Source: Clostridia bacterium
GTDB taxonomy: Bacteria > Bacillota > Clostridia > Peptostreptococcales > Anaerovoracaceae
Length of the DNA stretch: 64,000 bases
Reading direction: 5' to 3'
Assembly (NCBI GenBank): GCA_910575405.1
Contig: CAJTER010000013.1
Coordinates: 1 to 64,000 of the forward strand
Shown here: positions 1-64,000 of the stretch, piece by piece
Layout of the letters: every line of letters begins with the position of its first letter
Position numbering within the stretch: position 1 is the stretch's first letter
Notes under the pieces: generated by a model
The model's database searches: none
What the model was told of the DNA's origin: nothing
What the model saw: only the letters and a program-made list of their open reading frames with translations
Program-made: the position numbers and the translations under genes

Positions 1-237
1 CAGTTCATTGGAACAGAGAGAAAAATATCCAAGAGAGGATCTTCCAGTCTGCGTAAGATTGGATATGAAGTGATGAGATGCCTGAAAACACATAAAGAAC
101 CAGAAGACGCAGCAGTGTATAGGTTTATCTTGAAGAAAGAAAAAGAAGGGAAATCGAAACGTGCAGCTAAGATAGCAGGATTAAATAAATTTCTCAGGAT
201 TTATTATGCACGTGTAATGGAAGTATACCAGAATTAA
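1..237 (+). CDS. IS110-family transposase, C-terminal end (cut by window edge)
   Basis: The reading frame is open from the first base and stops at 235-237, giving 78 residues. It contains a stretch like SKRGSSSLRKIGYEVMRCL, typical of the C-terminal Transposase_20 region of IS110-type DEDD transposases (serine-rich catalytic region followed by a basic helical tail). The N-terminal RuvC-like domain must lie left of the window, so intactness cannot be judged. IS110 elements lack obvious terminal inverted repeats, so the right end of the element is not visible. The family call rests on motif recognition only. Confidence 0.75.
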   Translation, partial: QFIGTERKISKRGSSSLRKIGYEVMRCLKTHKEPEDAAVYRFILKKEKEGKSKRAAKIAGLNKFLRIYYARVMEVYQN

Positions 238-262
238 AAAGAACTAAAGCAGAGAATACGAC

Positions 263-363
263 AGACCGGATTTTCCACCGGTCTAATCGTCGTGGAAAAA
301 ATTCATATTAAAAATTTATAAAAAACCTGCTAAAAAGTCTTGACTTTTGTTAGGAGGTTTTTA
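263..363 (+). terminator. Two hairpins after the IS110 gene, the second terminator-like
   Basis: A GACCGG/CCGGTC hairpin lies at about 264-283. A longer hairpin at 321-362 pairs AAAAACCTGCTAA with TTAGGAGGTTTTT (one mismatch) and also has an inner AAAAGT/ACTTTT stem. With A and T runs on both sides it could terminate in either direction. It probably ends transcription from the insertion element. Confidence 0.55.
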
Positions 364-608
364 TTCTAAAAACTTCCGCAGGGGTTCGAACCCGAAAGGG
401 CACAGGCATGTGAAAAAAATTGCCGCCGGAGCATATAAAGAAATCGTACCATATAATATGTAAGAAATGAACAAAAAACTGGTATTCTGTATACAAAAAA
501 GACATGACTCGCTGATTTTCGTCATAAAATCGTAGCATATTGGTTTGTTTTGTGATAATATAGTTATTGTATGCGACTGAAAAAACTTTGGAAAGGAAGG
601 TTTCAGAA
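364..608. other. Intergenic stretch before rnfC
   Basis: No convincing gene is present. A perfect 12-bp palindrome GGGTTCGAACCC at 382-393 resembles a tRNA T-arm core, but no tRNA body can be folded around it on either strand. AT-rich sequence at about 540-575 probably carries the rnf promoter, though no clear -35/-10 pair stands out. Confidence 0.4.
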
Positions 609-1925
609 ATGAGTCAACAGAAAAAGCATTTGCAAAGTATCCGGGTGAGTCATGAGAAGCACACTTCGGCGTGTGAAACCCAGGTAATGCCTGTTCCCGA
701 TACTGTATGCATTTCCATGTCTCAGCATATTGGAGCCCCATGTAAGCCTTTGGTAAAAAAAGGCGATTATGTAAAGGTGGGACAGCCAATCGGTGATACA
801 GATGCTTTTGTAAGTGCTCCCATCCACTCAAGTGTTTCAGGCACAGTGACAGGAATCGAAGGAATTCGTTCCGTAATGGGTGGAGAGGACCAGGCAATTG
901 TAATTGAGACAGATAAAAAGCAGGAGGTTTGGGAAGAAATTAAGCCTCCGGAAGTGAACAGCAGGGAAGACTTTGTAAAAGCAATCAGGGCCAGCGGTCT
1001 GGTAGGTTTGGGCGGAGCGTCTTTCCCAACCCATATCAAGTACAATCCTCAGAATATTGATGAGGTTGATACTTTAATCGTAAATGGAGCGGAATGTGAG
1101 CCCTTTATAACTTCTGACCACAGATTGATGCTGGAAAACCCTCAGGAGATCATCGACGGCTGCGTGATTGTTATGGAGCAGCTGGGATTAAAAGAGGGCT
1201 ACATCGGCATTGAAGAAAACAAACAGGATGCCATCAGCCTGCTGAACAAAATGCTGGCAGAGCAGAACCATCCGGAAATAAAAACCGTAACCCTGAGAGC
1301 CCGTTATCCGCAGGGAGCGGAACGTGTTCTGGTATATGAGGTCACAGGAAAGACGATGAACGCAGGCGTGCTTCCGGCGCAGCTGGGCGTGATTCTGTCC
1401 AATATTACGACTATTGCGTTTGTAGGCCAGTATTTTAAAACAGGACGGCCTCTTACTACGAAGAGAATTACAGTAGACGGATCTGCAGTGACAGAGCCTA
1501 AGAACATTATTGCGCCTATTGGAACCAGCATTGCCGATATTATCGCATTCTGCGGCGGATACAAGGCAGAGCCAAAGAAGATCCTCATGGGCGGACCGAT
1601 GATGGGACGTGCAATTTTCTCCGACAGAACGCCTCTTGTTAAAAACAACAATGCGATTCTGGCCTTTGCAGGAGCCCAGGCGATTATTCCTGAGGAAACC
1701 GGCTGTATTAACTGCGGAAAGTGCCACAAGGCATGTCCGTTCAAGCTGCTGCCGACTGCTTTTGCTACAGCTTATGAAAACAAGGATGCGGATAGGCTGA
1801 ATCAACTGCAGATCATGCAGTGTATGGAATGCGGAAGCTGCTCCTATGTATGTCCGGCCAGAAGACCGTTGGGCTTCATCAACAAGCTGAGTAAAGCGTT
1901 TGTAAAAGAGGAGGCAAATAAGTAA
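609..1925 (+). CDS. rnfC: Rnf complex subunit C (electron transport complex protein RnfC)
   Basis: Peripheral NADH-side subunit of the Rnf ferredoxin:NAD+ oxidoreductase, which links reduced ferredoxin oxidation to NAD+ reduction and ion export. The protein (438 residues) has the barrel-sandwich start (GAPCKPLVKKGDYVKVGQPI), a NuoF-like nucleotide/flavin region (GLGGASFPTHIK, NGAECEPFIT) and two 4Fe-4S motifs, CINCGKCHKACP near residue 365 and CMECGSCSYVCP near residue 404. The frame opens at 567, but a GGAAAGGAAGG Shine-Dalgarno sequence at 590-600 favours the ATG at 609. It is the first gene of rnfCDGEAB and overlaps rnfD by one base (TAATG), which suggests coupled translation. Confidence 0.96.
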   Translation: MSQQKKHLQSIRVSHEKHTSACETQVMPVPDTVCISMSQHIGAPCKPLVKKGDYVKVGQPIGDTDAFVSAPIHSSVSGTVTGIEGIRSVMGGEDQAIVIETDKKQEVWEEIKPPEVNSREDFVKAIRASGLVGLGGASFPTHIKYNPQNIDEVDTLIVNGAECEPFITSDHRLMLENPQEIIDGCVIVMEQLGLKEGYIGIEENKQDAISLLNKMLAEQNHPEIKTVTLRARYPQGAERVLVYEVTGKTMNAGVLPAQLGVILSNITTIAFVGQYFKTGRPLTTKRITVDGSAVTEPKNIIAPIGTSIADIIAFCGGYKAEPKKILMGGPMMGRAIFSDRTPLVKNNNAILAFAGAQAIIPEETGCINCGKCHKACPFKLLPTAFATAYENKDADRLNQLQIMQCMECGSCSYVCPARRPLGFINKLSKAFVKEEANK

Positions 1926-2881
1926 TGGAAAAACAATATTATGATAACCTTGTCGTATCCTCTGCGCCTCACGCGGTGTCAAATGTTGATACGACGAAAG
2001 TCATGGGGACGGTGCTGGTGGCATTGGTTCCGGCATTTGCGGTAGGCATTTACCAGTTCGGATACAAGGCTGCTGTACAGACCATCCTCTGTATTGCTGC
2101 CTGCATCGTATTTGAGTGGCTGTTCAACGCACTCATGAAGAGAAAGCAGACAGTAGGCGATCTGAGCGCTGCCCTTACAGGTGTGCTCATTGCCTTTAAT
2201 ATACCAGCAAGCCTGCCTTACTGGATGTCCATAGTCGGCTGTTTTGTAGCAATTGTTATTGTAAAGCAGCTGTTTGGAGGAATTGGGCAGAATCTGGTAA
2301 ACCCGGCAGTAACAGCAAGAATTGTACTGTTTATTTCCTTTGCAACGGAAATGACAACCTGGCCTATTCCAAGAGGCGCAGGCGCGACAGATGCTACGAC
2401 GGGCCCGACTCCGCTTGGTATTTTATCGGAAGGCGGCGGACAGATGCCATCCAATCTGGATATGTTCCTTGGAAATATCGGCGGATGTATCGGTGAAGTC
2501 AGTGCTCTGGCTCTGCTCATCGGAGGAATTTTCCTCATTTGGAGAGGGATCATCTCCCCGATTATTCCAGTATGCTTTTTGGGAACTGTGTTTGTTCTGG
2601 CACTCATCGTTCCTGGACAGGATCCGATTTTCCACCTCTGTGCAGGCGGACTGATGCTGGGTGCATTCTTCTGTGCAACCGACTATGTAACTTCCCCCAT
2701 CATGCCGCTGGGCAAGGTGATCTTTGGAATCGGATGCGGTATACTGACCTTTGTGATTCGTGTATATGGCGCTTATCCGGAAGGTGTTTCATTTGCAATT
2801 CTGCTGATGAACATTCTGACTCCACACATCGACAACTTCTGCACCAGTAGAGCGTATAAAAAGGGAGGCGGCAAAGAGTAA
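1925..2881 (+). CDS. rnfD: Rnf complex subunit D (membrane flavoprotein)
   Basis: Integral membrane subunit of Rnf, homologous to NqrB. The 318 residues are mostly hydrophobic helices. The loop at residues 158-165 (TTGPTPLG) matches the covalent FMN site, with Thr162 the expected phosphoester-linked residue; the family motif is usually TGATPL, so Pro replaces Ala here. The start overlaps the rnfC stop and the end overlaps rnfG (TAATG), so the operon is translationally coupled throughout. ApbE, encoded at 6662, is the likely flavin transferase. Confidence 0.96.
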   Translation: MEKQYYDNLVVSSAPHAVSNVDTTKVMGTVLVALVPAFAVGIYQFGYKAAVQTILCIAACIVFEWLFNALMKRKQTVGDLSAALTGVLIAFNIPASLPYWMSIVGCFVAIVIVKQLFGGIGQNLVNPAVTARIVLFISFATEMTTWPIPRGAGATDATTGPTPLGILSEGGGQMPSNLDMFLGNIGGCIGEVSALALLIGGIFLIWRGIISPIIPVCFLGTVFVLALIVPGQDPIFHLCAGGLMLGAFFCATDYVTSPIMPLGKVIFGIGCGILTFVIRVYGAYPEGVSFAILLMNILTPHIDNFCTSRAYKKGGGKE

Positions 2882-3432
2882 TGAAAAGTAATACATTTAA
2901 AGACAATATCGCCCCTGCTTTAGTATTGGTAATCATCTGTCTGGTGGTTACAGCAGCTCTTGCAGGGACATACGGGGTAGCAAATCCTCTGATTGAAAAA
3001 AATGCGCAGAAAACAGCTGATGAAGCCAGGGCAAAAGTACTGCCTTCCGGCGACAGCTTTACGCCTTATGATGGTAAGCTGGTAGAAGGCGTTACAGAAT
3101 GCTATTTTGCGGATAACAAATCCGGAATGGCTGTAACAGCTACATACAAGAGCTTTGGCGGAACTTTGTCCGCTATGGTTGGCGTTGACAAGGACGGAAA
3201 AATAACAGGCGTAACAGTTACAGAACACGCCGATACCCCGGGTCTTGGGACAAAGGCTATGACCGATGAATATCTGGCACAGTACAGCGGTGTGGATACC
3301 GCAGGCCAGGACAACATCAAAAATGACGCTGCAATCGATCAGATCGTAGGCGCTACCATTTCTTCCAACGCAGTATATCAGACTGTTAGCGAAGCACTGC
3401 TGCAGTACAAGGAATGCGGAGGTGTTAAATAA
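2881..3432 (+). CDS. rnfG: Rnf complex subunit G (FMN-binding)
   Basis: A 183-residue protein with one N-terminal membrane helix (about residues 9-30) and an extracytoplasmic FMN_bind domain. The flavinylation motif VGATISS places the FMN-bearing threonine at Thr159. GVTVTEHADTPGLGTKA is the usual conserved stretch of this domain. The protein passes electrons between RnfD and the membrane core of Rnf. It sits between rnfD and rnfE with one-base overlaps on both sides. Confidence 0.96.
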   Translation: MKSNTFKDNIAPALVLVIICLVVTAALAGTYGVANPLIEKNAQKTADEARAKVLPSGDSFTPYDGKLVEGVTECYFADNKSGMAVTATYKSFGGTLSAMVGVDKDGKITGVTVTEHADTPGLGTKAMTDEYLAQYSGVDTAGQDNIKNDAAIDQIVGATISSNAVYQTVSEALLQYKECGGVK

Positions 3433-4115
3433 TGAACAAACTTTCAATTATTACAAAAGGGTTTATTAAAGAAAACCCAGTACTGGTTCAGCTGCTTGGG
3501 TGCTGTCCTACGCTGGCTGTAACCACCAGCGCAATCAACGGCCTTGGCATGGGCGTTTCCACCATGGCGGTACTGATTTGCGCCAACATCGTAATTTCCA
3601 TCTTGAAAAAAGTAATTCCCGATAAAGTGCGTATCCCGTGCTACATCGTTGTAATTGCCGGATTCGTAACTATTGTACAGTTAATGCTCAAAGCGTACCT
3701 GCCGGCTCTGGACAAAGCGCTGGGCCTGTTTATCCCGCTTATCGTAGTAAACTGTATTATTCTGGGAAGAGCGGAAATGTTCGCAAGCAAGAATTCGGTT
3801 GTAGACTCTGCTCTGGATGGAATCGGCATGGGTCTTGGCTTCACTGTAGCTCTGGGCATCATGGGTCTCATCAGAGAATTCCTGGGAAGCGGCACTGCTT
3901 TTGGTATTACACTGACGGCAAATGCCATTACCCCTATGGGAATCTTCATGCTGGCTCCTGGCGGATTCTTCGTATTTGCCATTCTCATTGCGGTGATTAA
4001 CTTCGCATCAAAAGGAAAGGCAATCAAGAAAAAGAGCTTTGGCTGCGAAGGCTGTGCTATGGCTGGAACCTGTAGCGGTAGCAGCTGCAGCGAAAAAGAG
4101 GAGGCTAGCGCATAA
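3432..4115 (+). CDS. rnfE: Rnf complex subunit E, with a cysteine-rich C-terminal tail
   Basis: A 227-residue integral membrane subunit of the NqrD/RnfE family with about six helices, including the conserved LGCCPTLAVT start and the central IVVNCIILGRAE stretch, whose cysteines fit the intramembrane iron-sulfur site shared with RnfA. The last 25 residues form a cytoplasm-like tail with four more cysteines (CEGC, then TCSGSSC). That tail is not part of the conserved family core and could bind metal. The gene overlaps rnfG and rnfA by one base each. Confidence 0.95.
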   Translation: MNKLSIITKGFIKENPVLVQLLGCCPTLAVTTSAINGLGMGVSTMAVLICANIVISILKKVIPDKVRIPCYIVVIAGFVTIVQLMLKAYLPALDKALGLFIPLIVVNCIILGRAEMFASKNSVVDSALDGIGMGLGFTVALGIMGLIREFLGSGTAFGITLTANAITPMGIFMLAPGGFFVFAILIAVINFASKGKAIKKKSFGCEGCAMAGTCSGSSCSEKEEASA

Positions 4116-4708
4116 TGAAAGAGATTATTGTAATTATCATGAGTGTTATCCTTGTAGATAACTTCGTTTTATCCCAGTTCCTGGGTATCTGTCCGTTCCT
4201 TGGAGTTTCCAAGAAGCTGGACTCCGCATCTGGTATGGGATTTGCTGTAACCTTTGTTATGGTTCTGGCGACTGCTGCCACATGGCCGATCCAGAAGTTC
4301 CTGCTGGATCCTTATGGCATCGGATACTTGCAGACAGTCGTGTTTATTCTGGTTATTGCATCTCTGGTACAGCTGGTTGAAATGACCCTGAAGAAATACA
4401 TGCCGCCGCTTTACAAGTCGCTGGGCGTGTTCCTGCCACTGATTACGACAAACTGCGCGGTACTGGGCGTTACCATCAACAATATCAGTGATGAATTGAC
4501 CTATATCCAGTCCCTGTTCAATGCAGTGGGCGCTGGAATCGGTTTCCTGCTGGCTATGGTGCTCTTCGCAGGTCTGAGAGGCAAGCTGGAAGACTGCAAA
4601 ATGGTCCCTGTATCATTTCAGGGAATTCCGATTACACTTGTTACTGCGTCAATTCTGTCCCTATCCTTTATGGGATTTTCCGGCGTGGTAGAAGGTTTAT
4701 TTGCGTAA
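4115..4708 (+). CDS. rnfA: Rnf complex subunit A
   Basis: A 197-residue integral membrane protein of the NqrE/RnfA family, inverted in topology relative to RnfE. The conserved LGICPFLGVS near residue 25 and ITTNCAVLGV near residue 110 carry the cysteines expected to hold the intramembrane iron-sulfur cluster. It forms the ion- and electron-conducting core with RnfE. The length is normal for the family. A 15-bp gap with an AAGGAGGG Shine-Dalgarno sequence separates it from rnfB. Confidence 0.96.
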   Translation: MKEIIVIIMSVILVDNFVLSQFLGICPFLGVSKKLDSASGMGFAVTFVMVLATAATWPIQKFLLDPYGIGYLQTVVFILVIASLVQLVEMTLKKYMPPLYKSLGVFLPLITTNCAVLGVTINNISDELTYIQSLFNAVGAGIGFLLAMVLFAGLRGKLEDCKMVPVSFQGIPITLVTASILSLSFMGFSGVVEGLFA

Positions 4709-4723
4709 GGAGGGATACGAGAG

Positions 4724-5584
4724 ATGAATGTATTAATACCTGTAGGTATCGTAGTAGTCATTGGCCTTGTAGCCGGTATCATTCTTACCATCGCATCAAA
4801 GGTAATGTTTGTGCCAGTTGATCAGCTGGTTCTGGATGTGAGAGCAGCTCTTCCGGGAGCAAACTGCGGCGCATGCGGATTTAACGGCTGTGACGACTAT
4901 GCTGCTGCACTGGCAGAGGACAAAGATACACATAATGTAAGTACGGCAGCCTGCCCGGTAGGCGGCGCGGATCTGGCAGCGGCCCTTGCGGGAATCATGG
5001 GCGTTGAAGCAGAATCCGCTGACCCGAAGGTAGCCATGGTTATGTGCCACGGAAATTCCGGCGCAGCAAAGACCATCATGGAACACAACCGCATCAAGAG
5101 CTGTAAAGAAGCAAATCAGTTCTACGGCGGCCAGTGGTCCTGTCGCTACGGCTGTCTGGGAATGGGCGACTGCGCGGATGTCTGCGATTACGGCGCAATC
5201 TGCATTAACGATGGAGTTGCCTTTATTGACAGAGAAAAGTGCGTGGGATGCGGCATGTGCGCTAAGGTTTGTCCAAAGCACATTATCGAAATCCACAGCA
5301 AGAAGAGCGTGGTTTACGTTGCCTGCAAATCCGGCGACAAGGGCGCGCAGACCAGAAAGCAGTGCACGGTTGGATGTATTGGCTGCATGAAGTGTCAGAA
5401 GGCATGTAAGTTTGAAGCCATTACCGTGGAAAACAATCTGGCTAAGATCGACTACGACAAGTGCAAGAACTGCGGACTCTGCGCAAAGGATTGTCCGACA
5501 GGCGCTATTTTAAACCTGCGGCCTAAGAAAAAAGCTCCACCAAAGAAGGCTGAGGAAAAGACCGAAGCGGAAGCTACGGCCTAA
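4724..5584 (+). CDS. rnfB: Rnf complex subunit B (ferredoxin-accepting iron-sulfur subunit)
   Basis: A 286-residue entry subunit for electrons from reduced ferredoxin. An N-terminal membrane helix (about residues 3-28) is followed by the 4Fe-4S domain [12 protein letters not shown]...C near residue 47, then a cysteine-rich segment ([11 protein letters not shown]) and ferredoxin-type motifs [24 protein letters not shown] and [12 protein letters not shown]. The tail is rich in Lys, Glu and Ala. It is the last gene of the operon and is followed by a hairpin terminator. The order C-D-G-E-A-B is the one usual in clostridia and acetogens. Confidence 0.96.
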
Positions 5585-5617
5585 GCAAAACAAGCAAAAG
5601 CATAGAATGAATAGAAA

Positions 5618-5658
5618 GGGTAGTTACAGGCAAAATCAGCTTGCAGCTGCCCTTTTTT
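5618..5658 (+). terminator. Terminator of the rnf operon
   Basis: A 14-bp imperfect stem (starting GGGTAG, closing GCTGCCC, with G-U pairs) is followed by six T residues, 34 bases after the rnfB stop. It also separates rnf from the convergent gene at 5708. Confidence 0.8.
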
Positions 5659-5707
5659 CTATAGAATACCATTCAAAAGAGCTGCGGCTGCCTCGGCCAC
5701 CCGCAGC

Positions 5708-6226
5708 TCATCCAAGCGGCCTTTCCGGAAGCCGCTTCAAAATCAAATAAGTGACAATGCCGATGAGGATCCCGCTGATGAGGCCGGAAAAGAGCAGCAC
5801 CGGAAAGTAGAAAAAAAGCTTGCCTGTGGAGACCAGCAGGGCAGCTACCAAAAGCTGCCCCAGGTTATGGGCGACGCCCCCGGCCATACTGATGCCGACG
5901 ACAGAAAACAGCCCGGTCTTTTTTAAAAGCGCCATCACAAGGAGGCTGAGCAGCCCTCCGGCCAGAGAGTACATGGCTCCAAAAAAGCCGTTGAACAAAA
6001 GACCTGCAACCAGAATCCGGATCACGTTGATGGACAGAGTATAGCGAAAGCTGAGCACGTAGAGGGACGTGAGAATTACCAGATTTGCGATTCCCAGCTT
6101 GACCCCCGGAATGCCGAAGTTAAAGGGTATGATGGCTTCGACATAAGAAAAAATCAGCGCCAGAGCGGCCATCATGGCAGAGAGAGCGATTCGGGAGCCA
6201 GCGGCGACCTGCTTTTTACTGTTCAT
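5708..6226 (-). CDS. Gx transporter family membrane protein (heptaprenyl diphosphate synthase component I type)
   Basis: A 172-residue protein with five to six hydrophobic helices and the motif FNFGIPGVKLGIANLVIL typical of the Hpre_diP_synt_I family, now often called Gx transporters. It resembles ECF-type substrate-binding membrane components (small, all helical, glycine-rich). In clostridia the family is commonly found beside a NusG-domain-II gene, apbE and rnf genes, exactly as here. That context suggests a role in the flavin/Rnf maturation pathway or in uptake of a related precursor; its substrate cannot be read from sequence. It lies downstream of the 6274 gene on the same strand, 47 bp away. 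Confidence 0.8.
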   Translation of the reverse strand: MNSKKQVAAGSRIALSAMMAALALIFSYVEAIIPFNFGIPGVKLGIANLVILTSLYVLSFRYTLSINVIRILVAGLLFNGFFGAMYSLAGGLLSLLVMALLKKTGLFSVVGISMAGGVAHNLGQLLVAALLVSTGKLFFYFPVLLFSGLISGILIGIVTYLILKRLPERPLG

Positions 6227-6273
6227 AAAATCTATATTACCTTTCTTTCAAAATATTGCCTCAGAACGCCGTC

Positions 6274-6636
6274 CTACTGCGCGATTGCGTCGTATTCTTG
6301 CGAATCTCCCCGGATTTCCACCACCACTTTATTGGGAAGACAGATGATGCTCTGAGATGTTTTTGAAATTTTTCCCCTTTGAACACAATCCTGGCTGTGA
6401 CAATCGGAAAATACCATTGAAACCTTACCATCTTTTATGGTAATCTTATTAATATGGCCTTCCTGCTGAACCGTGACTGTTCGATCCTCTGAAAGCGGGT
6501 AGTAGGCGTACTCCTTTCCGTCTGTTATAATATAGACCATCTGCCCAGGCTCATTTCCTGCGGCGAGCAGCCAGGAAACGGCGAGGCCTGCGGCAATCAA
6601 TACAGCGGCAAGAAGGATATCAGCTTTTCGAATCAT
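6274..6636 (-). CDS. NusG domain II-containing protein
   Basis: A 120-residue protein with one N-terminal membrane anchor (residues 8-25), then a small beta domain with CHSQDCVQRGKIS and the ending IICLPNKVVVEI, the pattern of the NusG_II family (free-standing relatives of the NusG insert domain). The protein is probably membrane-anchored and exported; no enzymatic residues are visible. AAGGAG five bases before the ATG supports the start. It is divergent from apbE with only 25 bp between starts, so both promoters must overlap or lie within coding sequence. Confidence 0.8.
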   Translation of the reverse strand: MIRKADILLAAVLIAAGLAVSWLLAAGNEPGQMVYIITDGKEYAYYPLSEDRTVTVQQEGHINKITIKDGKVSMVFSDCHSQDCVQRGKISKTSQSIICLPNKVVVEIRGDSQEYDAIAQ

Positions 6637-6661
6637 AGGAACTCCTTAGAGGTACATCAAT

Positions 6662-7669
6662 ATGAAACTTATTAAAAAAATAACACTTATTTTATTATGT
6701 GCAGGTCTCATTATACCACAGACTGGCTGCGGAAGCGAGGAGCAGATTTCGGAAAATCAGTTTCTTCTCGACACAATCTGTACCATCACTATCGACGGAA
6801 TGAAAAAGGAAGAGGCGGAGAAGATTATTGTCGAGGCCTTTGAAACCTGCAGGACATATGAAAACATGCTGAGCAAAACAGTCCAAGGAAGCGATATTTA
6901 CAAGCTCAACCATGCGGGGGGAAAATCAGTTGCTGTGCGGGAGGAAACTCTGGCCCTGATTAAAAAGGGCATTGACTATGGACGGCTTTCCGGAGGAGGG
7001 TTTGATATTACCATCGGAGCAGTTTCAGAGCTGTGGGACTTTTCCGGTGAAAATCCAAAGGTGCCGGACGCGGAGCAATTAAAAAAAGCCGTAAACACGG
7101 TGGATTACAGGCAGATTCAGATTGAGGGAAATCAGGTGAGTCTGAAAAATCCCAAAGCGCAGGTGGATCTGGGGGGGATTGCCAAGGGCTATATCGCGGA
7201 TCGGCTCATAGAGCAGATGAAACAGGAGGGCGTAGAGCAGGCTATTATCAGTCTGGGTGGAAATGTTGCCGTAATTGGTGAAAAGGCAAAGGGCGTGCCC
7301 TGGAATATTGGAATTGAGCGGCCCTATTCAGACCGGAGGGAAATTTTGGGTTCTGTAGGTCTGAGCGATGGAACGATTGCTACTTCCGGCGTGTACGAGC
7401 GATGTTTTGAAGAGGGAGGAGTCCTGTATCACCATGTACTGGATCCAAAGACAGGCTATCCGGTTAAAGGAGAACTGGATGCTGTTGCAGTAAAGGGCGG
7501 CGAGGGACAGTCCATAGACTGCGATGCTATGGGTACCATATGCCTCATGGCGGGCGAAAAAAAGGGCCGCAGATTGCTGAAGGAATTTCCGGAGCTGGAG
7601 GCTGCTTTTATTGATAAATCCGATCACATCAAGACTACAGAGGGGATTACCATCAACCCAGCTCAGTAG
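6662..7669 (+). CDS. apbE: FAD:protein FMN transferase ApbE
   Basis: A 335-residue lipoprotein-like enzyme that transfers FMN from FAD to a Thr of target proteins, here most likely RnfD and RnfG. The N-terminus has a positively charged start, a hydrophobic core and a lipobox-like Cys (PQTGC, residue 23). The ApbE core is clear: GGFDITIGAVSELW, the ligand-binding VDLGGIAKGYIADR, then ISLGGNVAVIG and the C-terminal DAMGTICLMAG. The close rnf operon strengthens the substrate assignment. yfhO follows 27 bp downstream on the same strand. Confidence 0.93.
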   Translation: MKLIKKITLILLCAGLIIPQTGCGSEEQISENQFLLDTICTITIDGMKKEEAEKIIVEAFETCRTYENMLSKTVQGSDIYKLNHAGGKSVAVREETLALIKKGIDYGRLSGGGFDITIGAVSELWDFSGENPKVPDAEQLKKAVNTVDYRQIQIEGNQVSLKNPKAQVDLGGIAKGYIADRLIEQMKQEGVEQAIISLGGNVAVIGEKAKGVPWNIGIERPYSDRREILGSVGLSDGTIATSGVYERCFEEGGVLYHHVLDPKTGYPVKGELDAVAVKGGEGQSIDCDAMGTICLMAGEKKGRRLLKEFPELEAAFIDKSDHIKTTEGITINPAQ

Positions 7670-7696
7670 TACAGCAACAGTAAGGGAGGAAGCGAT

Positions 7697-10411
7697 ATGC
7701 TTCATAAAGGAACGGCGTTTTTTTACTATAATCGCTATATCATTCTGGCTTTTTTTGTGCCGGTTATTCTCATGTTTGCCGCATTCGCATCGGCGGAATT
7801 TTATCCCTTTGGGGAAAACCAGGCGGCTGTCATTGATATGTATCATCAATATTTTCCCTTTATCAGCGAGCTTCACCAAAAGCTGCAGAGTGGAGGCAGC
7901 CTTTTATATACCTGGAATGGAGGCCTGGGGACAAATTTTCTTACGCTCATATCCTATTACGCGGCAAGTCCTCTGTACTTCCTGACGATTTTTGTTCCGG
8001 ATGCTTATCTGATGGAAGCGGTGACCGTGATTATTCTCATTAAAATCGGGATGGCCAGCGCCTGTATGGCAATTTATCTGCGGAGTATGCATGGGCGGTG
8101 CGACTGCGGCACAGTCGCTTTTTCGGTTCTTTACGGGCTGTGCGCCTATGTGATGGGGTATTACTGGTGCCTCATGTGGCTGGATACTGTTGTCCTGCTG
8201 CCTCTCTGTATGTTGGGGCTTAACCGGCTGCTTGACCAGGGAAGGATCAAGCTTTATACGCTTTCTATTGCAGCGCTGATGATTACCAATTATTATACTG
8301 GCGGCATGGTCTGTATTTTCATTTTCTTTTATTACCCGATCCTGTATTTTTCAAGGGATATCAGGAGAGGTGTCAAAGGCTGTCTGGAGGTGACGGGGAA
8401 GGCGGTGCTGTGCTCTGTTACGGGGATTTTTATTGCAGGGATGACTTTGTTTCCGACCTTTCTCAATATGCAGAATACCTATTATATTGACTCGGAGATG
8501 CCGGAGGATTCCTCCTTTTATCATTCCCTGCTGGATCTGGTAACCAACCTGCTGCCTGAAACGGAACTGACGGTACGGGAAGGGCTGCCTAATATTTACT
8601 GCGGGCTTATCTGCTTTATGCTGGTGATTTTGTTCATGCTGCTGAAGCGTGTTTCCATTCGCAGAAAACTGCTGAACTGCGGATTTTTGGCATTTCTGTT
8701 CCTCAGTCTGAATTGGAACAAGCTGGATTTTGTGTGGCATGGTTTTCATTTTCCAAACCAGCTGCCTTTCCGGTATTCCTTTGTCGTATCGTTTCTGCTG
8801 GTGATCCTGGCTTATGAAGCTTTTTTGAATATACGGGAAATCTCTGGAAAGCAGATTGGAATTCTCGTTGCCGGAGCAGCGGTCTATATTCTTTTGGCGC
8901 AAAAGCTTTATGAAGAGACCTTTAGTGCGGAATTTGTTTATGTGTGCCTGCTGCTGCTATTGCTGTATGGTGCTTTTCTGGCCGCTTACAGGACAGGGCT
9001 CTACCACGAGCCGGCTATGTGCCTGCTGCTGCTACTTCTTGTATGCGGTGAAATGGTCAATCATACGGCGGCTGCTGTTGATAAGGTGAGCTATACCAAT
9101 CGGGCTGAATATTTTGCCGAAAGCAAGGAGGTAAAAGAGCTGGTGCAGGATACGCGGGAAAAGGACAGAGGGCTTTACCGGATGGAAGTGGCAAATCCGT
9201 TGATTCTCAATTCGCCAATGCTGTATCATTATCCGGGAATATCGGAATTTTCCTCCACAGTAAATGGAAATGTTTCTTATTTAATGGAGCATATCGGGCT
9301 GGAGGCAGAAGATGTGAAGAACCGGTATAATTATGTTATGACAACGCCTGTGGCAAATGCTGTGCTGGGTGTAAAGTATATCATCAGCAAGGGCCAGCCC
9401 ATTGAAAATCATTCGGAGCTGACGCTGGCAGGCGGAAAAGAGCTGACTTGCCTTTATGAAAATCAGTATGCGCTGCCCATAGGCTATATGGCAAATCAAG
9501 ATGTGCTGGATACCTGGGATTACAGCCAGGAAAATCCCTTCCAGGTGTTAAATGACTTTGTAGAGCTGGCGGCAGGGGAAGTCGCGCCGGTTTTCCGTTC
9601 TGTGGGAACGCCGGAAATAAGCGGAACCCATGTTTCCCTGGGAGAATATTATGATGGGTATGTGGATTGCAGCGCAGAAGGAGAAGAGCCGGATGCTCAG
9701 CTGGTCTTTACCATAACAGAGGAGCAGCCGATATACGTATTTGTAGAAGCGGAAGGCGCGGAAAGCATCTCTGCGGAGACAGAGACCGGGGAGCCTGTGC
9801 AGCTCAAGGAGGACTGCGGAGCGGTTGTAAGCTTGGGCACCTGCAAAGCTGGTGAAACGGTTACGATTAATATTATATATGAAGGCGAGTCTGCGGGCGG
9901 TATTACTGCGCGGGTATGCGGGCTGGATCAGCAGGCTTGGGACAGGGCTTACGGAGAGCTGGCCGCTGGGGGCCTGACGACAGAGAACTTTGATGACACG
10001 CATGTTAAGGGGCGCATTACAGCAAAGGAAGACGGCGTTTTCCTGACCTCCATACCATATGAAAAGGGATGGAGCCTGAAGGTGGACGGGAAAGAGCAAG
10101 AGATCGATCCTCTGGCAGATGCTCTTGTTGCCGTTCCTATGAAGGCAGGCGAACATACAGTGGAACTGACCTACCTTCCGGACGGCCTGATTCCGGGAAG
10201 CGTTGTCAGCCTGTGCGGCATCGGTATCCTGATTGCCCTGTGCTTTGTGCAGCGAAAGAGCAGCAGAAGGGCGGCAGGACCTGCAGCCGGATATCGTCTG
10301 GCGGCAGCAGAAAATGAAACTGCGGGAAAACAGCGCTCTGGGGAAAGAACGCCTAACAGCGGGGAAGACGCGGAAAAGAGGAGCAATCTGCGAAAAAGGA
10401 GATTTTTGTAA
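7697..10411 (+). CDS. YfhO family membrane protein
   Basis: A 904-residue polytopic protein. The first 480 residues hold about 12 hydrophobic helices with the aromatic-rich YfhO/GT-C-like start (WNGGLGTNF, YYAASPLYFLTIF); a large extracytoplasmic C-terminal part follows (about residues 490-840), then one more helix (GSVVSLCGIGILIALCFV) and a charged tail. In Bacillus and Listeria YfhO proteins help glycosylate wall or lipoteichoic acids as GT-C-type glycosyltransferases. GGGAGGAAGCGAT before the ATG gives a good Shine-Dalgarno sequence. It may share a transcript with apbE. Confidence 0.85.
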   Translation: MLHKGTAFFYYNRYIILAFFVPVILMFAAFASAEFYPFGENQAAVIDMYHQYFPFISELHQKLQSGGSLLYTWNGGLGTNFLTLISYYAASPLYFLTIFVPDAYLMEAVTVIILIKIGMASACMAIYLRSMHGRCDCGTVAFSVLYGLCAYVMGYYWCLMWLDTVVLLPLCMLGLNRLLDQGRIKLYTLSIAALMITNYYTGGMVCIFIFFYYPILYFSRDIRRGVKGCLEVTGKAVLCSVTGIFIAGMTLFPTFLNMQNTYYIDSEMPEDSSFYHSLLDLVTNLLPETELTVREGLPNIYCGLICFMLVILFMLLKRVSIRRKLLNCGFLAFLFLSLNWNKLDFVWHGFHFPNQLPFRYSFVVSFLLVILAYEAFLNIREISGKQIGILVAGAAVYILLAQKLYEETFSAEFVYVCLLLLLLYGAFLAAYRTGLYHEPAMCLLLLLLVCGEMVNHTAAAVDKVSYTNRAEYFAESKEVKELVQDTREKDRGLYRMEVANPLILNSPMLYHYPGISEFSSTVNGNVSYLMEHIGLEAEDVKNRYNYVMTTPVANAVLGVKYIISKGQPIENHSELTLAGGKELTCLYENQYALPIGYMANQDVLDTWDYSQENPFQVLNDFVELAAGEVAPVFRSVGTPEISGTHVSLGEYYDGYVDCSAEGEEPDAQLVFTITEEQPIYVFVEAEGAESISAETETGEPVQLKEDCGAVVSLGTCKAGETVTINIIYEGESAGGITARVCGLDQQAWDRAYGELAAGGLTTENFDDTHVKGRITAKEDGVFLTSIPYEKGWSLKVDGKEQEIDPLADALVAVPMKAGEHTVELTYLPDGLIPGSVVSLCGIGILIALCFVQRKSSRRAAGPAAGYRLAAAENETAGKQRSGERTPNSGEDAEKRSNLRKRRFL

Positions 10412-10428
10412 TTGAAAAAATTTCCATA

Positions 10429-10456
10429 TTGACAGCTTCGAAAATTGTGCTATACT
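10429..10456 (+). promoter_or_regulatory. Promoter of the antisense RNA
   Basis: TTGACA at 10429-10434 and TATACT at 10451-10456, 16 bp apart, form a near-consensus sigma-A promoter. No plus-strand reading frame follows before the terminator at 10502-10532, so it should drive a short RNA starting near 10463. Confidence 0.8.
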
Positions 10457-10470
10457 AAGTAAATAAGAAT

Positions 10471-10489
10471 ACCCAAGATGTCCACATCG
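10471..10489 (+). repeat. Direct repeat copy 1 (in the antisense RNA)
   Basis: ACCCAAGATG followed directly by TCCACATCG. It matches copy 2 at 10619-10640 with one mismatch and a 3-base (TAT) gap. It is the presumed pairing segment of the antisense RNA. Confidence 0.75.
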
Positions 10490-10501
10490 GACACGAAAAA
10501 G

Positions 10502-10532
10502 AAAAACCGGGAGATCCTACCTCCCGGTTTTT
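10502..10532. terminator. Bidirectional terminator shared by toxin mRNA and antisense RNA
   Basis: A perfect 12-bp inverted repeat (AAAAACCGGGAG and CTCCCGGTTTTT) with a 7-base loop. T runs follow the stem on both strands, so it can end both convergent transcripts. Confidence 0.88.
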
Positions 10533-10540
10533 CATGTTGG

Positions 10541-10636
10541 CTAGTTGTCGGAGTCATGATGGTCTAGCCACTTGCACACATAATATCCGATCACATGTGC
10601 CAAAACCGCCATGAGAACACCCAAAATGTATTCCAC
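10541..10636 (-). CDS. Small hydrophobic peptide, predicted Fst-like type I toxin
   Basis: A 31-residue peptide starting at a GTG (10634-10636): one membrane helix (ILGVLMAVLAHVIGYYVC) followed by a polar tail KWLDHHDSDN. The frame extends further upstream, but an AGGAGG Shine-Dalgarno sequence at 10645-10650 sits 8 bases before this GTG, and the promoter at 10683-10711 leaves only a 40-base leader. Fst-family toxins have the same plan: short, one helix, WLD-type junction, charged tail. The gene is convergent with a short RNA carrying a repeat of its start region. Toxin function is inferred from architecture, not shown. Confidence 0.75.
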   Translation of the reverse strand: MEYILGVLMAVLAHVIGYYVCKWLDHHDSDN

Positions 10637-10640
10637 ATCG
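10619..10640 (+). repeat. Direct repeat copy 2 (over the toxin start codon)
   Basis: ACCCAAAATG, then TAT, then TCCACATCG. It covers the toxin start codon (10634-10636) and the first codons on the opposite strand, so RNA from 10471-10489 would pair there and block initiation. Confidence 0.75.
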
Positions 10641-10682
10641 TTCACCTCCTTTCTGCTGTCAGATTGGAGCGACAACACCATA

Positions 10683-10711
10683 ATTATACTGTATATGGAT
10701 TTAAATGTAAA
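10683..10711 (-). promoter_or_regulatory. Promoter of the toxin mRNA
   Basis: Reading the minus strand, TTTACA (10711-10706) and TATAAT (10688-10683) are 17 bp apart, giving a start near 10676. The leader can form a GTTGTC/GACAGC hairpin just before the Shine-Dalgarno sequence, which may limit translation as in the pAD1 system. Confidence 0.8.
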
Positions 10712-10773
10712 TAAAATAGAAAATAATTCCAAAACAAAAAATGGCTGCTGAGGCATTTGTAAAAAGAAAACAC

Positions 10774-10825
10774 TTGCCCAGCTTGGAAACCTGATCTATA
10801 ATAATTGCATATGTGTGCACGAGAA
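10774..10825 (+). promoter_or_regulatory. Promoter and putative operator of the LacI-type regulator gene
   Basis: TTGCCC (10774-10779) and TATAAT (10797-10802), 17 bp apart, predict a start near 10809. Immediately downstream, 10811-10825 reads ATGTGTGCACGAGAA. This matches, at 13 of 15 positions, the reverse complement of 12085-12099 in the promoter of the next gene. Its place at the transcript start suggests autorepression. Confidence 0.6.
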
Positions 10826-10844
10826 CGCACATTGGAGGAGTAGT

Positions 10845-11873
10845 ATGGCAGTAACATTACAGAAAATCGCAGAGGAAGCAGGTGTTTCCCGCGGAACCGT
10901 GGATCGGGCTCTTAATAACCGGGGAAGGATACGGCCGGAGGTAGAAGAGCGGATCAAGCAGATTGCAAAGGATATGGGCTATCAGCCGAGCCGAGCGGGC
11001 AGGGCTCTGGCAATGGCCAAACGAAAGATAAAAATAGGGTTTATCATACAGTCCGCCAGAACGCCTTTTATGCAGCTTGTAAAAAAAGGCGCGTTGGAGG
11101 CAAAACAGGAAGCGGAAAGCATGGGCGGCAGCGTCCGGATTGAAGAGATCGAGGATGTCAATACGGCAGCTGTCATTGAGTTGATGGAGGAAATGCGGGA
11201 GGACAATGTGCAGGGCATCGCCCTCCTGCCTTCCGAGGATATGCTGCTGCAGCAGACCATCGACCGTTTTTCGGAAGAATACGGGATACCCATCGTGACC
11301 TTTAACGGAGATGTTCAGGGCACAAAGCGAAAGTGCTTTGTAGGACAGAATTCCAGGCAGAGCGGAGCGGTAGCTGCGGGCCTGATGGCAGAAATGGTAG
11401 GGGGAACAGGTGAAGTGGTCATTGTATCGGGCCATGCGTCAAACCCGGCGCTGCAGGATCGGATACGGGGGTTTCAAAAGGAAATGGAGCAGACCTATCC
11501 AGAGGTTGCTATTGCGGACATCCGCCACTCCTATGGTGACGACTGGGTTGCGGAAAAAATCGTGGAAGAGGAGTTGCAAAAGCATCCGCGCCTGAAGGGA
11601 ATTTATATTACAGGACATGGGGAAGAAGGCGTTTGCCGCGCCATTGAAAAAGCAGGGAGGTCAGGTACTCTGAAGCTTGTGGGCCATGACTTTCTGGAGG
11701 CAAATCTGGAGTACCTGAAACGGGGAGAAATCAACTTTCTCATCGGGCAGGAGGCGCACGTGCAGGGTTACGAGCCGGTCATGATCCTGCTCAAAGGGCT
11801 GCTGGACGGCAAGTGGCCAAAGACAGAGCTGCAGTATACGGATATTATTATAAAAAACAGGTACAACATCTGA
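10845..11873 (+). CDS. LacI family transcriptional regulator
   Basis: A 342-residue repressor with the classical N-terminal helix-turn-helix (VTLQKIAEEAGVSRGTVDRALNN) and hinge, followed by a periplasmic-binding-protein-like sensor domain (KIKIGFIIQSARTPFMQLVKKG, IVSGHASNPALQDRIRGF, LVGHDFLEANLEYL). The sensor resembles sugar-binding type I folds such as ribose or inositol binders. GGAGGAG six bases upstream supports the ATG at 10845; the longer frame begins at a GTG at 10815 inside the putative operator. The downstream Gfo/Idh/MocA gene is its likely target, so a polyol or sugar is the likely ligand (inference). Confidence 0.9.
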   Translation: MAVTLQKIAEEAGVSRGTVDRALNNRGRIRPEVEERIKQIAKDMGYQPSRAGRALAMAKRKIKIGFIIQSARTPFMQLVKKGALEAKQEAESMGGSVRIEEIEDVNTAAVIELMEEMREDNVQGIALLPSEDMLLQQTIDRFSEEYGIPIVTFNGDVQGTKRKCFVGQNSRQSGAVAAGLMAEMVGGTGEVVIVSGHASNPALQDRIRGFQKEMEQTYPEVAIADIRHSYGDDWVAEKIVEEELQKHPRLKGIYITGHGEEGVCRAIEKAGRSGTLKLVGHDFLEANLEYLKRGEINFLIGQEAHVQGYEPVMILLKGLLDGKWPKTELQYTDIIIKNRYNI

Positions 11874-12079
11874 ACGAATCCTTAAATGGAGCAAAGAACG
11901 TGCTGAAACGGAGACAGAGTGTGCTGGCTAATTATCAATCAGGCCAGTACACCAGCCGTGCAGCACTCTTTTTTGTGGAAAACGACGCGAAAAATGACGA
12001 TCTTGCGTGCTATATGCAGGTGCACGATTATTTATTTGCCTAAAATACTTAAAAATAAAGAAAATTGTAAAATGAAGTT
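11874..12079 (+). other. Intergenic region between the repressor gene and its likely target
   Basis: No supported gene. The short frame at 11813-12043 overlaps the repressor gene and has no recognisable domain. A stretch rich in A and T lies just before the promoter at 12080. No strong terminator hairpin was seen after the repressor gene. Confidence 0.4.
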
Positions 12080-12108
12080 TGCATTCACGTGCACACAACG
12101 CTATGATA
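12080..12108 (+). promoter_or_regulatory. Promoter with embedded operator for the oxidoreductase gene
   Basis: TTGCAT (12080-12085) and TATGAT (12103-12108) with a 17-bp spacer. The spacer holds TTCACGTGCACACAA (12085-12099), the inverted copy of the motif at 10811-10825. Binding there would block RNA polymerase, which fits repression by the LacI-type protein. Confidence 0.55.
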
Positions 12109-12171
12109 GGACCATCAAAAGAAATACAGCAGAGCGAAAATAAAATAAAGGCAAAATCACAAATCAAGAAT

Positions 12172-13131
12172 ATGGAACAGAAAGAAGGAGTAATTGGATG
12201 CGGTGGCATGGGAAGAGATCATATCGGACGTCTAACCAACAAAATCCAGGGAGCAAAGGTAGTAGCGGTAAGCGATGTTTCCGCTGAAAACGCAAAGAAA
12301 GCAGCTGAAATCTGCGGCGCAAAAATTTACAGCACAGGCAGCGAACTGATTCAGGCGCCGGAGGTGGACGCGGTCTTCATCGTATCGCCGGGCTTCGCCC
12401 ATGCCGAGCCACTGCTGGAAGCTATCAAGGCCGGAAAACGGGTCTTCTGCGAAAAGCCGCTCTGTACCACAGCAGAGGATTGCCTGAAGGTTGTCAAAGC
12501 GGAAGCTGAATCAGGAAAGCACCTGATTCAGCTGGGTTTCATGAGACGCTATGACAAGGGCTACATTCAGGTAAAAGAAGCTTTAAAATCCGGAGCATAC
12601 GGGGAGCCGCTCATGCTGCACTGCACCCACAGAAACCCGGAGATAGGCACAAACTACGATACTCCAATGGCAGTCCACGATACAGCGATTCATGAAATCG
12701 ACACTCTCCACTGGCTGGTGGATGACGAATCCGAATCCGTACAGGTGATCCTGCCGAGAGTAACCAAGTACTCACATTCAGCCCTAAAAGACCCGCAGAT
12801 CATGCTCATGAGAACGAAAAAGGGCGTATGCATTGATGTGGAAGTCTTTGTAAACTGCAAATTCGGTTATGATATCAACTGTGAAGTTGTCTGCGAGGAC
12901 GGAGCCATCAAAATGGCGCAGCCGCCTTACCCTTCTATCCGCAAAAACGCGGCAGCAGCAGAGGCGATTGACACGGATTGCTTTGTAAGATTTAAGGATG
13001 CGTATGACACAGAAGTCCAGAACTGGGTAGACTGCGCGGCAGAAGGTATCATCAATGGGCCGACCGCCAGGGACGGATATCTGGCAGCCGTTACAGCCGA
13101 CGCACTGGTAAAGGCAGCGGCCAGTCCCTGA
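12172..13131 (+). CDS. Gfo/Idh/MocA family oxidoreductase (inositol dehydrogenase-like), 3' end probably altered
   Basis: NAD(P)-dependent dehydrogenase fold: GVIGCGGMG nucleotide motif at residues 6-14, the CEKPL motif near residue 100, and DTAIHEIDTLHWL with the catalytic His/Asp region. The family includes myo-inositol 2-dehydrogenase IolG. The ATG at 12172 is chosen because the promoter ends at 12108; no good Shine-Dalgarno sequence is seen before it. The protein has 319 residues, slightly shorter than the usual 335-345, and ends KAAASP just where an isomerase fragment begins in another frame. A deletion seems to have removed the true C-terminus and the next gene's start. Confidence 0.8.
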   Translation: MEQKEGVIGCGGMGRDHIGRLTNKIQGAKVVAVSDVSAENAKKAAEICGAKIYSTGSELIQAPEVDAVFIVSPGFAHAEPLLEAIKAGKRVFCEKPLCTTAEDCLKVVKAEAESGKHLIQLGFMRRYDKGYIQVKEALKSGAYGEPLMLHCTHRNPEIGTNYDTPMAVHDTAIHEIDTLHWLVDDESESVQVILPRVTKYSHSALKDPQIMLMRTKKGVCIDVEVFVNCKFGYDINCEVVCEDGAIKMAQPPYPSIRKNAAAAEAIDTDCFVRFKDAYDTEVQNWVDCAAEGIINGPTARDGYLAAVTADALVKAAASP

Positions 13132-13264
13132 TGGCAGATCTGGAAGCATGCGAAAAACACGGATTTGACTATATTGAAATACGCTTTGACTGCGTAAAGG
13201 ATTACTTAAAGGAACATACGCTGCAGGAACTGGCGGACTGGTTTCAAAACCACCATTTAATGCT
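13119..13264 (+). pseudogene. Fragment of a sugar phosphate isomerase/epimerase (IolE/IolI-type TIM barrel)
   Basis: In the frame of the ATG at 13131, residues 1-44 read like the N-terminal part of an AP-endonuclease-2-type sugar isomerase: MADLEACEKHGFDYIEIRFD, then LQELADWFQNHHL. In intact relatives this segment is preceded by about 20 residues and followed by over 200. Here the beginning is fused to the end of the oxidoreductase gene, and similarity stops near 13264, after which composition changes to AT-rich. It is a relic of a second gene of the sugar operon. Confidence 0.65.
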
Positions 13265-13415
13265 CATGTACGGTAAAGAAGCAAACAACCGAAAACAAGA
13301 GATAGACCGCCAGCACCACACTATTCCGAACCAAAGAAACCAAAGACCAAAAGACAAAGCATTATGGAAATGTGCATAACAGGCTATGAATCATGGATAA
13401 TTCTATTCACAGCAC

Positions 13416-13586
13416 ATGGAAAAGCGAAAGAGCCGAATGCAGATTGCGGAACAATTACCCACACATAAGGACATTCCATTATTTGGGCGGACTATTCTGG
13501 AACAACAATTTTTGCTTTTAGAAACATTGGAAAAATGGGAAGAAAATTTTGAAAAAGAGTTAGCAAAAGAAAGGGAAGAAAAATGA
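13416..13586 (+). CDS. Short hypothetical protein, coupled to the HXXEE-domain gene
   Basis: A 56-residue frame from ATG 13416, acidic and basic in turn, with a helical amphipathic C-terminal half (LLLETLEKWEENFEKELAKE). Its stop overlaps the start of the next gene as ATGA, a coupling normal for real genes. No Shine-Dalgarno sequence is seen, and the in-frame stop at 13398-13400 suggests this may be the surviving 3' part of a longer gene, possibly a regulator. Function unknown. Confidence 0.45.
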   Translation: MEKRKSRMQIAEQLPTHKDIPLFGRTILEQQFLLLETLEKWEENFEKELAKEREEK

Positions 13587-14068
13587 ATTTGATGTATTTT
13601 ATATTTTTTAATTTGGTGATTTATTTACCATTTCACTTGTTTGAGGAAGCTAGTGGCGATTTCCCTAAGTGGATGTATGAGCATAAATGGTTGCCTTATC
13701 ATATGACGCATGGACACTGGATGGCGAACAATTTGTTTATTTACTATCCAATGCTTCTTGCATCAGTTTTTTTATTTGTGTCTATCAATCAGTTTGTCTG
13801 TTTCGGAGTGGCAATTCTTATATGGGGAATCATAAATTTTGGCGACCATTTTTTTTATACAATCAAAGATAGAAAAATCTCTCCGGGGTTAATAACTGGA
13901 ACACTTTTTCTTGTCAATTCAATTTTCGGATTAAGAAATTATTATTTTTCAGATTTCTTTTCTGTATATCAGTTAATCATAGGAATTTTGATTGGTGGTG
14001 TGTTATTTGGTTTGCCTATGGCATTATGTGTTGTTTTATATAAGTTTTTTGATAAGTATTTCAAATAA
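13583..14068 (+). CDS. HXXEE domain-containing membrane protein
   Basis: A 161-residue protein with about four hydrophobic helices. Near the N-terminus it has PFHLFEEASGDFPKW, the HxxEE motif that names the family, and further conserved histidines (YHMTHGHWMANN, FGDHFF). These polar residues in helices suggest a membrane-embedded metal or enzyme site, but no member has a settled function that I know of. Codon use is much more AT-rich than in the surrounding genes, so the gene was probably acquired with the 13265-14106 segment. Confidence 0.75.
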   Translation: MNLMYFIFFNLVIYLPFHLFEEASGDFPKWMYEHKWLPYHMTHGHWMANNLFIYYPMLLASVFLFVSINQFVCFGVAILIWGIINFGDHFFYTIKDRKISPGLITGTLFLVNSIFGLRNYYFSDFFSVYQLIIGILIGGVLFGLPMALCVVLYKFFDKYFK

Positions 14069-14137
14069 ATGCTTAAAATGTACCCGTAATGATTTTGTCA
14101 AGATTAGTTGACACATTTTCCTCAAGGATTTTGTATC

Positions 14138-14708
14138 CTATGCTGCTTCTTTCAGGGAATCATAGTATCGCTGCCGTTTTATCATGGGAGGAAGGCCTCC
14201 ATTAGAGGAACAGATCCTCCGGTTATTCCAATAGCTGATGAAATATCTCCAGATCAGGGTTTTCAGTTCATCCGTGCTCATCTTCTCTGTATCGTAGCGG
14301 TTATAAAGTAGTTCAGATTTCATTCTGGCCCACATGCTCTCGCACCGGGCGTTATCATGGTATCTGCCGCCCGCACTGTTCATGCTCTGCCGTATGCCAT
14401 ACTTCCAGATTACATCCCGGTAAAGCTGGCTGGTGTACTGGCTTCCCCTGTCACTGTGGATAATTGCCCCATGGATGCCCGGATATGTCTTCGCCGCATT
14501 TTCCAGTGTCCGCGCACATAATGGGGCTTTCATATTAGTATCCATCGCCAATCCTACCACGCTGGAATCGAAGCAGTCAAAAACAGCGGAAACATACAGC
14601 TTTCCATCGCTGGCTTTGATCTCTGTTATGTCTGTTACGCACTTGACCAGCGGCTCCTCTGACTTGAAATCACGTTTTAACAGATTAATTCGCCGTCTTT
14701 GGTTTTAA
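14138..14708 (-). pseudogene. IS3-family orfB (DDE integrase) with internal deletion
   Basis: The C-terminal rve integrase core is intact in one frame: VTDITEIKASDGKLYV with the first Asp, IHSDRGSQYTS with the second, and the conserved Glu in NARCESMWARMKSELL. Upstream the frame runs back to LLKRDFKSEEPL near 14660 and then meets a stop. Just beyond, MKFIALKTKDGE is the normal orfB start in another frame. About 100 residues of the HTH_21 region are missing between these points, so the transposase is inactive. Confidence 0.8.
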
Positions 14709-14720
14709 GGGCAATGAACT

Positions 14721-15059
14721 TCATTCTTTCGTTTTTGCTGACCTCAGACGGCTCGCGGCGAAAAAAGCGCTGGCTTCCTCCAGAAAGTCATTTTCCTTCT
14801 TCAAACGGCGGATTTCTTTTTCCTGTTCCTTAACCTGCTGGCGGAGCTGAAGAAGTTCCTGGTTAAGCGTCATGGCGCTTTGCGGGGTTTGTGAACCTGC
14901 CCCAAGGTCGAGGCTGCCAAGGCGGTTGGCCCGTACCCAGCCATACATGGTATTCTTTGGAACCCCCAGTTCTTTAGCGGCCTTTGCTTGTCCGATTTCC
15001 TTTGCCAGTTTCACTGCCTGTACTTTGTATTCATGGTCGTATTGCCTGTTTTCTGCTAT
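14721..15059 (-). pseudogene. IS3-family orfA (HTH transposase subunit), start codon lost
   Basis: The protein is a helix-turn-helix domain (QAVKLAKEIGQAKAAKELGV, then NTMYGWVR) followed by a leucine-zipper-like coiled coil (LRQQVKEQEKEIRRLKKEND), as in orfA of the IS150/IS3 group. In-frame coding sequence extends upstream to an ATA at 15057-15059, positioned correctly after a GGAGTG Shine-Dalgarno sequence, where an ATG would be expected. The first remaining start is a GTG at 15014. It ends with SAKTKE near the A-rich frameshift zone. Confidence 0.7.
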
Positions 15060-15164
15060 TTTTGTTCACTCCTTATTCTCTTGATTATATCTCAAATCCT
15101 TGAGAATGGGCTGTCAACTTTTTTTATACCACATCACTAGCTTCATAACAATAATACCTTACAG

Positions 15165-15214
15165 AAGGCAGCGCTTGCCCGCGGCAGGAAAACCGCGGGA
15201 CGCTGCCTTTTCTT
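15165..15214 (+). terminator. Strong isolated hairpin terminator
   Basis: AAGGCAGCG at 15165-15173 pairs with CGCTGCCTT at 15201-15209, with an inner CCCGCGG/CCGCGGG stem and a T-rich tail. No gene lies directly upstream except the insertion element, so it may be the original terminator of the disrupted sugar operon. Confidence 0.7.
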
Positions 15215-15249
15215 TGCTGTTCAGAAAAAACTCCCTTGGGTGGGAATAC

Positions 15250-15278
15250 TTGCAACATCCGGGCAGGCAACGTATAAT
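15250..15278 (+). promoter_or_regulatory. Promoter of the two-component system
   Basis: TTGCAA (15250-15255) and TATAAT (15273-15278), 17 bp apart, about 100 bp before the response regulator start. Confidence 0.65.
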
Positions 15279-15380
15279 GGTGACATTGGGAGGCGGCATG
15301 AAGCATACAGCTGCGGATTGGAACGTATGCTCCGGCTGCGTCAGGAAAGAGAATGAAGGAACAAAAAGGGGATGGGACTT

Positions 15381-16085
15381 GTGAACAAGAGTAGAATTAT
15401 GATTGTGGATGATGAGCCGGATATTCTGGAGCTGCTGGAAAAGGCCCTTAATCTGGAGGGATATGGCAATATCGTCAAGGTGGATAGTGGGCGCTTAGCT
15501 GTAAAGGCCTGCAGAGAGATGAGGCCCGAGGCGATTATTCTGGACATCATGCTCCCGGACATGGATGGATATGAGGTTTGCCGGCAGATACGGGAGTTTT
15601 GTCTCTGTCCGGTGCTGTTTCTTTCTGCCAAAAACGAGGAACTGGATAAAATACTGGGACTTGCTGTGGGCGGGGATGATTATGTAACAAAGCCTTTCAG
15701 CCCCAGAGAAATTGTGTATCGGGTAAAAGCGCAGCTGCGCCGCGCCGGGTATGGGGAGCATCCGCCAAAAGATGATTTTGTGAAAATCGGGGAGCTGGAA
15801 ATCGACCCGGCAGGTTGCAGAGTGAGGAAGGGCGGTTCACCCATTGAACTGACGGCAAGGGAATTTGAAATACTCGTATATTTGGCGGAAAATAAAGGGC
15901 GGGTCATAAGCAGGGAACGCCTGTATGAAGCTATCTGGGGTCAGGACAGCTTTGGCTGCGATAATACGGTGATGGTCCATATGCGCCATTTGCGCGAAAA
16001 GCTGGAGGAAAACCCGGCGGAGCCGGAGTACCTTATTACCATGAAAGGATTGGGCTACAAGCTGGTGAATCCATATGAAACCTAA
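15381..16085 (+). CDS. OmpR/PhoB-family response regulator
   Basis: A 234-residue regulator: receiver domain with the acidic pair in MIVDDEPDIL, phospho-acceptor Asp55 in ILDIMLPDMDGY and Lys in DDYVTKPFSPRE, followed by a winged-helix DNA-binding domain (ELTAREFEILVYLAENKG, MVHMRHLREKLE). The frame opens at ATG 15372, but AAAGGGGAT lies at the right distance only from the GTG at 15381. It overlaps the kinase gene by 11 bases. Direct half-sites at 17500-17516 before the ABC transporter genes are a possible target. Confidence 0.93.
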   Translation: MNKSRIMIVDDEPDILELLEKALNLEGYGNIVKVDSGRLAVKACREMRPEAIILDIMLPDMDGYEVCRQIREFCLCPVLFLSAKNEELDKILGLAVGGDDYVTKPFSPREIVYRVKAQLRRAGYGEHPPKDDFVKIGELEIDPAGCRVRKGGSPIELTAREFEILVYLAENKGRVISRERLYEAIWGQDSFGCDNTVMVHMRHLREKLEENPAEPEYLITMKGLGYKLVNPYET

Positions 16086-17499
16086 AGCAATGACGAACCC
16101 CTTTCTGCGCATTTTTGTCTTTGCCGCGGTTCTGGTTCTTGCGGCCGTTGCTGCGGCCATAGGCCTGTTCTACTATATCTTCAGCATATCCGCATCCCAG
16201 CCGGAGGGATTGAGTCTGGCTTCCTGGCCTCAGACCTTCACAGACAGCTTTTCCGTATGGATGGAGAAGGAAGAAGGCGGTCTGACGGTAGAGGATATTG
16301 GAATAGAGCGTCTGGACGAGTATGGATTGTGGCTGCAGGTGCTGGATGAAGATGGAAGGGAAGTGCTCTCCCACAATAAACCGCAGGCTTATCCAAAAGA
16401 TTATTCCGCATCCCAGCTGGCTGCTCTGAGCATTCGGCCTTACGAAAAGAAGCATACGATTTTTGTCAGCAGCTTTGAAGCATCCGGCCAAACCTGGTGC
16501 TATGTGATCGGCTTTCCCTATGCCATAGGAAAGCATATGCTCTATTATAACGGGGAGCACGCACAGCGACTTTCACCTGTTTTTCGCGTGGGGATATGTG
16601 CTGTGTCAGGTTTTGTTCTCATCTTTGTTCTGGTGAGTGGCTTTTGGATTACCGGCCATTTGGCCAGGATTGCAAAAGGTATTGATTCGGTATTGTGCAG
16701 AGCTTATTGGGAGCTCCCGGAAAAAGGGATGTTCCGCCAGGTCTACCGGGAGCTGAACAAAATGGATGCGGAAATCCGCCGCAGCGACAGGATGAAAGAA
16801 GACACCGAACGGACTCGCAGGGAATGGATCTCCAATATTACCCACGATCTGAAAACGCCCCTTTCGCCAGTCAGAGGCTACGCGGAGCTGCTTTCCCAGG
16901 AACCTATGCCGGATACGGATACAGTACGGGAATACGGCAGGCTGATTTTAAAGAATGCCCAGCACACAGAACGCCTGATCGACGATCTGAAGCTGACCTG
17001 GCAGATGGAATCCGGGGTCATGCCGTATCACCCGAGAGAAATATCTGTGATCCACTGTCTGAGAGAAATCATCATTGATATTGTCAATGACCCTGCCTTC
17101 CGCGGGCGTACCATAGAGCTTGAAAGCTACGCGGAGGAGTTCCTTCTCCCTGCGGATCCAGAGCTGCTGCGCCGCGCCCTGGAAAACTTGATCATCAATG
17201 CCCTGACCCACAATCCGCCGCAGACAAAAGTGACTGTGCTGGCAGAATCCAATGAGCAGGGGGCGGCGTTTATTCGCGTGCGGGATAATGGCGTAGGTAT
17301 GAAAGGCGAAGAGCTATCCAGGCTGTTTGAGCGATATTACAGAGGCACGAGTACAAGGGAAAAAACGGAAGGAAGCGGTCTCGGCCTTGCCATTGCAAAG
17401 CAGATTGCAGTGCTGCACGGCGGCGATATTTCGGTAAAGAGCCAGCCGGGGGAAGGCACGGAATTTACCGTTTTTCTGCCGAATCCGCTGCCGGAATGA
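16075..17499 (+). CDS. Sensor histidine kinase
   Basis: A 474-residue membrane kinase. An N-terminal helix (about residues 9-33) and a second helix near residues 170-192 enclose an extracytoplasmic sensor of about 135 residues without a recognised fold. HisKA follows with phospho-acceptor His257 (SNITHDLKTPLSPVRGY) and an ATPase domain with N box (NLIINALTHNPP), G1 (VRDNGVGMKGEEL) and G2 (GSGLGLAIAKQI). Partner of the upstream regulator. The ABC transporter just downstream suggests an antimicrobial- or envelope-stress sensing module. Confidence 0.93.
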   Translation: MKPKAMTNPFLRIFVFAAVLVLAAVAAAIGLFYYIFSISASQPEGLSLASWPQTFTDSFSVWMEKEEGGLTVEDIGIERLDEYGLWLQVLDEDGREVLSHNKPQAYPKDYSASQLAALSIRPYEKKHTIFVSSFEASGQTWCYVIGFPYAIGKHMLYYNGEHAQRLSPVFRVGICAVSGFVLIFVLVSGFWITGHLARIAKGIDSVLCRAYWELPEKGMFRQVYRELNKMDAEIRRSDRMKEDTERTRREWISNITHDLKTPLSPVRGYAELLSQEPMPDTDTVREYGRLILKNAQHTERLIDDLKLTWQMESGVMPYHPREISVIHCLREIIIDIVNDPAFRGRTIELESYAEEFLLPADPELLRRALENLIINALTHNPPQTKVTVLAESNEQGAAFIRVRDNGVGMKGEELSRLFERYYRGTSTREKTEGSGLGLAIAKQIAVLHGGDISVKSQPGEGTEFTVFLPNPLPE

Positions 17500-17516
17500 C
17501 TTAAGGCAAACTTAAG
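17500..17516 (+). promoter_or_regulatory. Direct-repeat operator candidate upstream of the ABC transporter
   Basis: CTTAAG at 17500-17505 and again at 17511-17516, an 11-bp period that places both half-sites on one DNA face, as in OmpR/PhoB-family operators. It starts directly after the kinase stop codon and about 145 bp before the ABC ATPase gene. Confidence 0.45.
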
Positions 17517-17659
17517 ATAGGGAAAAGCTCTGCCTAAGATGGATGGCTTATGCTATAAAGCATGGGTCATCTGTTTTTTTATGCCTGTTATGTCCAAAGC
17601 ATAGGTGCGGCAGGCGACAGCGAGTAAGATGCGATGGAAAACGACAAGGAGGTTTCCCT

Positions 17660-18556
17660 ATGGAACTGCAATTACAAAATCTCAGCAAGCAATATGGAGA
17701 AAAGCGAGCCGTTCAAAGGCTCAATGCCCGCCTGACACCAGGGGTGTATGGTCTGCTTGGAGCCAACGGGGCGGGAAAAACAACCCTGATGCGAATGATA
17801 TGCGGGCTTCTGAAGCCCACATCCGGTGCGATCCTTCTTAATGAAGCCGCCATGGAGGAGCTGGGAGAACAGTACTATACCCATTTAGGGTATATGCCGC
17901 AGGATTTCGGTTTTTATCCGGAATTTACCGGCCGTGAATTCATGCTGTACATGGCAGCTGTAAAGGGACTGGATAAGAAACGGGCAAAATCCCGCAGTCA
18001 AAAACTCTTTTCCATGGTCAATCTGCAGGAGGCGGCAGACAAAAAGATTAAAACGTATTCCGGAGGAATGAAGCAGCGTCTCGGTATTGCCCAGGCTGTG
18101 CTGAACAACCCGGCGATTCTGATTTTGGATGAGCCTACTGCTGGGCTGGATCCCAAAGAACGGGTGAGCTTTCGCAATCTGATTTCGCAGCTTTCGCGGA
18201 ATCGGATCGTGATCCTTTCCACCCATATTGTATCGGACGTTTCCTGCATTGCGGATACGATTTTGATGATGAAGCAGGGAAGGCTGCTCCTGCAGGAGCC
18301 CATGGATACGGTTACGGACAGTATCCGGGGAAAGGTCTGGGAGGTGCTGGTCAGTGAGCGGCAGGCAGTGGAATACAGCAGGCGGTTTCCCATTGTAAAT
18401 CTGCATCACGAAAAGGGCAAAGTACGTCTGAGAATGGTCAGCGAAACCATGCCCGCAGCGGAGGGGCGGGCCGCGGAACCGGATCTTGAGGACTTATTTC
18501 TCTATCATTTTGGAAACCAGACACAGGAGGAAATGGAAGATGTTGATCCAATATGA
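17660..18556 (+). CDS. ABC transporter ATP-binding protein
   Basis: A 298-residue ATPase: Walker A GANGAGKTT, Q-loop region YMPQDFGFYP, signature YSGGMKQRLGIAQAVL, Walker B AILILDEPTAGLD and the switch His in ILSTHIVSDV. The C-terminal extension of about 70 residues is usual for ATPases of CcmA/NatA-type exporters. AAGGAGGTTTCCCT before ATG 17660 decides the start; the longer frame opens at 17543. It overlaps the permease gene by 17 bases. Likely an exporter controlled by the adjacent two-component system. Confidence 0.92.
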   Translation: MELQLQNLSKQYGEKRAVQRLNARLTPGVYGLLGANGAGKTTLMRMICGLLKPTSGAILLNEAAMEELGEQYYTHLGYMPQDFGFYPEFTGREFMLYMAAVKGLDKKRAKSRSQKLFSMVNLQEAADKKIKTYSGGMKQRLGIAQAVLNNPAILILDEPTAGLDPKERVSFRNLISQLSRNRIVILSTHIVSDVSCIADTILMMKQGRLLLQEPMDTVTDSIRGKVWEVLVSERQAVEYSRRFPIVNLHHEKGKVRLRMVSETMPAAEGRAAEPDLEDLFLYHFGNQTQEEMEDVDPI

Positions 18557-19766
18557 ACTTTTAAAGCTATTGCGCAAAAAATTCACCCTCATCTTGATGG
18601 CAGTAAGTCTGGCTCTGACGGCCTTTCTCTTTGGTCTGCCGGTTATGCAATACCAGATTTATGATGAAAACGGTGTGATAAAAGGGATGGAGGGGATTCG
18701 GTATGAAAAAGAGCAGGCCGTAAAGCTGCCGACATTTCTGACCGAGGAATACATTGCAAAGACCGTCCACCAGGTGCAGGGGCTCTTTCAAAACCCACAT
18801 AATGTGGGCTACGATGGAAATGAGCAGTTCCTCATCGGGGAGGCCTATTGGAAGTATATTGCGCCGAGGGAAAACTTGCTGAACACCATCGCTAAGGCCT
18901 ACGATAACCCGGGGGAACATTCGGGCTACAATAAGCTTGCGGATATAGACGCGGCAGAGGGCGCAAAGTTTTATCAGGCGGCGGAATCAAAACGGGAAGC
19001 GCTGCTGGAGGATCCGGCCCGCCGGATGACCGCGCAGCAGAAGGCCTACTGGAGCAGCATGGCAGCTAAAGTTAGTACGCCTTTGAAGTACGGATATTAC
19101 CAGGGCTGGGAAACCCTGATCAGTAGCTTTGAACTGCTGATGTTTGCCATACTGTCCATCTGCATTGTGATTGCGCCGGTCTTTGCAGGCGAATATCAGG
19201 CTGGAACGGATGCTTTGATTTTACCTGCGAAATATGGGAAGACAAAGCTGGTGACAGCGAAAATCCGTTCCGCATTTTTGTTTGGGGCCCTTGCCTTTAC
19301 GCTTCACATTATTATAGCCTTTGGCATACTACTGACGACCTTTGGCACAGATGGCTGGGAGCTTCCTCTGCAGGCTGCCAATATGACCATACCGTATGAC
19401 TTTACCTTCCTGCAGGCTGCGCTGGCGGGTCTGGGAGTCCTTTATCTGATTTTGTTTGCCGCTATCAGCCTGACCCTCCTTTTGTCGTCAAAGATGAAAA
19501 CTCCGTATCTGGTACTGCCGGTGCTGGCGGCTGTGCTTTTTGTTCCCATGTTTCTGACGCCGGACGGTACAACGGGAATCTACAATCAGTTGCTGTTCCT
19601 GCTTCCCTATCGCGCGGCCATGCCGGAGCTGGGCAAATATATTTCCTATCAATTTGGCAGTCTGGTCCTGGATGCCTTTGCTGCAAGGACATTCCTGTAT
19701 GTGATTTTGACTGTCATCATGCTTCCCTTTGCCAGGAGAAGTTTTAAAAAGCACCAGGCTGCATAA
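18540..19766 (+). CDS. ABC transporter permease
   Basis: A 408-residue membrane protein with one helix near residues 20-38, a soluble loop of about 150 residues, and five more helices in the C-terminal half, the ABC-2 type layout of NatB/YhaP-like permeases. CAGGAGGAAATGGAAG before the ATG at 18540 supports this start, inside the upstream ATPase gene; the frame itself opens at 18486. Its substrate cannot be told from the sequence. No clear terminator follows before 19843. Confidence 0.85.
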   Translation: MLIQYELLKLLRKKFTLILMAVSLALTAFLFGLPVMQYQIYDENGVIKGMEGIRYEKEQAVKLPTFLTEEYIAKTVHQVQGLFQNPHNVGYDGNEQFLIGEAYWKYIAPRENLLNTIAKAYDNPGEHSGYNKLADIDAAEGAKFYQAAESKREALLEDPARRMTAQQKAYWSSMAAKVSTPLKYGYYQGWETLISSFELLMFAILSICIVIAPVFAGEYQAGTDALILPAKYGKTKLVTAKIRSAFLFGALAFTLHIIIAFGILLTTFGTDGWELPLQAANMTIPYDFTFLQAALAGLGVLYLILFAAISLTLLLSSKMKTPYLVLPVLAAVLFVPMFLTPDGTTGIYNQLLFLLPYRAAMPELGKYISYQFGSLVLDAFAARTFLYVILTVIMLPFARRSFKKHQAA

Positions 19767-19842
19767 GGTTTGCGATCCGTTTCCTTTTCTGTATCATCCA
19801 ATTTTACATTGAAAAAAATATAAAAAAAGTAATAAAATTACA

Positions 19843-19871
19843 TTGAACCGGGCCCAATTTTTTTGTATAAT
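19843..19871 (+). promoter_or_regulatory. Promoter of the Rpn-like nuclease gene
   Basis: TTGAAC (19843-19848) and TATAAT (19866-19871) with a 17-bp spacer, about 80 bp before the start codon. Confidence 0.7.
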
Positions 19872-19953
19872 AAATCTATCAAGGGGAACACAGTAGTGAA
19901 GGGGGAATCGGCAGCAGAAATATTAGAAACAGCAATATCAGGGGGAAATGAAT

Positions 19954-20994
19954 ATGGGAGAGATTACAGATTATGAACGCGAAAAACGTTTTGCGGGGCA
20001 AACAGGCGGCGAGCCTGAAATCGCAAAGTATACAATGCAAGACAGCGTCTTTACGACTCTGTTCAGGGAAAAGAAATATTTGATTCAGCTTTACCGGGCA
20101 CTGCATCCGGAGGATACCGACACAACGGAAGAAGATTTGAAAAACATTACGATTAAAAATGTCTTGACGGACGGAATTTACAATGATCTGGGCTTTATGG
20201 CAGGCGATAAGCTGTTGATTCTGGTAGAGGCTCAGGCCAGCTGGAGTATGAATATTATCATAAGAGCGCTGATGTATCTGGTGCAAAGCTATCACGAGTA
20301 TTTTGAAGGGAAGAAGGTAGAACTGTACCGGAGCAAAAAAGTGCATTTGCCGAGACCGGAGCTGTATGTGGTTTTTACCGGAAAACGGACAGAGCATCCG
20401 GAGACAGTATCCCTTTCTGAGGAATTCTTTGGCGGAGAGGAATGTGCCCTTGAGGTGAAGGTGAACATGATCTATGGGGAAGAAGCCTGGGAAGCTGTAA
20501 GTTCGGGAGACCGGGAGGAAAAGGACATTATCAGCCAGTATATTATTTTTACAAAAGTGTATAATGAGCAGGTCAAGAAGTACAGGCGAACCCGAAAAGC
20601 GGTTGCAGAGACAATTCGGATCTGCAGGGACTGGAATGTGCTGAAGGAATTCCTTGAGAGTCGGGAAAAGGAGGTAGTGAGTATTATGATGGCCTTATTT
20701 GATGAGAAGCGTATCGTGGAGCTCTATATTGAAAACAGAGTGAGGGAAGGAATAGAGGAAGGGCTGAAAGACGCTGAAAAACTATTAATGGAAAAGGTAG
20801 CTGCAGAAGCTGAGAAAAGAGCTACGGAAACTGAGAAACGAGCTGCTGAAAAGGCGGCCAGCATCACCAGGAAAACGGCAGAGGGACTGCTGAAGACTGG
20901 AAAACTATCTATCGAAGAAATTGCTGCCTGCATTCCGGAGCTTTCCAGCGAGGATATCCGTGGGATACAGAAAACGCTCGCATATGCGAAATAA
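19954..20994 (+). CDS. Rpn-family PD-(D/E)XK nuclease / putative transposase
   Basis: A 346-residue protein with an N-terminal PD-(D/E)XK domain: TDGIYNDLGFMAGDKLLILVEA followed by a Gln, the D...E-x-Q metal site of the Rpn (YhgA-like) family, and the later ELYVVFTGKR strand. The C-terminal third has a charged coiled coil (AEKRATETEKRAAEK) and a short helical ending. Rpn proteins promote RecA-independent recombination and can act as nucleases; many genomes carry several copies. GGGGGAA is 8 bases before the ATG at 19954, better placed than for the ATG at 19948. The gene stands alone with its own promoter. Confidence 0.8.
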   Translation: MGEITDYEREKRFAGQTGGEPEIAKYTMQDSVFTTLFREKKYLIQLYRALHPEDTDTTEEDLKNITIKNVLTDGIYNDLGFMAGDKLLILVEAQASWSMNIIIRALMYLVQSYHEYFEGKKVELYRSKKVHLPRPELYVVFTGKRTEHPETVSLSEEFFGGEECALEVKVNMIYGEEAWEAVSSGDREEKDIISQYIIFTKVYNEQVKKYRRTRKAVAETIRICRDWNVLKEFLESREKEVVSIMMALFDEKRIVELYIENRVREGIEEGLKDAEKLLMEKVAAEAEKRATETEKRAAEKAASITRKTAEGLLKTGKLSIEEIAACIPELSSEDIRGIQKTLAYAK

Positions 20995-21420
20995 GCGATG
21001 CAAAAGCAAAGAAATACGCAAGCTGCAAACGAGATCAAGAGGATGCCTGCTGCACGGTGGGCGTTCTTTTTGTTTACATCTTGAAAGGCAATGAGGCAGC
21101 ACACTGGAGAAATTAATTTGTTAATAAAATATCGAACACTTTCGTATAGTAAAGTGAAATTGATTAAAAATGAAGATGAATTTTCATTTTTTTTGTTTAC
21201 TACAAAAATAATGAAAAATCCACATGCTCCCAAGAAATGTCTCAAAATACAGCAAAATAGTTCGAGTATTAGGCTGGACAAACCGCAAATATGACGGTAA
21301 AATAAAAAGGTGAGAAGAAAAAACAGAGAATATAGCGATGTGAAAATACGTTAAACGAATCACAACTTAGAGTGAAAGCGGGAAAGTACCCGTAGAGTCG
21401 CTCTACTCAGGAGGAAATTT
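20995..21420 (+). other. Intergenic region before the hydrogenase operon
   Basis: No supported gene. A weak hairpin with T tail at about 21038-21072 may end the Rpn-like transcript. An AAAAATGAA/TTCATTTTT hairpin with an eight-T tail lies at 21166-21195. The last 45 bases hold the structured leader described separately. A clear -35/-10 pair for the operon was not identified. Confidence 0.5.
21379..21415 (+). promoter_or_regulatory. Double-hairpin leader in front of hydC
   Basis: CGGG-AAAGTA-CCCG (21379-21392) is followed with a one-base overlap by GTAGAG-TCG-CTCTAC (21392-21406), then directly by the Shine-Dalgarno sequence CAGGAGGA and the ATG at 21421. Such tight hairpins at the ribosome site may protect the mRNA or tune initiation. 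No known riboswitch class was recognised. Confidence 0.4.
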
Positions 21421-21885
21421 ATGGACAATAAAGAATTGTATCAACAAATTGATGAAATCATTAATGCCCAAAGCAGTGAAAAACCGATAGTAGCTATTTT
21501 GCAGGATATTCAGGAAGTTTACCGCTATCTGCCCAGAGAAGCATTTGACTATCTGTCTGAAAAGCTGGGAGTAAGCCTTGCAAAGATATATAGCATAGCG
21601 ACCTTTTATGAGAACTTCTCACTTTCACCCAAAGGGAAATACGTGATTAAAATCTGTGACGGCACAGCTTGTCACGTTCGGAAATCCATCCCCATTTTGG
21701 ATGCTCTCCGAAAGGAACTGGGACTTTCCGGCGAAAAGAACACGACAGACGATCTGATGTATACCGTAGAAACGGTTTCCTGTCTGGGAGCCTGCGGTCT
21801 GGCGCCTGTCCTGACTGTAAACGATAAGGTATATCCGGCAATGACTCCGGAGAAGGCAATCGAACTTCTCGGAGAACTGAAGTAG
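21421..21885 (+). CDS. hydC: NADH dehydrogenase/hydrogenase subunit, NuoE-like [2Fe-2S] (HydC)
   Basis: A 154-residue thioredoxin-like [2Fe-2S] protein of the NuoE/HydC family. The four cluster cysteines are visible in CDGTACHVRKS and, about 36 residues later, in CLGACGLAP. The N-terminal helical bundle (IVAILQDIQEVYRYLPREA) is standard. With HydB and HydA it forms the trimeric hydrogenase that in related anaerobes couples H2 formation to NADH and reduced ferredoxin (electron bifurcation or confurcation). It is first in the operon, with 15 bp to hydB. Confidence 0.93.
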   Translation: MDNKELYQQIDEIINAQSSEKPIVAILQDIQEVYRYLPREAFDYLSEKLGVSLAKIYSIATFYENFSLSPKGKYVIKICDGTACHVRKSIPILDALRKELGLSGEKNTTDDLMYTVETVSCLGACGLAPVLTVNDKVYPAMTPEKAIELLGELK

Positions 21886-21900
21886 GAGGGGAGCGTAAAC

Positions 21901-23778
21901 ATGGTATTTGAAAACAGAGAATCACTGCAAAAATCCAGAGAGGCTTTCCTGGAACAGATCGATCATCAGACAAAGAAGATTTATGTTTGCGGAGGAACGG
22001 GCTGCGTCGCAGGCGGTTCCATGGAAATTTATGAAAAATTAAAACAGCTGATTGAAGATAAAGGCATCAAGTGCCAGGTAAAGCTGGAAAAGGAAGAGGA
22101 AGGAAACCATGTAGGTCTGAAAAAAAGCGGATGCCACGGATTCTGCGAAATGGGACCGCTCCTTCGTATTGAGCCGGCAAAACTGCTGTACCTCAAGGTA
22201 TCCTTAGATGACTGCGAGGAAATCGTGGAAAAATCCATTGTAGGCGACGGTGTTGTCGATCGCCTGATCTATTCCAGAGACGGCATTACATATCCGGTAC
22301 AGGAGGAAATTCCCTTCTACAAAAACCAGACTAGAATCGTACTGGAGGACTGCGGGCAGATTGACGCAGAATCTATCGAAGAATATATCGCTTACGGCGG
22401 TTACAGCTCCCTGGAAAAATGTCTCTTTGATATTACTCAGGATGATATCGTAAAAACCATCAATGATTCCAATCTGAGAGGAAGAGGCGGCGGCGGCTTC
22501 CCGGCAGGAAGAAAGTGGTCTCAGGTAAAGGCTCAGAAAGATCCAGTAAAATACGTTGTATGCAACGGCGATGAAGGAGACCCAGGCGCGTTCATGGATC
22601 GGAGCATCATGGAGGGCGACCCTCACAAAATGCTGGAAGGTATGATTATCGCAGGTTACGCTTCCGGCGCAACAGAAGGCTACATTTATGTAAGAGCGGA
22701 ATATCCGCTGGCTGTACAGCGTCTTGAAATGGCAATCGCGGACTGCAGAAGATACGGAATTCTGGGTGAAAATATCCTGGGAACCGGCTTTGCCTTTGAT
22801 ATTCACATTGTAAAAGGCGCGGGAGCTTTCGTATGCGGAGAAGGAAGCGCTCTCACCACTTCCATAGAAGGCGACCGGGGTATGCCGAGAGTAAAACCGC
22901 CGAGAACCGTAGAACACGGACTTTATGGCAAACCGACGCTTCTCAATAACGTAGAGACATTCGCAAACGTGCCTATTATCATTGAAAAGGGCGCAGACTG
23001 GTACAAGAGCATCGGCCCGGTAAAGAGCCCGGGAACAAAGGCCTTCGCGCTGACTGGAAATATTGTAAATACAGGTCTTATCGAAGTACCTATGGGAACG
23101 ACTCTTCGCCACATTATTTTTGACGTAGGCGGCGGTGTAAGAGGCGGCAAAAAGTTCAAGGCCGTACAGATTGGAGGACCTTCCGGAGCATGTCTGACTG
23201 AGGAACATCTGGATCTGCCTCTTGATTTTGACAGCCTGAAAAAGGCAGGCGCCATGATCGGATCCGGCGGACTGGTTGTTATGGACGAGGACACCTGTAT
23301 GGTAGAGGTTGCCCGCTTCTTCATGAACTTTACCCAGAATGAATCCTGCGGAAAGTGCGTACCGTGCAGAGAGGGCACCAGAAGAATGCTGGAAATCCTG
23401 GAACGCATTGTAGCGGGAAAGGGCGAGATGTCCGACCTGGATATGCTGGAAGAGCTGGCCGATACCATCACTTCCACAGCACTCTGCGGACTTGGAAAAA
23501 CAGCGGCAAACCCGGTTGTTTCCACACTGAAATACTTCAGAGAAGAGTACGAAGAGCACATCAGGGACAAGGTCTGCAGAACGAAGACCTGTCAGGCGCT
23601 GAAGAAAATTTATATTGATAAAGACAGCTGCAAGGGCTGCAGCCTGTGTTCAAGAGTATGTCCGGTAGATGCTATTTCCGGAAAAGTGAAAGAACCGTTT
23701 GAAATCGATCAGGACAAGTGCATCAAGTGCGGCGCATGTATGGATTCCTGTAAATTCAAGGCGATCAAGGAGGCTTAA
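21901..23778 (+). CDS. hydB: NADH dehydrogenase/hydrogenase subunit, NuoF-like (HydB)
   Basis: A 625-residue flavoprotein: an N-terminal thioredoxin-like [2Fe-2S] domain (CGGTGC, CHGFCEMGP), the NuoF core with FMN site GRGGGGFPAGRKWSQ and CNGDEGDPGAFMDR, the SLBB region, the NuoF 4Fe-4S motif ESCGKCVPCREGT, and a C-terminal two-cluster ferredoxin domain (CKGCSLCSRVCP, CIKCGACMDSC). This extended layout is typical of HydB of electron-bifurcating hydrogenases. NAD(H) reacts here. A GGAGGGG Shine-Dalgarno sequence precedes the start. Confidence 0.95.
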   Translation: MVFENRESLQKSREAFLEQIDHQTKKIYVCGGTGCVAGGSMEIYEKLKQLIEDKGIKCQVKLEKEEEGNHVGLKKSGCHGFCEMGPLLRIEPAKLLYLKVSLDDCEEIVEKSIVGDGVVDRLIYSRDGITYPVQEEIPFYKNQTRIVLEDCGQIDAESIEEYIAYGGYSSLEKCLFDITQDDIVKTINDSNLRGRGGGGFPAGRKWSQVKAQKDPVKYVVCNGDEGDPGAFMDRSIMEGDPHKMLEGMIIAGYASGATEGYIYVRAEYPLAVQRLEMAIADCRRYGILGENILGTGFAFDIHIVKGAGAFVCGEGSALTTSIEGDRGMPRVKPPRTVEHGLYGKPTLLNNVETFANVPIIIEKGADWYKSIGPVKSPGTKAFALTGNIVNTGLIEVPMGTTLRHIIFDVGGGVRGGKKFKAVQIGGPSGACLTEEHLDLPLDFDSLKKAGAMIGSGGLVVMDEDTCMVEVARFFMNFTQNESCGKCVPCREGTRRMLEILERIVAGKGEMSDLDMLEELADTITSTALCGLGKTAANPVVSTLKYFREEYEEHIRDKVCRTKTCQALKKIYIDKDSCKGCSLCSRVCPVDAISGKVKEPFEIDQDKCIKCGACMDSCKFKAIKEA

Positions 23779-23783
23779 TCAAA

Positions 23784-25487
23784 ATGAATACGATGAATAA
23801 TAAAAAGTTTATGATGATCGATGGTCTTCCGGTAGCCATTGAGGGAGAAAAAAATATATTGGATGTAATCAGAAAAGCGGGCATCGACCTGCCGACTCTG
23901 TGCTACTATTCGGCGCTTTCTACGTACGGTGCATGCAGAATGTGTGTAGTGGAAGGAAAGCATGGCGAAATCATGGCTTCCTGCTCCACACCGCCCCGTT
24001 CCGGTATGGAAATCAAGACCAATACTCCGAGACTTCAGAAATACCGGAAAATGGTTCTGGAACTGATGCTGGCAGATCACTGTAGAGATTGTACAACCTG
24101 TGATAAAAATTTCGACTGCAAGCTGCAGGAACTGGCTCAGCGCTTTGGTCTGAAAAAAGTGCGTTTTGAGCCTTACAGCATCTGGGATAAGACGGACAAT
24201 TCCTCCCTTGCTATTTTCAGGGATCCCAACAAGTGTATTATCTGCGGCGACTGCGTGCGTATGTGCTCGGAAATCCAGAATGTTGGAGCAATCGACTTTG
24301 CCCACAGAGGCTCCAAAATGGAAGTTACAACAGCCTTCAACATGCCGATTGCCGAAACAAACTGTGTAAACTGCGGTCAGTGCGCGGCCATCTGCCCCAC
24401 AGGAGCCATCACAGTCAAAAACGACTTAGGCCCTCTTTGGGAAGATCTCCATGATCCCAACGTCAGAGTCGTTGCTCAGATCGCACCGGCCGTACGGGTT
24501 GCCTTGGGAGACGAATTCGATATTCCGCGTGGCACCAATGTAATGGGTAAAATGGTTACAGCTCTGAGAAGAATGGGCTTTGACGAAGTTTACGATACAG
24601 CAACAGGCGCGGACCTGACGGTTATCGAAGAAGCGAGAGAATTTATCGATCGCCTGGAAAACGGCGGAAAACTTCCGCTCTTTACTTCCTGCTGTCCGGC
24701 CTGGTTCCGTTATGCGGAAATCAACCATCCGGAGCTTTATGACAACATTTCCAGCTGTAAATCCCCTATCGAAATGCTGGGATCCGTTATCAAAGAACGG
24801 GCAAAGCAGCAGGAAACCGGCAAAAAGCCAAAGAAAACAAAGGTGGTTGCAATCGCGCCATGTACAGCGAAAAAGTTCGAGATCAAACGAGACGAAATGC
24901 AGTACGAGGGAGAGCCGACGGTAGCTCACACCATTACCACCATTGAGCTGGCAAACATGATTCGGGAAGCGGGCCTGCGCTTTGAGGATATACTGCCGGA
25001 AGCAGTCGACATGCCTTACGGTATTGCCAGCGGCGCGGGAATTATCTTCGGTGTAACCGGCGGTGTAACAGAAGCCGTTATCCGCTACGTCCTGGGATCT
25101 TCCGCAAGAGATCACATTGCAGACATCTCCTTTACGGGAGTTCGCGGCTTTGACGGCCTGAAGGAAGTAAAAATTCCTTACAAGGAACAGGAGCTTTCCA
25201 TCGCCATTGTCAGCGGCCTGAAAAACGCAGAAAATTTGATCCAGGCCATTCAGTCCGGCGAAGCCCACTATGACTTTGTAGAAGTTATGGCCTGCGAGGG
25301 CGGATGTATCGCGGGAGCAGGACAGCCATTCGTACTGGGAAGAGCAAAACCGGAGCGCGCGGACGGAATGTACGAAGCAGACCGACTTTCCAATGTAAAG
25401 CTTTCTGCAGAAAATCCGGTAGCAGACGCACTCTATACAGGACTCCTTGCAGGAGACAAAGCGCATCATCTGCTGCACTATAAATAA
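23784..25487 (+). CDS. hydA: [FeFe]-hydrogenase catalytic subunit (HydA)
   Basis: A 567-residue enzyme with a plant-type [2Fe-2S] domain (CYYSALSTYGACRMC), the His-Cys 4Fe-4S motif HCRDCTTC, two ferredoxin clusters (CIICGDCVRMC, CVNCGQCAAICP) and the H-cluster domain. H-cluster motifs are TSCCPAW (301-307), APCTAKKFE (358-366) and MACEGGCIAGAGQP (from 502). All cluster cysteines are present. In motif 2 Ala358 replaces the usual Met. It catalyses 2H+ + 2e- to H2. HydS/HydG/E/F maturation genes are not in the window. Confidence 0.95.
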   Translation: MNTMNNKKFMMIDGLPVAIEGEKNILDVIRKAGIDLPTLCYYSALSTYGACRMCVVEGKHGEIMASCSTPPRSGMEIKTNTPRLQKYRKMVLELMLADHCRDCTTCDKNFDCKLQELAQRFGLKKVRFEPYSIWDKTDNSSLAIFRDPNKCIICGDCVRMCSEIQNVGAIDFAHRGSKMEVTTAFNMPIAETNCVNCGQCAAICPTGAITVKNDLGPLWEDLHDPNVRVVAQIAPAVRVALGDEFDIPRGTNVMGKMVTALRRMGFDEVYDTATGADLTVIEEAREFIDRLENGGKLPLFTSCCPAWFRYAEINHPELYDNISSCKSPIEMLGSVIKERAKQQETGKKPKKTKVVAIAPCTAKKFEIKRDEMQYEGEPTVAHTITTIELANMIREAGLRFEDILPEAVDMPYGIASGAGIIFGVTGGVTEAVIRYVLGSSARDHIADISFTGVRGFDGLKEVKIPYKEQELSIAIVSGLKNAENLIQAIQSGEAHYDFVEVMACEGGCIAGAGQPFVLGRAKPERADGMYEADRLSNVKLSAENPVADALYTGLLAGDKAHHLLHYK

Positions 25488-25496
25488 AGGTTAAGA

Positions 25497-26050
25497 AGCG
25501 AAAAAACTTAGAACATAAAGCAGGAGCCGGTCAGTCTTTTCCACGGGAGGAAGCGGAGAGGGCGGGTCGGCTGTTGCTGTTTTTTGGATGGGGTGATTGG
25601 CAGGGTTTTTCGTATTCTCCGTTTTCACAATCCAGACCGACTTTTTTATATCGCTGCTGAGGCGCACGAAAGGATGAGCGGTTCCGGCCGCAGAAAATTG
25701 CACCCCCTGGACTTCACAGGCCGTCCGTTTGCTGAAGAGCAGCGCGTCTACCACGGGATTTCCGGCACAGCTTAAGTGCAGAAGGCTGTCACAACCGGAC
25801 AGGCAGGATCGGTTTTCCACAAGGGGAAGGCTGTCTTTCTGTGACTGCTTACCATATCCATTTTCTGCAGGATAAAAGCGAACCCCTTTTTCTTTGGATC
25901 AGGATCCGGCACACCTTCCCTTTCCTTTGAGAGGGATAAAACCAGCTGGCGCTCCCGCCGCGAAAGCCAGATATCTTCCCAGGTCCGCTGATATGTTTTC
26001 AGCAAATTCGATATGCAGGCATACAGAATATAAGTTTCCCGATCCATAAG
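25497..26050 (-). pseudogene. Decayed GHKL-type sensor histidine kinase (AgrC-like)
   Basis: Pieces of a peptide-pheromone-type kinase can be read on the minus strand in more than one frame. The order is a linker helix (SNLLKTYQRTWEDIWLSRRE), QKMDMVSSHRKTAFPL, then AGNPVVDALLFSKRTACE and GVQFSA, and finally SVWIVKTENTKNP. These match the order dimerisation helix, GNPVVDALL box and ATPase core of GHKL kinases, but the phospho-acceptor His region and the glycine boxes are missing and frames shift. It lies head-to-head with the LytTR regulator remnant. Confidence 0.55.
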
Positions 26051-26674
26051 AGAGGTACAGTCCATTGAGCTTTTTACCTCAGGTGATGAACCGGAATTCG
26101 CCGCCATGCTGGATGCGGAAAAGCCCCCTGTCATCCTGATGGATATCAAGCTGGGAGAAAAAAACGGAATTAAAGCAGCAAAGGAATTTCAAGCTGTGCA
26201 GCCAGATGCGCAGATTATTTTCATGTCCGGATATGACGATTATTATCTGGATGTCTACGAAGTGGAGCACGTCTATTTTCTCCACAAACCCATTGAGCGG
26301 GAAAAGCTGCGCCTGGCAATTGACCGGGCCCTCGCTCATCTGCAGGCAAGCAGCAAGCCGTATTTTGCCCTTTCCGGAAAGCGGACAAATGTGCGGACCT
26401 CCTAAGCCGAGTCTTCTATCTGGAAAAGGAAAAACGAAAAATCCACGTTTACACGGATAGCGGGGACTATTCCTTTTACAGACGCTTTCAGGACATTGAG
26501 AACCAGCTGGATGAGCGCTTTCTGCAGTGCCATAACAGCTATATTGTCAATATTGAGCAGGTACAGAGGATGGGAGAACGGCAATTTTTCTTTGCCGGTG
26601 AAATGACCATTCCCATCAGCAGGGCCTATTACAAAGCCGCTAAAGAAGCGTTCCTCCATTATCTGGGAAAGTGA
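26049..26674 (+). pseudogene. LytTR-family response regulator, N-terminally truncated and frameshifted
   Basis: One frame from about 26049 to 26400 reads a receiver domain (IELFTSGDEPEFAAML, then VILMDIKLGEKNG with the phospho-acceptor Asp, IIFMSGYDDYYLDVYEV, FLHKPIEREKL). The start with the acidic pocket is absent. Near 26395 the frame breaks, and a LytTR DNA-binding domain continues in another frame to the stop at 26672-26674 (DLLSRVFYLEKEKRKIHVYT, CHNSYIVNIEQVQRM, MTIPISRAYYKAAKEAF). Both domains are recognisable but no single product can be made. Confidence 0.75.
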
Positions 26675-26692
26675 CGGAAAGGAAAGAAGACA

Positions 26693-27228
26693 ATGAAGAA
26701 ACGAATATTCAGCTATGTGATAGCGATGGTAATGGTGTGCTCCATCATATGTGTCAGCATGCCGGCGGAAGCAGCAGCGGCATCGAAGCCGTATATGAGT
26801 GTGTCTACGGATCTAAATGGGGTGCTAAGGGATAAGATTGGAACGTATTATATTTGGGTTAAGTGCCTACCAAATGGGGAGGTATCGTAACCGGTTATTA
26901 TAACGGAAAGCTGAATTTTTCCATAATTGAAGAGGAAGATTTGGGACAGAGCACCAGCATCTGGGAAGCTAATGTTTCAAAATGCAGTGCAAAGAAGCTA
27001 TCGGCACTCAAAGACATTAACGATGGAGCTGTGTATAAGAAGAATATTTATTATACCAATGTAGACTGAGATAGAGACGTAACCGTTATTAAAAAATGCG
27101 ATCTTTCCGGCAAAAATGTAAAAACTATAAAAAAAGGGAAGAACATAAAGGTTATACACTTGGGAAAGAAAGCTGCTTATTACACAATCGGAAATTCGGA
27201 GAAAGTAAATACATTAGCTTACAAATAG
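26693..27228 (+). pseudogene. Degenerate paralog of the secreted protein at 29720
   Basis: The first 55 codons encode a signal peptide and start (MKKRIFSYVIAMVMVCSIIC, AAAASKPYMSVSTDLNG, GTYYIWV) closely like the gene at 29720. The frame then breaks and resumes near 26863 with YYNGKLNFS and KDINDGAVYKKNIYYTNVD, meets an in-frame TGA at 27067-27069, and continues to KVNTLAYK and a stop at 27226-27228, matching the end of the full paralog (KTVKSWTYK). The middle of the protein has been deleted. Confidence 0.75.
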
Positions 27229-27369
27229 TATTGATCGGGATTCACAAAATCCAATTGCCATAACCAGCAAAACCGATTACAATATTACATAGAACTACCA
27301 CACATTAGGCCGCCTGAGACTGCTCACATCAGGCGGTCAATTAAAGAAGCAGAAAGGAAGAAATCAAAA

Positions 27370-28938
27370 ATGAAAGTGTATCGTATCATTAGCCTGGCCG
27401 TTATGCTGGCATTGTTGACCACGCTGGCGCCAATCGAAGCCTTTGCGCAGGAAGCCCCCCTTGGGGAAGATATTTCACAGGATTCCAGCCAGACCTTCAT
27501 AGAAAGCGGCCGAAGCGAGCAGGAGCCGGAACTGCAGCAGGCGGAAAGTACCGCAGATGGACAGACGGCTTTGCAGGAAGCGCAGGAGCCGCAAAACGGA
27601 GTGCCGGATGAGGAATACCCAGGGCCCGAGCAGGCAGTAATTGAAGAGATACGTCCGCTTGAAGAGACGATTGCAAATCAGACCATTACCGTAAAATCCG
27701 GGCAGAAAGTTTATCTGCCGGAGACTTTGTCCGTAAGGCTTGCGGGAAGCGACCAATTTTTTGACCTTGCCGCAGTTTGGACGGTAGACGGGGAAGTAAC
27801 AACCGATAAAGCGGGAAGCTTTTCCTATACAGCCGCTATTGAAGGATACTCCCTGGCTGAAGGCGTTTCCCTGCCGGTGATACACGTAGAGGTGGTGCGG
27901 GCGGATACGAAAGTTTCCGGGCTGAAAACAAGCCTGACGAAAAAATCCCGCTCCGTTCTTGCAAAAAACATTACAGTAGCGCCTGCCTACGGCAGAACTG
28001 TCAAGCTACAAATGAAAAAGAATGGCAAGTGGATTACGAAAAAGACCTTCCGTCTGAAGGAAACAGCGGAAGATACCTTGAAGCTGGTTTTTTCCAACGA
28101 CTGGTGGAAATTGACATCTTCTGACTGGCGCCTTGCGATCCCGGAAAGTGAAGAGGGAAGCGGCTTCATCAGCAAAACCATAAAGGTAAAGACAAAGCGC
28201 TATTACCAGAATCCAGCCGGATACCTGCAGATTAAGGACAAAATTACACTGAAGGACTCGGGAGGATATAATCTAAAGTCCGGCTACATGGGCCTTAAAG
28301 TACTCAAAGTGAATCAGTACTTTAAAATCGGAGATAAGAACTGGCCCCGCTACACGTCAGAAACAAAGAGAAGAGTAAAGGCCTTCCAGAAGAAAAAAGG
28401 CCTGAAGGCCACTGGTATCGTGAACAAGGAAACATGGCTGAAAATGGGCTTTTCCGAAAAGGACTGGTACAATCTGGGGGCCTACGTTTCTCCCATCAAG
28501 GTCAACCCGTCCAGCAGCAAAAAGCAGCATATCGAGGCCATGATCAGCACAGCCAAAAAATATCTGGGAGACGATTATGTAGTAGGCGCATCGGGAAAAC
28601 CGGGCCAGGGCGCGGATTGCTCCGGCCTTGTGATGCAGGCTATGTACGCCGCAGGAGTGGATCCAAAGCCGGTAAGCAGTGTCCGGCATGCCAAAGCTGG
28701 CTACGAATACGAATCGCGCAACATCTGGAAGCTGAAACAGCTGAAAACAGTTCCCTATAGCAAAAAACAGCGGGGAGATCTGATTTTTTACCAAGGACGC
28801 AATGGCGCAATCAACCACATCGCCATTTATCTGGGCGGCGGAAAGGTTATCGAATCCTGGCCAGATAAGGTGGTCATCAAGCCGATAAAAAACAGCCACA
28901 GAAGTAAAATCTACGGTGTAAAACGCATATTTCAATAA
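27370..28938 (+). CDS. Secreted peptidoglycan hydrolase: peptidoglycan-binding domain plus NlpC/P60
   Basis: A 522-residue exported protein. A signal peptide (residues 1-26, ending AFAQ) is followed by an acidic Glu/Gln-rich linker, an Ig-like segment (TITVKSGQKVYLPETLSV, VWTVDGEVTTDKAGSFSYTA), a PG_binding_1-like domain (LKVLKVNQYFKIGD, KRRVKAFQKKKGLKATGIV) and a C-terminal NlpC/P60 endopeptidase with catalytic Cys417 (GADCSGLV) and His483 (INHIAIYLG). It probably cleaves stem peptides in the wall. A hairpin (GGCCGCCTGA/TCAGGCGGTC, about 27310-27340) lies just before its Shine-Dalgarno sequence. Confidence 0.9.
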   Translation: MKVYRIISLAVMLALLTTLAPIEAFAQEAPLGEDISQDSSQTFIESGRSEQEPELQQAESTADGQTALQEAQEPQNGVPDEEYPGPEQAVIEEIRPLEETIANQTITVKSGQKVYLPETLSVRLAGSDQFFDLAAVWTVDGEVTTDKAGSFSYTAAIEGYSLAEGVSLPVIHVEVVRADTKVSGLKTSLTKKSRSVLAKNITVAPAYGRTVKLQMKKNGKWITKKTFRLKETAEDTLKLVFSNDWWKLTSSDWRLAIPESEEGSGFISKTIKVKTKRYYQNPAGYLQIKDKITLKDSGGYNLKSGYMGLKVLKVNQYFKIGDKNWPRYTSETKRRVKAFQKKKGLKATGIVNKETWLKMGFSEKDWYNLGAYVSPIKVNPSSSKKQHIEAMISTAKKYLGDDYVVGASGKPGQGADCSGLVMQAMYAAGVDPKPVSSVRHAKAGYEYESRNIWKLKQLKTVPYSKKQRGDLIFYQGRNGAINHIAIYLGGGKVIESWPDKVVIKPIKNSHRSKIYGVKRIFQ

Positions 28939-28965
28939 ACTTACAGCTTACATATCTTGAGCTTT

Positions 28966-29010
28966 AAAAAATCGCTTAAACCTGATGGATGCCAGGGTTA
29001 AGCGATTTTT
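28966..29010. terminator. Terminator between convergent genes
   Basis: AAAAATCGCTTAA (28966-28979) pairs with TTAAGCGATTTTT (28998-29010), with further inner pairing. T runs on both strands serve the NlpC/P60 gene and the convergent DUF4180 gene. Confidence 0.85.
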
Positions 29011-29051
29011 ATGCGTGAAAGAAGCGTAAACCGGAATCTGTACGGCCTTAT

Positions 29052-29417
29052 CTATACTTCCGTTAATTTTTCAATTGCCTCATCCTTTGCCTGCACAAAG
29101 AAAAAGGCTCTGCCGCGATTGGACTCAAAAATAAAATCCTTCAGCGGTTTGCTGGTATACTGTGTGTAGTCGCCATAAACAGCTGCCTTTACGTGGTAGT
29201 TCATGAATTTTTGCAGAATTTCCCCTGCAAGTCCTGTGCTGAGAACGAAAAATTCCTCACAGATGATTTGTTTATCTATGGCAATTTTCATTGCCCCTGT
29301 TTCATATTTTACCGTCATGGCCAGATCTAAAGCGGACTGTACATCCGTAATAACAATTTTATCACTGGAAACAACCGCAATATCCGTTCCGTGTTCTTTT
29401 AAATGTTCAATTTTCAT
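29052..29417 (-). CDS. DUF4180 domain-containing protein
   Basis: A 121-residue soluble alpha/beta protein of the DUF4180 family, recognisable from DIAVVSSDKIVITDVQSALD, IDKQIICEEFFVLSTGLAGE and the ending NRGRAFFFVQAKDEAIEKL. No catalytic motif is known for it. The frame is open from 29495, but AGGAGGTTATT directly precedes the ATG at 29417. It is a single gene, convergent with the NlpC/P60 gene. Confidence 0.8.
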   Translation of the reverse strand: MKIEHLKEHGTDIAVVSSDKIVITDVQSALDLAMTVKYETGAMKIAIDKQIICEEFFVLSTGLAGEILQKFMNYHVKAAVYGDYTQYTSKPLKDFIFESNRGRAFFFVQAKDEAIEKLTEV

Positions 29418-29719
29418 AATAACCTCCAGAACTAAATTCGCAGTACAAATTCCAGTTAAGAACAGATGATAGCACAGGATTCCGGGCTTGTCCAATCCTT
29501 GCAGAGATCTTCAGTAAAATTAAGCTTTTTAATAGCTTTCCTGAAATTTACAGAAAAACAGTTGATATGATAAGGAAAAAATAGTAAAATATAGCATGTA
29601 ATGAAACGGAAAATCCCAGAGCCACCAATTGTCAGATGGCTAATACACTAGGGCTTTTTCCTTCATAAATATTTAAAAAGGGTTCATTGCATAGTATAAT
29701 AAAAGGAAAGAGGATAAGA
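29418..29719 (+). promoter_or_regulatory. Promoter and structured leader of the secreted protein gene
   Basis: TTGATA (29562-29567) and TAAAAT (29585-29590), 17 bp apart, predict a start near 29597. The leader can fold into a nested hairpin at 29609-29662: GGAAAA with TTTTCC, CCC with GGG, and AGCCA with TGGCT at the tip, with a run of five T in the 3' arm. It looks like an attenuator or terminator placed 60 bases before the start codon. No known riboswitch was recognised. Confidence 0.45.
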
Positions 29720-30649
29720 ATGAGCAAACGGATTTTAAGCTATGTGATAGCGGCTGTAATGGCGCTTTCCCTCATCTGCATCGCAGTACCAGAGCAGGCA
29801 GCAGCGGCTTCAAAGCCATATATGAAGGTGAGCGCGGATTATATGGGAAAGCCGAGAGACAAAGTGGGAAACTATTATATCTGGGTTGAAGAAAGCAAAA
29901 AGACTTCCGCTCTGAAATGCGCTGCCTCGCTGAAAGGGACGAAAAAGACATTAAAGCGGGTGACAAAAGAAAAATTCTATGTGGACGAGGGCGAAGATGC
30001 AGGAGATATCGGAAACTATCACGTTGCAGACAGCGTTGTTACAGATGGAACCACCATCTATTACGGACTTATCAACAACAAAAAGGCTACCTATACGATT
30101 TATAAAACTAATGTAAAGGGCAAAAAACATACAAAGATCGTCACCTTAAAGAAGATATTGCCTTCTGTAAATTCGGTAGTGCTGGCAGGCTGCTATGGCG
30201 GAAAGCTGTACTATAGCCTGGAAAAAGAATGGGGAAACGCCAGCGATCTTTACGCCTGGGATCTTTCGAAAAAAAAGAAAGAACGGATCGGAGCGTATAC
30301 GTATATGGCAGTGAGCAGCTATGGCAAGTATCTGCTTTGTCAGGAATGGCCGGAGGGACCCTCTCACTGGCTGTATAATGCGGAGTCAAAAGAATTTCAT
30401 GGACTTCCCGCGCTGGCGGACGAGGCCTATTACGGCGAGGTTGTGTATGGAAAAACGGTTTACTACCTTGAAAAAAACGAGCAGAATCACAGCATGATTC
30501 TGAAAAAGTGCGGTCTGTCTGGTGAGAACCCGGTAACCCTCAAGGTGCTAAAGAACACGGATTTTTCCAACATCGTACATCTGGGAATGAAAGCCGTCTA
30601 CTATACAGAGGGAGATTCTAAGACCGTAAAATCGTGGACCTACAAATAG
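29720..30649 (+). CDS. Secreted protein with repeated tyrosine-rich beta strands (propeller-like)
   Basis: A 309-residue protein with a signal peptide (cleavage expected after residues AAAA near 29). The mature part has repeated short strands such as TTIYYGLINNKK, GGKLYYSLEKEW, KTVYYLEKN and KAVYYTEGD, in the style of DUF5050-like beta-propeller proteins of clostridia. No catalytic or metal motif is visible; a role in extracellular binding is inference. The AAAGGAAAGAGG Shine-Dalgarno sequence supports ATG 29720. A truncated paralog lies at 26693. Confidence 0.7.
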   Translation: MSKRILSYVIAAVMALSLICIAVPEQAAAASKPYMKVSADYMGKPRDKVGNYYIWVEESKKTSALKCAASLKGTKKTLKRVTKEKFYVDEGEDAGDIGNYHVADSVVTDGTTIYYGLINNKKATYTIYKTNVKGKKHTKIVTLKKILPSVNSVVLAGCYGGKLYYSLEKEWGNASDLYAWDLSKKKKERIGAYTYMAVSSYGKYLLCQEWPEGPSHWLYNAESKEFHGLPALADEAYYGEVVYGKTVYYLEKNEQNHSMILKKCGLSGENPVTLKVLKNTDFSNIVHLGMKAVYYTEGDSKTVKSWTYK

Positions 30650-30676
30650 GAAGCACGCACCCCTTGTTTCGGCTCA

Positions 30677-30727
30677 AACAGGACCCGCCCCAAAGCTGAC
30701 ATCCGCTTTGGGGCGGGTCCTGTTTTA
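30677..30727. terminator. Strong terminator
   Basis: A long GC-rich hairpin (GGACCCGCCCCAAAG with CTTTGGGGCGGGTCC) extended by AACA/TGTT and followed by TTTT. It ends the gene at 29720 and can also stop the convergent proA transcript. Confidence 0.9.
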
Positions 30728-30877
30728 CTGCCTTGCCGCAGCTATGGCTATACCTCGTTCTTCCGCCTTGCAGGCTGACAAAATATTCAGCACCATTCAC
30801 CCTAATTTCCACGTGGGTGGTTCCTGCGTGCCCTGCGGTAAACTTTGAAAAGACCGGCGAAATTGGCGGCCTTCGGG

Positions 30878-32152
30878 CTACAGATCCTTAAAGTGGAACT
30901 CCTTTGCTCCGCTGGCGTAATCGGCAACAATCTGGCCGTTTCCAAAGAGCTTGTACTTGTAGGTGACAAGGCCGTCAAGTCCCACAGGGCCTCTGGCGTG
31001 AAGTTTTCCGGTGCTGATGCCAACCTCGGCGCCAAAGCCGTAGCGGAAGCCATCGGCAAAGCGGGTGGAACAGTTCTGGTAAACTCCGGCAGAGTCTACA
31101 TTTGCCATAAAGAGTTCCGCTGCCTGCTGGTTTTCTGTTACAATGCAGTCCGTGTGGTGGGAGCCGTAGCGGTTGATGTGTTCCACCGCCTGTTCCAGGG
31201 AGTCTACCAGTTTGATACTTAAAATATAGTCCAGGTATTCGGTTTCAAAATCCGCGCTGTTCGCTGCCTTGCAGGAAATCAGTCGGCAGGTATCCGCATC
31301 GCCGCGCAGTTCAATGGAGGTTCCGGCCGCCTGAGCAAGACGGGGCAGGAACTCATCTGCGGCCGCCCGGTGCACCAGCAGGGTTTCTACCGCATTGCAG
31401 GCAGCCGCATACTGGGTTTTGGAGTCAATGACAATGGGCACAGCCTTATCCAGAGCCGCGTCCTTGTCCACATAAACGTGGCAGATGCCGTCAGCATGGC
31501 CCATGACGGGGATTTTGGAGTTTGTCATAATATACTGGACGAACGCATTAGAGCCCCTTGGAATAATCAGATCCACCGATTCGTGGCATTTGAGCAGTTC
31601 ATCGATTCCGGCCCGATCTTCAATGAGCGTGGCAAAGCCCTGTGGCAGACCGGCAGCAACACCTGCCTCAAAGATGCAGTCAAAGAGGGCGCGGTTGGTA
31701 TTAGCGGCTTCGCTGCCGCCCTTTAGAACAGCGCAGTTTCCGCTCTTAATGCAGAGGGCGGAAATCTGAACCAGCGCATCTGGCCGGGATTCAAAAATAA
31801 CGCCGATTACCCCGATAGGGCAGGTTGTCTTCACCAGAGTAAGACCTTCGTCCAGCTGGCGTTTCAGCAGCTGCCGAAAGAGGGGATCCTCCATGGCGGC
31901 CAGATCCTCCATGCCCTTGATACAGTCTGCCAGCTTGTGCTCGTCGAACCTCAGTCTGCTCTGGATGGGAGCCGGCAGGCTGTCCTGGGCGGCCCGCTGC
32001 AGATCCTTTTTATTAGCAAGGAAGATCGCTTCCTTGTGCTCTCTGAGGCTTGCGATAATGGCCTTCAGAGCGCCATCCCGCACTTCACAGGAAAGAGAAG
32101 CTGTCTTAAAGCTGTCCGCCTTTACGCCTCTTGCGATTTCTTTGTAATCCAT
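30878..32152 (-). CDS. proA: Glutamate-5-semialdehyde dehydrogenase (gamma-glutamyl phosphate reductase)
   Basis: A 424-residue NADPH-dependent enzyme of proline synthesis that reduces gamma-glutamyl phosphate. Family marks are CPIGVIGVIFESRPDALVQI, CIKSGNCAVLKGGSEA, IPRGSNAFVQYI, the catalytic Cys region YAAACNAVETLLVH and the ending GPVGLDGLVTYKYKLFGNGQ. The frame runs far upstream into the previous gene, but AAAGGAT before the ATG at 32150-32152 gives the normal N-terminus. It overlaps the upstream RNase H-like gene by 31 bp. proB and proC lie 2 kb away on the other strand. Confidence 0.95.
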   Translation of the reverse strand: MDYKEIARGVKADSFKTASLSCEVRDGALKAIIASLREHKEAIFLANKKDLQRAAQDSLPAPIQSRLRFDEHKLADCIKGMEDLAAMEDPLFRQLLKRQLDEGLTLVKTTCPIGVIGVIFESRPDALVQISALCIKSGNCAVLKGGSEAANTNRALFDCIFEAGVAAGLPQGFATLIEDRAGIDELLKCHESVDLIIPRGSNAFVQYIMTNSKIPVMGHADGICHVYVDKDAALDKAVPIVIDSKTQYAAACNAVETLLVHRAAADEFLPRLAQAAGTSIELRGDADTCRLISCKAANSADFETEYLDYILSIKLVDSLEQAVEHINRYGSHHTDCIVTENQQAAELFMANVDSAGVYQNCSTRFADGFRYGFGAEVGISTGKLHARGPVGLDGLVTYKYKLFGNGQIVADYASGAKEFHFKDL

Positions 32153-33147
32153 TGGTTTAATATCCTTTCTAAACATACCTTTACAAAATGATTGATTTCC
32201 AAATAATGAATTTGATCCTGCTCCTCTAAAATCAGAAAGCCTTCCTGGCAGCCCGGATACTTTTCGAATACAGAGATATCCAGCTTCAGTGTCTGCAGAT
32301 CCACCAGCGTCATACTCGAATGGCGGATAATGGGGACAAAAACGGTGAACGTCCGGCTGCTGGCAGAAAACTGGGCGGAGCACGGGATGCCATCCCATTC
32401 AAAACAGCGGTAACTGACTGCCTTCGGCCCCTGGCGGCCTTTTACAGCCAACTGGTCTTTGGAAAAGGAAATGTTCTCAACAATTAAATTAGAAACCTGG
32501 GGAGAGCCTGTACAAACCGGAAATCCCATGTAGTACAGCGCCTTGTGCAGGTCGCACTTTTCCAACACCCAAAGGAGCCTGTAGAGCTGAATAATATCAT
32601 CGTGGTTGTGCAGCAAAATCGTCTGCTTTACACAAGGATCCCGCTGCGAAAGATACTGATAATAAAGCGCAACACTTTCCCCGCCTGAGATTTCATCCCT
32701 TCGGTGCTCCCAGAGCCCCATAAAATTTTCTACTGTTTTTTGCTTTAAATTCGGAAGGAATTTCTGGATGGGGCTGTAGTTTTTTACCAGGAGATACAGA
32801 TCCAGATTGTACGGGAGCATTTCCGCGCAGCTTCCCGCCCGCCTGCGGATAAAGGGAAGATCAAAGCGGTGCCCATTGTAGGTCAGAAGCACATCGCAGG
32901 ATTTGAGAGCCGAAAGGTATGCCTGAAGGGTCTCCTGCTCCAGGCTTAGATCTTCCGCAAAGAACTGATGCGCCTTCAGTCCGCTTTTTTCCTCTGTCAG
33001 AAGACCGCCCAGCACAAAGCTGCATTTTTCAGGGTTCAGTCCGGTTGTTTCGATATCCGCTGCCCCAAGCTTCATGCCCTTAAAATAAAGTGTAAAGGCT
33101 TTTGAATGATAATGGGGGTATGTAATTGTATCCGTAATATACGTCAT
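32122..33147 (-). CDS. RNase H-like (DEDD exonuclease type) domain protein
   Basis: A 341-residue protein of the YprB / RNase_H_2 family. The DEDD-type metal residues are visible in GAADIETTGLNPEK (Asp, Glu), TYNGHRFDLPFIRRR (Asp) and LLHNHDDIIQLYRLL (His, Asp). The C-terminal 120 residues form a beta-rich domain without a known motif. The substrate is unknown; relatives are thought to act on nucleic acids. It is the first gene of a minus-strand pair with proA. Confidence 0.82.
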   Translation of the reverse strand: MTYITDTITYPHYHSKAFTLYFKGMKLGAADIETTGLNPEKCSFVLGGLLTEEKSGLKAHQFFAEDLSLEQETLQAYLSALKSCDVLLTYNGHRFDLPFIRRRAGSCAEMLPYNLDLYLLVKNYSPIQKFLPNLKQKTVENFMGLWEHRRDEISGGESVALYYQYLSQRDPCVKQTILLHNHDDIIQLYRLLWVLEKCDLHKALYYMGFPVCTGSPQVSNLIVENISFSKDQLAVKGRQGPKAVSYRCFEWDGIPCSAQFSASSRTFTVFVPIIRHSSMTLVDLQTLKLDISVFEKYPGCQEGFLILEEQDQIHYLEINHFVKVCLERILNQWITKKSQEA

Positions 33148-33224
33148 ATGTATGCTGCCTTTTATCCTTTCCTATCCTTTTCGATTATACCACAGGATTC
33201 CCCATAATTGGGATCTTTGGTGAC

Positions 33225-33351
33225 AAAAAACAAAACAGACTGCAGGGGAGCAGTCTGTTTTGTTCAAAAGGGGTATTGGGATTAGAGATTAATGAGGTTA
33301 TCAGGGGGATAACCACAATTTGATTATAGCGGGTTGTGTCAAAAAAATCAA
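33225..33351 (-). promoter_or_regulatory. Promoter, 5' hairpin and leader terminator of the RNase H-like/proA transcript
   Basis: On the minus strand, TTGATT (33351-33346) and TATAAT (33328-33323), 17 bp apart, predict a start near 33316. The RNA would begin with a GGTTATC/GATAACC hairpin (33314-33296) and then meet a perfect 13-bp stem (33262-33231) followed by TTTTTT, about 80 bases before the first start codon. This is a strong intrinsic terminator in a leader, suggesting attenuation or a short stand-alone RNA of about 90 nt. No antiterminator fold or leader peptide was found. Confidence 0.55.
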
Positions 33352-33539
33352 GACCTTGTCATAAAATTTTAGAAAAAACGGCTTCCTGTAGGAATTTATC
33401 GCGATTTTTTCCTATAAAAAGCAAAATTATGGTTATATAATAGAGGAGCGGAAAGGATACAGGATCCTTTCTCAAAAGACGCCCGGGAAGGGATACAAAA
33501 AAGCATATTCAAGGAAGTAATTAAAGGAGGATGAATTAA

Positions 33540-33800
33540 GTGGAAGTTTTAAAAGTTTCAGCAAAATCGAATCCGAATTCGGTAGCAGGAGCACTCGCAG
33601 GAGTATTAAGAGAAAAAGGCGGAGCAGAAATACAAGCCATCGGGGCCGGGGCGCTTAATCAGGCAGTAAAGGCAATCGCCATTGCCAGGGGCTTTGTAGC
33701 ACCCAGCGGCATTGATCTGGTGACCATACCAGCGTTTACGGATATTGACATAGACGGCGAGGAGCGAACTGCAATCAAGCTCATTGTAGAACCGAGATAA
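33540..33800 (+). CDS. spoVS: Stage V sporulation protein S
   Basis: An 86-residue SpoVS of the AlbA-like fold, nearly identical in length to Bacillus SpoVS. Conserved segments are MEVLKVSAKSNPNSVAGALAG, IQAIGAGALNQAVKAIAIAR and the ending ERTAIKLIVEPR. It acts in spore coat assembly and septation control; homologs occur in most spore formers. It starts at GTG 33540 after AAAGGAGGATGAATTA. A TATAAT-containing AT-rich stretch near 33436 may be its promoter. It is monocistronic, ending at a strong terminator. Confidence 0.95.
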   Translation: MEVLKVSAKSNPNSVAGALAGVLREKGGAEIQAIGAGALNQAVKAIAIARGFVAPSGIDLVTIPAFTDIDIDGEERTAIKLIVEPR

Positions 33801-33805
33801 TAGAG

Positions 33806-33850
33806 AGGGCCCGGACTTACATAAAAAGCGTCCGGGCCCTTTTCTTTTTT
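33806..33850 (+). terminator. Terminator of spoVS
   Basis: AGGGCCCGGAC (33806-33816) pairs perfectly with GTCCGGGCCCT (33830-33840), followed by a T-rich tail. Confidence 0.92.
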
Positions 33851-33946
33851 GTAAAGATAAGCGGCACAGGCCATATCTGATGAGGGAGAAGTCATATTTG
33901 CAAATTTAGAAAACAAAAAATCTGTAAAGGAAAATTCCGGTGAACC

Positions 33947-33975
33947 TTGCAGGCACAAAGATTCTATTGTATACT
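33947..33975 (+). promoter_or_regulatory. Promoter of proB-proC
   Basis: TTGCAG (33947-33952) and TATACT (33970-33975) with a 17-bp spacer, about 36 bp before the proB start. Confidence 0.65.
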
Positions 33976-34011
33976 TATACGATTAGATAAATAAAGAAAG
34001 AGGCGATAAAT

Positions 34012-34812
34012 ATGAACCTTATCAGCGAGGTGATAGATCAAAGCCGAAAAATTGTCATTAAAATCGGCAGCAACGTGCTTTCGGACGACCGGGGAGCTGT
34101 CAACAGAGACGTGCTCCACAACATCGTGGAACAGGTTAATACACTGATAAAAGAGGACAAGCAGATTATCATGGTATCCTCGGGCGCTGGAATCTGCGGA
34201 GTGGGCGCAATTAATAAATGGAGCCGCAGAGGCGACATGAACTACAAACAAGCTCTCTGCGCAATCGGCCAGGTAGAGCTGATGATGGCCTATAAAGAAT
34301 ACTTTGGGGATTACGGCATCCATGTGGGGCAGATGCTCCTGACAAAGGGAGATCTGCAGGATACCCACAGAACACTGAATATCCGCAACGCCCTTTTCAC
34401 CCTTGTGGATGAAGGCGTTGTGCCGGTTATCAATGAAAATGACAGTGTCAGTGTGGATGAAATCAAGATCGGCGACAACGACACCCTCAGCGCCCATGTG
34501 GCGAATCTGTGGAACGCAGATGCACTGATTGTCTTAAGCGATATAGACGGTGTTTATAACAAGGATCCGAAAACCAGGCAGGATGCGGAGCTGATTGAGC
34601 AGGTGTCGGATATTGACCGGCTGCTTGAGGAAATCGATATTGGGGAAAAGAGCAGCTTTGGAACCGGTGGGATTGCCACAAAGATCGAAGCGGCCCGTCT
34701 GGTAAGCCAGTATGGAATCCCCATGATTCTTCTCAATGGCAAAAAAAGCGATATTATAAAACAGGCATTAAGCGGACAGGAAACGGGAACCGTATTTACA
34801 GGGAGGCAGTAG
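34012..34812 (+). CDS. proB: Glutamate 5-kinase (without PUA domain)
   Basis: A 266-residue amino acid kinase that phosphorylates glutamate in the first step of proline synthesis. Visible motifs are VIKIGSNVLSDDRG, MVSSGAGICGVGAINKW, PVINENDSVSVDEIKIGDND, ALIVLSDIDGVYNKDP and FGTGGIATKIEAARLV. The C-terminal PUA domain of the Escherichia coli enzyme is absent, as in many Firmicutes. The stop is one base before the proC start, so both genes form an operon. Confidence 0.95.
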   Translation: MNLISEVIDQSRKIVIKIGSNVLSDDRGAVNRDVLHNIVEQVNTLIKEDKQIIMVSSGAGICGVGAINKWSRRGDMNYKQALCAIGQVELMMAYKEYFGDYGIHVGQMLLTKGDLQDTHRTLNIRNALFTLVDEGVVPVINENDSVSVDEIKIGDNDTLSAHVANLWNADALIVLSDIDGVYNKDPKTRQDAELIEQVSDIDRLLEEIDIGEKSSFGTGGIATKIEAARLVSQYGIPMILLNGKKSDIIKQALSGQETGTVFTGRQ

Positions 34813-34813
34813 T

Positions 34814-35617
34814 ATGAAGATTGGATTTATCGGAGCAGGTAATATGGGCGGAGCCCTTCTAAAGGGATATGCGCCTGCAGCACAAAAAAAGGGCGATGTG
34901 ATTTTCGTATATGATCAAAAGGAAGCCATTCGGAGCAGTTTGGAAAAGAGCTTTCCTGCGGTTGCGGCCTGCGGCTCTCAGCAGGAGCTGGCAGAACAGA
35001 GCGACATCTTAGTATTGGGAGTAAAGCCCAACGTGTTTGCCGAATTGCTTCCTCAGATCGCAGAGCATGTAAAACAAGGCAGCATCATCGTTTCTATGGC
35101 AGCCGGCATCAGAATTTCTTTTATTGAAGGTTTTCTGGGAGCAGATAAAAAAATCATACGCATCATGCCGAACCTTCCGGCACAGGTGGGAGAAGCTATG
35201 ATCGCCGCCTGCAGAAACAACAATGTCAGCGATGAAGCTTTCAAAAGCGTTTTCCAAATCCTCGAAGCGGTAGGAAAGGCCGAGGAAGTGACAGAAGATC
35301 TGATCCATTGTGTCATCGGCGTCAGCGGCAGCAGCCCAGCTTATACCTATATGTATATAGACGCACTCATACAGGCAGCAGTGGATAATGGAATGGAAGA
35401 AGACAAGGCAAAAATCTTTGCCGCCCAATCTGTGCTGGGAGCAGCGAAAATGGTACTGGAAAACGATATCAGCGTAGAGCAGCTGCGGATCAATGTCTGC
35501 TCTCCGGGCGGAACTACCATTGAGGCCGTAAATACGCTATTTGAAAACGGCTTTCAGGATAATGTAAAGGCAGGATTTCAGGCTGCCGTGGATAAATCGA
35601 AATTGATGTCAAAATAG
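34814..35617 (+). CDS. proC: Pyrroline-5-carboxylate reductase
   Basis: A 267-residue NAD(P)H-dependent enzyme for the last step of proline synthesis. The Rossmann motif GFIGAGNMGGALLKGY, LGVKPNVFAELL, IIRIMPNLPAQVGEAM and the C-terminal signature region NVCSPGGTTIEAVNTLFENGF are all present. In amino acid fermenters the enzyme may also serve redox disposal. It is followed after 12 bp by a NUDIX gene on the same transcript. Confidence 0.95.
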   Translation: MKIGFIGAGNMGGALLKGYAPAAQKKGDVIFVYDQKEAIRSSLEKSFPAVAACGSQQELAEQSDILVLGVKPNVFAELLPQIAEHVKQGSIIVSMAAGIRISFIEGFLGADKKIIRIMPNLPAQVGEAMIAACRNNNVSDEAFKSVFQILEAVGKAEEVTEDLIHCVIGVSGSSPAYTYMYIDALIQAAVDNGMEEDKAKIFAAQSVLGAAKMVLENDISVEQLRINVCSPGGTTIEAVNTLFENGFQDNVKAGFQAAVDKSKLMSK

Positions 35618-35629
35618 GAGGGATGTATC

Positions 35630-36169
35630 GTGTTTGAAGAAAAACGAATCAGCAGCCAGCGCATCTATGAAGGTGCGATTTTAAATCTGAGAAAGGATAC
35701 TGTAACAGCTCCAAAGGGAACTGCTTACCGGGAGATCGTGGAGCACAACGGAGCCGTTGCCATTGTGCCTGTTACAGAAGAGGGAAAACTGGTAATGGTA
35801 AGGCAGTTCCGTTATCCAAGTGGAAAAATTCTGCTTGAAATTCCGGCAGGAAAGATCGATAAGGGTGAAACGGAGCCAGAAAAAACGGCCCGCCGGGAGC
35901 TGAAAGAAGAAACCGGGTATACGGCGCAGACGCTCCGTTATCTGGGTCAGCTGAACCCCAGCGTCGCTTATACCGAAGAGGTTATTCACCTGTACGCAGC
36001 TACAGGACTGACCCCGGGAGAGCCTGAGTTTGACGATGATGAAGATCTGGAAATCCTGGAGTACGATTACCGGGAGGCTTATGAAATGGCAGCTTCCGGC
36101 AAGCTGGTGGACGCAAAAACCGTTGCCGCCATTTTCATGGCCAAAGAGCAGCTGAATATCCAGCTCTAA
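35630..36169 (+). CDS. NUDIX hydrolase (ADP-ribose pyrophosphatase type)
   Basis: A 179-residue enzyme with a full Nudix box: GKIDKGETEPEKTARRELKE then ETGY. The N-terminal RQFRYPSGKILLEIPAGK is typical of the ADP-ribose pyrophosphatase (NudF/YqkG) group, which hydrolyses ADP-ribose to AMP and ribose phosphate. It starts at GTG 35630 after AGGAGGGATGTATC. It overlaps the convergent SpoIIM-like gene by 4 bases. In Bacillus, yqkG also lies in the spoIIM region. Confidence 0.92.
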   Translation: MFEEKRISSQRIYEGAILNLRKDTVTAPKGTAYREIVEHNGAVAIVPVTEEGKLVMVRQFRYPSGKILLEIPAGKIDKGETEPEKTARRELKEETGYTAQTLRYLGQLNPSVAYTEEVIHLYAATGLTPGEPEFDDDEDLEILEYDYREAYEMAASGKLVDAKTVAAIFMAKEQLNIQL

Positions 36170-36789
36170 AACACCAGCGGGTGAAGAGCCGCTTCCAGGC
36201 CGCAGGCAAGTCCGATAGCCAGAGCGAAAAAAATCATAGAAGGAAGATAAGAACCTGAAATATCTCTCAGGTTCTTTTTCGATTGCCTGCGGCCCCTGCA
36301 CAGGGAATAAAGCCCGTAGTTGACCGCAGCAGAGGCTGCCAGAATAAAGACCGGGATTAAAATCAAATTCTGCGGAAGCAGGGTGGTGAGGATGATGGCA
36401 AGCCCTTTTCCTTTCAATGATTCTGCGATAAGGCCCGTACAATATCCCAGCGCAAGCCCTTTATAGGCCAGAGCAGCAAGAGCAAGGGGAAAGCCAATGG
36501 CAGACAGCCCCGCAAGAAACAGGATGAGCAGAAGGAGCAGATTGCCCGACAGGGAGGCCCAAAAGGGGTTTGGATATTCCATAGCATTGCTGCCTGAAAA
36601 CAGATATTGATGCAGATAATCGGTCAGCATGCTTTTTTCTTCAGAAACGAGGGTCAGCTCCATAAAAATTCCTGTAGAAATTCCCGTAAGAAAAAAGAAT
36701 CCAGCAGCCAGCAGCGTTTTTTTGCTGCAGAGAGCAGCTGCCCCTATCTGATTCAGCGTATGTATGTGATAACTCAAATCTCTTTTCAT
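36166..36789 (-). CDS. spoIIM: Stage II sporulation protein M-like membrane protein
   Basis: A 207-residue protein with five to six membrane helices and the SpoIIM pattern: FFLTGISTGIFMELTL near the N-terminus and LALAALAYKGLALGYCTGLI, then LTTLLPQNLILIPVFILAAS. SpoIIM is part of the DMP machine (with SpoIID and SpoIIP) that thins septal peptidoglycan during engulfment. AGGAGGCACAT before ATG 36789 decides the start, against a longer frame to 36891. The neighbouring xerD gene, divergent here, is also close to spoIIM in Bacillus. Confidence 0.85.
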   Translation of the reverse strand: MKRDLSYHIHTLNQIGAAALCSKKTLLAAGFFFLTGISTGIFMELTLVSEEKSMLTDYLHQYLFSGSNAMEYPNPFWASLSGNLLLLLILFLAGLSAIGFPLALAALAYKGLALGYCTGLIAESLKGKGLAIILTTLLPQNLILIPVFILAASAAVNYGLYSLCRGRRQSKKNLRDISGSYLPSMIFFALAIGLACGLEAALHPLVF

Positions 36790-37028
36790 ATGTGCCTCCT
36801 GTGTATCTTCTGCATTTTGCAGATGGAATGTTTCTTTCGCTTCTTTGTCATGAAAAGAGGCGGAAGATTCCAGTGTTCGTATACAACCCATGCTTATGCC
36901 GGCTCGCCCGAATTTATGCCGCAGTAAGAAAAGCTGCCAGAATTCGCCAAAATACGTTGTAAACTCTTCCCCAGAGGACTATAATGGAAAGAGCAGCTGC
37001 AAAAGCTGCAAAGAAGGGAGCGGAATCC

Positions 37029-37910
37029 ATGCTTCTTGAGCATTTTTTTGAATATTTGGAACGGGAAAAGCGCACGTCGAAAAACACAATTGATGCATAC
37101 AGGCGCGATGTCCTGGAATTTGCACGTTTTGAAGAGAGCCGGGGTATTTCGGATCTGAAGGAAACCCAGGGTACAGAAGTGGTGGCCTTTTTATTAAAGC
37201 TGAAAAACGATGGAAGATCTGCGGCAACCGTAAACCGAAAGCTGGCATCAATACGGGCCTTTTACAATTATCTGCAGGCTAGGGAGGAAATCAGCGTCAA
37301 TCCTGCCCACAATATAAAATCACCGAAAATCGAGCGCAAAAAGTTGGAATATCTGACCATTGAAGAGGTAGATCGGTTTCTGGCGCTTCCGGATAAAAGC
37401 GTCAGGGGCATACGAGACAGAGCGATTCTGGAGCTTTTGTATGCTACTGGTATCCGTGTGATGGAGCTCATCGAGGCCAACGTGGAGGATATTAATCTAC
37501 GCATGGGGTTCATTACCTGTGCGGGGGAGCAAAGCAAGGCCAGAATTATCCCCATAGGAAAGCCGGCCAGAGCGGCGCTGGAGGATTATATCTATGATGC
37601 CAGGGGAAAGCTTTTAAAGGAAGGGGAAGAGCAGGAGGCGCTTTTCGTGAATTACTGCGGACAGAGGATCACCCGGCAGGGCCTTTGGAAAATCCTCAAA
37701 GAATATGGCAGGCGGGCAGGTCTGGAGCAAAAGCTTACACCGAATATCATACGGACTTCCTTTGCTGTACATATGATACAAAACGGCGCGGATCTTAAAT
37801 CCCTGCAGGAGCTGCTAGGTCATGAAGATATATCAGCGACCCAGATCTATTTAAGTGTTACCAAAAACAGAATTAAAGATGTTTACGATAAAACCCACCC
37901 GCGAGCATAA
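37029..37910 (+). CDS. xerD: Tyrosine recombinase XerD
   Basis: A 293-residue site-specific recombinase that resolves chromosome dimers at dif. The N-terminal SAM-like domain (FEYLEREKRTSKNTIDAYRRD) is followed by the catalytic domain with Arg in LLYATGIRVMELI, Lys in the beta hairpin, the HxxR region (normally HxLRHSFA, here PNIIRTSFAVHMI, where Asn replaces the first His), LLGHEDISATQIYL and the nucleophile Tyr in TQIYLS. AAGAAGGGAGCG supports ATG 37029. Length and context fit XerD rather than a phage integrase. Confidence 0.85.
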   Translation: MLLEHFFEYLEREKRTSKNTIDAYRRDVLEFARFEESRGISDLKETQGTEVVAFLLKLKNDGRSAATVNRKLASIRAFYNYLQAREEISVNPAHNIKSPKIERKKLEYLTIEEVDRFLALPDKSVRGIRDRAILELLYATGIRVMELIEANVEDINLRMGFITCAGEQSKARIIPIGKPARAALEDYIYDARGKLLKEGEEQEALFVNYCGQRITRQGLWKILKEYGRRAGLEQKLTPNIIRTSFAVHMIQNGADLKSLQELLGHEDISATQIYLSVTKNRIKDVYDKTHPRA

Positions 37911-37928
37911 AACGGATGGGCTTTTTTC
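37894..37928 (+). terminator. Terminator of xerD
   Basis: CCCACCCG (37894-37901) pairs with CGGATGGG (37913-37920) with one mismatch, followed by CTTTTTT. The stem overlaps the last codons of xerD. Confidence 0.75.
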
Positions 37929-38391
37929 TGCTCCTGAAACAGGCGGGACGAGAGTATGTGAAAGCGGCGGCTTTACCGGATAGATTGGCTGCAGTATTTC
38001 GAGACAGGTGCTGAAAGTACTAATGATAGAATAATTATACTTAAAAATAAATAAATATTATACACTTTTAAGCTTAAAAAATAGCAAATTAGTTATGAAA
38101 AAACATAAAAAAACAATATACTAGTTATATGAAAACCGGAAATAATTTGCCGAGTTTAAGAAAAAGTTTGAAATTTCAACGGATTGGAGTAGGAAAAAAG
38201 CGAAAAGCAAAGAATTTTTGCTTTTTTTTATGTATTTTTTTCCAAAATCCGGCGAGACACAAGTGCATACTAGTAATGGCAAGGGATAAGGCCAGATTTG
38301 ACTTTTTGTATAAAACCTGCTATAGTAATAGCCGTGTTATTCAATAAAAGCTGGAAGCAAACTGGAATTCAATCAGTAAAGAGAGGCTTTT
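37929..38391 (+). promoter_or_regulatory. AT-rich intergenic region with promoter for the NlpC/P60 gene
   Basis: No supported gene in 460 bp; a short frame at 38129-38347 has no Shine-Dalgarno sequence and low-complexity Lys/Phe composition. TTGACT (38298-38303) and TATAGT (38321-38326), 17 bp apart, form a good promoter about 65 bp before the next start codon. AAAAAACATAAAAAAAC-type tracts near 38100 may act as curved DNA. Confidence 0.6.
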
Positions 38392-39279
38392 ATGAGTAGA
38401 AAAATTATAACTTATGCGATAACAATGGCAATGCTTTTCAGCGTATTCTCTTTCCCAGCAGCAGGCTACGGTGCGGAACTGAAGGAAGAAGCCGTACAGG
38501 ATACGGAAAGAACAGCTCTGGAGGTAGCAAAGGTGGCAGAAGCCAAAGCTGCAGAAGAGGAAACGAAAAGCAAAAAAACACCATTGAAGGTAGCAAAAGT
38601 GGCTGGAGTAAAGGCAAAGACTGCTGACAGTGATACAATAAAGCTTACATGGGGAAAAGTAAGCGGCGCTACCGGATACGAGGTTTACAAGTATAGCAAA
38701 AAGGCGGAAACCTATAAAAAGGTCGCAGATACAAAGAGCAGACGTTTTAACAGCACCGATCTCAAGGCGGATACGGCTTATCGGTATAAAGTAAGAGCAT
38801 ACGCTTCACAGGACGGCAAAAAACGCCACGGCAAGTTCTCAGAAACCGCAAAAGGCAAGACCGATAAAACGGACGGACAGAAGATCGTCCTCAGAGCAAA
38901 GAAAAAGTTAGGCGCCAAGTACAGAGCAGGGGCAAAAGGCCCGGATGCCTTTGACTGCAGCGGATTTGTATATTGGGTATACAAGAACGCGGATGTAGAT
39001 CCAAAAAAAGCCATTGTGCGCACTTCTTCCGCAGGCCTTTATCTGGCACTGAAAAAGTACACCGTGGGATCATCGGTTCACAGTGTGAAGAAGGCAAAGG
39101 CAGGAGACATCCTTCTCTTCAAAAGAGGCGGACGTTACAGTCACGCGGCTATTTACTGCGGCAAGGGCAAGATCATTCACGCAGCTAACGCCAGAAAGGG
39201 CGTCATCATGCAGAGCGTAAAGCAGCTCCACCGTTCCGGCACAAGGGTTGCTGCCGTAATCCGTGTCGTAGAGGACTAA
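38392..39279 (+). CDS. Secreted NlpC/P60 hydrolase with fibronectin type III domain
   Basis: A 295-residue exported protein: signal peptide (residues 1-27, ending GYGAE), a Lys/Ala/Glu-rich linker, a fibronectin type III domain (KLTWGKVSGATGYEVYKYSK, YRYKVRAYA) and a C-terminal NlpC/P60 domain with catalytic Cys189 (FDCSGFVYW) and His251 (YSHAAIYCGKG), then HAANARKGV. It likely cuts peptidoglycan peptides. The core is related to, but distinct from, the protein at 27370. AGAGAGGC precedes the start. Confidence 0.9.
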   Translation: MSRKIITYAITMAMLFSVFSFPAAGYGAELKEEAVQDTERTALEVAKVAEAKAAEEETKSKKTPLKVAKVAGVKAKTADSDTIKLTWGKVSGATGYEVYKYSKKAETYKKVADTKSRRFNSTDLKADTAYRYKVRAYASQDGKKRHGKFSETAKGKTDKTDGQKIVLRAKKKLGAKYRAGAKGPDAFDCSGFVYWVYKNADVDPKKAIVRTSSAGLYLALKKYTVGSSVHSVKKAKAGDILLFKRGGRYSHAAIYCGKGKIIHAANARKGVIMQSVKQLHRSGTRVAAVIRVVED

Positions 39280-39326
39280 AGCCGGATGGCTGGACGGTAT
39301 AAAATCATAAAAGAATGAAACATCAG

Positions 39327-39366
39327 CAGGAGGATTGTTCAAAGAAGCGGACATCCTCCTGTTTTC
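39327..39366 (+). terminator. Terminator of the NlpC/P60 gene
   Basis: CAGGAGGAT (39327-39335) pairs with ATCCTCCTG (39353-39361), followed by TTTT. Confidence 0.8.
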
Positions 39367-39399
39367 GATCTGTTTTCTGCAAAATTCGTAAAAAAATCC

Positions 39400-39500
39400 T
39401 TGCGCGTGGACAGGTTCTGTGTTAGACTGTTTAAGTTATTACGGGCGGTCCTCTGGATGCAAATAGATAGCACCACGAACGTCTTGGAGGGAAGGAGGAA
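39400..39500 (+). promoter_or_regulatory. Promoter and L19 leader RNA of rplS
   Basis: TTGCGC (39400-39405) and TAGACT (39423-39428), 17 bp apart, form the promoter. The transcript from about 39435 begins ACGGGCGGTCCTCTGGATGC and ends CTTGGAGGGAAGGAGG, with GTCCTC pairing to GGAGG. Position and sequence agree with the Firmicutes L19 leader, which lets ribosomal protein L19 repress its own translation. The match is from memory of the family. Confidence 0.65.
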
Positions 39501-39507
39501 ATGAGCA

Positions 39508-39858
39508 ATGAATGTTATGGACTCAATTGCACAGGAATATATCAAAAAAGATATCCCTGCTTTTAATGTGGGAGACACGGTAAAAGTGCACATTAAAATT
39601 AAAGAAGGATCTAGAGAAAGAATCCAGATCTTTGAAGGCTTTGTTCTGAAAAAGCAGAACGGCGGAATCAGCGAAACCTTTACAGTAAGAAGAATCGCTT
39701 CCGGAGTAGGCGTAGAAAAGACATTCCCGCTGCACTCACCATTAGTAGAGAAAATCGAAGTTGTGAGACAGGGTGATGTAAGAAGAGCGAAGCTTCACTA
39801 CATGCGTCAGAGAACTGGTAAATCTGCTAAGATCAAGTCAAAGGTAGTTGCTGAGTAA
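39508..39858 (+). CDS. rplS: 50S ribosomal protein L19
   Basis: A 116-residue ribosomal protein at the 30S-50S interface. The sequence is typical throughout: [59 protein letters not shown] and [18 protein letters not shown]. The start is the ATG at 39508 after GGAAGGAGGAAATGAGCA. In many Firmicutes rplS precedes rbgA (ylqF) and rnhB, as here. Confidence 0.97.
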
Positions 39859-39906
39859 GAGAATGTTTGCGACGGCAGATGCGTGAGGAAAGAATAAAGA
39901 ATGAAA

Positions 39907-39945
39907 ACAGCGGGGGCCGAGGAGTATTCGGCTCCTGTTTTTTTC
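39907..39945 (+). terminator. Terminator after rplS
   Basis: CAGCGGGGGCCGAGGAG folds with CGGCTCCTG in alternative stems (AGGAG/CTCCT is the clearest), followed by a run of seven T. Confidence 0.7.
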
Positions 39946-40035
39946 GGGCAGACACCTGGCGGCAAATGATGGGCGCGGGGGAGCTTTGCCCGCAGCTGGC
40001 AGATGGAAGAAGCCGGGAAGGATGGGAGCATAAGC

Positions 40036-40950
40036 ATGATAGAACATATTAACTGGTATCCGGGCCATATGAAAAAGACCAGGGAGCTGATACAGGAAAA
40101 TTTAAAGCTGGTAGACGCGGCGGTAGAAGTCATCGACGCGCGGATTCCCCTTTCCAGCAGAAATCCCATTATCGACGAGCTGGTAAAAAACAAGACGCGG
40201 ATCGTGGTCCTCAACAAAAGCGATCTTTCAAACGAGGAGGCCAACCGGCAGTGGGAAGCTTATTTTCAAAAGCAGGGGAATCTGGTTCTTTCCATGAACT
40301 GCATGTCCGGAAGCGGAGCCTCCCGCCTTTTAAAGCTGCTGACCCGGCTGCAGGATGAAAAAAACAAAAATCAGATCAGAAAAAAACCCTATCGGCTGCT
40401 TATCGCGGGAGTTCCCAATGTGGGAAAATCCTCCCTCATCAACCGGCTTACGGGGAAGAAGAGCGCCCAGACAGGAGACCGGCCTGGAGTTACCAGAGGC
40501 AAGCAGTGGCTCAATCTTCCGGGAAACATGCAGTTGCTTGATACACCGGGAATTCTGTGGCCCAAATTTGAGGATCCCAAGGCAGGCCTCAATCTGGCCT
40601 TCTGTGGCTCTATCAAGGACGAAATTCTCGATATGGCGGATTTGGCCCTGGAACTGATTTCCGTCCTCAGAAGGGACTATCCGGAGCTTCTGACAGCACG
40701 CTACAAGCTGGAGGAGCTGGGCGAGACACCTCTTGAGACTATGGAAGCTATGGCGGGGAAGCGGGGCTGCATCCTGCCGGGTAAAAAAATCGACTACGAA
40801 CGGATCGCCAATGTGGTTTTGGATGAGTTCCGGGCAGGGCGGATTGGCAGAATCACCCTGGAGCAGGCGCCGGCGGCGGAAGAGGAGAAGGAGCGGACAA
40901 AGGATACGAAAGTGAAAACGGATACAAAGGCAAAAAGGGAAGAAGCATGA
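40036..40950 (+). CDS. rbgA: Ribosome biogenesis GTPase YlqF/RbgA
   Basis: A 304-residue circularly permuted GTPase needed for late 50S subunit assembly. The motifs come in permuted order: G4 NKSD in VVLNKSDLSN, G5 near SMNCMSG, G1 GVPNVGKSSL, G2 region RPGVTRGKQW and G3 DTPG in LLDTPGILWP. The C-terminal helical ANTAR-like domain follows, ending in a Lys-rich tail. The ATG at 40036 gives the usual N-terminus (HINWYPGHMKKTRELI). It overlaps rnhB by 4 bases (ATGA). Confidence 0.94.
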   Translation: MIEHINWYPGHMKKTRELIQENLKLVDAAVEVIDARIPLSSRNPIIDELVKNKTRIVVLNKSDLSNEEANRQWEAYFQKQGNLVLSMNCMSGSGASRLLKLLTRLQDEKNKNQIRKKPYRLLIAGVPNVGKSSLINRLTGKKSAQTGDRPGVTRGKQWLNLPGNMQLLDTPGILWPKFEDPKAGLNLAFCGSIKDEILDMADLALELISVLRRDYPELLTARYKLEELGETPLETMEAMAGKRGCILPGKKIDYERIANVVLDEFRAGRIGRITLEQAPAAEEEKERTKDTKVKTDTKAKREEA

Positions 40951-41618
40951 AAAAGGCAGAGCGAGAAGCATATCTGAGGAAACGCCTTTCAGATATGAAG
41001 CAGTTTGAACTGGAAACCTGCGGGGAAGAAGCCCTCTATATCGCAGGCGTAGATGAAGTGGGAAGAGGCCCGCTGGCAGGGCCGGTAGTCGCGGCAGCTG
41101 TCATTTTGCCCCGTGACTTCGATCTGCTGGGAATCGACGATTCCAAAAAACTGACGGAAAAAAAGAGAGAAGCCCTGTATTTGGCTATAACAGAGCGATC
41201 CCTTGCCTGGGGCGTCGGAATAGCGGATCACAGACGCATCGACGAAATCAATATCCTGGAGGCCACAAAGGAAGCCATGCTTGAAGCTGTAGGACGGGTG
41301 GCGGAAATGCTGGAGCAGCGGGTTCAGGCGCAAATCCATCACATTCTCTTTGACGCCATGGAGCTTCCCCAGCTCAAAACGCCCCAGACTTCGGTCATCA
41401 AAGGGGACAGCAAGAGTCTTTCCGTCGCGGCAGCTTCCATCGTTGCCAAAGTCACCAGAGATCGGATGATGGTGGAATACGCGAAGGAATATCCGGGCTA
41501 TGGCTTTGAAAAAAATAAAGGCTACGGAACAGCGGCTCACTACGAAGGCCTGCGCAGCCAGGGGAGCTGCCCCATACACAGGGAAACGTTTTTGAAGAAA
41601 TTCTACCAGCAGGGATAG
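40947..41618 (+). CDS. rnhB: Ribonuclease HII
   Basis: A 223-residue enzyme that cuts RNA in RNA/DNA hybrids and single ribonucleotides in DNA. The catalytic Asp and Glu are in AGVDEVGRGPLAGPVVAA, a further Asp in DSKKLTEKKRE-type context, and the conserved C-terminal YGFEKNKGYGTAAHYEGLR and CPIHRETF are present. It is slightly short because the N-terminal extension of Bacillus RnhB is missing. Translationally coupled to rbgA. Confidence 0.95.
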   Translation: MKKAEREAYLRKRLSDMKQFELETCGEEALYIAGVDEVGRGPLAGPVVAAAVILPRDFDLLGIDDSKKLTEKKREALYLAITERSLAWGVGIADHRRIDEINILEATKEAMLEAVGRVAEMLEQRVQAQIHHILFDAMELPQLKTPQTSVIKGDSKSLSVAAASIVAKVTRDRMMVEYAKEYPGYGFEKNKGYGTAAHYEGLRSQGSCPIHRETFLKKFYQQG

Positions 41619-41639
41619 CCGGTATCCAGGAAAAAAAGC

Positions 41640-41785
41640 TTGCCAAGAAAAAGAGACAATGCTATTATAAAGTTGTTATACGACTGACGGATAAAGTGGA
41701 ATGGACCACGTGAAGTATAATGCATGCTGTAAGCCGACCGTCTGGGCACCATATCTGTCCGGATCGTCAGGCTTTTTTGTATTTT
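41640..41785 (+). promoter_or_regulatory. Promoter and ZTP (pfl) riboswitch with terminator, upstream of fhs
   Basis: TTGCCA (41640-41645) and TATTAT (41663-41668), 17 bp apart, start the RNA near 41675. The aptamer shows the ZTP hallmarks: P1 TTATAC pairing with GTATAA (41677-41720 region), CGACTGACGG, the AGTGGAA...ACCACG stem, and the 3' conserved CCGTCTGGGCA (41738-41748). The last segment also forms the left arm of a terminator ending GGCTTTTTT (41769-41777), so ZTP/ZMP binding would be expected to turn fhs on. Confidence 0.88.
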
Positions 41786-41906
41786 AGAAAATGCAGGAGG
41801 CGTGAAAGGCGGCGGATCTGTATAAAGCTGGAAAGCAGGCTGTAAAAGGCAGCCGGGGCGCTGCTGGACAGGGTAAGTTGATTTGTTTTGGAAAAAGGAG
41901 AATGGA

Positions 41907-43583
41907 ATGGAAATCAAAAGCGATATTCAGATTGCTCAGGAAACGGAAATGAAACACATTCGGGACATTGCAGAAATTGCGGAGCTGGACGAACAGTACA
42001 TCGAGCTTTATGGAAATTATAAAGCCAAGGTGGACTACAATCTGCTGGAAGAAAAAAAGGATGCCCCCGACGGAAAAGTAATTCTTGTAACGGCTATTTC
42101 CCCCACCCCGGCAGGTGAGGGAAAGACCACCACAACCGTAGGACTTGCCGATGCGCTGAAAAAAATCGACAAAAAGGTGCTGGTAGCGCTGCGGGAGCCA
42201 TCCCTGGGACCGGTCTTCGGCGTAAAGGGCGGTGCGGCAGGCGGCGGCTATGCCCAGGTTGTGCCCATGGAGGATATCAACCTTCACTTTACAGGGGATA
42301 TGCACGCCATCGGAGCGGCAAACAACCTTCTGGCAGCTATGCTGGACAATCACATCCAGCAGGGAAATTCCCTGGGAATCGACCCGAGAAAAATCACCTG
42401 GAAGCGCTGCGTGGATATGAACGACCGGCAGCTGCGCTTTATCACCGACGGACTGGGAGGAAAGGCCAACGGCACGCCGAGGGAAGACGGCTTTGATATC
42501 ACGGTAGCGAGTGAAATTATGGCCATCCTGTGCCTCTCAAGGGACATTGAGGATCTGAAAAACAGAGTTTCCCGCATTATCGTAGGCTATACATATAACG
42601 ACGAGCCGGTGACTGCAGGACAGCTCAAGGCCCAGGGAGCGCTGGCAGCCCTCTTAAAGGATGCCTTAAAGCCAAACTTGGTTCAGACCTTAGAGCACAC
42701 ACCGGCCTTTATCCACGGCGGGCCTTTCGCCAATATCGCCCACGGCTGCAACTCCATCATGGCAACCCGCATGGCTATGAAAATGGCGGACTACGTTGTA
42801 ACGGAGGCCGGATTCGGCGCGGATCTGGGAGCGGAAAAATTCCTGGATATCAAGTGCCGCATGGCGGGAATCGCCCCTTCTGCAGTGGTAGTCGTAGCTA
42901 CGGTCCGCGCCCTCAAGCATCACGGCGGCGTGGCAAAGGCGGATCTGGGACAGGAAAACCTGCAGGCTCTGGAACAGGGACTTCCAAACCTGCTGCAGCA
43001 TATCGAAAACATCACAAAGGTTTACGGCCTTCCTGCTGTTGTAGCCATCAACCGCTTCCCAACGGATACGGAAGCCGAATTAAAGTTGGTGGAAGACAAG
43101 TGCAGAGAGCTGGGTGTAAACGTGGCCTTAAGCGAAGTGTGGGGCAAAGGCGGAGAAGGCGGAATCGCCCTGGCAAAGGAAGTCGTTCGCCTCTGTGACG
43201 AGCCAAATTCCTTCAAGCAGGCATATGAGCTGGATCTGTCCATTGAAGAAAAAATCCGCGCAATCGCAACGAAGATTTACAGAGCTGATGATGTAAACAT
43301 CCTTCCGGCAGCCAGAAAGCAGCTGGAGCAGCTGGAAAAGCTGGGCTTTGGAAACCTGCCTATCTGCGTGGCCAAGACCCAGTACAGCTTTTCCGACGAC
43401 CAAACCCTGCTGGGAGCGCCGCGAGGCTTTACCCTGACCGTAAGAAACCTGAAAGTCTCTGCGGGAGCAGGCTTCATCGTGGCTCTGACCGGAAACATCA
43501 TGACCATGCCGGGACTTCCGAAAGTACCGGCAGCAGAAAAGATCGATGTGGATAAGACGGGGAAAATTACGGGACTGTTCTAA
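41907..43583 (+). CDS. fhs: Formate--tetrahydrofolate ligase
   Basis: A 558-residue enzyme that makes 10-formyl-tetrahydrofolate from formate, ATP and THF, the entry to the methyl branch of the Wood-Ljungdahl pathway and to purine synthesis. The P-loop is [14 protein letters not shown], and [35 protein letters not shown] and [16 protein letters not shown]-like ending ([16 protein letters not shown]) are typical. AAAAAGGAGAATGG precedes ATG 41907. The frame opens slightly earlier at 41883. The ZTP riboswitch directly upstream supports a one-carbon role. Confidence 0.97.
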
Positions 43584-43600
43584 GGCTTAAAAGAGAATAA

Positions 43601-43650
43601 AAGACGCAGAGCAAAAGCGGGATTCAGTCGGCAGGCTCTGCGTCTTTTCT
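43601..43650. terminator. Terminator of fhs
   Basis: AAGACGCAGAGC (43601-43612) pairs perfectly with GCTCTGCGTCTT (43635-43646), followed by TTCT. It can serve both fhs and the convergent GNAT gene. Confidence 0.88.
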
Positions 43651-43704
43651 ATTTTGTCTGGCTGGCGGCACTGGAGCCTTTTTGCAGCCTGATCCATGAG
43701 AACA

Positions 43705-44511
43705 TCATTGGACTGCCTGCGGGAATAAACCGCTGACAAGGCTCTTGTATGCGCAATTTCCATCAAAAACGGTTCCAAAGGTATCCACCCATGAGGGTAT
43801 ATATCCGCATCGGCTGGCCACCATCTGGGAGCCGATATTGGTAACAGAGGCGGAATAAAAGGGAACAATCCTTCGCGCCAGTAATTCTCCGGTCAGCCCC
43901 TTCACTAAGCAGGTGCCCAGCCCGGCCTTTCTGTATCCTTCCAAAACATCTACACCAACTTCCCACATCCCCTCTGCAGAGGATGCTGCAGCGCCGGCCG
44001 CTCCGATAATCCAGCCATTTGACCTTGCCAGATAAACGGCCCCTGCTAGTGTATTGCCCTTCTCATCAAAGGGCAGAGAATTTTCAAAGCCAGTCAACCC
44101 CCTGAGAGATAGGACGTTCTCTCCGAAAAAGAATTCAAATGTGTAATTGGAAGGAGCCTGCGGATGTCCGGCGCAGGAATCAGGAACATAGTGGATGGTC
44201 TGACCGTAGATCAGGGGCAGCTCAAAAATTTCATCTCGATTTTTGCCGCAAAGGAGTTCTCGCACTTCCTGGTGCAGCCCTTCCGACGTGCAGACTACTA
44301 CGCAGTTCCGGTATGCCAATATTTTGATAAAAGGCTGCTTTGCGGCAGGGTGAAGGGAATATACCGTTTCCGTTCCCTTCAATTGGCCCAGGCTGCAGAA
44401 ATATTCCTTTGATAATAATTCTTCGGTTTTGTTTTTGATAAGCGTTTTCATTTCGGACGCAAGGATTCCTGTTTCCTCTAAGGTTCTCGTTTCATCATAA
44501 CACGGCAACAC
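43705..44511 (-). CDS. GNAT family N-acetyltransferase (268 residues)
   Basis: The C-terminal half carries a GNAT domain: VYLARSNGWIIGAAGAAASS (strand pair), MWEVGVDVLEGYRKAGLGTCLV with the acetyl-CoA pyrophosphate-binding pattern, and FYSASVTNIGSQMVASRCGY. The N-terminal half is a less conserved second domain of about 140 residues, as in double-domain GNAT proteins. AAGGAGGAAACC precedes the GTG at 44509-44511; the open frame starts slightly upstream. Substrate unknown. Confidence 0.75.
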   Translation of the reverse strand: MLPCYDETRTLEETGILASEMKTLIKNKTEELLSKEYFCSLGQLKGTETVYSLHPAAKQPFIKILAYRNCVVVCTSEGLHQEVRELLCGKNRDEIFELPLIYGQTIHYVPDSCAGHPQAPSNYTFEFFFGENVLSLRGLTGFENSLPFDEKGNTLAGAVYLARSNGWIIGAAGAAASSAEGMWEVGVDVLEGYRKAGLGTCLVKGLTGELLARRIVPFYSASVTNIGSQMVASRCGYIPSWVDTFGTVFDGNCAYKSLVSGLFPQAVQ

Positions 44512-44550
44512 GGTTTCCTCCTTTTTATTCAAATTCCTTGTGTCAAAATG

Positions 44551-45003
44551 CTACACCGGGCTTTTGCTGAGTTTCTTAACACATATCACCAAGGCGGCGG
44601 CAGTGGCGATGAAAAATCCCGCAAAACATATGGATGGATTCCATATTTCAAAATAAAAGTGTCCAATGGCATACAGAGCAAAAAAAGCGAGATATACCGC
44701 AGCTGAATAGAGGGCGCAGCCCAGAATCTGCCTCTGCCTTTTTTCTCGCAGGAGCATGTCACGCTGCTGCTTTTCCAGCATTTCCGTTTTTACGGATAAG
44801 TCATCGATATCGGATGACTTTAAAAGATAATCCGTCGTAACATCAAAAATTGCGCTTAATGCCGCTATTTTTTCAAGCTCTGGGGATGCCTGACCGCTTT
44901 CCCATTTGGAAACGGACTGCCTGGAAATGTCCAGCTGTTCGGCAAGCTGCTCCTGAGTCAGACCTTTGGCTTTTCGAAGGGTCAATAATTTTTCTGAAAA
45001 ATT
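44551..45003 (-). CDS. XRE-family transcriptional regulator with membrane anchor
   Basis: A 150-residue protein: helix-turn-helix of the HTH_3/Cro type at residues 6-60 ([36 protein letters not shown]), a Lys/Arg-rich coiled linker, and two membrane helices in the C-terminal half ([38 protein letters not shown]). Such membrane-tethered regulators are common in Firmicutes. The frame opens at 45045, but ATG 45003 begins the normal domain. Target unknown. Confidence 0.82.
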
Positions 45004-45168
45004 CATAATCGTGTATATCCTCCTTGGTTTTGATAGCAAAAGCATATCAAAAATACCGGTTGCCTTCTATACAGAGTTCTGTACAGCGGCGCAGCTAGTG
45101 GTAGAAAGGAAACGTTAATTCAAAGAATTTGATGACTTCTGTGGAGTTCATGCGAAGCATCATCTATT

Positions 45169-45502
45169 TCAGGTATCAAGCTCTCCATAATATAGGGTAT
45201 CCGTGTCCGCGTCGTATATGGCAATGATAAAATTCATAGAATGTCGCCCTAGCACACCTGCGTCATCGTGCATGTCCCCATTTTCGATCTGTTTGTCGAG
45301 GAAATAATAGTAGCCATTTTGGATCTTTGGGAATAGAGGTTCGTTGTCTTCGCCGTTCGTCAGATAGGGCCCTGAGACAAAGGTCTCCGAGACAACCCCA
45401 TAGACCAGAGCGGCAGTGTTTTCCGACAAGGGCAGGGGGGTCCAGCCCTTATTTTTCGTTATTTCATTCTCTATAGACTGGTCGGAAAAGCGATTGTTTC
45501 AT
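45169..45502 (-). pseudogene. Hypothetical protein with a frameshift near its start
   Basis: A GGAGG Shine-Dalgarno sequence and ATG (45500-45502) start a frame that stops after 12 codons. In the next frame the sequence continues as RFSDQSIENEITKNKGWTPL, PLSENTAALVYGVVSE, PKIQNGYYYFLDKQIENG and a stop at 45169. The protein would have about 110 residues and resembles small clostridial proteins of unknown function. The first start usable without a frameshift is a TTG at 45429. Either a sequencing or real one-base change disables the gene. Confidence 0.5.
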
Positions 45503-45589
45503 GATGAAGCCTCCAATTAATAATCAATGCGGGGTTTGCCGCTGTCTTTTTCTATTCCATTATAGATCGTTTCCATGGCAAATGAAACC

Positions 45590-45617
45590 TTGATTTCCCG
45601 CCCCGCGTAGGTATAAT
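45590..45617 (+). promoter_or_regulatory. Promoter of rarA
   Basis: TTGATT (45590-45595) and TATAAT (45612-45617) with a 16-bp spacer, ending about 30 bp before the start codon. Confidence 0.65.
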
Positions 45618-45646
45618 AAATGTACAAAGAAAAGGGAGGTGGCAGA

Positions 45647-46960
45647 GTGGAGCAAATGACATTATTCGAAGATCAGGTAGCCCGGCCCCTGGCGGCCAGG
45701 CTTCGTCCTCAGAGTCTTGCGGAATTCGCCGGGCAGAGGCATCTACTGGGAGAAGGCAAGGTTTTGCGCCGTCTGATTGAGGAGGATCAGATTTCTTCCA
45801 TGATCTTCTGGGGGCCGCCGGGAGTGGGAAAGACGACTCTGGCGCGGATTATCGCGGGTCAAACGAAAGCGGCTTTTATTGATTTTTCCGCGGTTACCAG
45901 CGGTATTAAGGAAATTCGCACGGTCATGCAGAAGGCGGAGAGCAATCGCAGGTATGGGGAACGGACCATCGTATTTGTAGATGAGATTCATCGCTTTAAT
46001 AAGGCGCAGCAGGACGCGTTTCTGCCTTTTGTGGAAAAGGGCAGCATTATTCTCATCGGGGCGACTACGGAGAATCCTTCCTTTGAGGTCAACAGCGCCC
46101 TTCTTTCCCGCTGCAAGGTCTTCGTACTGCAGGCCTTGACGGCTGAGGAGTTGACAGGGCTGCTTTCTCGCGCCCTGACCGATGAGCGGGGATTCGGGGA
46201 TCGCAAGGTGGATATGGAGCCGGAACTGCTGGAGGCTATTGCGGGCTTTGCAAACGGCGATGCGCGTATGGCTCTGTCCACTCTGGAAATGGCAGTTCTC
46301 AACGGGGATACGGATGGGGAAACGATCCGGGTGACAGAGGAAACGCTGGAGCAGTGCACTTCAAAAAAATCTCTGCTCTACGACAAGAAGGGAGAGGAAC
46401 ACTACAATTTGATTTCCGCCCTCCACAAATCCATGCGAAATTCCGACCCGGACGCAGCCGTTTACTGGCTGGCCCGTATGCTGGAGGCGGGAGAGGACCC
46501 CCTTTACGTGGCAAGGCGTGTCACACGCTTTGCCAGTGAAGATGTGGGACTTGCCGATCCCAAAGCCCTGGAGATGGCGGTGGCGGCTTATCAGGCCTGC
46601 CATTTTATCGGCATGCCGGAATGCACGGTGCATTTGACTCAGGCGGTCGTCTACCTGTCTCTGGCTCCTAAGTCAAACGCCTTATATACGGCCTACGAAA
46701 GCGCCAAAAAAGACGCCCTTTCCCAGCTCAGCGAGCCGGTGCCTCTCAATATTCGCAACGCGCCTACAAAGCTGATGAAGGAAATTGGCTACGGAAAGGG
46801 CTACCAGTATGCCCACGATACAGAGGAAAAGCTGACTACTATGCAGTGCCTCCCTGATTCCCTTTTGGGAACCGAATATTACCGGCCTACAGAGCAGGGG
46901 CTGGAAGCCAAATTCAAAGCTCGGCTGGAGCAGATTAAGAACTGGAAAAAAGGCCAATGA
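45647..46960 (+). CDS. rarA: Replication-associated recombination protein RarA (MgsA)
   Basis: A 437-residue AAA+ ATPase of the clamp-loader-like family, acting at stalled forks. Walker A is GPPGVGKTTLA, Walker B FVDEIHRFNKAQQDAFLP, sensor 1 LIGATTENPSFEV, and the MgsA C-terminal domain contains LLYDKKGEEHYNLISALHKS and SDPDAAVYWLARMLEAGEDP. GGGAGGTGGCAGA fits the GTG at 45647 better than the ATG at 45620, which lies upstream of the Shine-Dalgarno sequence. Confidence 0.95.
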   Translation: MEQMTLFEDQVARPLAARLRPQSLAEFAGQRHLLGEGKVLRRLIEEDQISSMIFWGPPGVGKTTLARIIAGQTKAAFIDFSAVTSGIKEIRTVMQKAESNRRYGERTIVFVDEIHRFNKAQQDAFLPFVEKGSIILIGATTENPSFEVNSALLSRCKVFVLQALTAEELTGLLSRALTDERGFGDRKVDMEPELLEAIAGFANGDARMALSTLEMAVLNGDTDGETIRVTEETLEQCTSKKSLLYDKKGEEHYNLISALHKSMRNSDPDAAVYWLARMLEAGEDPLYVARRVTRFASEDVGLADPKALEMAVAAYQACHFIGMPECTVHLTQAVVYLSLAPKSNALYTAYESAKKDALSQLSEPVPLNIRNAPTKLMKEIGYGKGYQYAHDTEEKLTTMQCLPDSLLGTEYYRPTEQGLEAKFKARLEQIKNWKKGQ

Positions 46961-47061
46961 GGCGGGCGGATCTTTTCACCACAAAGAGGTGACGGAGGTG
47001 GGATTTGATGGTATAATGAACGAATTGACGTACAAATTGACGGAAAAAAGGAGGAAATGGG

Positions 47062-47691
47062 ATGTCATATATAAAGGAAAGCTGCGAGGATTTTGTTCGG
47101 GTTCTGGCCAGCAGCGAGCCTACTCCAGGGGGCGGCGGGGCATCAGCCCTGGTTGGAGCGTTGGGGGCTGCCCTGGGAAATATGGTAGGCTCCCTTACAA
47201 CGGGAAAGAAAAAATACAGGGAAGTGGAGGAAGAAATCCAGAGTCTTATGGCCGAAGCCGCGGAACTTCAGAAGGAACTTCTGGATTTGGTGCAAAAGGA
47301 CGCGGAAAGCTTTGCGCCCCTTGCCGCTGCCTACAAAATGCCGAAGGAGACAAAGGAAGAGCAGGCTGCAAAGGTGCGTGTCATGGAAGCGGCCCTGCGG
47401 CAGGCCTGCAGCGTACCCTTTGAAATTATGGAAAAATGCGCCAGAGGAATCGACCTGTGCGGTGAATTCGCGGAAAAAGGCAGTGTAATGGCGGTGAGCG
47501 ATGCGGGAGCAGGAGCCAATCTCTGCTGGGCGGCCCTTCAGAGCGCTAGTCTGAATATTTACATCAACACCAAGGCCATGGCCGACCGGGAATACGCGGA
47601 GCAGGAAAACGCAAGGGCAGACCGCATGCTGGAGGAATACGGACAAAAGGCGGAGCGCATCTCAAAAAAAGTAATGGCCGCTATCCGATAG
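47062..47691 (+). CDS. fchA: Methenyltetrahydrofolate cyclohydrolase (cyclodeaminase family)
   Basis: A 209-residue all-helical enzyme of the formiminotransferase-cyclodeaminase family. It begins with the typical VLASSEPTPGGGGASALVGA and ALGNMVGSLT, and later has GSVMAVSDAGAGANLCWAAL. It interconverts methenyl- and 10-formyl-THF (or forms methenyl-THF from formimino-THF with ammonia release). Together with fhs and folD it completes the one-carbon route. GGAGGAAATGGG precedes the ATG. folD follows after 43 bp. Confidence 0.92.
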   Translation: MSYIKESCEDFVRVLASSEPTPGGGGASALVGALGAALGNMVGSLTTGKKKYREVEEEIQSLMAEAAELQKELLDLVQKDAESFAPLAAAYKMPKETKEEQAAKVRVMEAALRQACSVPFEIMEKCARGIDLCGEFAEKGSVMAVSDAGAGANLCWAALQSASLNIYINTKAMADREYAEQENARADRMLEEYGQKAERISKKVMAAIR

Positions 47692-47734
47692 GGAAGACAG
47701 TGAACAGAAGCTTCTTTTAAAGCAGGAGGAGAGT

Positions 47735-48589
47735 ATGGAATTATTAAAGGGAAAAGAAGTCGCGGATGCAATTACAGAAACAACCAGAGGCCGGGCAGGA
47801 GCCTTAAAGGAAAATGGTATTTTGCCCACTCTGGCCATTGTGCGGGCAGGGGAAAATCCCAGCGATCTGTCCTATGAACGGGGCGCGGAAAAAAGAGCGG
47901 AAAAGGCCGGCATCCGGGTATGCAAATATATATATGAAGAAACGGTTTCAGAGGAAGAGCTCATCAGCGGAATTAAAAAGCTCAATGAGGATGCGTCCAT
48001 CCACGGCATTTTAATTTTTCGCCCTCTTCCAAAGGACATTGATGATGAAGCCATCCGCAGAGCGCTGGCGCCGGAAAAGGATATTGATGGAATTACGGAC
48101 GGTTCCCTCGGTGGTATTTTTACAGGAAGCCATAGGGGATTTGCGCCCTGTACAGCTAGGGCCTGCATGGAAATTTTGGCTCATTACGGAATTGATTTGG
48201 CGGGCAAAAAAACGGCGGTACTGGGTCGCAGCCTGGTAATCGGAAAACCGGCAGCCATGATGGCAATGGAGCAAAACGCCACAGTGACGGTCTGTCACAG
48301 TAAAACTGGTGAGGAAAAGATGAAAGCCATCTGTAGGGAAAGCGACATTCTCATAGCTGCCATGGGAAGAGCAGCTATGATTGATGAAAGCTATATCCGG
48401 GATGGACAGGTTGTGCTGGATGTGGGCATCAACGTCAATGAAGAGGGAAAGCTCTGCGGAGACGTGGACGCGGACTCGGCGGCGGCAGCAGGATTTCTGA
48501 CTCCGGTGCCGGGAGGCGTGGGCGCCGTTACTACGGCTGTTCTCATGCAGCAGACGGCTGAGGCAGCAGAGCGGCAAACAGGAAAATAA
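47735..48589 (+). CDS. folD: Bifunctional methylenetetrahydrofolate dehydrogenase / methenyltetrahydrofolate cyclohydrolase
   Basis: A 284-residue enzyme. Seen are the substrate region LAIVRAGENPSDLSYERGAEK (where the usual motif is VGxDPAS, so somewhat divergent), IHGILIFRPLPKDI, the nucleotide-binding GRSLVIGKPAAMMAM and the final VDADSAAAAGFLTPVPGGVGAVTTA. The usual catalytic Lys lies in the Tyr-Lys pair of the motif YxxxKxK, here YERGAEKRA. It oxidises methylene-THF with NAD(P) and hydrolyses methenyl-THF. It shares the transcript with fchA. Confidence 0.94.
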   Translation: MELLKGKEVADAITETTRGRAGALKENGILPTLAIVRAGENPSDLSYERGAEKRAEKAGIRVCKYIYEETVSEEELISGIKKLNEDASIHGILIFRPLPKDIDDEAIRRALAPEKDIDGITDGSLGGIFTGSHRGFAPCTARACMEILAHYGIDLAGKKTAVLGRSLVIGKPAAMMAMEQNATVTVCHSKTGEEKMKAICRESDILIAAMGRAAMIDESYIRDGQVVLDVGINVNEEGKLCGDVDADSAAAAGFLTPVPGGVGAVTTAVLMQQTAEAAERQTGK

Positions 48590-48610
48590 AGAAAAAAAGG
48601 GGAATGCCTT

Positions 48611-49363
48611 ATGGACAAAGCATATTTAACAAAGCTCATGGAGCAGGTGGCCAGCGGAGAGACAAAGCCGGAGGATGCGGTGGAAGCCTTAAAAGAGCTT
48701 CCATTTGAGGATTTGGGCTTTGCAAACATCGACCACCACAGAAAGCTTCGTACAGGCTATCCGGAGGCTGTATTCTGCCAGGGAAAAACACCGGATCAGA
48801 TTGCGGCCATCATGAAGGAGCTCGCCAGAGTCAACGACAACATCATAGGCACCAGAGCCACGGAGCGGGACTTTGAAGTAGTGCGGGAGGTGCTGCCGGG
48901 AGCTGAATTTTATCCGCAGGCCAGGATGATCGTCCTCATGAAGGATACTCTGCCAAAGCGGGAAGGAACCATTGCTGTGGTGACAGCGGGAACCGCCGAT
49001 ATCCCGGTGGCCGAGGAAGCGGCAATTACGGCTCAGTGTCTGGGAAATCAGGTAGATCGAATTTACGATGTGGGAGTTGCCGGAATCCACAGGCTCTTTG
49101 CAAAGCTGGATCGGATCCGCGGCGCCAATGTCGTCATCGTAGTTGCCGGCATGGAAGGAGCACTGGCAAGCGTGGTAGGAGGCCTTGTAGAGCGGCCGGT
49201 CATCGCGGTGCCCACCAGCATCGGCTACGGCGCCAACCTGGGCGGCATGTCGGCCCTGCTTTCCATGCTCAACAGCTGCGCCAACGGCGTAGGAATTGTA
49301 AACATTGACAACGGGTTTGGAGCCGCCTATCTGGCCTCCAACATCAATCGCATACAGGAGTAA
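48611..49363 (+). CDS. larB: Nickel pincer cofactor biosynthesis protein LarB
   Basis: A 250-residue protein: an N-terminal helical segment (LTKLMEQVASGETKPEDAVE, FANIDHHRKLRTGYPEAVFC) and a C-terminal AIR-carboxylase-like domain (IAVVTAGTADIPVAEEAAIT, VVIVVAGMEGALASVVGGL, VIAVPTSIGYGANLGGMSAL). LarB carboxylates nicotinic acid adenine dinucleotide in the first step toward the nickel-pincer nucleotide of lactate racemase-type enzymes. The larC-like gene follows after 5 bp. larE and larA are not in the window. Confidence 0.93.
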   Translation: MDKAYLTKLMEQVASGETKPEDAVEALKELPFEDLGFANIDHHRKLRTGYPEAVFCQGKTPDQIAAIMKELARVNDNIIGTRATERDFEVVREVLPGAEFYPQARMIVLMKDTLPKREGTIAVVTAGTADIPVAEEAAITAQCLGNQVDRIYDVGVAGIHRLFAKLDRIRGANVVIVVAGMEGALASVVGGLVERPVIAVPTSIGYGANLGGMSALLSMLNSCANGVGIVNIDNGFGAAYLASNINRIQE

Positions 49364-49368
49364 AGATT

Positions 49369-50106
49369 ATGATTTTATACATCGACTGCACCAGCGGCAT
49401 CAGCGGCGACATGGTGCTGAGGGCCCTTGAGGACTTGGGAGGAGACAGCTCACAGGCAGAAACGCTGAATTTTCTGCAGAACCACACCCATGAAGACGGC
49501 CGCGCTCACCACAGCCAGGCCCATGAGCATGAACACCACCATGGCCAGGCCAGCAGCGGCAGCCAGAACACTCACGCTCACCATACGCACCGCAGCCACA
49601 AAGAAGTAAAACGCCTGATAGAGGCAAGCGGCATGTCGCAACAAGCAAAGGACACAGCCCTTTCCATCTACAGAGTCATCGCAGCGGCAGAAGCAAAGGT
49701 CCATGAATCCGACATAGAAAACGTCCACTTTCACGAGGTAGGAAGAAATGAAGCCATAAAAAATATCGCCGGCATCGCCTCTGCTCTGGAAAGCCTGGAT
49801 ATTGACAAAATATACTGCTCGGAAATCCACGACGGCAAAGGATTCATCACCTGCAGCCACGGGACTATTCCAGTACCAGTTCCAGCGGTTATGGCCATGC
49901 GGGAAACCTGTGATGACTACGTATTTGTCACAGACGATATTGAAACGGAGCTTGTGACCCCTTCCGGGCTGGGCGTACTCATGGGAACCTGCGCGGAGTA
50001 CCGAAAGGAGCTTCCAAAAGGAACCCTTCTCAAAACCGCTGTTGCAAAAGGCGGACGGGATACTGGAAAAGAAGGCCTGAAAATCAGCCTCATTGAGCAG
50101 GAATAA
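49369..50106 (+). CDS. larC: Short LarC-like nickel insertion protein with His-rich insert
   Basis: A 245-residue protein matching the first part of LarC: ILYIDCTSGISGDMVLRAL at the start, then a histidine-rich loop (residues 39-83, many His including HEHEHHHG), AEAKVHESDIENVHFHEVGR, HGTIPVPVPAV and ELVTPSGLGVLMGT. Full LarC has about 400 residues with a LarC2 domain, sometimes made by programmed frameshift. Here the stop is followed only by the next gene's leader, so no LarC2 exists locally. CTP-dependent nickel insertion would normally need both parts. Confidence 0.82.
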   Translation: MILYIDCTSGISGDMVLRALEDLGGDSSQAETLNFLQNHTHEDGRAHHSQAHEHEHHHGQASSGSQNTHAHHTHRSHKEVKRLIEASGMSQQAKDTALSIYRVIAAAEAKVHESDIENVHFHEVGRNEAIKNIAGIASALESLDIDKIYCSEIHDGKGFITCSHGTIPVPVPAVMAMRETCDDYVFVTDDIETELVTPSGLGVLMGTCAEYRKELPKGTLLKTAVAKGGRDTGKEGLKISLIEQE

Positions 50107-50139
50107 ATACATACAGACAAAAGCAAAGGAGAATCAAAC

Positions 50140-50607
50140 ATGACCGAAGCACCAAAACCAGTAAGAAATGATGAACTGGTGGAAAGTATCAAAAACGCGA
50201 AACAAGACGCGTCTCAGGAAAACACCGTAAAAATGCTGAACCAGGTAGTGCGGGCAAAGCTTCTGGCCCCCATCAGCCTGGACAAAGCGCCTGTCATGGA
50301 AGGGGAAGACGGCCAGGTAGTACTGGAAAAGGATACCACCGTCAGCTTTGAACTCATAAAAGCCCAAAACGGCGATCTGTACTATCCCGTTTTTACAGAC
50401 GGAGAAGAGCTGCGCAAATGCAGCACAGAGAAAAATCAGCACAGCATGATCGTCAACTTTGAAGATCTGGCCAACATCATCCTGAACCAGGGAAAAGCAG
50501 TCCGCGGCTTTGTCATCAATCCCATGGGCCAGAACATCTGCTTTACATCGGAAATGATCGAAGGCATGATCAAGGATATGGAAGCGGAGAGCGAAAAAAA
50601 GGCCTGA
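50140..50607 (+). CDS. SseB-like N-terminal domain protein
   Basis: A 155-residue soluble protein with the SseB_N pattern: LLAPISLDKAPVMEG, VSFELIKAQNGDLYYPVFTD, FEDLANIILNQGKAVRGFVI and NPMGQNICFTSEMIEGM. Members are widespread in Firmicutes and their role is unsettled (some are near secretion or stress genes). AAGGAGAATCAAAC precedes the ATG. It follows larC by 33 bp and is probably co-transcribed with larBC. Confidence 0.8.
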   Translation: MTEAPKPVRNDELVESIKNAKQDASQENTVKMLNQVVRAKLLAPISLDKAPVMEGEDGQVVLEKDTTVSFELIKAQNGDLYYPVFTDGEELRKCSTEKNQHSMIVNFEDLANIILNQGKAVRGFVINPMGQNICFTSEMIEGMIKDMEAESEKKA

Positions 50608-50658
50608 GCCTGCCTAAAATAGCCTGCAAAATTTTTCAATGCAGGAGGGAATTCCCTC

Positions 50659-50686
50659 TTGACATTTTCCCGCAATCAGGTAAACT
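50659..50686 (+). promoter_or_regulatory. Promoter of the T-box/valS transcript
   Basis: TTGACA (50659-50664) and TAAACT (50681-50686) with a 16-bp spacer, about 60 bp before the T-box stem I. Confidence 0.65.
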
Positions 50687-50749
50687 AATGTAATATATCG
50701 CTTGACAGGAAGAGTCGGCATGCGTTTCTTCCCGCAGCGTACAACTGAA

Positions 50750-51104
50750 TAAAGGCGATGAAAAAGAGGAGTAGGAAAACAGGACTTGACAGAGAGAAGG
50801 TTCGGGAGTGTGTCTGACAGAACGAAAAGCTCAGAAATGCCAGGCTGAGAGACCTTTAAGAACCCCATTTTCCGAAGGTTGCTTTGGAGCCTGACCGGCA
50901 CCGGCAGAGCGTCACAGGCGCAGGCTGCGGGGGCCATGTAAATGAGAGCTATGCTTTTGGGGAGCGTAGGGACTGCGACTGCAGCAGCGAAAAAGGCTGC
51001 AGAGGGATGAAACGGCAGCCTGACAAAACCCTGAAAACATGGAATAAAGGTGGTACCGCGGAACATTCCGTCCTTTAGCGTTAACAGCAGAGGGCGGTTT
51101 TTTA
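50750..51104 (+). promoter_or_regulatory. T-box leader of valS
   Basis: The leader has a stem I region with GAGTAGG and AGAGAG motifs (50770-50805), the canonical T-box AAGGTGGTACCGCGGA at 51047-51062, and a terminator formed by CCGTCCTTT pairing with AGAGGGCGG followed by TTTTTT (51068-51102). Uncharged tRNA binding would favour the antiterminator. The gene downstream implies a valine specifier (GUN), but the codon in the specifier loop could not be assigned with certainty from the unaligned sequence. Confidence 0.9.
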
Positions 51105-51215
51105 TTGAGACGATCGCCCGAATTTACGCAGCTGAACCCATGCGAAAAGACAAATGCTTTAGCAGGGGAGCGGCCGATCATCCATACAAAATTTCAGAAA
51201 AGGAGAAACACGAAT

Positions 51216-53897
51216 ATGGAAAAAAACCTTGCAAAAACATATAACCCAAAGGATTTTGAAGACCGCATCTACGCCATGTGGGAAGAAAAGGGCGCTTTTA
51301 AAGCAGAGCGGGATCCAGACAAAAAACCGTTCACTATTGTAATGCCGCCGCCCAACATTACGGGCCAGCTTCACATGGGACATGCCCTGGATCAGACACT
51401 CCAAGATGTACTGACCAGATTTAAGAGGCTTCAGGGCTACAGCGCTCTGTGGCTTCCGGGAAGCGATCACGCCAGCATTGCTACGGAGGTCAAGGTAGTA
51501 GAAAAGCTGAGAAACGACGAGGGAAAGGAAAAAGAAGAGATTGGCAGAGAAGAATTCCTCAAAAGAGCCTGGGACTGGAAGCGGATTTACGGCGGCAAGA
51601 TCACGAAACAGTGCCGCAAGCTGGGGGATTCCTGCGATTGGAGCAGAGAACGCTTTACCATGGACGAGGGCTGCAACAAAGCCGTCAACCACTTCTTCGT
51701 AAGGCTCTACGAAAAGGGCTATATTTACAGAGGAAATCGGCTCATCAACTGGTGCCCTAAATGCGGCACATCCCTTTCGGACGCAGAGGTTGAGCATGAG
51801 GATAAAAACGGCAAGTACTGGTACTTCCGCTATCCTGCGGCAGACGGAGGCGAGGGCGTTGTCGTAGCAACCTCCAGACCGGAAACCATGTTCGGCGACG
51901 TTGCCATTGCCGTACATCCGGATGACGCAAGATACAAAGAGCTGGTGGGAAAAAACGTAGTCCTGCCTCTGGTGGGCCGGGAAATTCCGGTGATAGCAGA
52001 CCCCTATCCGGATCCGGAAAAGGGAACAGGAGCCGTGAAGATCACTCCGGCCCACGACGCCAACGACTTTGAGGTGGGAAGGAGAAACAACCTGGAAAGC
52101 CTCTGCTGCATCAATGAGGACGCTACCATGAACGAGCTGGCGGGAAAATATCAGGGCATGGATCGCTACGAATGCAGGAAAGCCTGGGTAGCAGATCTGG
52201 AAGCTGCCGGATACCTGGTAAAAACCGAGGACAAGGTTATTCCGGTAGGCGGATGCTACCGCTGCGGAACGACAATTGAGCCCATGCTGTCGGATCAGTG
52301 GTTTGTAAAAATGGAAGAGCTGGCAAAGCCAGCCATTGAGGCGGCAAAGAAGGGTGATCTGGTTCACGTGCCGGAACGCTTTGAAAAAATCTATCTTCAC
52401 TGGCTGGAGGAAATCCGCGACTGGTGCATCTCAAGACAGCTGTGGTGGGGCCACCGGATTCCGGCCTGGTACTGCCAGGACTGCGGGGAAATCATCGTAG
52501 CTGAGACAGAGCCAAAGACCTGCACAAAATGCGGCAGCAGCAATCTTAAGCAGGATGAAGACGTGCTGGACACCTGGTTCTCCTCTGCTCTGTGGCCCTT
52601 CTCCACCCTGGGATGGCCGGAGGAAACGGAAGACTTGAAATACTTCTATCCAACCGATGTGCTGGTAACAGGCTATGACATTATCTTCTTCTGGGTTGTG
52701 CGCATGGTATTTTCTGCTCTGGAAACAACGGGAAAATCCCCCTTCAAATACGTGTATGTACACGGACTTGTGCGGGATGCGGAAGGCCGCAAAATGAGCA
52801 AATCCCTGGGCAACGGCATTGACCCGCTGGAGATCATCGATCAGTACGGCGCGGACGCCCTTCGCTTTATGCTGACAACAGGAATCACGCCGGGAAACGA
52901 CATGCGGTTTAAAGAGGACAAGCTGGAAAGCGCCAGAAACTTCGCAAACAAATTGTGGAATGCTTCCCGCTTTGTCATCATGAACCTGCAGGATGAAGAG
53001 GGAAACTTTAAGGAAATGTCCGATAAAGCGGGCCTGCAGGACGAGGACAAGTGGATTCTTTCCAGAGTAAACGACGCGGCTAAATACGTGACGGAAACCA
53101 TGGAAAAATTCGATCTGGCCCTGGCCGGACAGCGGGTTTACGAGCTCATCTGGAACGAGTACTGTGACTGGTACATTGAAATCGTAAAGGGAAGGCTCTA
53201 CGGCGACGATGAAACGGACAAGGCGGCGGCAAGATACGTGTTGGTAAAAGCCTTAAAAGATATGCTCCGCATGCTCCACCCATTCATGCCGTATATTACA
53301 GAAGAAATCTGGAGCTTCCTGCCAAAGGAAGAACCGCAAAAAGACAACCCGGAAGGCTTCCTCATTAAAGAACGCTGGCCGATATACGATGAAGCCCTCA
53401 CATACAGCGATGAAGTGAAAAAGCTGGAAATGGCAATGGAAGCAATCCGCAGCATCCGAAATATCCGCGCAGAAGCAGATGCAGCGCCAAGCAGAAAGCT
53501 TCGGGCCGTCATCCTGGGAAGGGATAGCGCCCTGGAGACAGTCAGGGCCGGAGAACGCTATATAAAGAAGCTGGCCAATATCACGGAAATCACTTTTACA
53601 GAAGAAAAGTCCGCTGTACCGGAAGAAGTCATGTCCGCTGTTATAAATGGCGCCGAAATCTTCATTCCGCTGGACGATCTGGTAGACTACGCAGCAGAGC
53701 TTGAACGCCTTACAAAAGAAAAGAAAAAGCTGGAGGGAGAAGTCAAGCGGGTAAAAGGAAAGCTTGGCAACGAAGGCTTTATCAAAAAAGCGCCGGAAAA
53801 GGTGGTAAACGAAGAAAAGGAAAAAATGGCGAAGTACGAGGATATGCTGGCCAAAGTCTGCGAACGTCTCGCCATGGTGGAAAGCAAATGTAACTAG
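51216..53897 (+). CDS. valS: Valyl-tRNA synthetase
   Basis: An 893-residue class I synthetase. The HIGH motif appears as GQLHMGHALDQTL, the KMSKS motif as GRKMSKSLGNGIDP. The editing domain (VVVATSRPETMFGDVAIAVH), zinc-finger-like cysteine pairs (CPKCGTSL, CQDCGE, CTKCGSS), the anticodon-binding domain and the C-terminal coiled coil (LERLTKEKKKLEGEVKRVKG) are all seen. The frame opens at 51105 inside the T-box; AAAGGAGAAACACGAAT puts the start at 51216. The T-box upstream makes expression depend on uncharged tRNA-Val. Confidence 0.97.
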   Translation: MEKNLAKTYNPKDFEDRIYAMWEEKGAFKAERDPDKKPFTIVMPPPNITGQLHMGHALDQTLQDVLTRFKRLQGYSALWLPGSDHASIATEVKVVEKLRNDEGKEKEEIGREEFLKRAWDWKRIYGGKITKQCRKLGDSCDWSRERFTMDEGCNKAVNHFFVRLYEKGYIYRGNRLINWCPKCGTSLSDAEVEHEDKNGKYWYFRYPAADGGEGVVVATSRPETMFGDVAIAVHPDDARYKELVGKNVVLPLVGREIPVIADPYPDPEKGTGAVKITPAHDANDFEVGRRNNLESLCCINEDATMNELAGKYQGMDRYECRKAWVADLEAAGYLVKTEDKVIPVGGCYRCGTTIEPMLSDQWFVKMEELAKPAIEAAKKGDLVHVPERFEKIYLHWLEEIRDWCISRQLWWGHRIPAWYCQDCGEIIVAETEPKTCTKCGSSNLKQDEDVLDTWFSSALWPFSTLGWPEETEDLKYFYPTDVLVTGYDIIFFWVVRMVFSALETTGKSPFKYVYVHGLVRDAEGRKMSKSLGNGIDPLEIIDQYGADALRFMLTTGITPGNDMRFKEDKLESARNFANKLWNASRFVIMNLQDEEGNFKEMSDKAGLQDEDKWILSRVNDAAKYVTETMEKFDLALAGQRVYELIWNEYCDWYIEIVKGRLYGDDETDKAAARYVLVKALKDMLRMLHPFMPYITEEIWSFLPKEEPQKDNPEGFLIKERWPIYDEALTYSDEVKKLEMAMEAIRSIRNIRAEADAAPSRKLRAVILGRDSALETVRAGERYIKKLANITEITFTEEKSAVPEEVMSAVINGAEIFIPLDDLVDYAAELERLTKEKKKLEGEVKRVKGKLGNEGFIKKAPEKVVNEEKEKMAKYEDMLAKVCERLAMVESKCN

Positions 53898-53915
53898 AAA
53901 ACAGGGGGAAAAGAA

Positions 53916-55202
53916 ATGGATGCAATTGAGAGAATACACACATTTGACCGCTTTGGCAGCATCCTGGGACTGGAGAGAATGAACCTGCTGCTGGAAAGGC
54001 TGGGAAACCCGGAACGGGATCTGAAGGTCATCCATGTAGCGGGAACAAATGGAAAGGGCTCCGTATGCCGGTATTTGTACGAAGCCCTGCAGGAAAACGG
54101 ATATAAGGTGGGGCTCTATACCTCACCTTTTATTGAGTCCTTTTATGAACGGATCCAGGCGGATGGCAGCTTTATTTCAAAAGAGGAACTAGAGCAATAT
54201 ACCGGTATAGTGGTACGAAATACCAGTATACTGGTACGAGAGGGCCATGATTCACCTACAGAATTTGAAGTGGTGACAGCCATTGCCTTCCTTTATTTTG
54301 CAGCGAAAAAGGTTGATTTTGTTATCCTGGAGGTGGGACTGGGAGGTACGGGGGACTCTACCAATGTCATTGAGAAACCTCTGGCCAGCGTTATTACCTC
54401 TATATCCTACGATCACATGCAGCAGCTGGGAAACACGCTGGAAGCAATTGCGGGAGAAAAGGCGGGAATCATAAAACAAGGCGTGCCAGTAGTGTCCAAT
54501 GTTTCTCAGAGAGAAGCAGCAGCTGTTATTGCCAGGACTGCTTACGAAAAGGGATGCGTACTGTATGATGCCTCAAAGGTAAAGTACCGGATCGCGGAAC
54601 AATCCGCGGAAGGAAGCTGTTTTGATATGCAGCTTTATGGAACGGATTACAGCGGTGTAGAGATTTCCATGCCAGGCAGACACCAGATAGAAAATGCGAA
54701 AACTGCGCTGATTGCCTTGGAAGTTCTTAGAAAACAGGGTATAATAAATATTAAGCGCGACAAATTATACGAAGGAATGCGGAAGGCAAAGCAGCCCGGC
54801 CGCTTTGAAGTTTATCCCGGACAGCCCTGCATTGTGCTGGACGGAGCCCACAATGAGGCAGGTGCGGAAACGTTAAAAGAAACCATGGGCGCCTGTTTCC
54901 CTGGCAGGCGGATCCTGATTGTGGCCGGAATGCTGGCAGATAAGGAAACGGATAAAATAGCCGGAACGCTGGCGGAGATTTCAAAAAACTTCATTGCGGC
55001 AGAGCCGGATAATCCGAGAAAACTGCCGGCAGAAGACTTAGCAGAGCTGCTTTCTCGCTGCGGCGGGGAATGTGCTGTTGCCAAAGACGGGCAGTCCGCC
55101 ATTCAAATGGCAATGGAACATGAGATAGAGCCTGAAGTAATTTTGTTTGCCGGATCATTGTATTTAATAGGAGAGATAAGGGGGAGATTAAACCATGTGT
55201 GA
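53916..55202 (+). CDS. folC: Folylpolyglutamate synthase / dihydrofolate synthase
   Basis: A 428-residue Mur-ligase-like enzyme that adds glutamates to folates. The P-loop region is HVAGTNGKGSVCRYLYEAL, followed by VGLYTSPFIESFYERI, the FVILEVGLGGTGDSTNVI segment, SYDHMQQLGNTLEAIAGEKAGI and the C-terminal VLDGAHNEAGAETL. Folate polyglutamates are the usual form used by Fhs, FchA and FolD. The gene follows valS by 18 bp and overlaps the next by 8 bases. Confidence 0.95.
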   Translation: MDAIERIHTFDRFGSILGLERMNLLLERLGNPERDLKVIHVAGTNGKGSVCRYLYEALQENGYKVGLYTSPFIESFYERIQADGSFISKEELEQYTGIVVRNTSILVREGHDSPTEFEVVTAIAFLYFAAKKVDFVILEVGLGGTGDSTNVIEKPLASVITSISYDHMQQLGNTLEAIAGEKAGIIKQGVPVVSNVSQREAAAVIARTAYEKGCVLYDASKVKYRIAEQSAEGSCFDMQLYGTDYSGVEISMPGRHQIENAKTALIALEVLRKQGIINIKRDKLYEGMRKAKQPGRFEVYPGQPCIVLDGAHNEAGAETLKETMGACFPGRRILIVAGMLADKETDKIAGTLAEISKNFIAAEPDNPRKLPAEDLAELLSRCGGECAVAKDGQSAIQMAMEHEIEPEVILFAGSLYLIGEIRGRLNHV

Positions 55203-56103
55203 AAAGGAAGCAGAAAAGGTATTATTATTTTATAACCCAAAATCAGGAAACGGCCTGTTCAAAAATAACCTGGACTACATCATCGACCGGTTTCAGAGCG
55301 CGGGCTATCAGGTAGTACCCATCCGGGCAGCTAAGGGAATGGCCATCAGCCGGGCGCTTGCCAATATTGATACCAGCCAGTACCGGCAGATCATCGCGGC
55401 AGGTGGTGATGGAACCATCAACATCTGTGTCAATACGATGATAAAAAACAAGATTGATCTGCCGCTGGCGATTTTTCCGGCAGGGACAGCCAATGATTTT
55501 GCCTATTACTTTGAAATTCCAAGCGATATTGACGGCATGATCGACATTGCCCTGGGAAACCATTTTACGAATGCGGATGTGGGCAAGGTTAATAACCGGT
55601 ATTTTGTCAATGTGGCGGCAATGGGAGCGCTCATCGATGTGAGCCAGAAGACGGATCCGAATCTGAAAAACACCATAGGCGTAATGGCATACTACTTGAA
55701 AGCTGTGACAGAAGTACCGAACCTGAGAGCACATAAGGTAAGGCTCATTACACCGGAACAAACTTATGAAGAGGAAATGTACTTTATGGTGGTGATGAAT
55801 GGAATTTCCGCAGGAGGCTTTAAACGCATTTCGCCGGAGTCCGAAGTCAATGATGGTATGATGGATGTCATTTTGTTCCGCAAAATGCCGATTCTGGAGC
55901 TGGGACCGCTGCTCTTTAATGTGATACACGGAAATCATTCCAAAAATAAACATGTTCTGACCTTTCAGACTGATTCGCTGTGCATTGAATCAGAGGAAGA
56001 TATTTCCACAGATATTGATGGAGAAAAGGGTGAAAAGATGCCGCTAGAATTCAGTATGCTCCACAACCGGCTGCGGATTTTTACAGAGGAGGATGACATT
56101 TAA
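55195..56103 (+). CDS. YegS/BmrU-family lipid kinase (diacylglycerol kinase type)
   Basis: A 302-residue kinase. Visible are the nucleotide motif FYNPKSGNGLFKNN, IIAAGGDGTINICVNTM (the GGDGT signature), LAIFPAGTANDFAYYF and the C-terminal beta domain with VVMNGISAGGFKRISPESE and ISTDIDGEKG. The family phosphorylates diacylglycerol or related lipids (DgkB in Firmicutes). It has an 8-base overlap with folC. The domain layout and length are normal. Confidence 0.9.
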   Translation: MCEKEAEKVLLFYNPKSGNGLFKNNLDYIIDRFQSAGYQVVPIRAAKGMAISRALANIDTSQYRQIIAAGGDGTINICVNTMIKNKIDLPLAIFPAGTANDFAYYFEIPSDIDGMIDIALGNHFTNADVGKVNNRYFVNVAAMGALIDVSQKTDPNLKNTIGVMAYYLKAVTEVPNLRAHKVRLITPEQTYEEEMYFMVVMNGISAGGFKRISPESEVNDGMMDVILFRKMPILELGPLLFNVIHGNHSKNKHVLTFQTDSLCIESEEDISTDIDGEKGEKMPLEFSMLHNRLRIFTEEDDI

Positions 56104-56550
56104 ATGATTAACTTTAGAATGGCGGAAACAAAGGATTATGAAAAATTAGTGCCCTTTTTTATCGAAAATGAGCTGGAATTTTCCGAAGAAGAGCCAGTAC
56201 CAACGGATCTGGTAAAATGCTGGGAAGTGGTTCACGGCGCAGATCAACATCTCATGGCAGCCTTGGTGCTTGCAAAACGGGAAGGTGAATTTATCATTGA
56301 CGGAATTGCAGTAGAAAAGATTTACCGCAAACTGAAAATCGGAAAAATCCTCCTGGATAAGGCAGTCGAGGAAACTCTCTCAAAGGGTGGAACGAGCATT
56401 TATCTGGTAGCAAGGGCGCCGGAATTTTTCCGAAAATACGGTTTTAAAACGGTTCCCAAAGAGGAAGCGCCTAACTTTTTTGAGTGCCTCACCTGCCCGC
56501 AGTTCGGAAAAAACTGCCACCCTGAAGTCATGAAGCTGGATTTCCAGTAA
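56104..56550 (+). CDS. GNAT family N-acetyltransferase (148 residues)
   Basis: A compact single-domain GNAT: MINFRMAETKDYEKLVPFFI start, FIIDGIAVEKIYRKLKIGKI (acetyl-CoA loop where RKLKIGK replaces the usual RGxGxG), LLDKAVEETLSKGGTSIYLV and FFRKYGFKTVPKEE. A Cys-rich end (CLTCPQFGKNCHPEVMKLDF) resembles the tail of amino-acid acetyltransferase (ArgA-like) families. It starts one base after the lipid kinase gene. The substrate could be glutamate, but this is inference. Confidence 0.78.
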   Translation: MINFRMAETKDYEKLVPFFIENELEFSEEEPVPTDLVKCWEVVHGADQHLMAALVLAKREGEFIIDGIAVEKIYRKLKIGKILLDKAVEETLSKGGTSIYLVARAPEFFRKYGFKTVPKEEAPNFFECLTCPQFGKNCHPEVMKLDFQ

Positions 56551-56607
56551 TATTTATCCCTCCAAGGCAATATATTTTAGAGATAATTTGCTTTGGGGGG
56601 AATTTTT

Positions 56608-57222
56608 ATGGAAAAGATTCTGGAAGGAAACCATGCGCAGCTTGTTGGGAAAGTCCTCTCTGAACTGGAGGTCAGTCACAAAACGTATGGCGAAGTCTTT
56701 TATATTGTATTGCTTGGAATTTTAAGAAAAAGTGGATATCAGGATAATATTCGTCTCATGGTATCCGAGAGGCTCATTTGGAATATGGAAATACAGCCAG
56801 GTTGTATGCTGGAAGTATCCGGACAGGTCCGGACTTATAATCAGGAATGCGATGGAAGAAACAGGCTGAATGTAGTAGTCTTTGCCAGGGAACTGCAGCT
56901 GCTGGAAGGCGATGTACAGAGTGAAAATCAAGTATCTCTGGAAGGTTTTGTGTGCAAAGAACCGGTACGGCGGACCTCGCCTCTTGGCCGGGAAATCTGC
57001 GATATTATGCTGGCTGTAAACCGGATGTACAACAAATCGGATTATATCCCTTGTATTGCCTGGGGAAGGAATGCAGCCTACGGTGGAGAGCTGACCGTAG
57101 GAAGCAAGCTGAAAATTGAGGGCCGGATACAGAGCAGGGAATACAAAAAGCGGGATGAAGAGGGAAATGTGACCATCAAAACAGCTTATGAGGTTTCCAT
57201 TATAAAGCTGGCGGACTGCTGA
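56608..57222 (+). CDS. Single-stranded DNA-binding protein-like, two OB folds
   Basis: A 204-residue protein with two tandem OB folds. The second (VSLEGFVCKEPVRRTSPLGR, then ICDIMLAVNRMYNKSDYIPC and KLKIEGRIQSREYKKRDEEG) matches the core of SSB, including the ending TAYEVSIIKL. The first (LVGKVLSELEVSHKTYGEVF) is more divergent. It lacks the acidic tail of housekeeping SSB, so it is an accessory SSB-like protein seen in clostridia. GGGGGGAATTTTT before ATG 56608. Confidence 0.72.
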   Translation: MEKILEGNHAQLVGKVLSELEVSHKTYGEVFYIVLLGILRKSGYQDNIRLMVSERLIWNMEIQPGCMLEVSGQVRTYNQECDGRNRLNVVVFARELQLLEGDVQSENQVSLEGFVCKEPVRRTSPLGREICDIMLAVNRMYNKSDYIPCIAWGRNAAYGGELTVGSKLKIEGRIQSREYKKRDEEGNVTIKTAYEVSIIKLADC

Positions 57223-57277
57223 GCAGAGGGGACTGCTGAACGCTGAGAAAGATGGAATCCTCTGTAGCTTTTGTCAG

Positions 57278-59422
57278 TCAGTCCTTCAGTGCCCTGGCAA
57301 GGCTGCCGTCAAAAGCATCCACTTCGGCCTGGAGCTGTTCAATCCCATCGGTGATGGCGAATTCCAGAATCTCTGCAGAGCGGGCCAGTTGAGCCAGGCC
57401 GAGGGTTGCTGCAAGACCCTTTACTGAGTGTGCGAGACGTTTTGCTTCCAGCCGATCTCCTTCTTTCAAATAATCCCGAATCTGATCGCAGCTGCCTACA
57501 TAAGTTCTTTTAAACTTTGCCAGGTGCTTTTCATAGAGCTCCTGGCTGCCGCCCATATTTTCGATGGCCATGTCCCGGCCAATATAGGGAAGTTTGGTCT
57601 TTCTTACATGATAGCTGCAGCCCAGGCCCTGAGGAGTTTCCTCCTGTGGACATGTCAATGCTTCGGATCCTTGCCCCACCAGCGGCTCCGGGGATGGTTC
57701 TTGAATAGGGGGCAGGCTGTCGATATAAGGGGACAGGGCATTATAAAGCTGTGTATGCTTAAAAGGTTTAAATACAAAATCGCAGAACAGATCCTGATTT
57801 TCCTGCTGCATTTTGGCATCCATACTGGTGGCAGTCAGGGCGATAATCGGGGTTTGATAGCCCATTTTTTTCAGTCTTCTTGCGGTTTCATAACCGTCCA
57901 TTACAGGCATATGGATATCCATAAAAATTGCTTTATAATAGTGATCGCCGGCTTCTTCACACATACTCAGCGCTTCGGGGCCGGAGGCTGCGTGATGGCA
58001 GTCAATATTTACTTTTGCTAAAAGCGTGCTCACCACTTCATAATTCAGAGGCGCATCCTCTACTACGAGAACCTTTTCTCCATGCCCGTGGAGATCCAGA
58101 GGAGAGGAAAGGGGCTCTTCTGCTTCGATAGAGTGCTTTGGTGCAGTAATGGCAAACATAAAGCTGGATCCGAACCCTTTCCTGCTTTTGGCAGATAAGG
58201 TGCCGCCCATTTTTTCGGCCAGGTATTTGCAGATGGGAAGCCCAATCCCAGTTCCCTGATATTGCTTTGTCAGGTAATTCTCGCTCTGATAAAAGTCTTT
58301 GAAAATATTAGGAATTTCTTCATTATGAATGCCGATGCCAGTATCTTCAACCATAAATTCCAAGGTCACATTGCTTTCATCTTCTTTTAGAATGGAAACC
58401 GAGATGCGGACATAACCTACTTCTGTGAACTTACATGCGTTTCCAATGAGATTGGACAGAATCTGTTCCACCCGGGAGCGATCCGCACAGATACAAAGCT
58501 CCGGATCAAAGCGGTAATTTTCCATCAGCACAATATGCTTGTGGGATGCAGGCTTTGAATATTTGTTGTAAAGAGAATCCATCATATCCCTGAGGCGGAA
58601 GATGGATACTTTTTGGCTGAAAGAACCTTTTTTTAATTCAGATAAATCCAGCATGTCGTTAATGCGTTCATTGAGGCAGTCGGAGGAAATACCGATCTTG
58701 GATACGAGCTCCCGCTGATAATCATTCAGATCCGTTTCTTCGAGAATATGGTTCAGCCCAAAAATCGCATTGAGCGGTGTTTTTAATTCATGGGAAACAT
58801 TGGAAAGCAGAGAGGCTTTTGCATCCATACGGTGGCGGGCCTCCTTCAGCCGGCCAGTCAGATCCTCCTCCATGAGAATATATTTGGTGCAATCCTGGAG
58901 GATCAGAGCATAAGAGCCGGTTCTCCTTTCACCTGAAATCGGGAAAACGTGCACATTCAGGTAAGCCTGCTTAAAGGCAAAGATGCGGCTTGCAGGAAAC
59001 CCGGAACCAAGCTCCGGCGATCTTCTGGCTTCTGAAGTAAAACGATAAATGTTTTCCGGCAGAATGTCTGCGGCTCTGCTGCCTTTACCTATGGCAGCGC
59101 AGATTCCAAGGAGCTGCAAAAAACGGGTATTGCTGACCTCAAAGTGATCCGCTCCCGTGAGAACCGCGATCCCCTCGTCCAGGTTTTCCGTGATGGTACA
59201 CAAAAGGGAGTGATTATGCTGCATGCGCTCGTTTTGGAGCTGCTTGCGCCGCCCGAACAGGAGCAGGGCTGCAAACAGGGCGAATCCCAGCAGGAGCGTT
59301 AAAATTTTAAAAAGGAATGCCAGCCGTGGGTCCAGACTATTATGCGGCAGGAAAAGCACCGCAATTAGGATGGCTAAAAATCCGCAGAAGGCTGTAGCTG
59401 CGGCAAAGATAGTTTGTCTCAT
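57278..59422 (-). CDS. Hybrid sensor histidine kinase (HisKA, HATPase, receiver, Hpt)
   Basis: A 714-residue protein: two N-terminal membrane helices (residues 5-26 and 35-57), a PAS-like segment (about 70-185), HisKA with His211 (LLSNVSHELKTPLNAIFG), HATPase (NLIGNACKFTEVGYV, VEDTGIGIHNEEI, GTGIGLPICKYLAEKMGG), a receiver with Asp in AIFMDIHMPVMDGYE and an Hpt domain with His in RLAHSVKGLAATLG. It is a full phosphorelay in one chain. No cognate regulator is adjacent, so its output partner is elsewhere. The start ATG 59422 has no strong rival. Confidence 0.92.
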   Translation of the reverse strand: MRQTIFAAATAFCGFLAILIAVLFLPHNSLDPRLAFLFKILTLLLGFALFAALLLFGRRKQLQNERMQHNHSLLCTITENLDEGIAVLTGADHFEVSNTRFLQLLGICAAIGKGSRAADILPENIYRFTSEARRSPELGSGFPASRIFAFKQAYLNVHVFPISGERRTGSYALILQDCTKYILMEEDLTGRLKEARHRMDAKASLLSNVSHELKTPLNAIFGLNHILEETDLNDYQRELVSKIGISSDCLNERINDMLDLSELKKGSFSQKVSIFRLRDMMDSLYNKYSKPASHKHIVLMENYRFDPELCICADRSRVEQILSNLIGNACKFTEVGYVRISVSILKEDESNVTLEFMVEDTGIGIHNEEIPNIFKDFYQSENYLTKQYQGTGIGLPICKYLAEKMGGTLSAKSRKGFGSSFMFAITAPKHSIEAEEPLSSPLDLHGHGEKVLVVEDAPLNYEVVSTLLAKVNIDCHHAASGPEALSMCEEAGDHYYKAIFMDIHMPVMDGYETARRLKKMGYQTPIIALTATSMDAKMQQENQDLFCDFVFKPFKHTQLYNALSPYIDSLPPIQEPSPEPLVGQGSEALTCPQEETPQGLGCSYHVRKTKLPYIGRDMAIENMGGSQELYEKHLAKFKRTYVGSCDQIRDYLKEGDRLEAKRLAHSVKGLAATLGLAQLARSAEILEFAITDGIEQLQAEVDAFDGSLARALKD

Positions 59423-59604
59423 AGATCAGACCGCCTTTCGATATTTTTTGATGCTTTTTTGCACTATAATTAGATTTTATAAGGGGAAAAGACAAAAATC
59501 CACAACACATTTCCGACAAGATGCGAGTTTTTCCAAAAAAAGGTTGTGGTTATGCGTCGAAATTGGTAGAATTTAAGAAAATAAGGGCCTAAAGGAGTGG
59601 ATTT

Positions 59605-60297
59605 ATGTCGATCAATGTCGTTTTTTTTATTAAAATAATTGCAGCAATTGGGGCAGGAATTATATCTGGGCATGCTGTCGTATATGTATTCAATAAAATT
59701 CCGCCGGCATGGCTCTGCGATTATGGGGAGGAACCCTCAGAAGAACTGAAGGATCCTTACACACAGAGAGTAAAAGGTTACCCGTGGAAATGGATTTTTT
59801 CCGGATTTTTTGCTACATCCCTCATCCGGCTGGTGCTGTGTGACTGGCAGCTTTCCATTGCGGCTCTGCTTTTTTGCTGGGCGCTGTTAGAGGCTGCTAT
59901 TGCAGACAAAAAGTACAGCATTATCCCGGATCAGTTCATAATATTGGCCGCTATTTCGGCTCTTGGGTTTATCCCTGAGCACGCCAGCATGTGGCAGCCC
60001 CTGCAGGGGGCGCTGCTGGGAGGCGGAGTAATGCTGCTTTCTGCCCTGGCGGGAAAATGGATAACCGGGCAGGAGGCTCTGGGCATGGGAGATGTAAAGC
60101 TGTTTGCCGCGGCAGGGCTGTGTCTGGGATTTCGAGGCACTTTGACGGTGCTGGTTTTATCAGCAGTCAGCAGCGCAATTATCTTTTCGATTTTATTGGC
60201 CATGAAAAAGGTAAAACGAACGGACAGGCTGCCTCTGGGACCGTACATCTGCGGGGCTGCGATTTTTTATATAGTAATTATCTACCCACTGTTGTAA
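59605..60297 (+). CDS. A24-family prepilin peptidase (short form)
   Basis: A 230-residue membrane protein with about six to seven helices. Both aspartates of the peptidase are visible: ALLEAAIADKKYSIIPDQFI and GMGDVKLFAAAGLCLG (the GxGD motif). The cysteine pairs of the N-terminal methylase domain found in larger prepilin peptidases are absent, so it may be peptidase-only. It processes type IV pilin-like or pseudopilin leader peptides. No pilin genes lie in the window. Confidence 0.85.
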   Translation: MSINVVFFIKIIAAIGAGIISGHAVVYVFNKIPPAWLCDYGEEPSEELKDPYTQRVKGYPWKWIFSGFFATSLIRLVLCDWQLSIAALLFCWALLEAAIADKKYSIIPDQFIILAAISALGFIPEHASMWQPLQGALLGGGVMLLSALAGKWITGQEALGMGDVKLFAAAGLCLGFRGTLTVLVLSAVSSAIIFSILLAMKKVKRTDRLPLGPYICGAAIFYIVIIYPLL

Positions 60298-60405
60298 AAA
60301 AATCGATTTCATATATAATAGAAGAAACGGTTTTGATTTATACGGGATTTTATATAATTAAGAAAAGGTAAAAGGTGCGGCAGAGCCGCAAGAGGGGTAA
60401 TTTCA

Positions 60406-60702
60406 ATGATAACAAGTAAACAGAGAAGCTTTCTGAAAAAGCTGGCACATGATTTGGAGCCAACTGTTTTTTTGGGAAAAAGCGGACTTACAGAGAATAT
60501 ACGCAAGGAAATGGTCACTGGATTTGAATCCAGGGAGCTGGTTAAGGTAAAGCTTCAGGAGGGATGCACACTGGATCCAAAGGAAGTGGCAAATCAACTG
60601 GCGGAGGAGCTGTCTGCAGAATTTGTTCAGGCAATTGGCCGCAAATTCGTTCTTTACAGGGAGTCAAGGGATAACAAGCAGATTATTCTGCCCAGATCAT
60701 GA
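60406..60702 (+). CDS. yhbY: YhbY-family RNA-binding protein
   Basis: A 98-residue CRM-domain protein: LTSKQRSFLKKLAHDLEP-type start (here MITSKQRSFLKKLAHDLEPT), VFLGKSGLTENIRKEMVTG and the GxxG-like loop, ending GRKFVLYRESRDNKQIILP. It associates with pre-50S ribosomal particles. It overlaps truA by 4 bases (ATGA), which fits an RNA-related operon. Confidence 0.9.
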   Translation: MITSKQRSFLKKLAHDLEPTVFLGKSGLTENIRKEMVTGFESRELVKVKLQEGCTLDPKEVANQLAEELSAEFVQAIGRKFVLYRESRDNKQIILPRS

Positions 60703-61526
60703 GCAAGCATCCTGCAAGAAACCTGCTGCTGACCATTGAGTACGATGGAACCGGGTTTTCCGGGTGGCAGAGGCAGCCTGGCAGAAAAACTGTGCAGGGA
60801 GAGTTGGAACGGGTTTTGACTTCGGTCTGCGGACAGGAGATAAAGATAGACGGCACCAGCAGGACGGATGCGGGAGTCCATGCCTATGGGCAGAGGGCCA
60901 ACTTTAAGGGAGAATTCGGAATTCCTACGGACAAGCTGGCGATGGTTGTAAATCACAGGCTGGCAGGCGGAAAGCGGGGTAGGACGACTTCCGGACCCAT
61001 CCGCATTACGGAAGTTCAGGAAATGCCCATGGACTTTCACGCGCGTTTTGATGCCAGGGGAAAGACGTATATTTACAGGCTCTATAATTCACCGGAGCTG
61101 GATGTTTTTCGTAGAAATTACTGCTATCGGATTGGACAGCCTCTGGATACAGAAGCCATGAAAGCGGCGGCGCGGGAGATCGAAGGTACTCATGACTTCC
61201 AGTGTTTTCAGGCTTCTGGCAGCGAGGAGCGTCTGACTACGGTGAGAACGGTCTACAAAGCAGATATCCGTTCTGAGGGCAAGAATGTGGATATATTTGT
61301 TACTGGGGACGGATTTCTTTACAATATGGTACGGATTATAACAGGGACGCTGGTAGAAGTGGGCCTGGGGAAAATGGATCCCGCGCATCTAGCGCGGATT
61401 ATAAAGAGCCGGGATCGACAGAACGCGGGCCACACGGCGCCGCCCCAGGGGCTTTATCTGGCAAGGGTTTACTATGAGACAAAGGAGATTCCAGGATATG
61501 AGGAAGGAACGCCCGGATTGGGATGA
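60699..61526 (+). CDS. truA: tRNA pseudouridine(38-40) synthase TruA
   Basis: A 275-residue enzyme modifying U38-U40 in the anticodon stem. The catalytic Asp is in [20 protein letters not shown], with [20 protein letters not shown] at the start, [17 protein letters not shown], and [20 protein letters not shown] in the C-terminal half. The length is slightly above the 245-260 usual. It overlaps yhbY and the following deaminase gene. Confidence 0.95.
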
Positions 61527-61959
61527 ATATTTTATGAGCATAGCAGTTCTGACAGCAGAGCGATCTACCTGTCTTCGCAGGCAGGTGGGGGCAGTGATTG
61601 TGCGGGACAAGCATATTATCGCTACAGGCTATAACGGAGCGCCGCGGGGCCTCGCGCACTGCGATGAGCTGGAAGGGGGCTGTCTGCGGGAGCGTCTGGG
61701 AATCCCATCTGGTCAGCGTCATGAATTGTGCAGGGCGCTCCATGCGGAGCAAAATGCAATTATTCAGGCAGCTACCATGGGAAATAGCATTGAAGGCGGG
61801 ACCATCTATATAACGCATCAGCCATGTCTCATATGTGCAAAGATGATTATTAACGCGGGAATTAAGCGGATTGTTTTGCAGGAGGGATACCCGGACAAAA
61901 TGTCTGAGGATATTCTGGCAGAAGCTGGCCTGAAAATTGTAATGTTAGGAGAGCAGTAG
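61498..61959 (+). CDS. comEB: dCMP deaminase family protein (ComEB-like)
   Basis: A 153-residue zinc deaminase: the HAE motif in [15 protein letters not shown] and the PCxxC motif in [16 protein letters not shown], with the extra Cys/His site in [14 protein letters not shown] that many dCMP deaminases use for allosteric zinc. AAGGAGATTCCAGGAT precedes ATG 61498; the frame opens at 61474. The gene overlaps truA by 29 bases. The product supplies dUMP for thymidylate synthesis. Confidence 0.9.
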
Positions 61960-61961
61960 CC

Positions 61962-63080
61962 GTGGGGATCAATTATTTTGCATTATGGATGTCGTTTCTG
62001 ACAGCCTTTGTGCTGGCGGCAGCCTTTACACCGCTGGCCATCTGGCTGGCGCCTAAGATAGGCGCCATGGATATCCCAAAGGATGAACGAAGGGTCCACA
62101 GCAAGCCGATACCCAGATTTGGAGGAATGGCCATTTTTATCGGGGTCATGGTTTCCACAGTGGTCTTTATTATGCCTGCCTTTATTCCGGGCAAAAGCGT
62201 GGAGGGGATCCTCATAGGCGGAGCACTCATTTATCTGTTCGGGGTACTGGATGATTTGAAGGATTTCAGCCCTAAGCTGAAATTTCTGGGACAGGTTGTC
62301 TGTGCCTGTATCGTGTATGCATCGGGAATTCGTCTGGACTTTATCGCCAACTTTCTGGGTGGGAACGATCTGATGTTTGGGAGCATTGCTTCCTTTCTTG
62401 TAACTGTGCTGTGGATCGTAGGAATTACTAATGCAGTCAATCTGGTCGATGGGCTTGACGGGCTTGCGGCGGGGATTGCAGCCATTGCTTCTCTTTGCAT
62501 CGCATATGCGGGCTTTATACATGGACATTATGTAGCGGCTATGGCAATGCTGACTGTGGCGGGAGGAGCCCTTGGTTTTCTTCCCTATAATTTTCATCCG
62601 GCAAAGGTTTTTATGGGGGATGGGGGTTCCCAGTTCTTGGGCTTTTGCCTCGCGACCTTTTCTCTGATTCAGCCAGTAAAGAGCGCGACGGTTGTGGCTG
62701 TTGCCATACCGGCTCTGGTGCTGGGGCTGCCCATTTTTGACACTGCCTTTGCAATCGTCAGGCGAATCGTCAGGCGCCAGTCCATCGTCGTCGCAGACAA
62801 GGAACACCTGCACCACCGCATTATGCGGGCAGGCTTCGGGCAGCGCAGGGCTGTGATGCTGATGTACTGTATCAGCGGGATTATGGGCGTTGTAGCTGTG
62901 GAATACAGCCGTCCACAAATGGTAGAATGCCTGGGCCTTTTAGCAATTGCAGTCATGCTCCTTTATGTACTTTTGTCTGATACCAGCAACAAAAAAATCG
63001 AGCTTCATGCAGTAAATATTAAAAAAGAAGAAAGCAAAAAGAAAAATGACAAACGAAACAACTCTAAACAATCTGAATAA
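61962..63080 (+). CDS. MraY/WecA-type undecaprenyl-phosphate sugar-1-phosphate transferase (TagO-like)
   Basis: A 372-residue membrane protein with about eleven helices. Family motifs are PKDERRVHSKPIPRFGG, the Asp-rich GVLDDLKDFSPKLKFLGQ, LVDGLDGLAAGIAAIA, KVFMGDGGSQFLGF and the HHRIMRAGFGQRRAV loop. It is of the TagO/WecA group that starts wall teichoic acid or cell surface polysaccharide synthesis on the lipid carrier. It starts at GTG 61962 after GGAGAG and overlaps the MATE gene by 35 bases. Confidence 0.92.
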   Translation: MGINYFALWMSFLTAFVLAAAFTPLAIWLAPKIGAMDIPKDERRVHSKPIPRFGGMAIFIGVMVSTVVFIMPAFIPGKSVEGILIGGALIYLFGVLDDLKDFSPKLKFLGQVVCACIVYASGIRLDFIANFLGGNDLMFGSIASFLVTVLWIVGITNAVNLVDGLDGLAAGIAAIASLCIAYAGFIHGHYVAAMAMLTVAGGALGFLPYNFHPAKVFMGDGGSQFLGFCLATFSLIQPVKSATVVAVAIPALVLGLPIFDTAFAIVRRIVRRQSIVVADKEHLHHRIMRAGFGQRRAVMLMYCISGIMGVVAVEYSRPQMVECLGLLAIAVMLLYVLLSDTSNKKIELHAVNIKKEESKKKNDKRNNSKQSE

Positions 63081-64000
63081 GAGGGCATTGCTGAAAAGTC
63101 TGGCTGTTGTAGCGCTTCCCATTGCTCTGCAGAGTCTGATTGCCTCATCGTTAAATCTGGTAGACAATCTGATGGTGGGAAGCCTGGGAGAGGAAGAACT
63201 GAATGCAGTGGGCGTATCGGTGCAGATTTATTTTATCCACTGGATGATGCTCTTTGGCTTTACCAGCGGCTCGGCCACCTTCATGGCGCAGTTTTTCGGC
63301 GCCGGAGATATGCGCAATATCCGCAAAAGCACCGGGTTTGCCATTTCGGTCAACGTATGCGTCAGCCTGCTGTTTTTCGTCGCTGCTATGTTTTTTCCCC
63401 AGTATGTACTGCGGATTTTCACAAGCTTTCCACAGATTATTGATCTGGGGGCCGGCTATGTGCGAATGGGAGCCTTTGCTTTCCTCTTTGTAGCAGTAAC
63501 CGTGCCTTTTACTACAGCGCTGCGGGCGACTCAGCAGACGAGGCTTCCGCTTTATATCAGCATTGTGGCCTTTGCGACCAATACGTTCTTAAATTACCTG
63601 TTTATATTCGGAAGCTTTGGAGCGCCAAAGCTGGGCGTAATGGGGGCAGCTCTTGCAACGGTTATTTCCAGATTCATAGAGCTGATGCTGACCCTGTTTG
63701 TGGTCTTTGGGCGCAAAAACATGCTGGCAGGAAACCTGCGGGAATTTTTCAGCTTTGATAAGGCTTTTGCCTTCCGCATCGTAAAAAATGCAGTACCTAC
63801 GACCATAAACGAAACCATGTGGGGCCTGGGAACGGCCCTTTATGTGGCTGCTTTTGCCAGAATCGGCATAACGGAGGCGGCTGCGGTTCAGGCCTGCAAT
63901 ACCATCAACAATTTGTTTATGATGGCCTGCTTCAGTGTAGGGGATGCTACTCTGATTCTCGTAGGACAAAAACTGGGGCAAGGAAAGACGGAAATCGCCT
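63046..64000 (+). CDS. MATE family efflux transporter, 5' part (cut by window edge)
   Basis: The first 318 codons of a MATE transporter: SLAVVALPIALQSLIASSLN, LVDNLMVGSLGEEELNAVGV, GFTSGSATFMAQFFGAGDMR, the paired helices to GKTE. Multiple membrane helices follow the 12-helix two-bundle plan, and the start of the second bundle (VKNAVPTTINETMWGLGTAL) is visible at the window end. MATE pumps export drugs or metabolites with Na+ or H+. The start overlaps the end of the previous gene, and the stop is outside the window. Confidence 0.92.
   Translation, partial: MTNETTLNNLNKRALLKSLAVVALPIALQSLIASSLNLVDNLMVGSLGEEELNAVGVSVQIYFIHWMMLFGFTSGSATFMAQFFGAGDMRNIRKSTGFAISVNVCVSLLFFVAAMFFPQYVLRIFTSFPQIIDLGAGYVRMGAFAFLFVAVTVPFTTALRATQQTRLPLYISIVAFATNTFLNYLFIFGSFGAPKLGVMGAALATVISRFIELMLTLFVVFGRKNMLAGNLREFFSFDKAFAFRIVKNAVPTTINETMWGLGTALYVAAFARIGITEAAAVQACNTINNLFMMACFSVGDATLILVGQKLGQGKTEIA

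Follow-up and report, generated by a model that had tools for sequence, protein, structure and literature searches.

A candidate C-rich small RNA family of Peptostreptococcales and part of Tissierellales, with a likely Spo0A box in one class of its promoters

The 64,000-nucleotide stretch of Anaerovoracaceae DNA analysed here (the window) carries on its minus strand a small RNA gene that, judged by comparative sequence analysis, is real and separate and is not an attenuator of the genes that follow it. By the same comparison, the RNA founds a family, present in the order Peptostreptococcales and in at least part of Tissierellales, for which no description was found in the literature searched, supplementary tables lying outside the scope of that search. 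Such tables may already include, under a number, a copy from C. difficile. We consider it quite probable that the RNA is a stand-alone, trans-acting, C-rich sRNA with its own promoter and terminator that pairs with G-rich ribosome-binding sites and that, in relatives with one of two linker types, is under the control of Spo0A.

The initial annotation had described a minus-strand promoter, a 7-bp hairpin at the very 5′ end, a perfect 13-bp stem followed by six T and a start codon about 80 bases beyond, and each of these elements is present. The promoter pairs a −35 TTGATT (33346–33351, minus strand), at a position where relatives also have TTG, with a −10 TATAAT (33323–33328, minus strand), matched by −10-like hexamers in relatives; the spacer is 17 nt and a promoter scan scores 10 of 12 consensus matches. 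The position of the −10 element places the predicted 5′ end near 33316 and, with the 3′ end placed in the T run, the predicted RNA is about 92 nt long (33225–33316, minus strand). By sequence and fold, it begins with the hairpin GGTTATC-CCCCT-GATAACC at 33314–33296 (GGUUAUC-CCCCU-GAUAACC in the RNA, with the loop at 33307–33303). An unpaired linker, UCAUUAAUCUCUAAUCCCAAUACCCCUUUUG (33265–33295, minus strand), follows, which holds two C-rich motifs and is the most conserved part in alignments of homologues. The RNA closes with an intrinsic terminator, whose perfect 13-bp stem, CAAAACAGACTGC/GCAGTCTGTTTTG (33262–33231, minus strand), encloses a C-rich loop, UCCCCU (33249–33244), and leads into the T6 run (33230–33225). 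The next start codon, an ATG at 33147, lies 78 nt past that run. The fold of the sRNA has an energy of −33.1 kcal/mol, whereas 200 dinucleotide shuffles give −7.92 ± 2.52 and include no equally good fold (z = −9.99), and a covariance model of which the window's sequence is itself part scores 118 bits at 33226–33316. Consensus scans give no excess of promoters (1 found vs 2.6 expected) or of terminators (0 found vs 1.8 expected), the latter scan missing 33231–33262 because, in our reading, pairing of the stem can continue into the T run. It is conservation at the sequence level, and not the consensus scans, that sets the locus beyond chance.

A 146-bp DNA query matches 40 of 60 relatives, the window's own genome counted, and thirty aligned loci share a nearly invariant core. 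Covariance model R1 was built from 22 of these thirty, the other eight, with terminators that could not be aligned, being excluded. The Infernal search across related genomes that had been proposed for this region was run, and at strict filters R1 matches 192 of the 297 genomes of the order (own genome counted) and leaves 105 without a match. We take the order to be Peptostreptococcales, the window's family to be Anaerovoracaceae and a second family discussed below, f4, to be Peptostreptococcaceae. A class-wide sample gave matches in 13 of 391 genomes, 12 of them in the order and the other being G452. A phylum-wide sample gave 3 of 398, two of which are real family members; the third, at L332 in G710, was rejected on reading as a terminator look-alike. 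Sensitivity at strict filters is imperfect, because one Peptostreptococcaceae genome (G087, closed, 4.26 Mb) was missed in the class sample and then matched in a laxer search. Its divergent copy (L227, 1501–1581, E 0.04) has TGTCG in the promoter spacer and is flanked by a NifS-like gene and by a transporter-like gene in antisense orientation, both recognised by likeness; a better-scoring match in the same genome (L217, E 0.002) looks like a bare terminator and was rejected. A pattern scan of named genomes returned at least 120 stretches, the matches listed including Emergencia timonensis, Bacilliculturomica massiliensis, Romboutsia, Paraclostridium, Anaerosalibacter, a Soehngenia MAG, Geosporobacter and Tissierella, the last of which belongs to Tissierellales. 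Searches of phage and plasmid collections returned a copy from Acetoanaerobium noterae, in a 2.6-Mb record labelled plasmid, as the only real match, with one weak match (E 0.9) in the phage collections. Multiple copies occur as well, with 19 of the 42 Peptostreptococcaceae genomes that have a match showing two to four.

Across homologues, promoter and terminator sequences drift while two parts stay nearly invariant: the C-rich loop of the hairpin and the linker AAUCUCUAWUCCCAAUACCCCUUUU, an unpaired stretch of some 25 bases. Both stems covary. In the 22-sequence alignment, two-sided changes are found in 11 of 24 pairs vs 4.4 in shuffles, ten of them among the 15 terminator pairs and one among the 9 pairs of the 5′ helix, which is mostly invariant there; paired cells in this alignment amount to 94.4% vs 35–53% when slid. 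The 5′ stem has been rebuilt in homologues, for example as GGCCAUC/GAUGGUC and GGCGGAC/GUCCGUC. Among 143 distinct upstream segments, chosen only by the presence of the downstream linker, 138 form a hairpin with CCC in its loop. At least six pairs together with CCC in the loop are seen in 96.5% of the 143 segments vs 14.5% of shuffles, and the mean hairpin energy is −9.0 vs −3.2 kcal/mol for shuffles. The five loops that lack CCC include L011 and L017, whose genomes have weak Spo0A_C matches (E 9e-21 and 8e-18), two cases being too few for a test. A further C-rich motif, the third, is a CCCC no more than 60 nt past the linker, mostly in the terminator loop; it is found in 45 of 53 Anaerovoracaceae genomes vs 0 of 29 others, five of which have CCC (not CCCC) in this interval; its restriction to the window's family may reflect a single historical event.

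No conserved reading frame through the sRNA was found among the homologues. Open frames with a start do cross the linker in 36, 14 and 1 of 66 sequences (three frames), as they would if the transcript were the mRNA for a small peptide, but the frame differs between homologues, including the two copies at L074, the hairpin–linker spacing occurs in all three phases (28, 22 and 6) and the start would be located right at the RNA's 5′ terminus. A coding function is exceedingly improbable on these grounds.

The surroundings of the gene bear on its independence. Downstream in the window lies the gene for an RNase_H_2 domain protein (32122–33147, minus strand; PF13482, E 2e-29), presumably YprB, followed by a gene (30878–32140, minus strand; PF00171 Aldedh, E 1e-21) that we take to be proA, Pfam giving the aldehyde dehydrogenase family only and the start being provisional. 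The divergent neighbour is spoVS (33540–33800, plus strand; PF04232, E 6e-40). Homologues were sorted by linker into an 'A' type, AAUCCC, which is the window's own, and a 'T' type, AUUCCC. The A-type gene order is spoVS (where found), sRNA and RNase_H_2 gene, the last codirectional and within 1 kb in 111 of 139 occurrences (duplicates kept; downstream sequence too short in 14 of the 139). T-type loci instead have an asparaginase-like gene downstream in 13 of 14 inspected cases and, as nearest upstream ORF, a LUD-domain-like or NifS-like gene in 12 of 14; five representatives were checked with Pfam, two asparaginase-like genes among them, and the others were recognised by likeness. At eight loci (L007, L026, L057, L087, L106, L129, L207 and L227), the next ORF, of at least 200 aa and at most about 310 nt from the linker, is antisense to the RNA, with no longer codirectional ORF over the opposite-strand one. 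Other opposite-strand entries, at about 1 kb, are probably start-choice artefacts and stand outside the eight. In one of these cases, L106, the RNase_H_2 and proA genes are located elsewhere.

The RNase_H_2 gene of the window also has a likely promoter of its own, an extended −10 element, TGGTATAAT, at 33192–33184 (minus strand) that lacks a clear −35 and is enriched in relatives. Of 97 distinct 70-nt stretches that follow A-type terminators, 42 contain such an element vs 1.8 expected from shuffles, and the other 55 lack it. In some relatives, such as L051, L052 and L056, the gap between the terminator and the next start codon is as short as about 25–35 nt, so read-through may feed the next gene there. 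These observations weigh on two readings in which the RNA serves as a leader. The first is a 5′ leader with a regulated terminator, an attenuator of the RNase_H_2/proA transcript, and both the frequent codirectional RNase_H_2 gene of A-type loci and the short gaps just described would fit it. Against it, no alternative fold stands out, the minimum-energy and centroid structures agree and the initial annotation's remark that neither an antiterminator nor a leader peptide is obvious is borne out by a single stable fold and by the lack of a conserved frame. The separate −10 in the window and its enrichment in relatives, the asparaginase-like gene downstream in most inspected T-type loci and the antisense genes at eight loci argue in the same direction, and the attenuator was rejected as very unlikely. 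The attenuation of proA suggested at the outset fares no better, since proA is only the second gene down and the other linker type has other genes. The alternative offered with it, an independent small RNA some 90 nt long, is the one that gains from order-wide conservation, covariation, changing neighbours, antisense genes and the separate −10.

The second reading is a 5′-UTR-derived sRNA that is mostly terminated and partly read through to the downstream gene. C. difficile SpoY offers a model: in the accessible part of its description, it is 5′-UTR-derived, lies upstream of CDIF630_00827, shares its start with the downstream gene and appears in Hfq RIL-seq (PMC10267692). L051, L052 and L056 leave little space for a second promoter and thereby lend this reading some weight, but the likely second promoter seen in the window, as in many of its relatives, and the antisense orientation of next genes at other loci make such a dual life rather unlikely. 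The locus of SpoY, compared by description only, is given no NifS-like neighbourhood of the kind seen at L227 in the part of the source available.

Rfam 15 yields no gathering-score match at the locus and none in nine homologous loci; the only such match in the window is a ZMP/ZTP riboswitch at 41670–41754 (plus strand, 58.7 bits). Membership in LhrC (RF00616; 24.8 bits vs a gathering score of 110) and in RsaE/RoxS (RF01820; 15.4 vs 79) was rejected. Of the C. difficile sRNAs n00840 and n01090, both reported as shared with C. sticklandii in the part of the source available (PMC3649979), n00840 proves to be tRNA-Sec. The layout of the RNA nevertheless recalls that of LhrC. The available portion of the Listeria report describes LhrC as a multicopy RNA of 111–114 nt that needs the LisRK two-component system, in which stem-loop A, a single-stranded region and the loop of the terminator all carry a CU-rich motif that can bind the target, and as dispensing with Hfq for lapB (PMC4132741). 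The window's RNA likewise has C-rich motifs in its 5′ loop, unpaired stretch and terminator loop. It differs in clade, promoter box and linker, in that most Anaerovoracaceae genomes have a single match and in that the terminator-region CCCC is, among the genomes sampled, confined to that family. RsaE/RoxS is described, in the part of the source seen, as a conserved Firmicute sRNA whose unpaired C-rich motifs bind G-rich ribosome-binding sites (PMC6435200). Exposed C-rich motifs are common to it and to the window's RNA. The csRNAs of streptococci are several small C/U-rich RNAs under the response regulator CiaR, and the likeness to them would lie in these traits.

Because its layout is that of LhrC and RsaE, the RNA probably pairs with G-rich ribosome-binding sites, and a mode of action like theirs is most likely by analogy. 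The family has the exposed C-rich motifs expected of such a trans-acting sRNA, with CCC in nearly all 5′ loops and a near-invariant linker, together with a promoter and terminator of its own that are conserved at the sequence level beside differing neighbours, the transcript being a predicted one. In the proposed mechanism, the sRNA would be transcribed from its σA-type promoter and end at its terminator, at the predicted ends. The exposed CCCC(C)U of the hairpin loop and the UCCC and ACCCC of the linker would then pair with G-rich ribosome-binding sites, joined in most of the window's family by the UCCCC terminator loop, and this pairing would lower translation of several mRNAs.

The promoters of the family point to a regulator. 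Of 188 distinct promoter sequences, 172 were kept, those shorter than 60 nt being left out, and a loose −10-like hexamer is present in all 63 promoters of T type, in 99 of the 100 of A type and in 7 of the 9 that remain. TGTCG is present in 60 of the 63 T-type promoters, each time exactly 8 nt upstream of the −10 hexamer. With T-type promoters anchored on the −10, its columns carry 1.7–1.9 bits vs 0.3–1.0 in the six columns upstream; the TTG of the −35 and a TTG before the −10 are conserved too. By comparison, TGTCG or its complement CGACA occurs in 19 of 100 A-type promoters, in 12 of the 19 upstream of the spacer, and in 2 of the 9 others. T-type loci of known family all fall outside Anaerovoracaceae, and A-type loci include Anaerovoracaceae and family f9. 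TGTCGAA is the 0A-box core, in which G2, C4 and G5 are contacted and in which mutation of these bases weakened binding by C. difficile Spo0A, as given in the accessible part of the source (PMC3485338). The box in T-type promoters is therefore likely a Spo0A binding site, and we infer both that Spo0A acts on the sRNA promoter and the sign of that action: with the box between −35 and −10, Spo0A~P should switch the RNA off. Tandem copies, two or three at each of L074, L075, L076, L079 and L206, each have their own promoter and 0A-box core; at L077 (G261), a second, distant copy has no such core in its upstream region. The window's own sRNA promoter lacks an exact TGTCG or CGACA. Its spacer holds a degenerate heptamer, TGTCAAA (33337–33343, plus strand), that matches TGTCGAA at 6 of 7 positions and may be a chance occurrence in a T-rich spacer.

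Box and regulator go together across genomes. With spo0A presence set at E < 1e-35, TGTCG or CGACA occurs in the sRNA promoter in 39 of 50 genomes with spo0A vs 3 of 28 without (78 genomes, kinship ignored), so that 11 of the 50 have spo0A without the pentamer; the window's genome, too, has spo0A and lacks the exact pentamer. Within Anaerovoracaceae, the counts are 15 of 26 vs 1 of 26 (kinship ignored), and outside it 24 of 24 vs 2 of 2, which has no power alone. A looser threshold of 1e-10 gives 41 of 63 vs 1 of 15, kinship again ignored. The table covers 78 of 80 genomes, de-duplication having dropped G044 and, by our reading, G126, both of which lack spo0A and box; adding G044 brings p to 3.6e-9.

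A possible target is spo0A mRNA itself. GGGGG precedes the spo0A start in 18 of 20 sampled genomes of the order (17 by script plus G045, whose start was miscalled) vs 6 of 20 parsed genomes outside it (p = 2e-4; 10 of 30 unparsed), and is found in 24 of 292 background genes. In these first 20 genomes, the G-run is present in 18 of 18 box-bearing vs 0 of 2 box-less genomes, the exceptions being the window's genome and G265, both without the pentamer in the sRNA promoter. In a second set of 20 further genomes, from which G252 was dropped, the prediction was noted beforehand, and the G-run was found in 8 of 11 box-bearing vs 2 of 8 box-less genomes (p = 0.07 alone). Pooled, the counts are 26 of 29 vs 2 of 10 (p = 1e-4, kinship ignored). 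G009 and G156, which have the G-run and no exact box, had near-boxes visible beforehand, and the strict count was kept. Box and G-run thus tend to be jointly kept or lost. Across both sets, the spo0A Shine–Dalgarno sequence is a run of at least five G in 28 of 39 genomes of the order (18 of 20 and 10 of 19; L262–L281 and L333–L352), and the start codon is often GTG or TTG.

The G-run at the spo0A ribosome-binding site suggests, at the level of sequence, a loop between Spo0A and the sRNA. A double-negative commitment switch is a tentative form of it, possible and still doubtful: during growth, the RNA would cover the G-run of the spo0A mRNA, and Spo0A~P, by binding the box in the promoter spacer, would turn the RNA off and free its own mRNA. 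SpoY is a precedent for such an sRNA: in the part of the source available, it binds a G-rich motif resembling an RBS, and its predicted effect on spo0A is to block the ribosome-binding site (PMC10267692). Among linker–RBS duplex energies, scored in 15 of 20 genomes, spo0A does not stand out: it ranks anywhere from best to last, falls mid-range in several genomes and comes last in G045, which had a miscalled start. Since these energies do not consistently favour spo0A, the pairing partner would more likely be the hairpin loop. As genomes that lack spo0A also keep the sRNA, this gene cannot be its sole partner. Extended complementarity near start codons, scanned as AAGGGGTATTN{0,12}ATG in 8 genomes, gave 29 sites vs 24 for the reversed pattern, and no gene recurred among the seed-search loci in the frames read.

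The absence of an excess of long complementary sites in those 8 genomes, together with some 25 unpaired and nearly invariant linker bases, would also fit a decoy or protein-binding RNA, in which the linker is a protein site and not an antisense seed; a simple anti-SD motif would not call for such strong conservation of the linker, which makes a protein partner conceivable. The repeated C-rich motifs, in contrast, fit known antisense sRNAs as far as these are described in the sources seen, and the obvious general partner, Hfq (PF17209), was found in 0 of 53 Anaerovoracaceae genomes, G000 included, all of which keep the RNA, vs 24 of 27 others (these 53 and the 53 of the CCCC count are not the same set). 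A decoy role is accordingly unlikely. For the antisense sRNA preferred here, the lack of a detected Hfq in the window's family means that it would have to work without this protein there, and the third C-rich motif common in this family is compatible, by analogy with LhrC on lapB, with Hfq-independent action. In T-type relatives, the promoter would be a Spo0A target by virtue of the box between its −35 and −10.

An order with gut anaerobes and the C. difficile family among its members thus keeps a nearly unchanged, putatively regulatory RNA that has no match in Rfam 15. Copies of it from genomes that gave no Hfq match offer a test of Hfq-free action of such RNAs. Through the Spo0A-box core that one large group of family members has at a fixed promoter position, post-transcriptional control would be linked to the sporulation decision.
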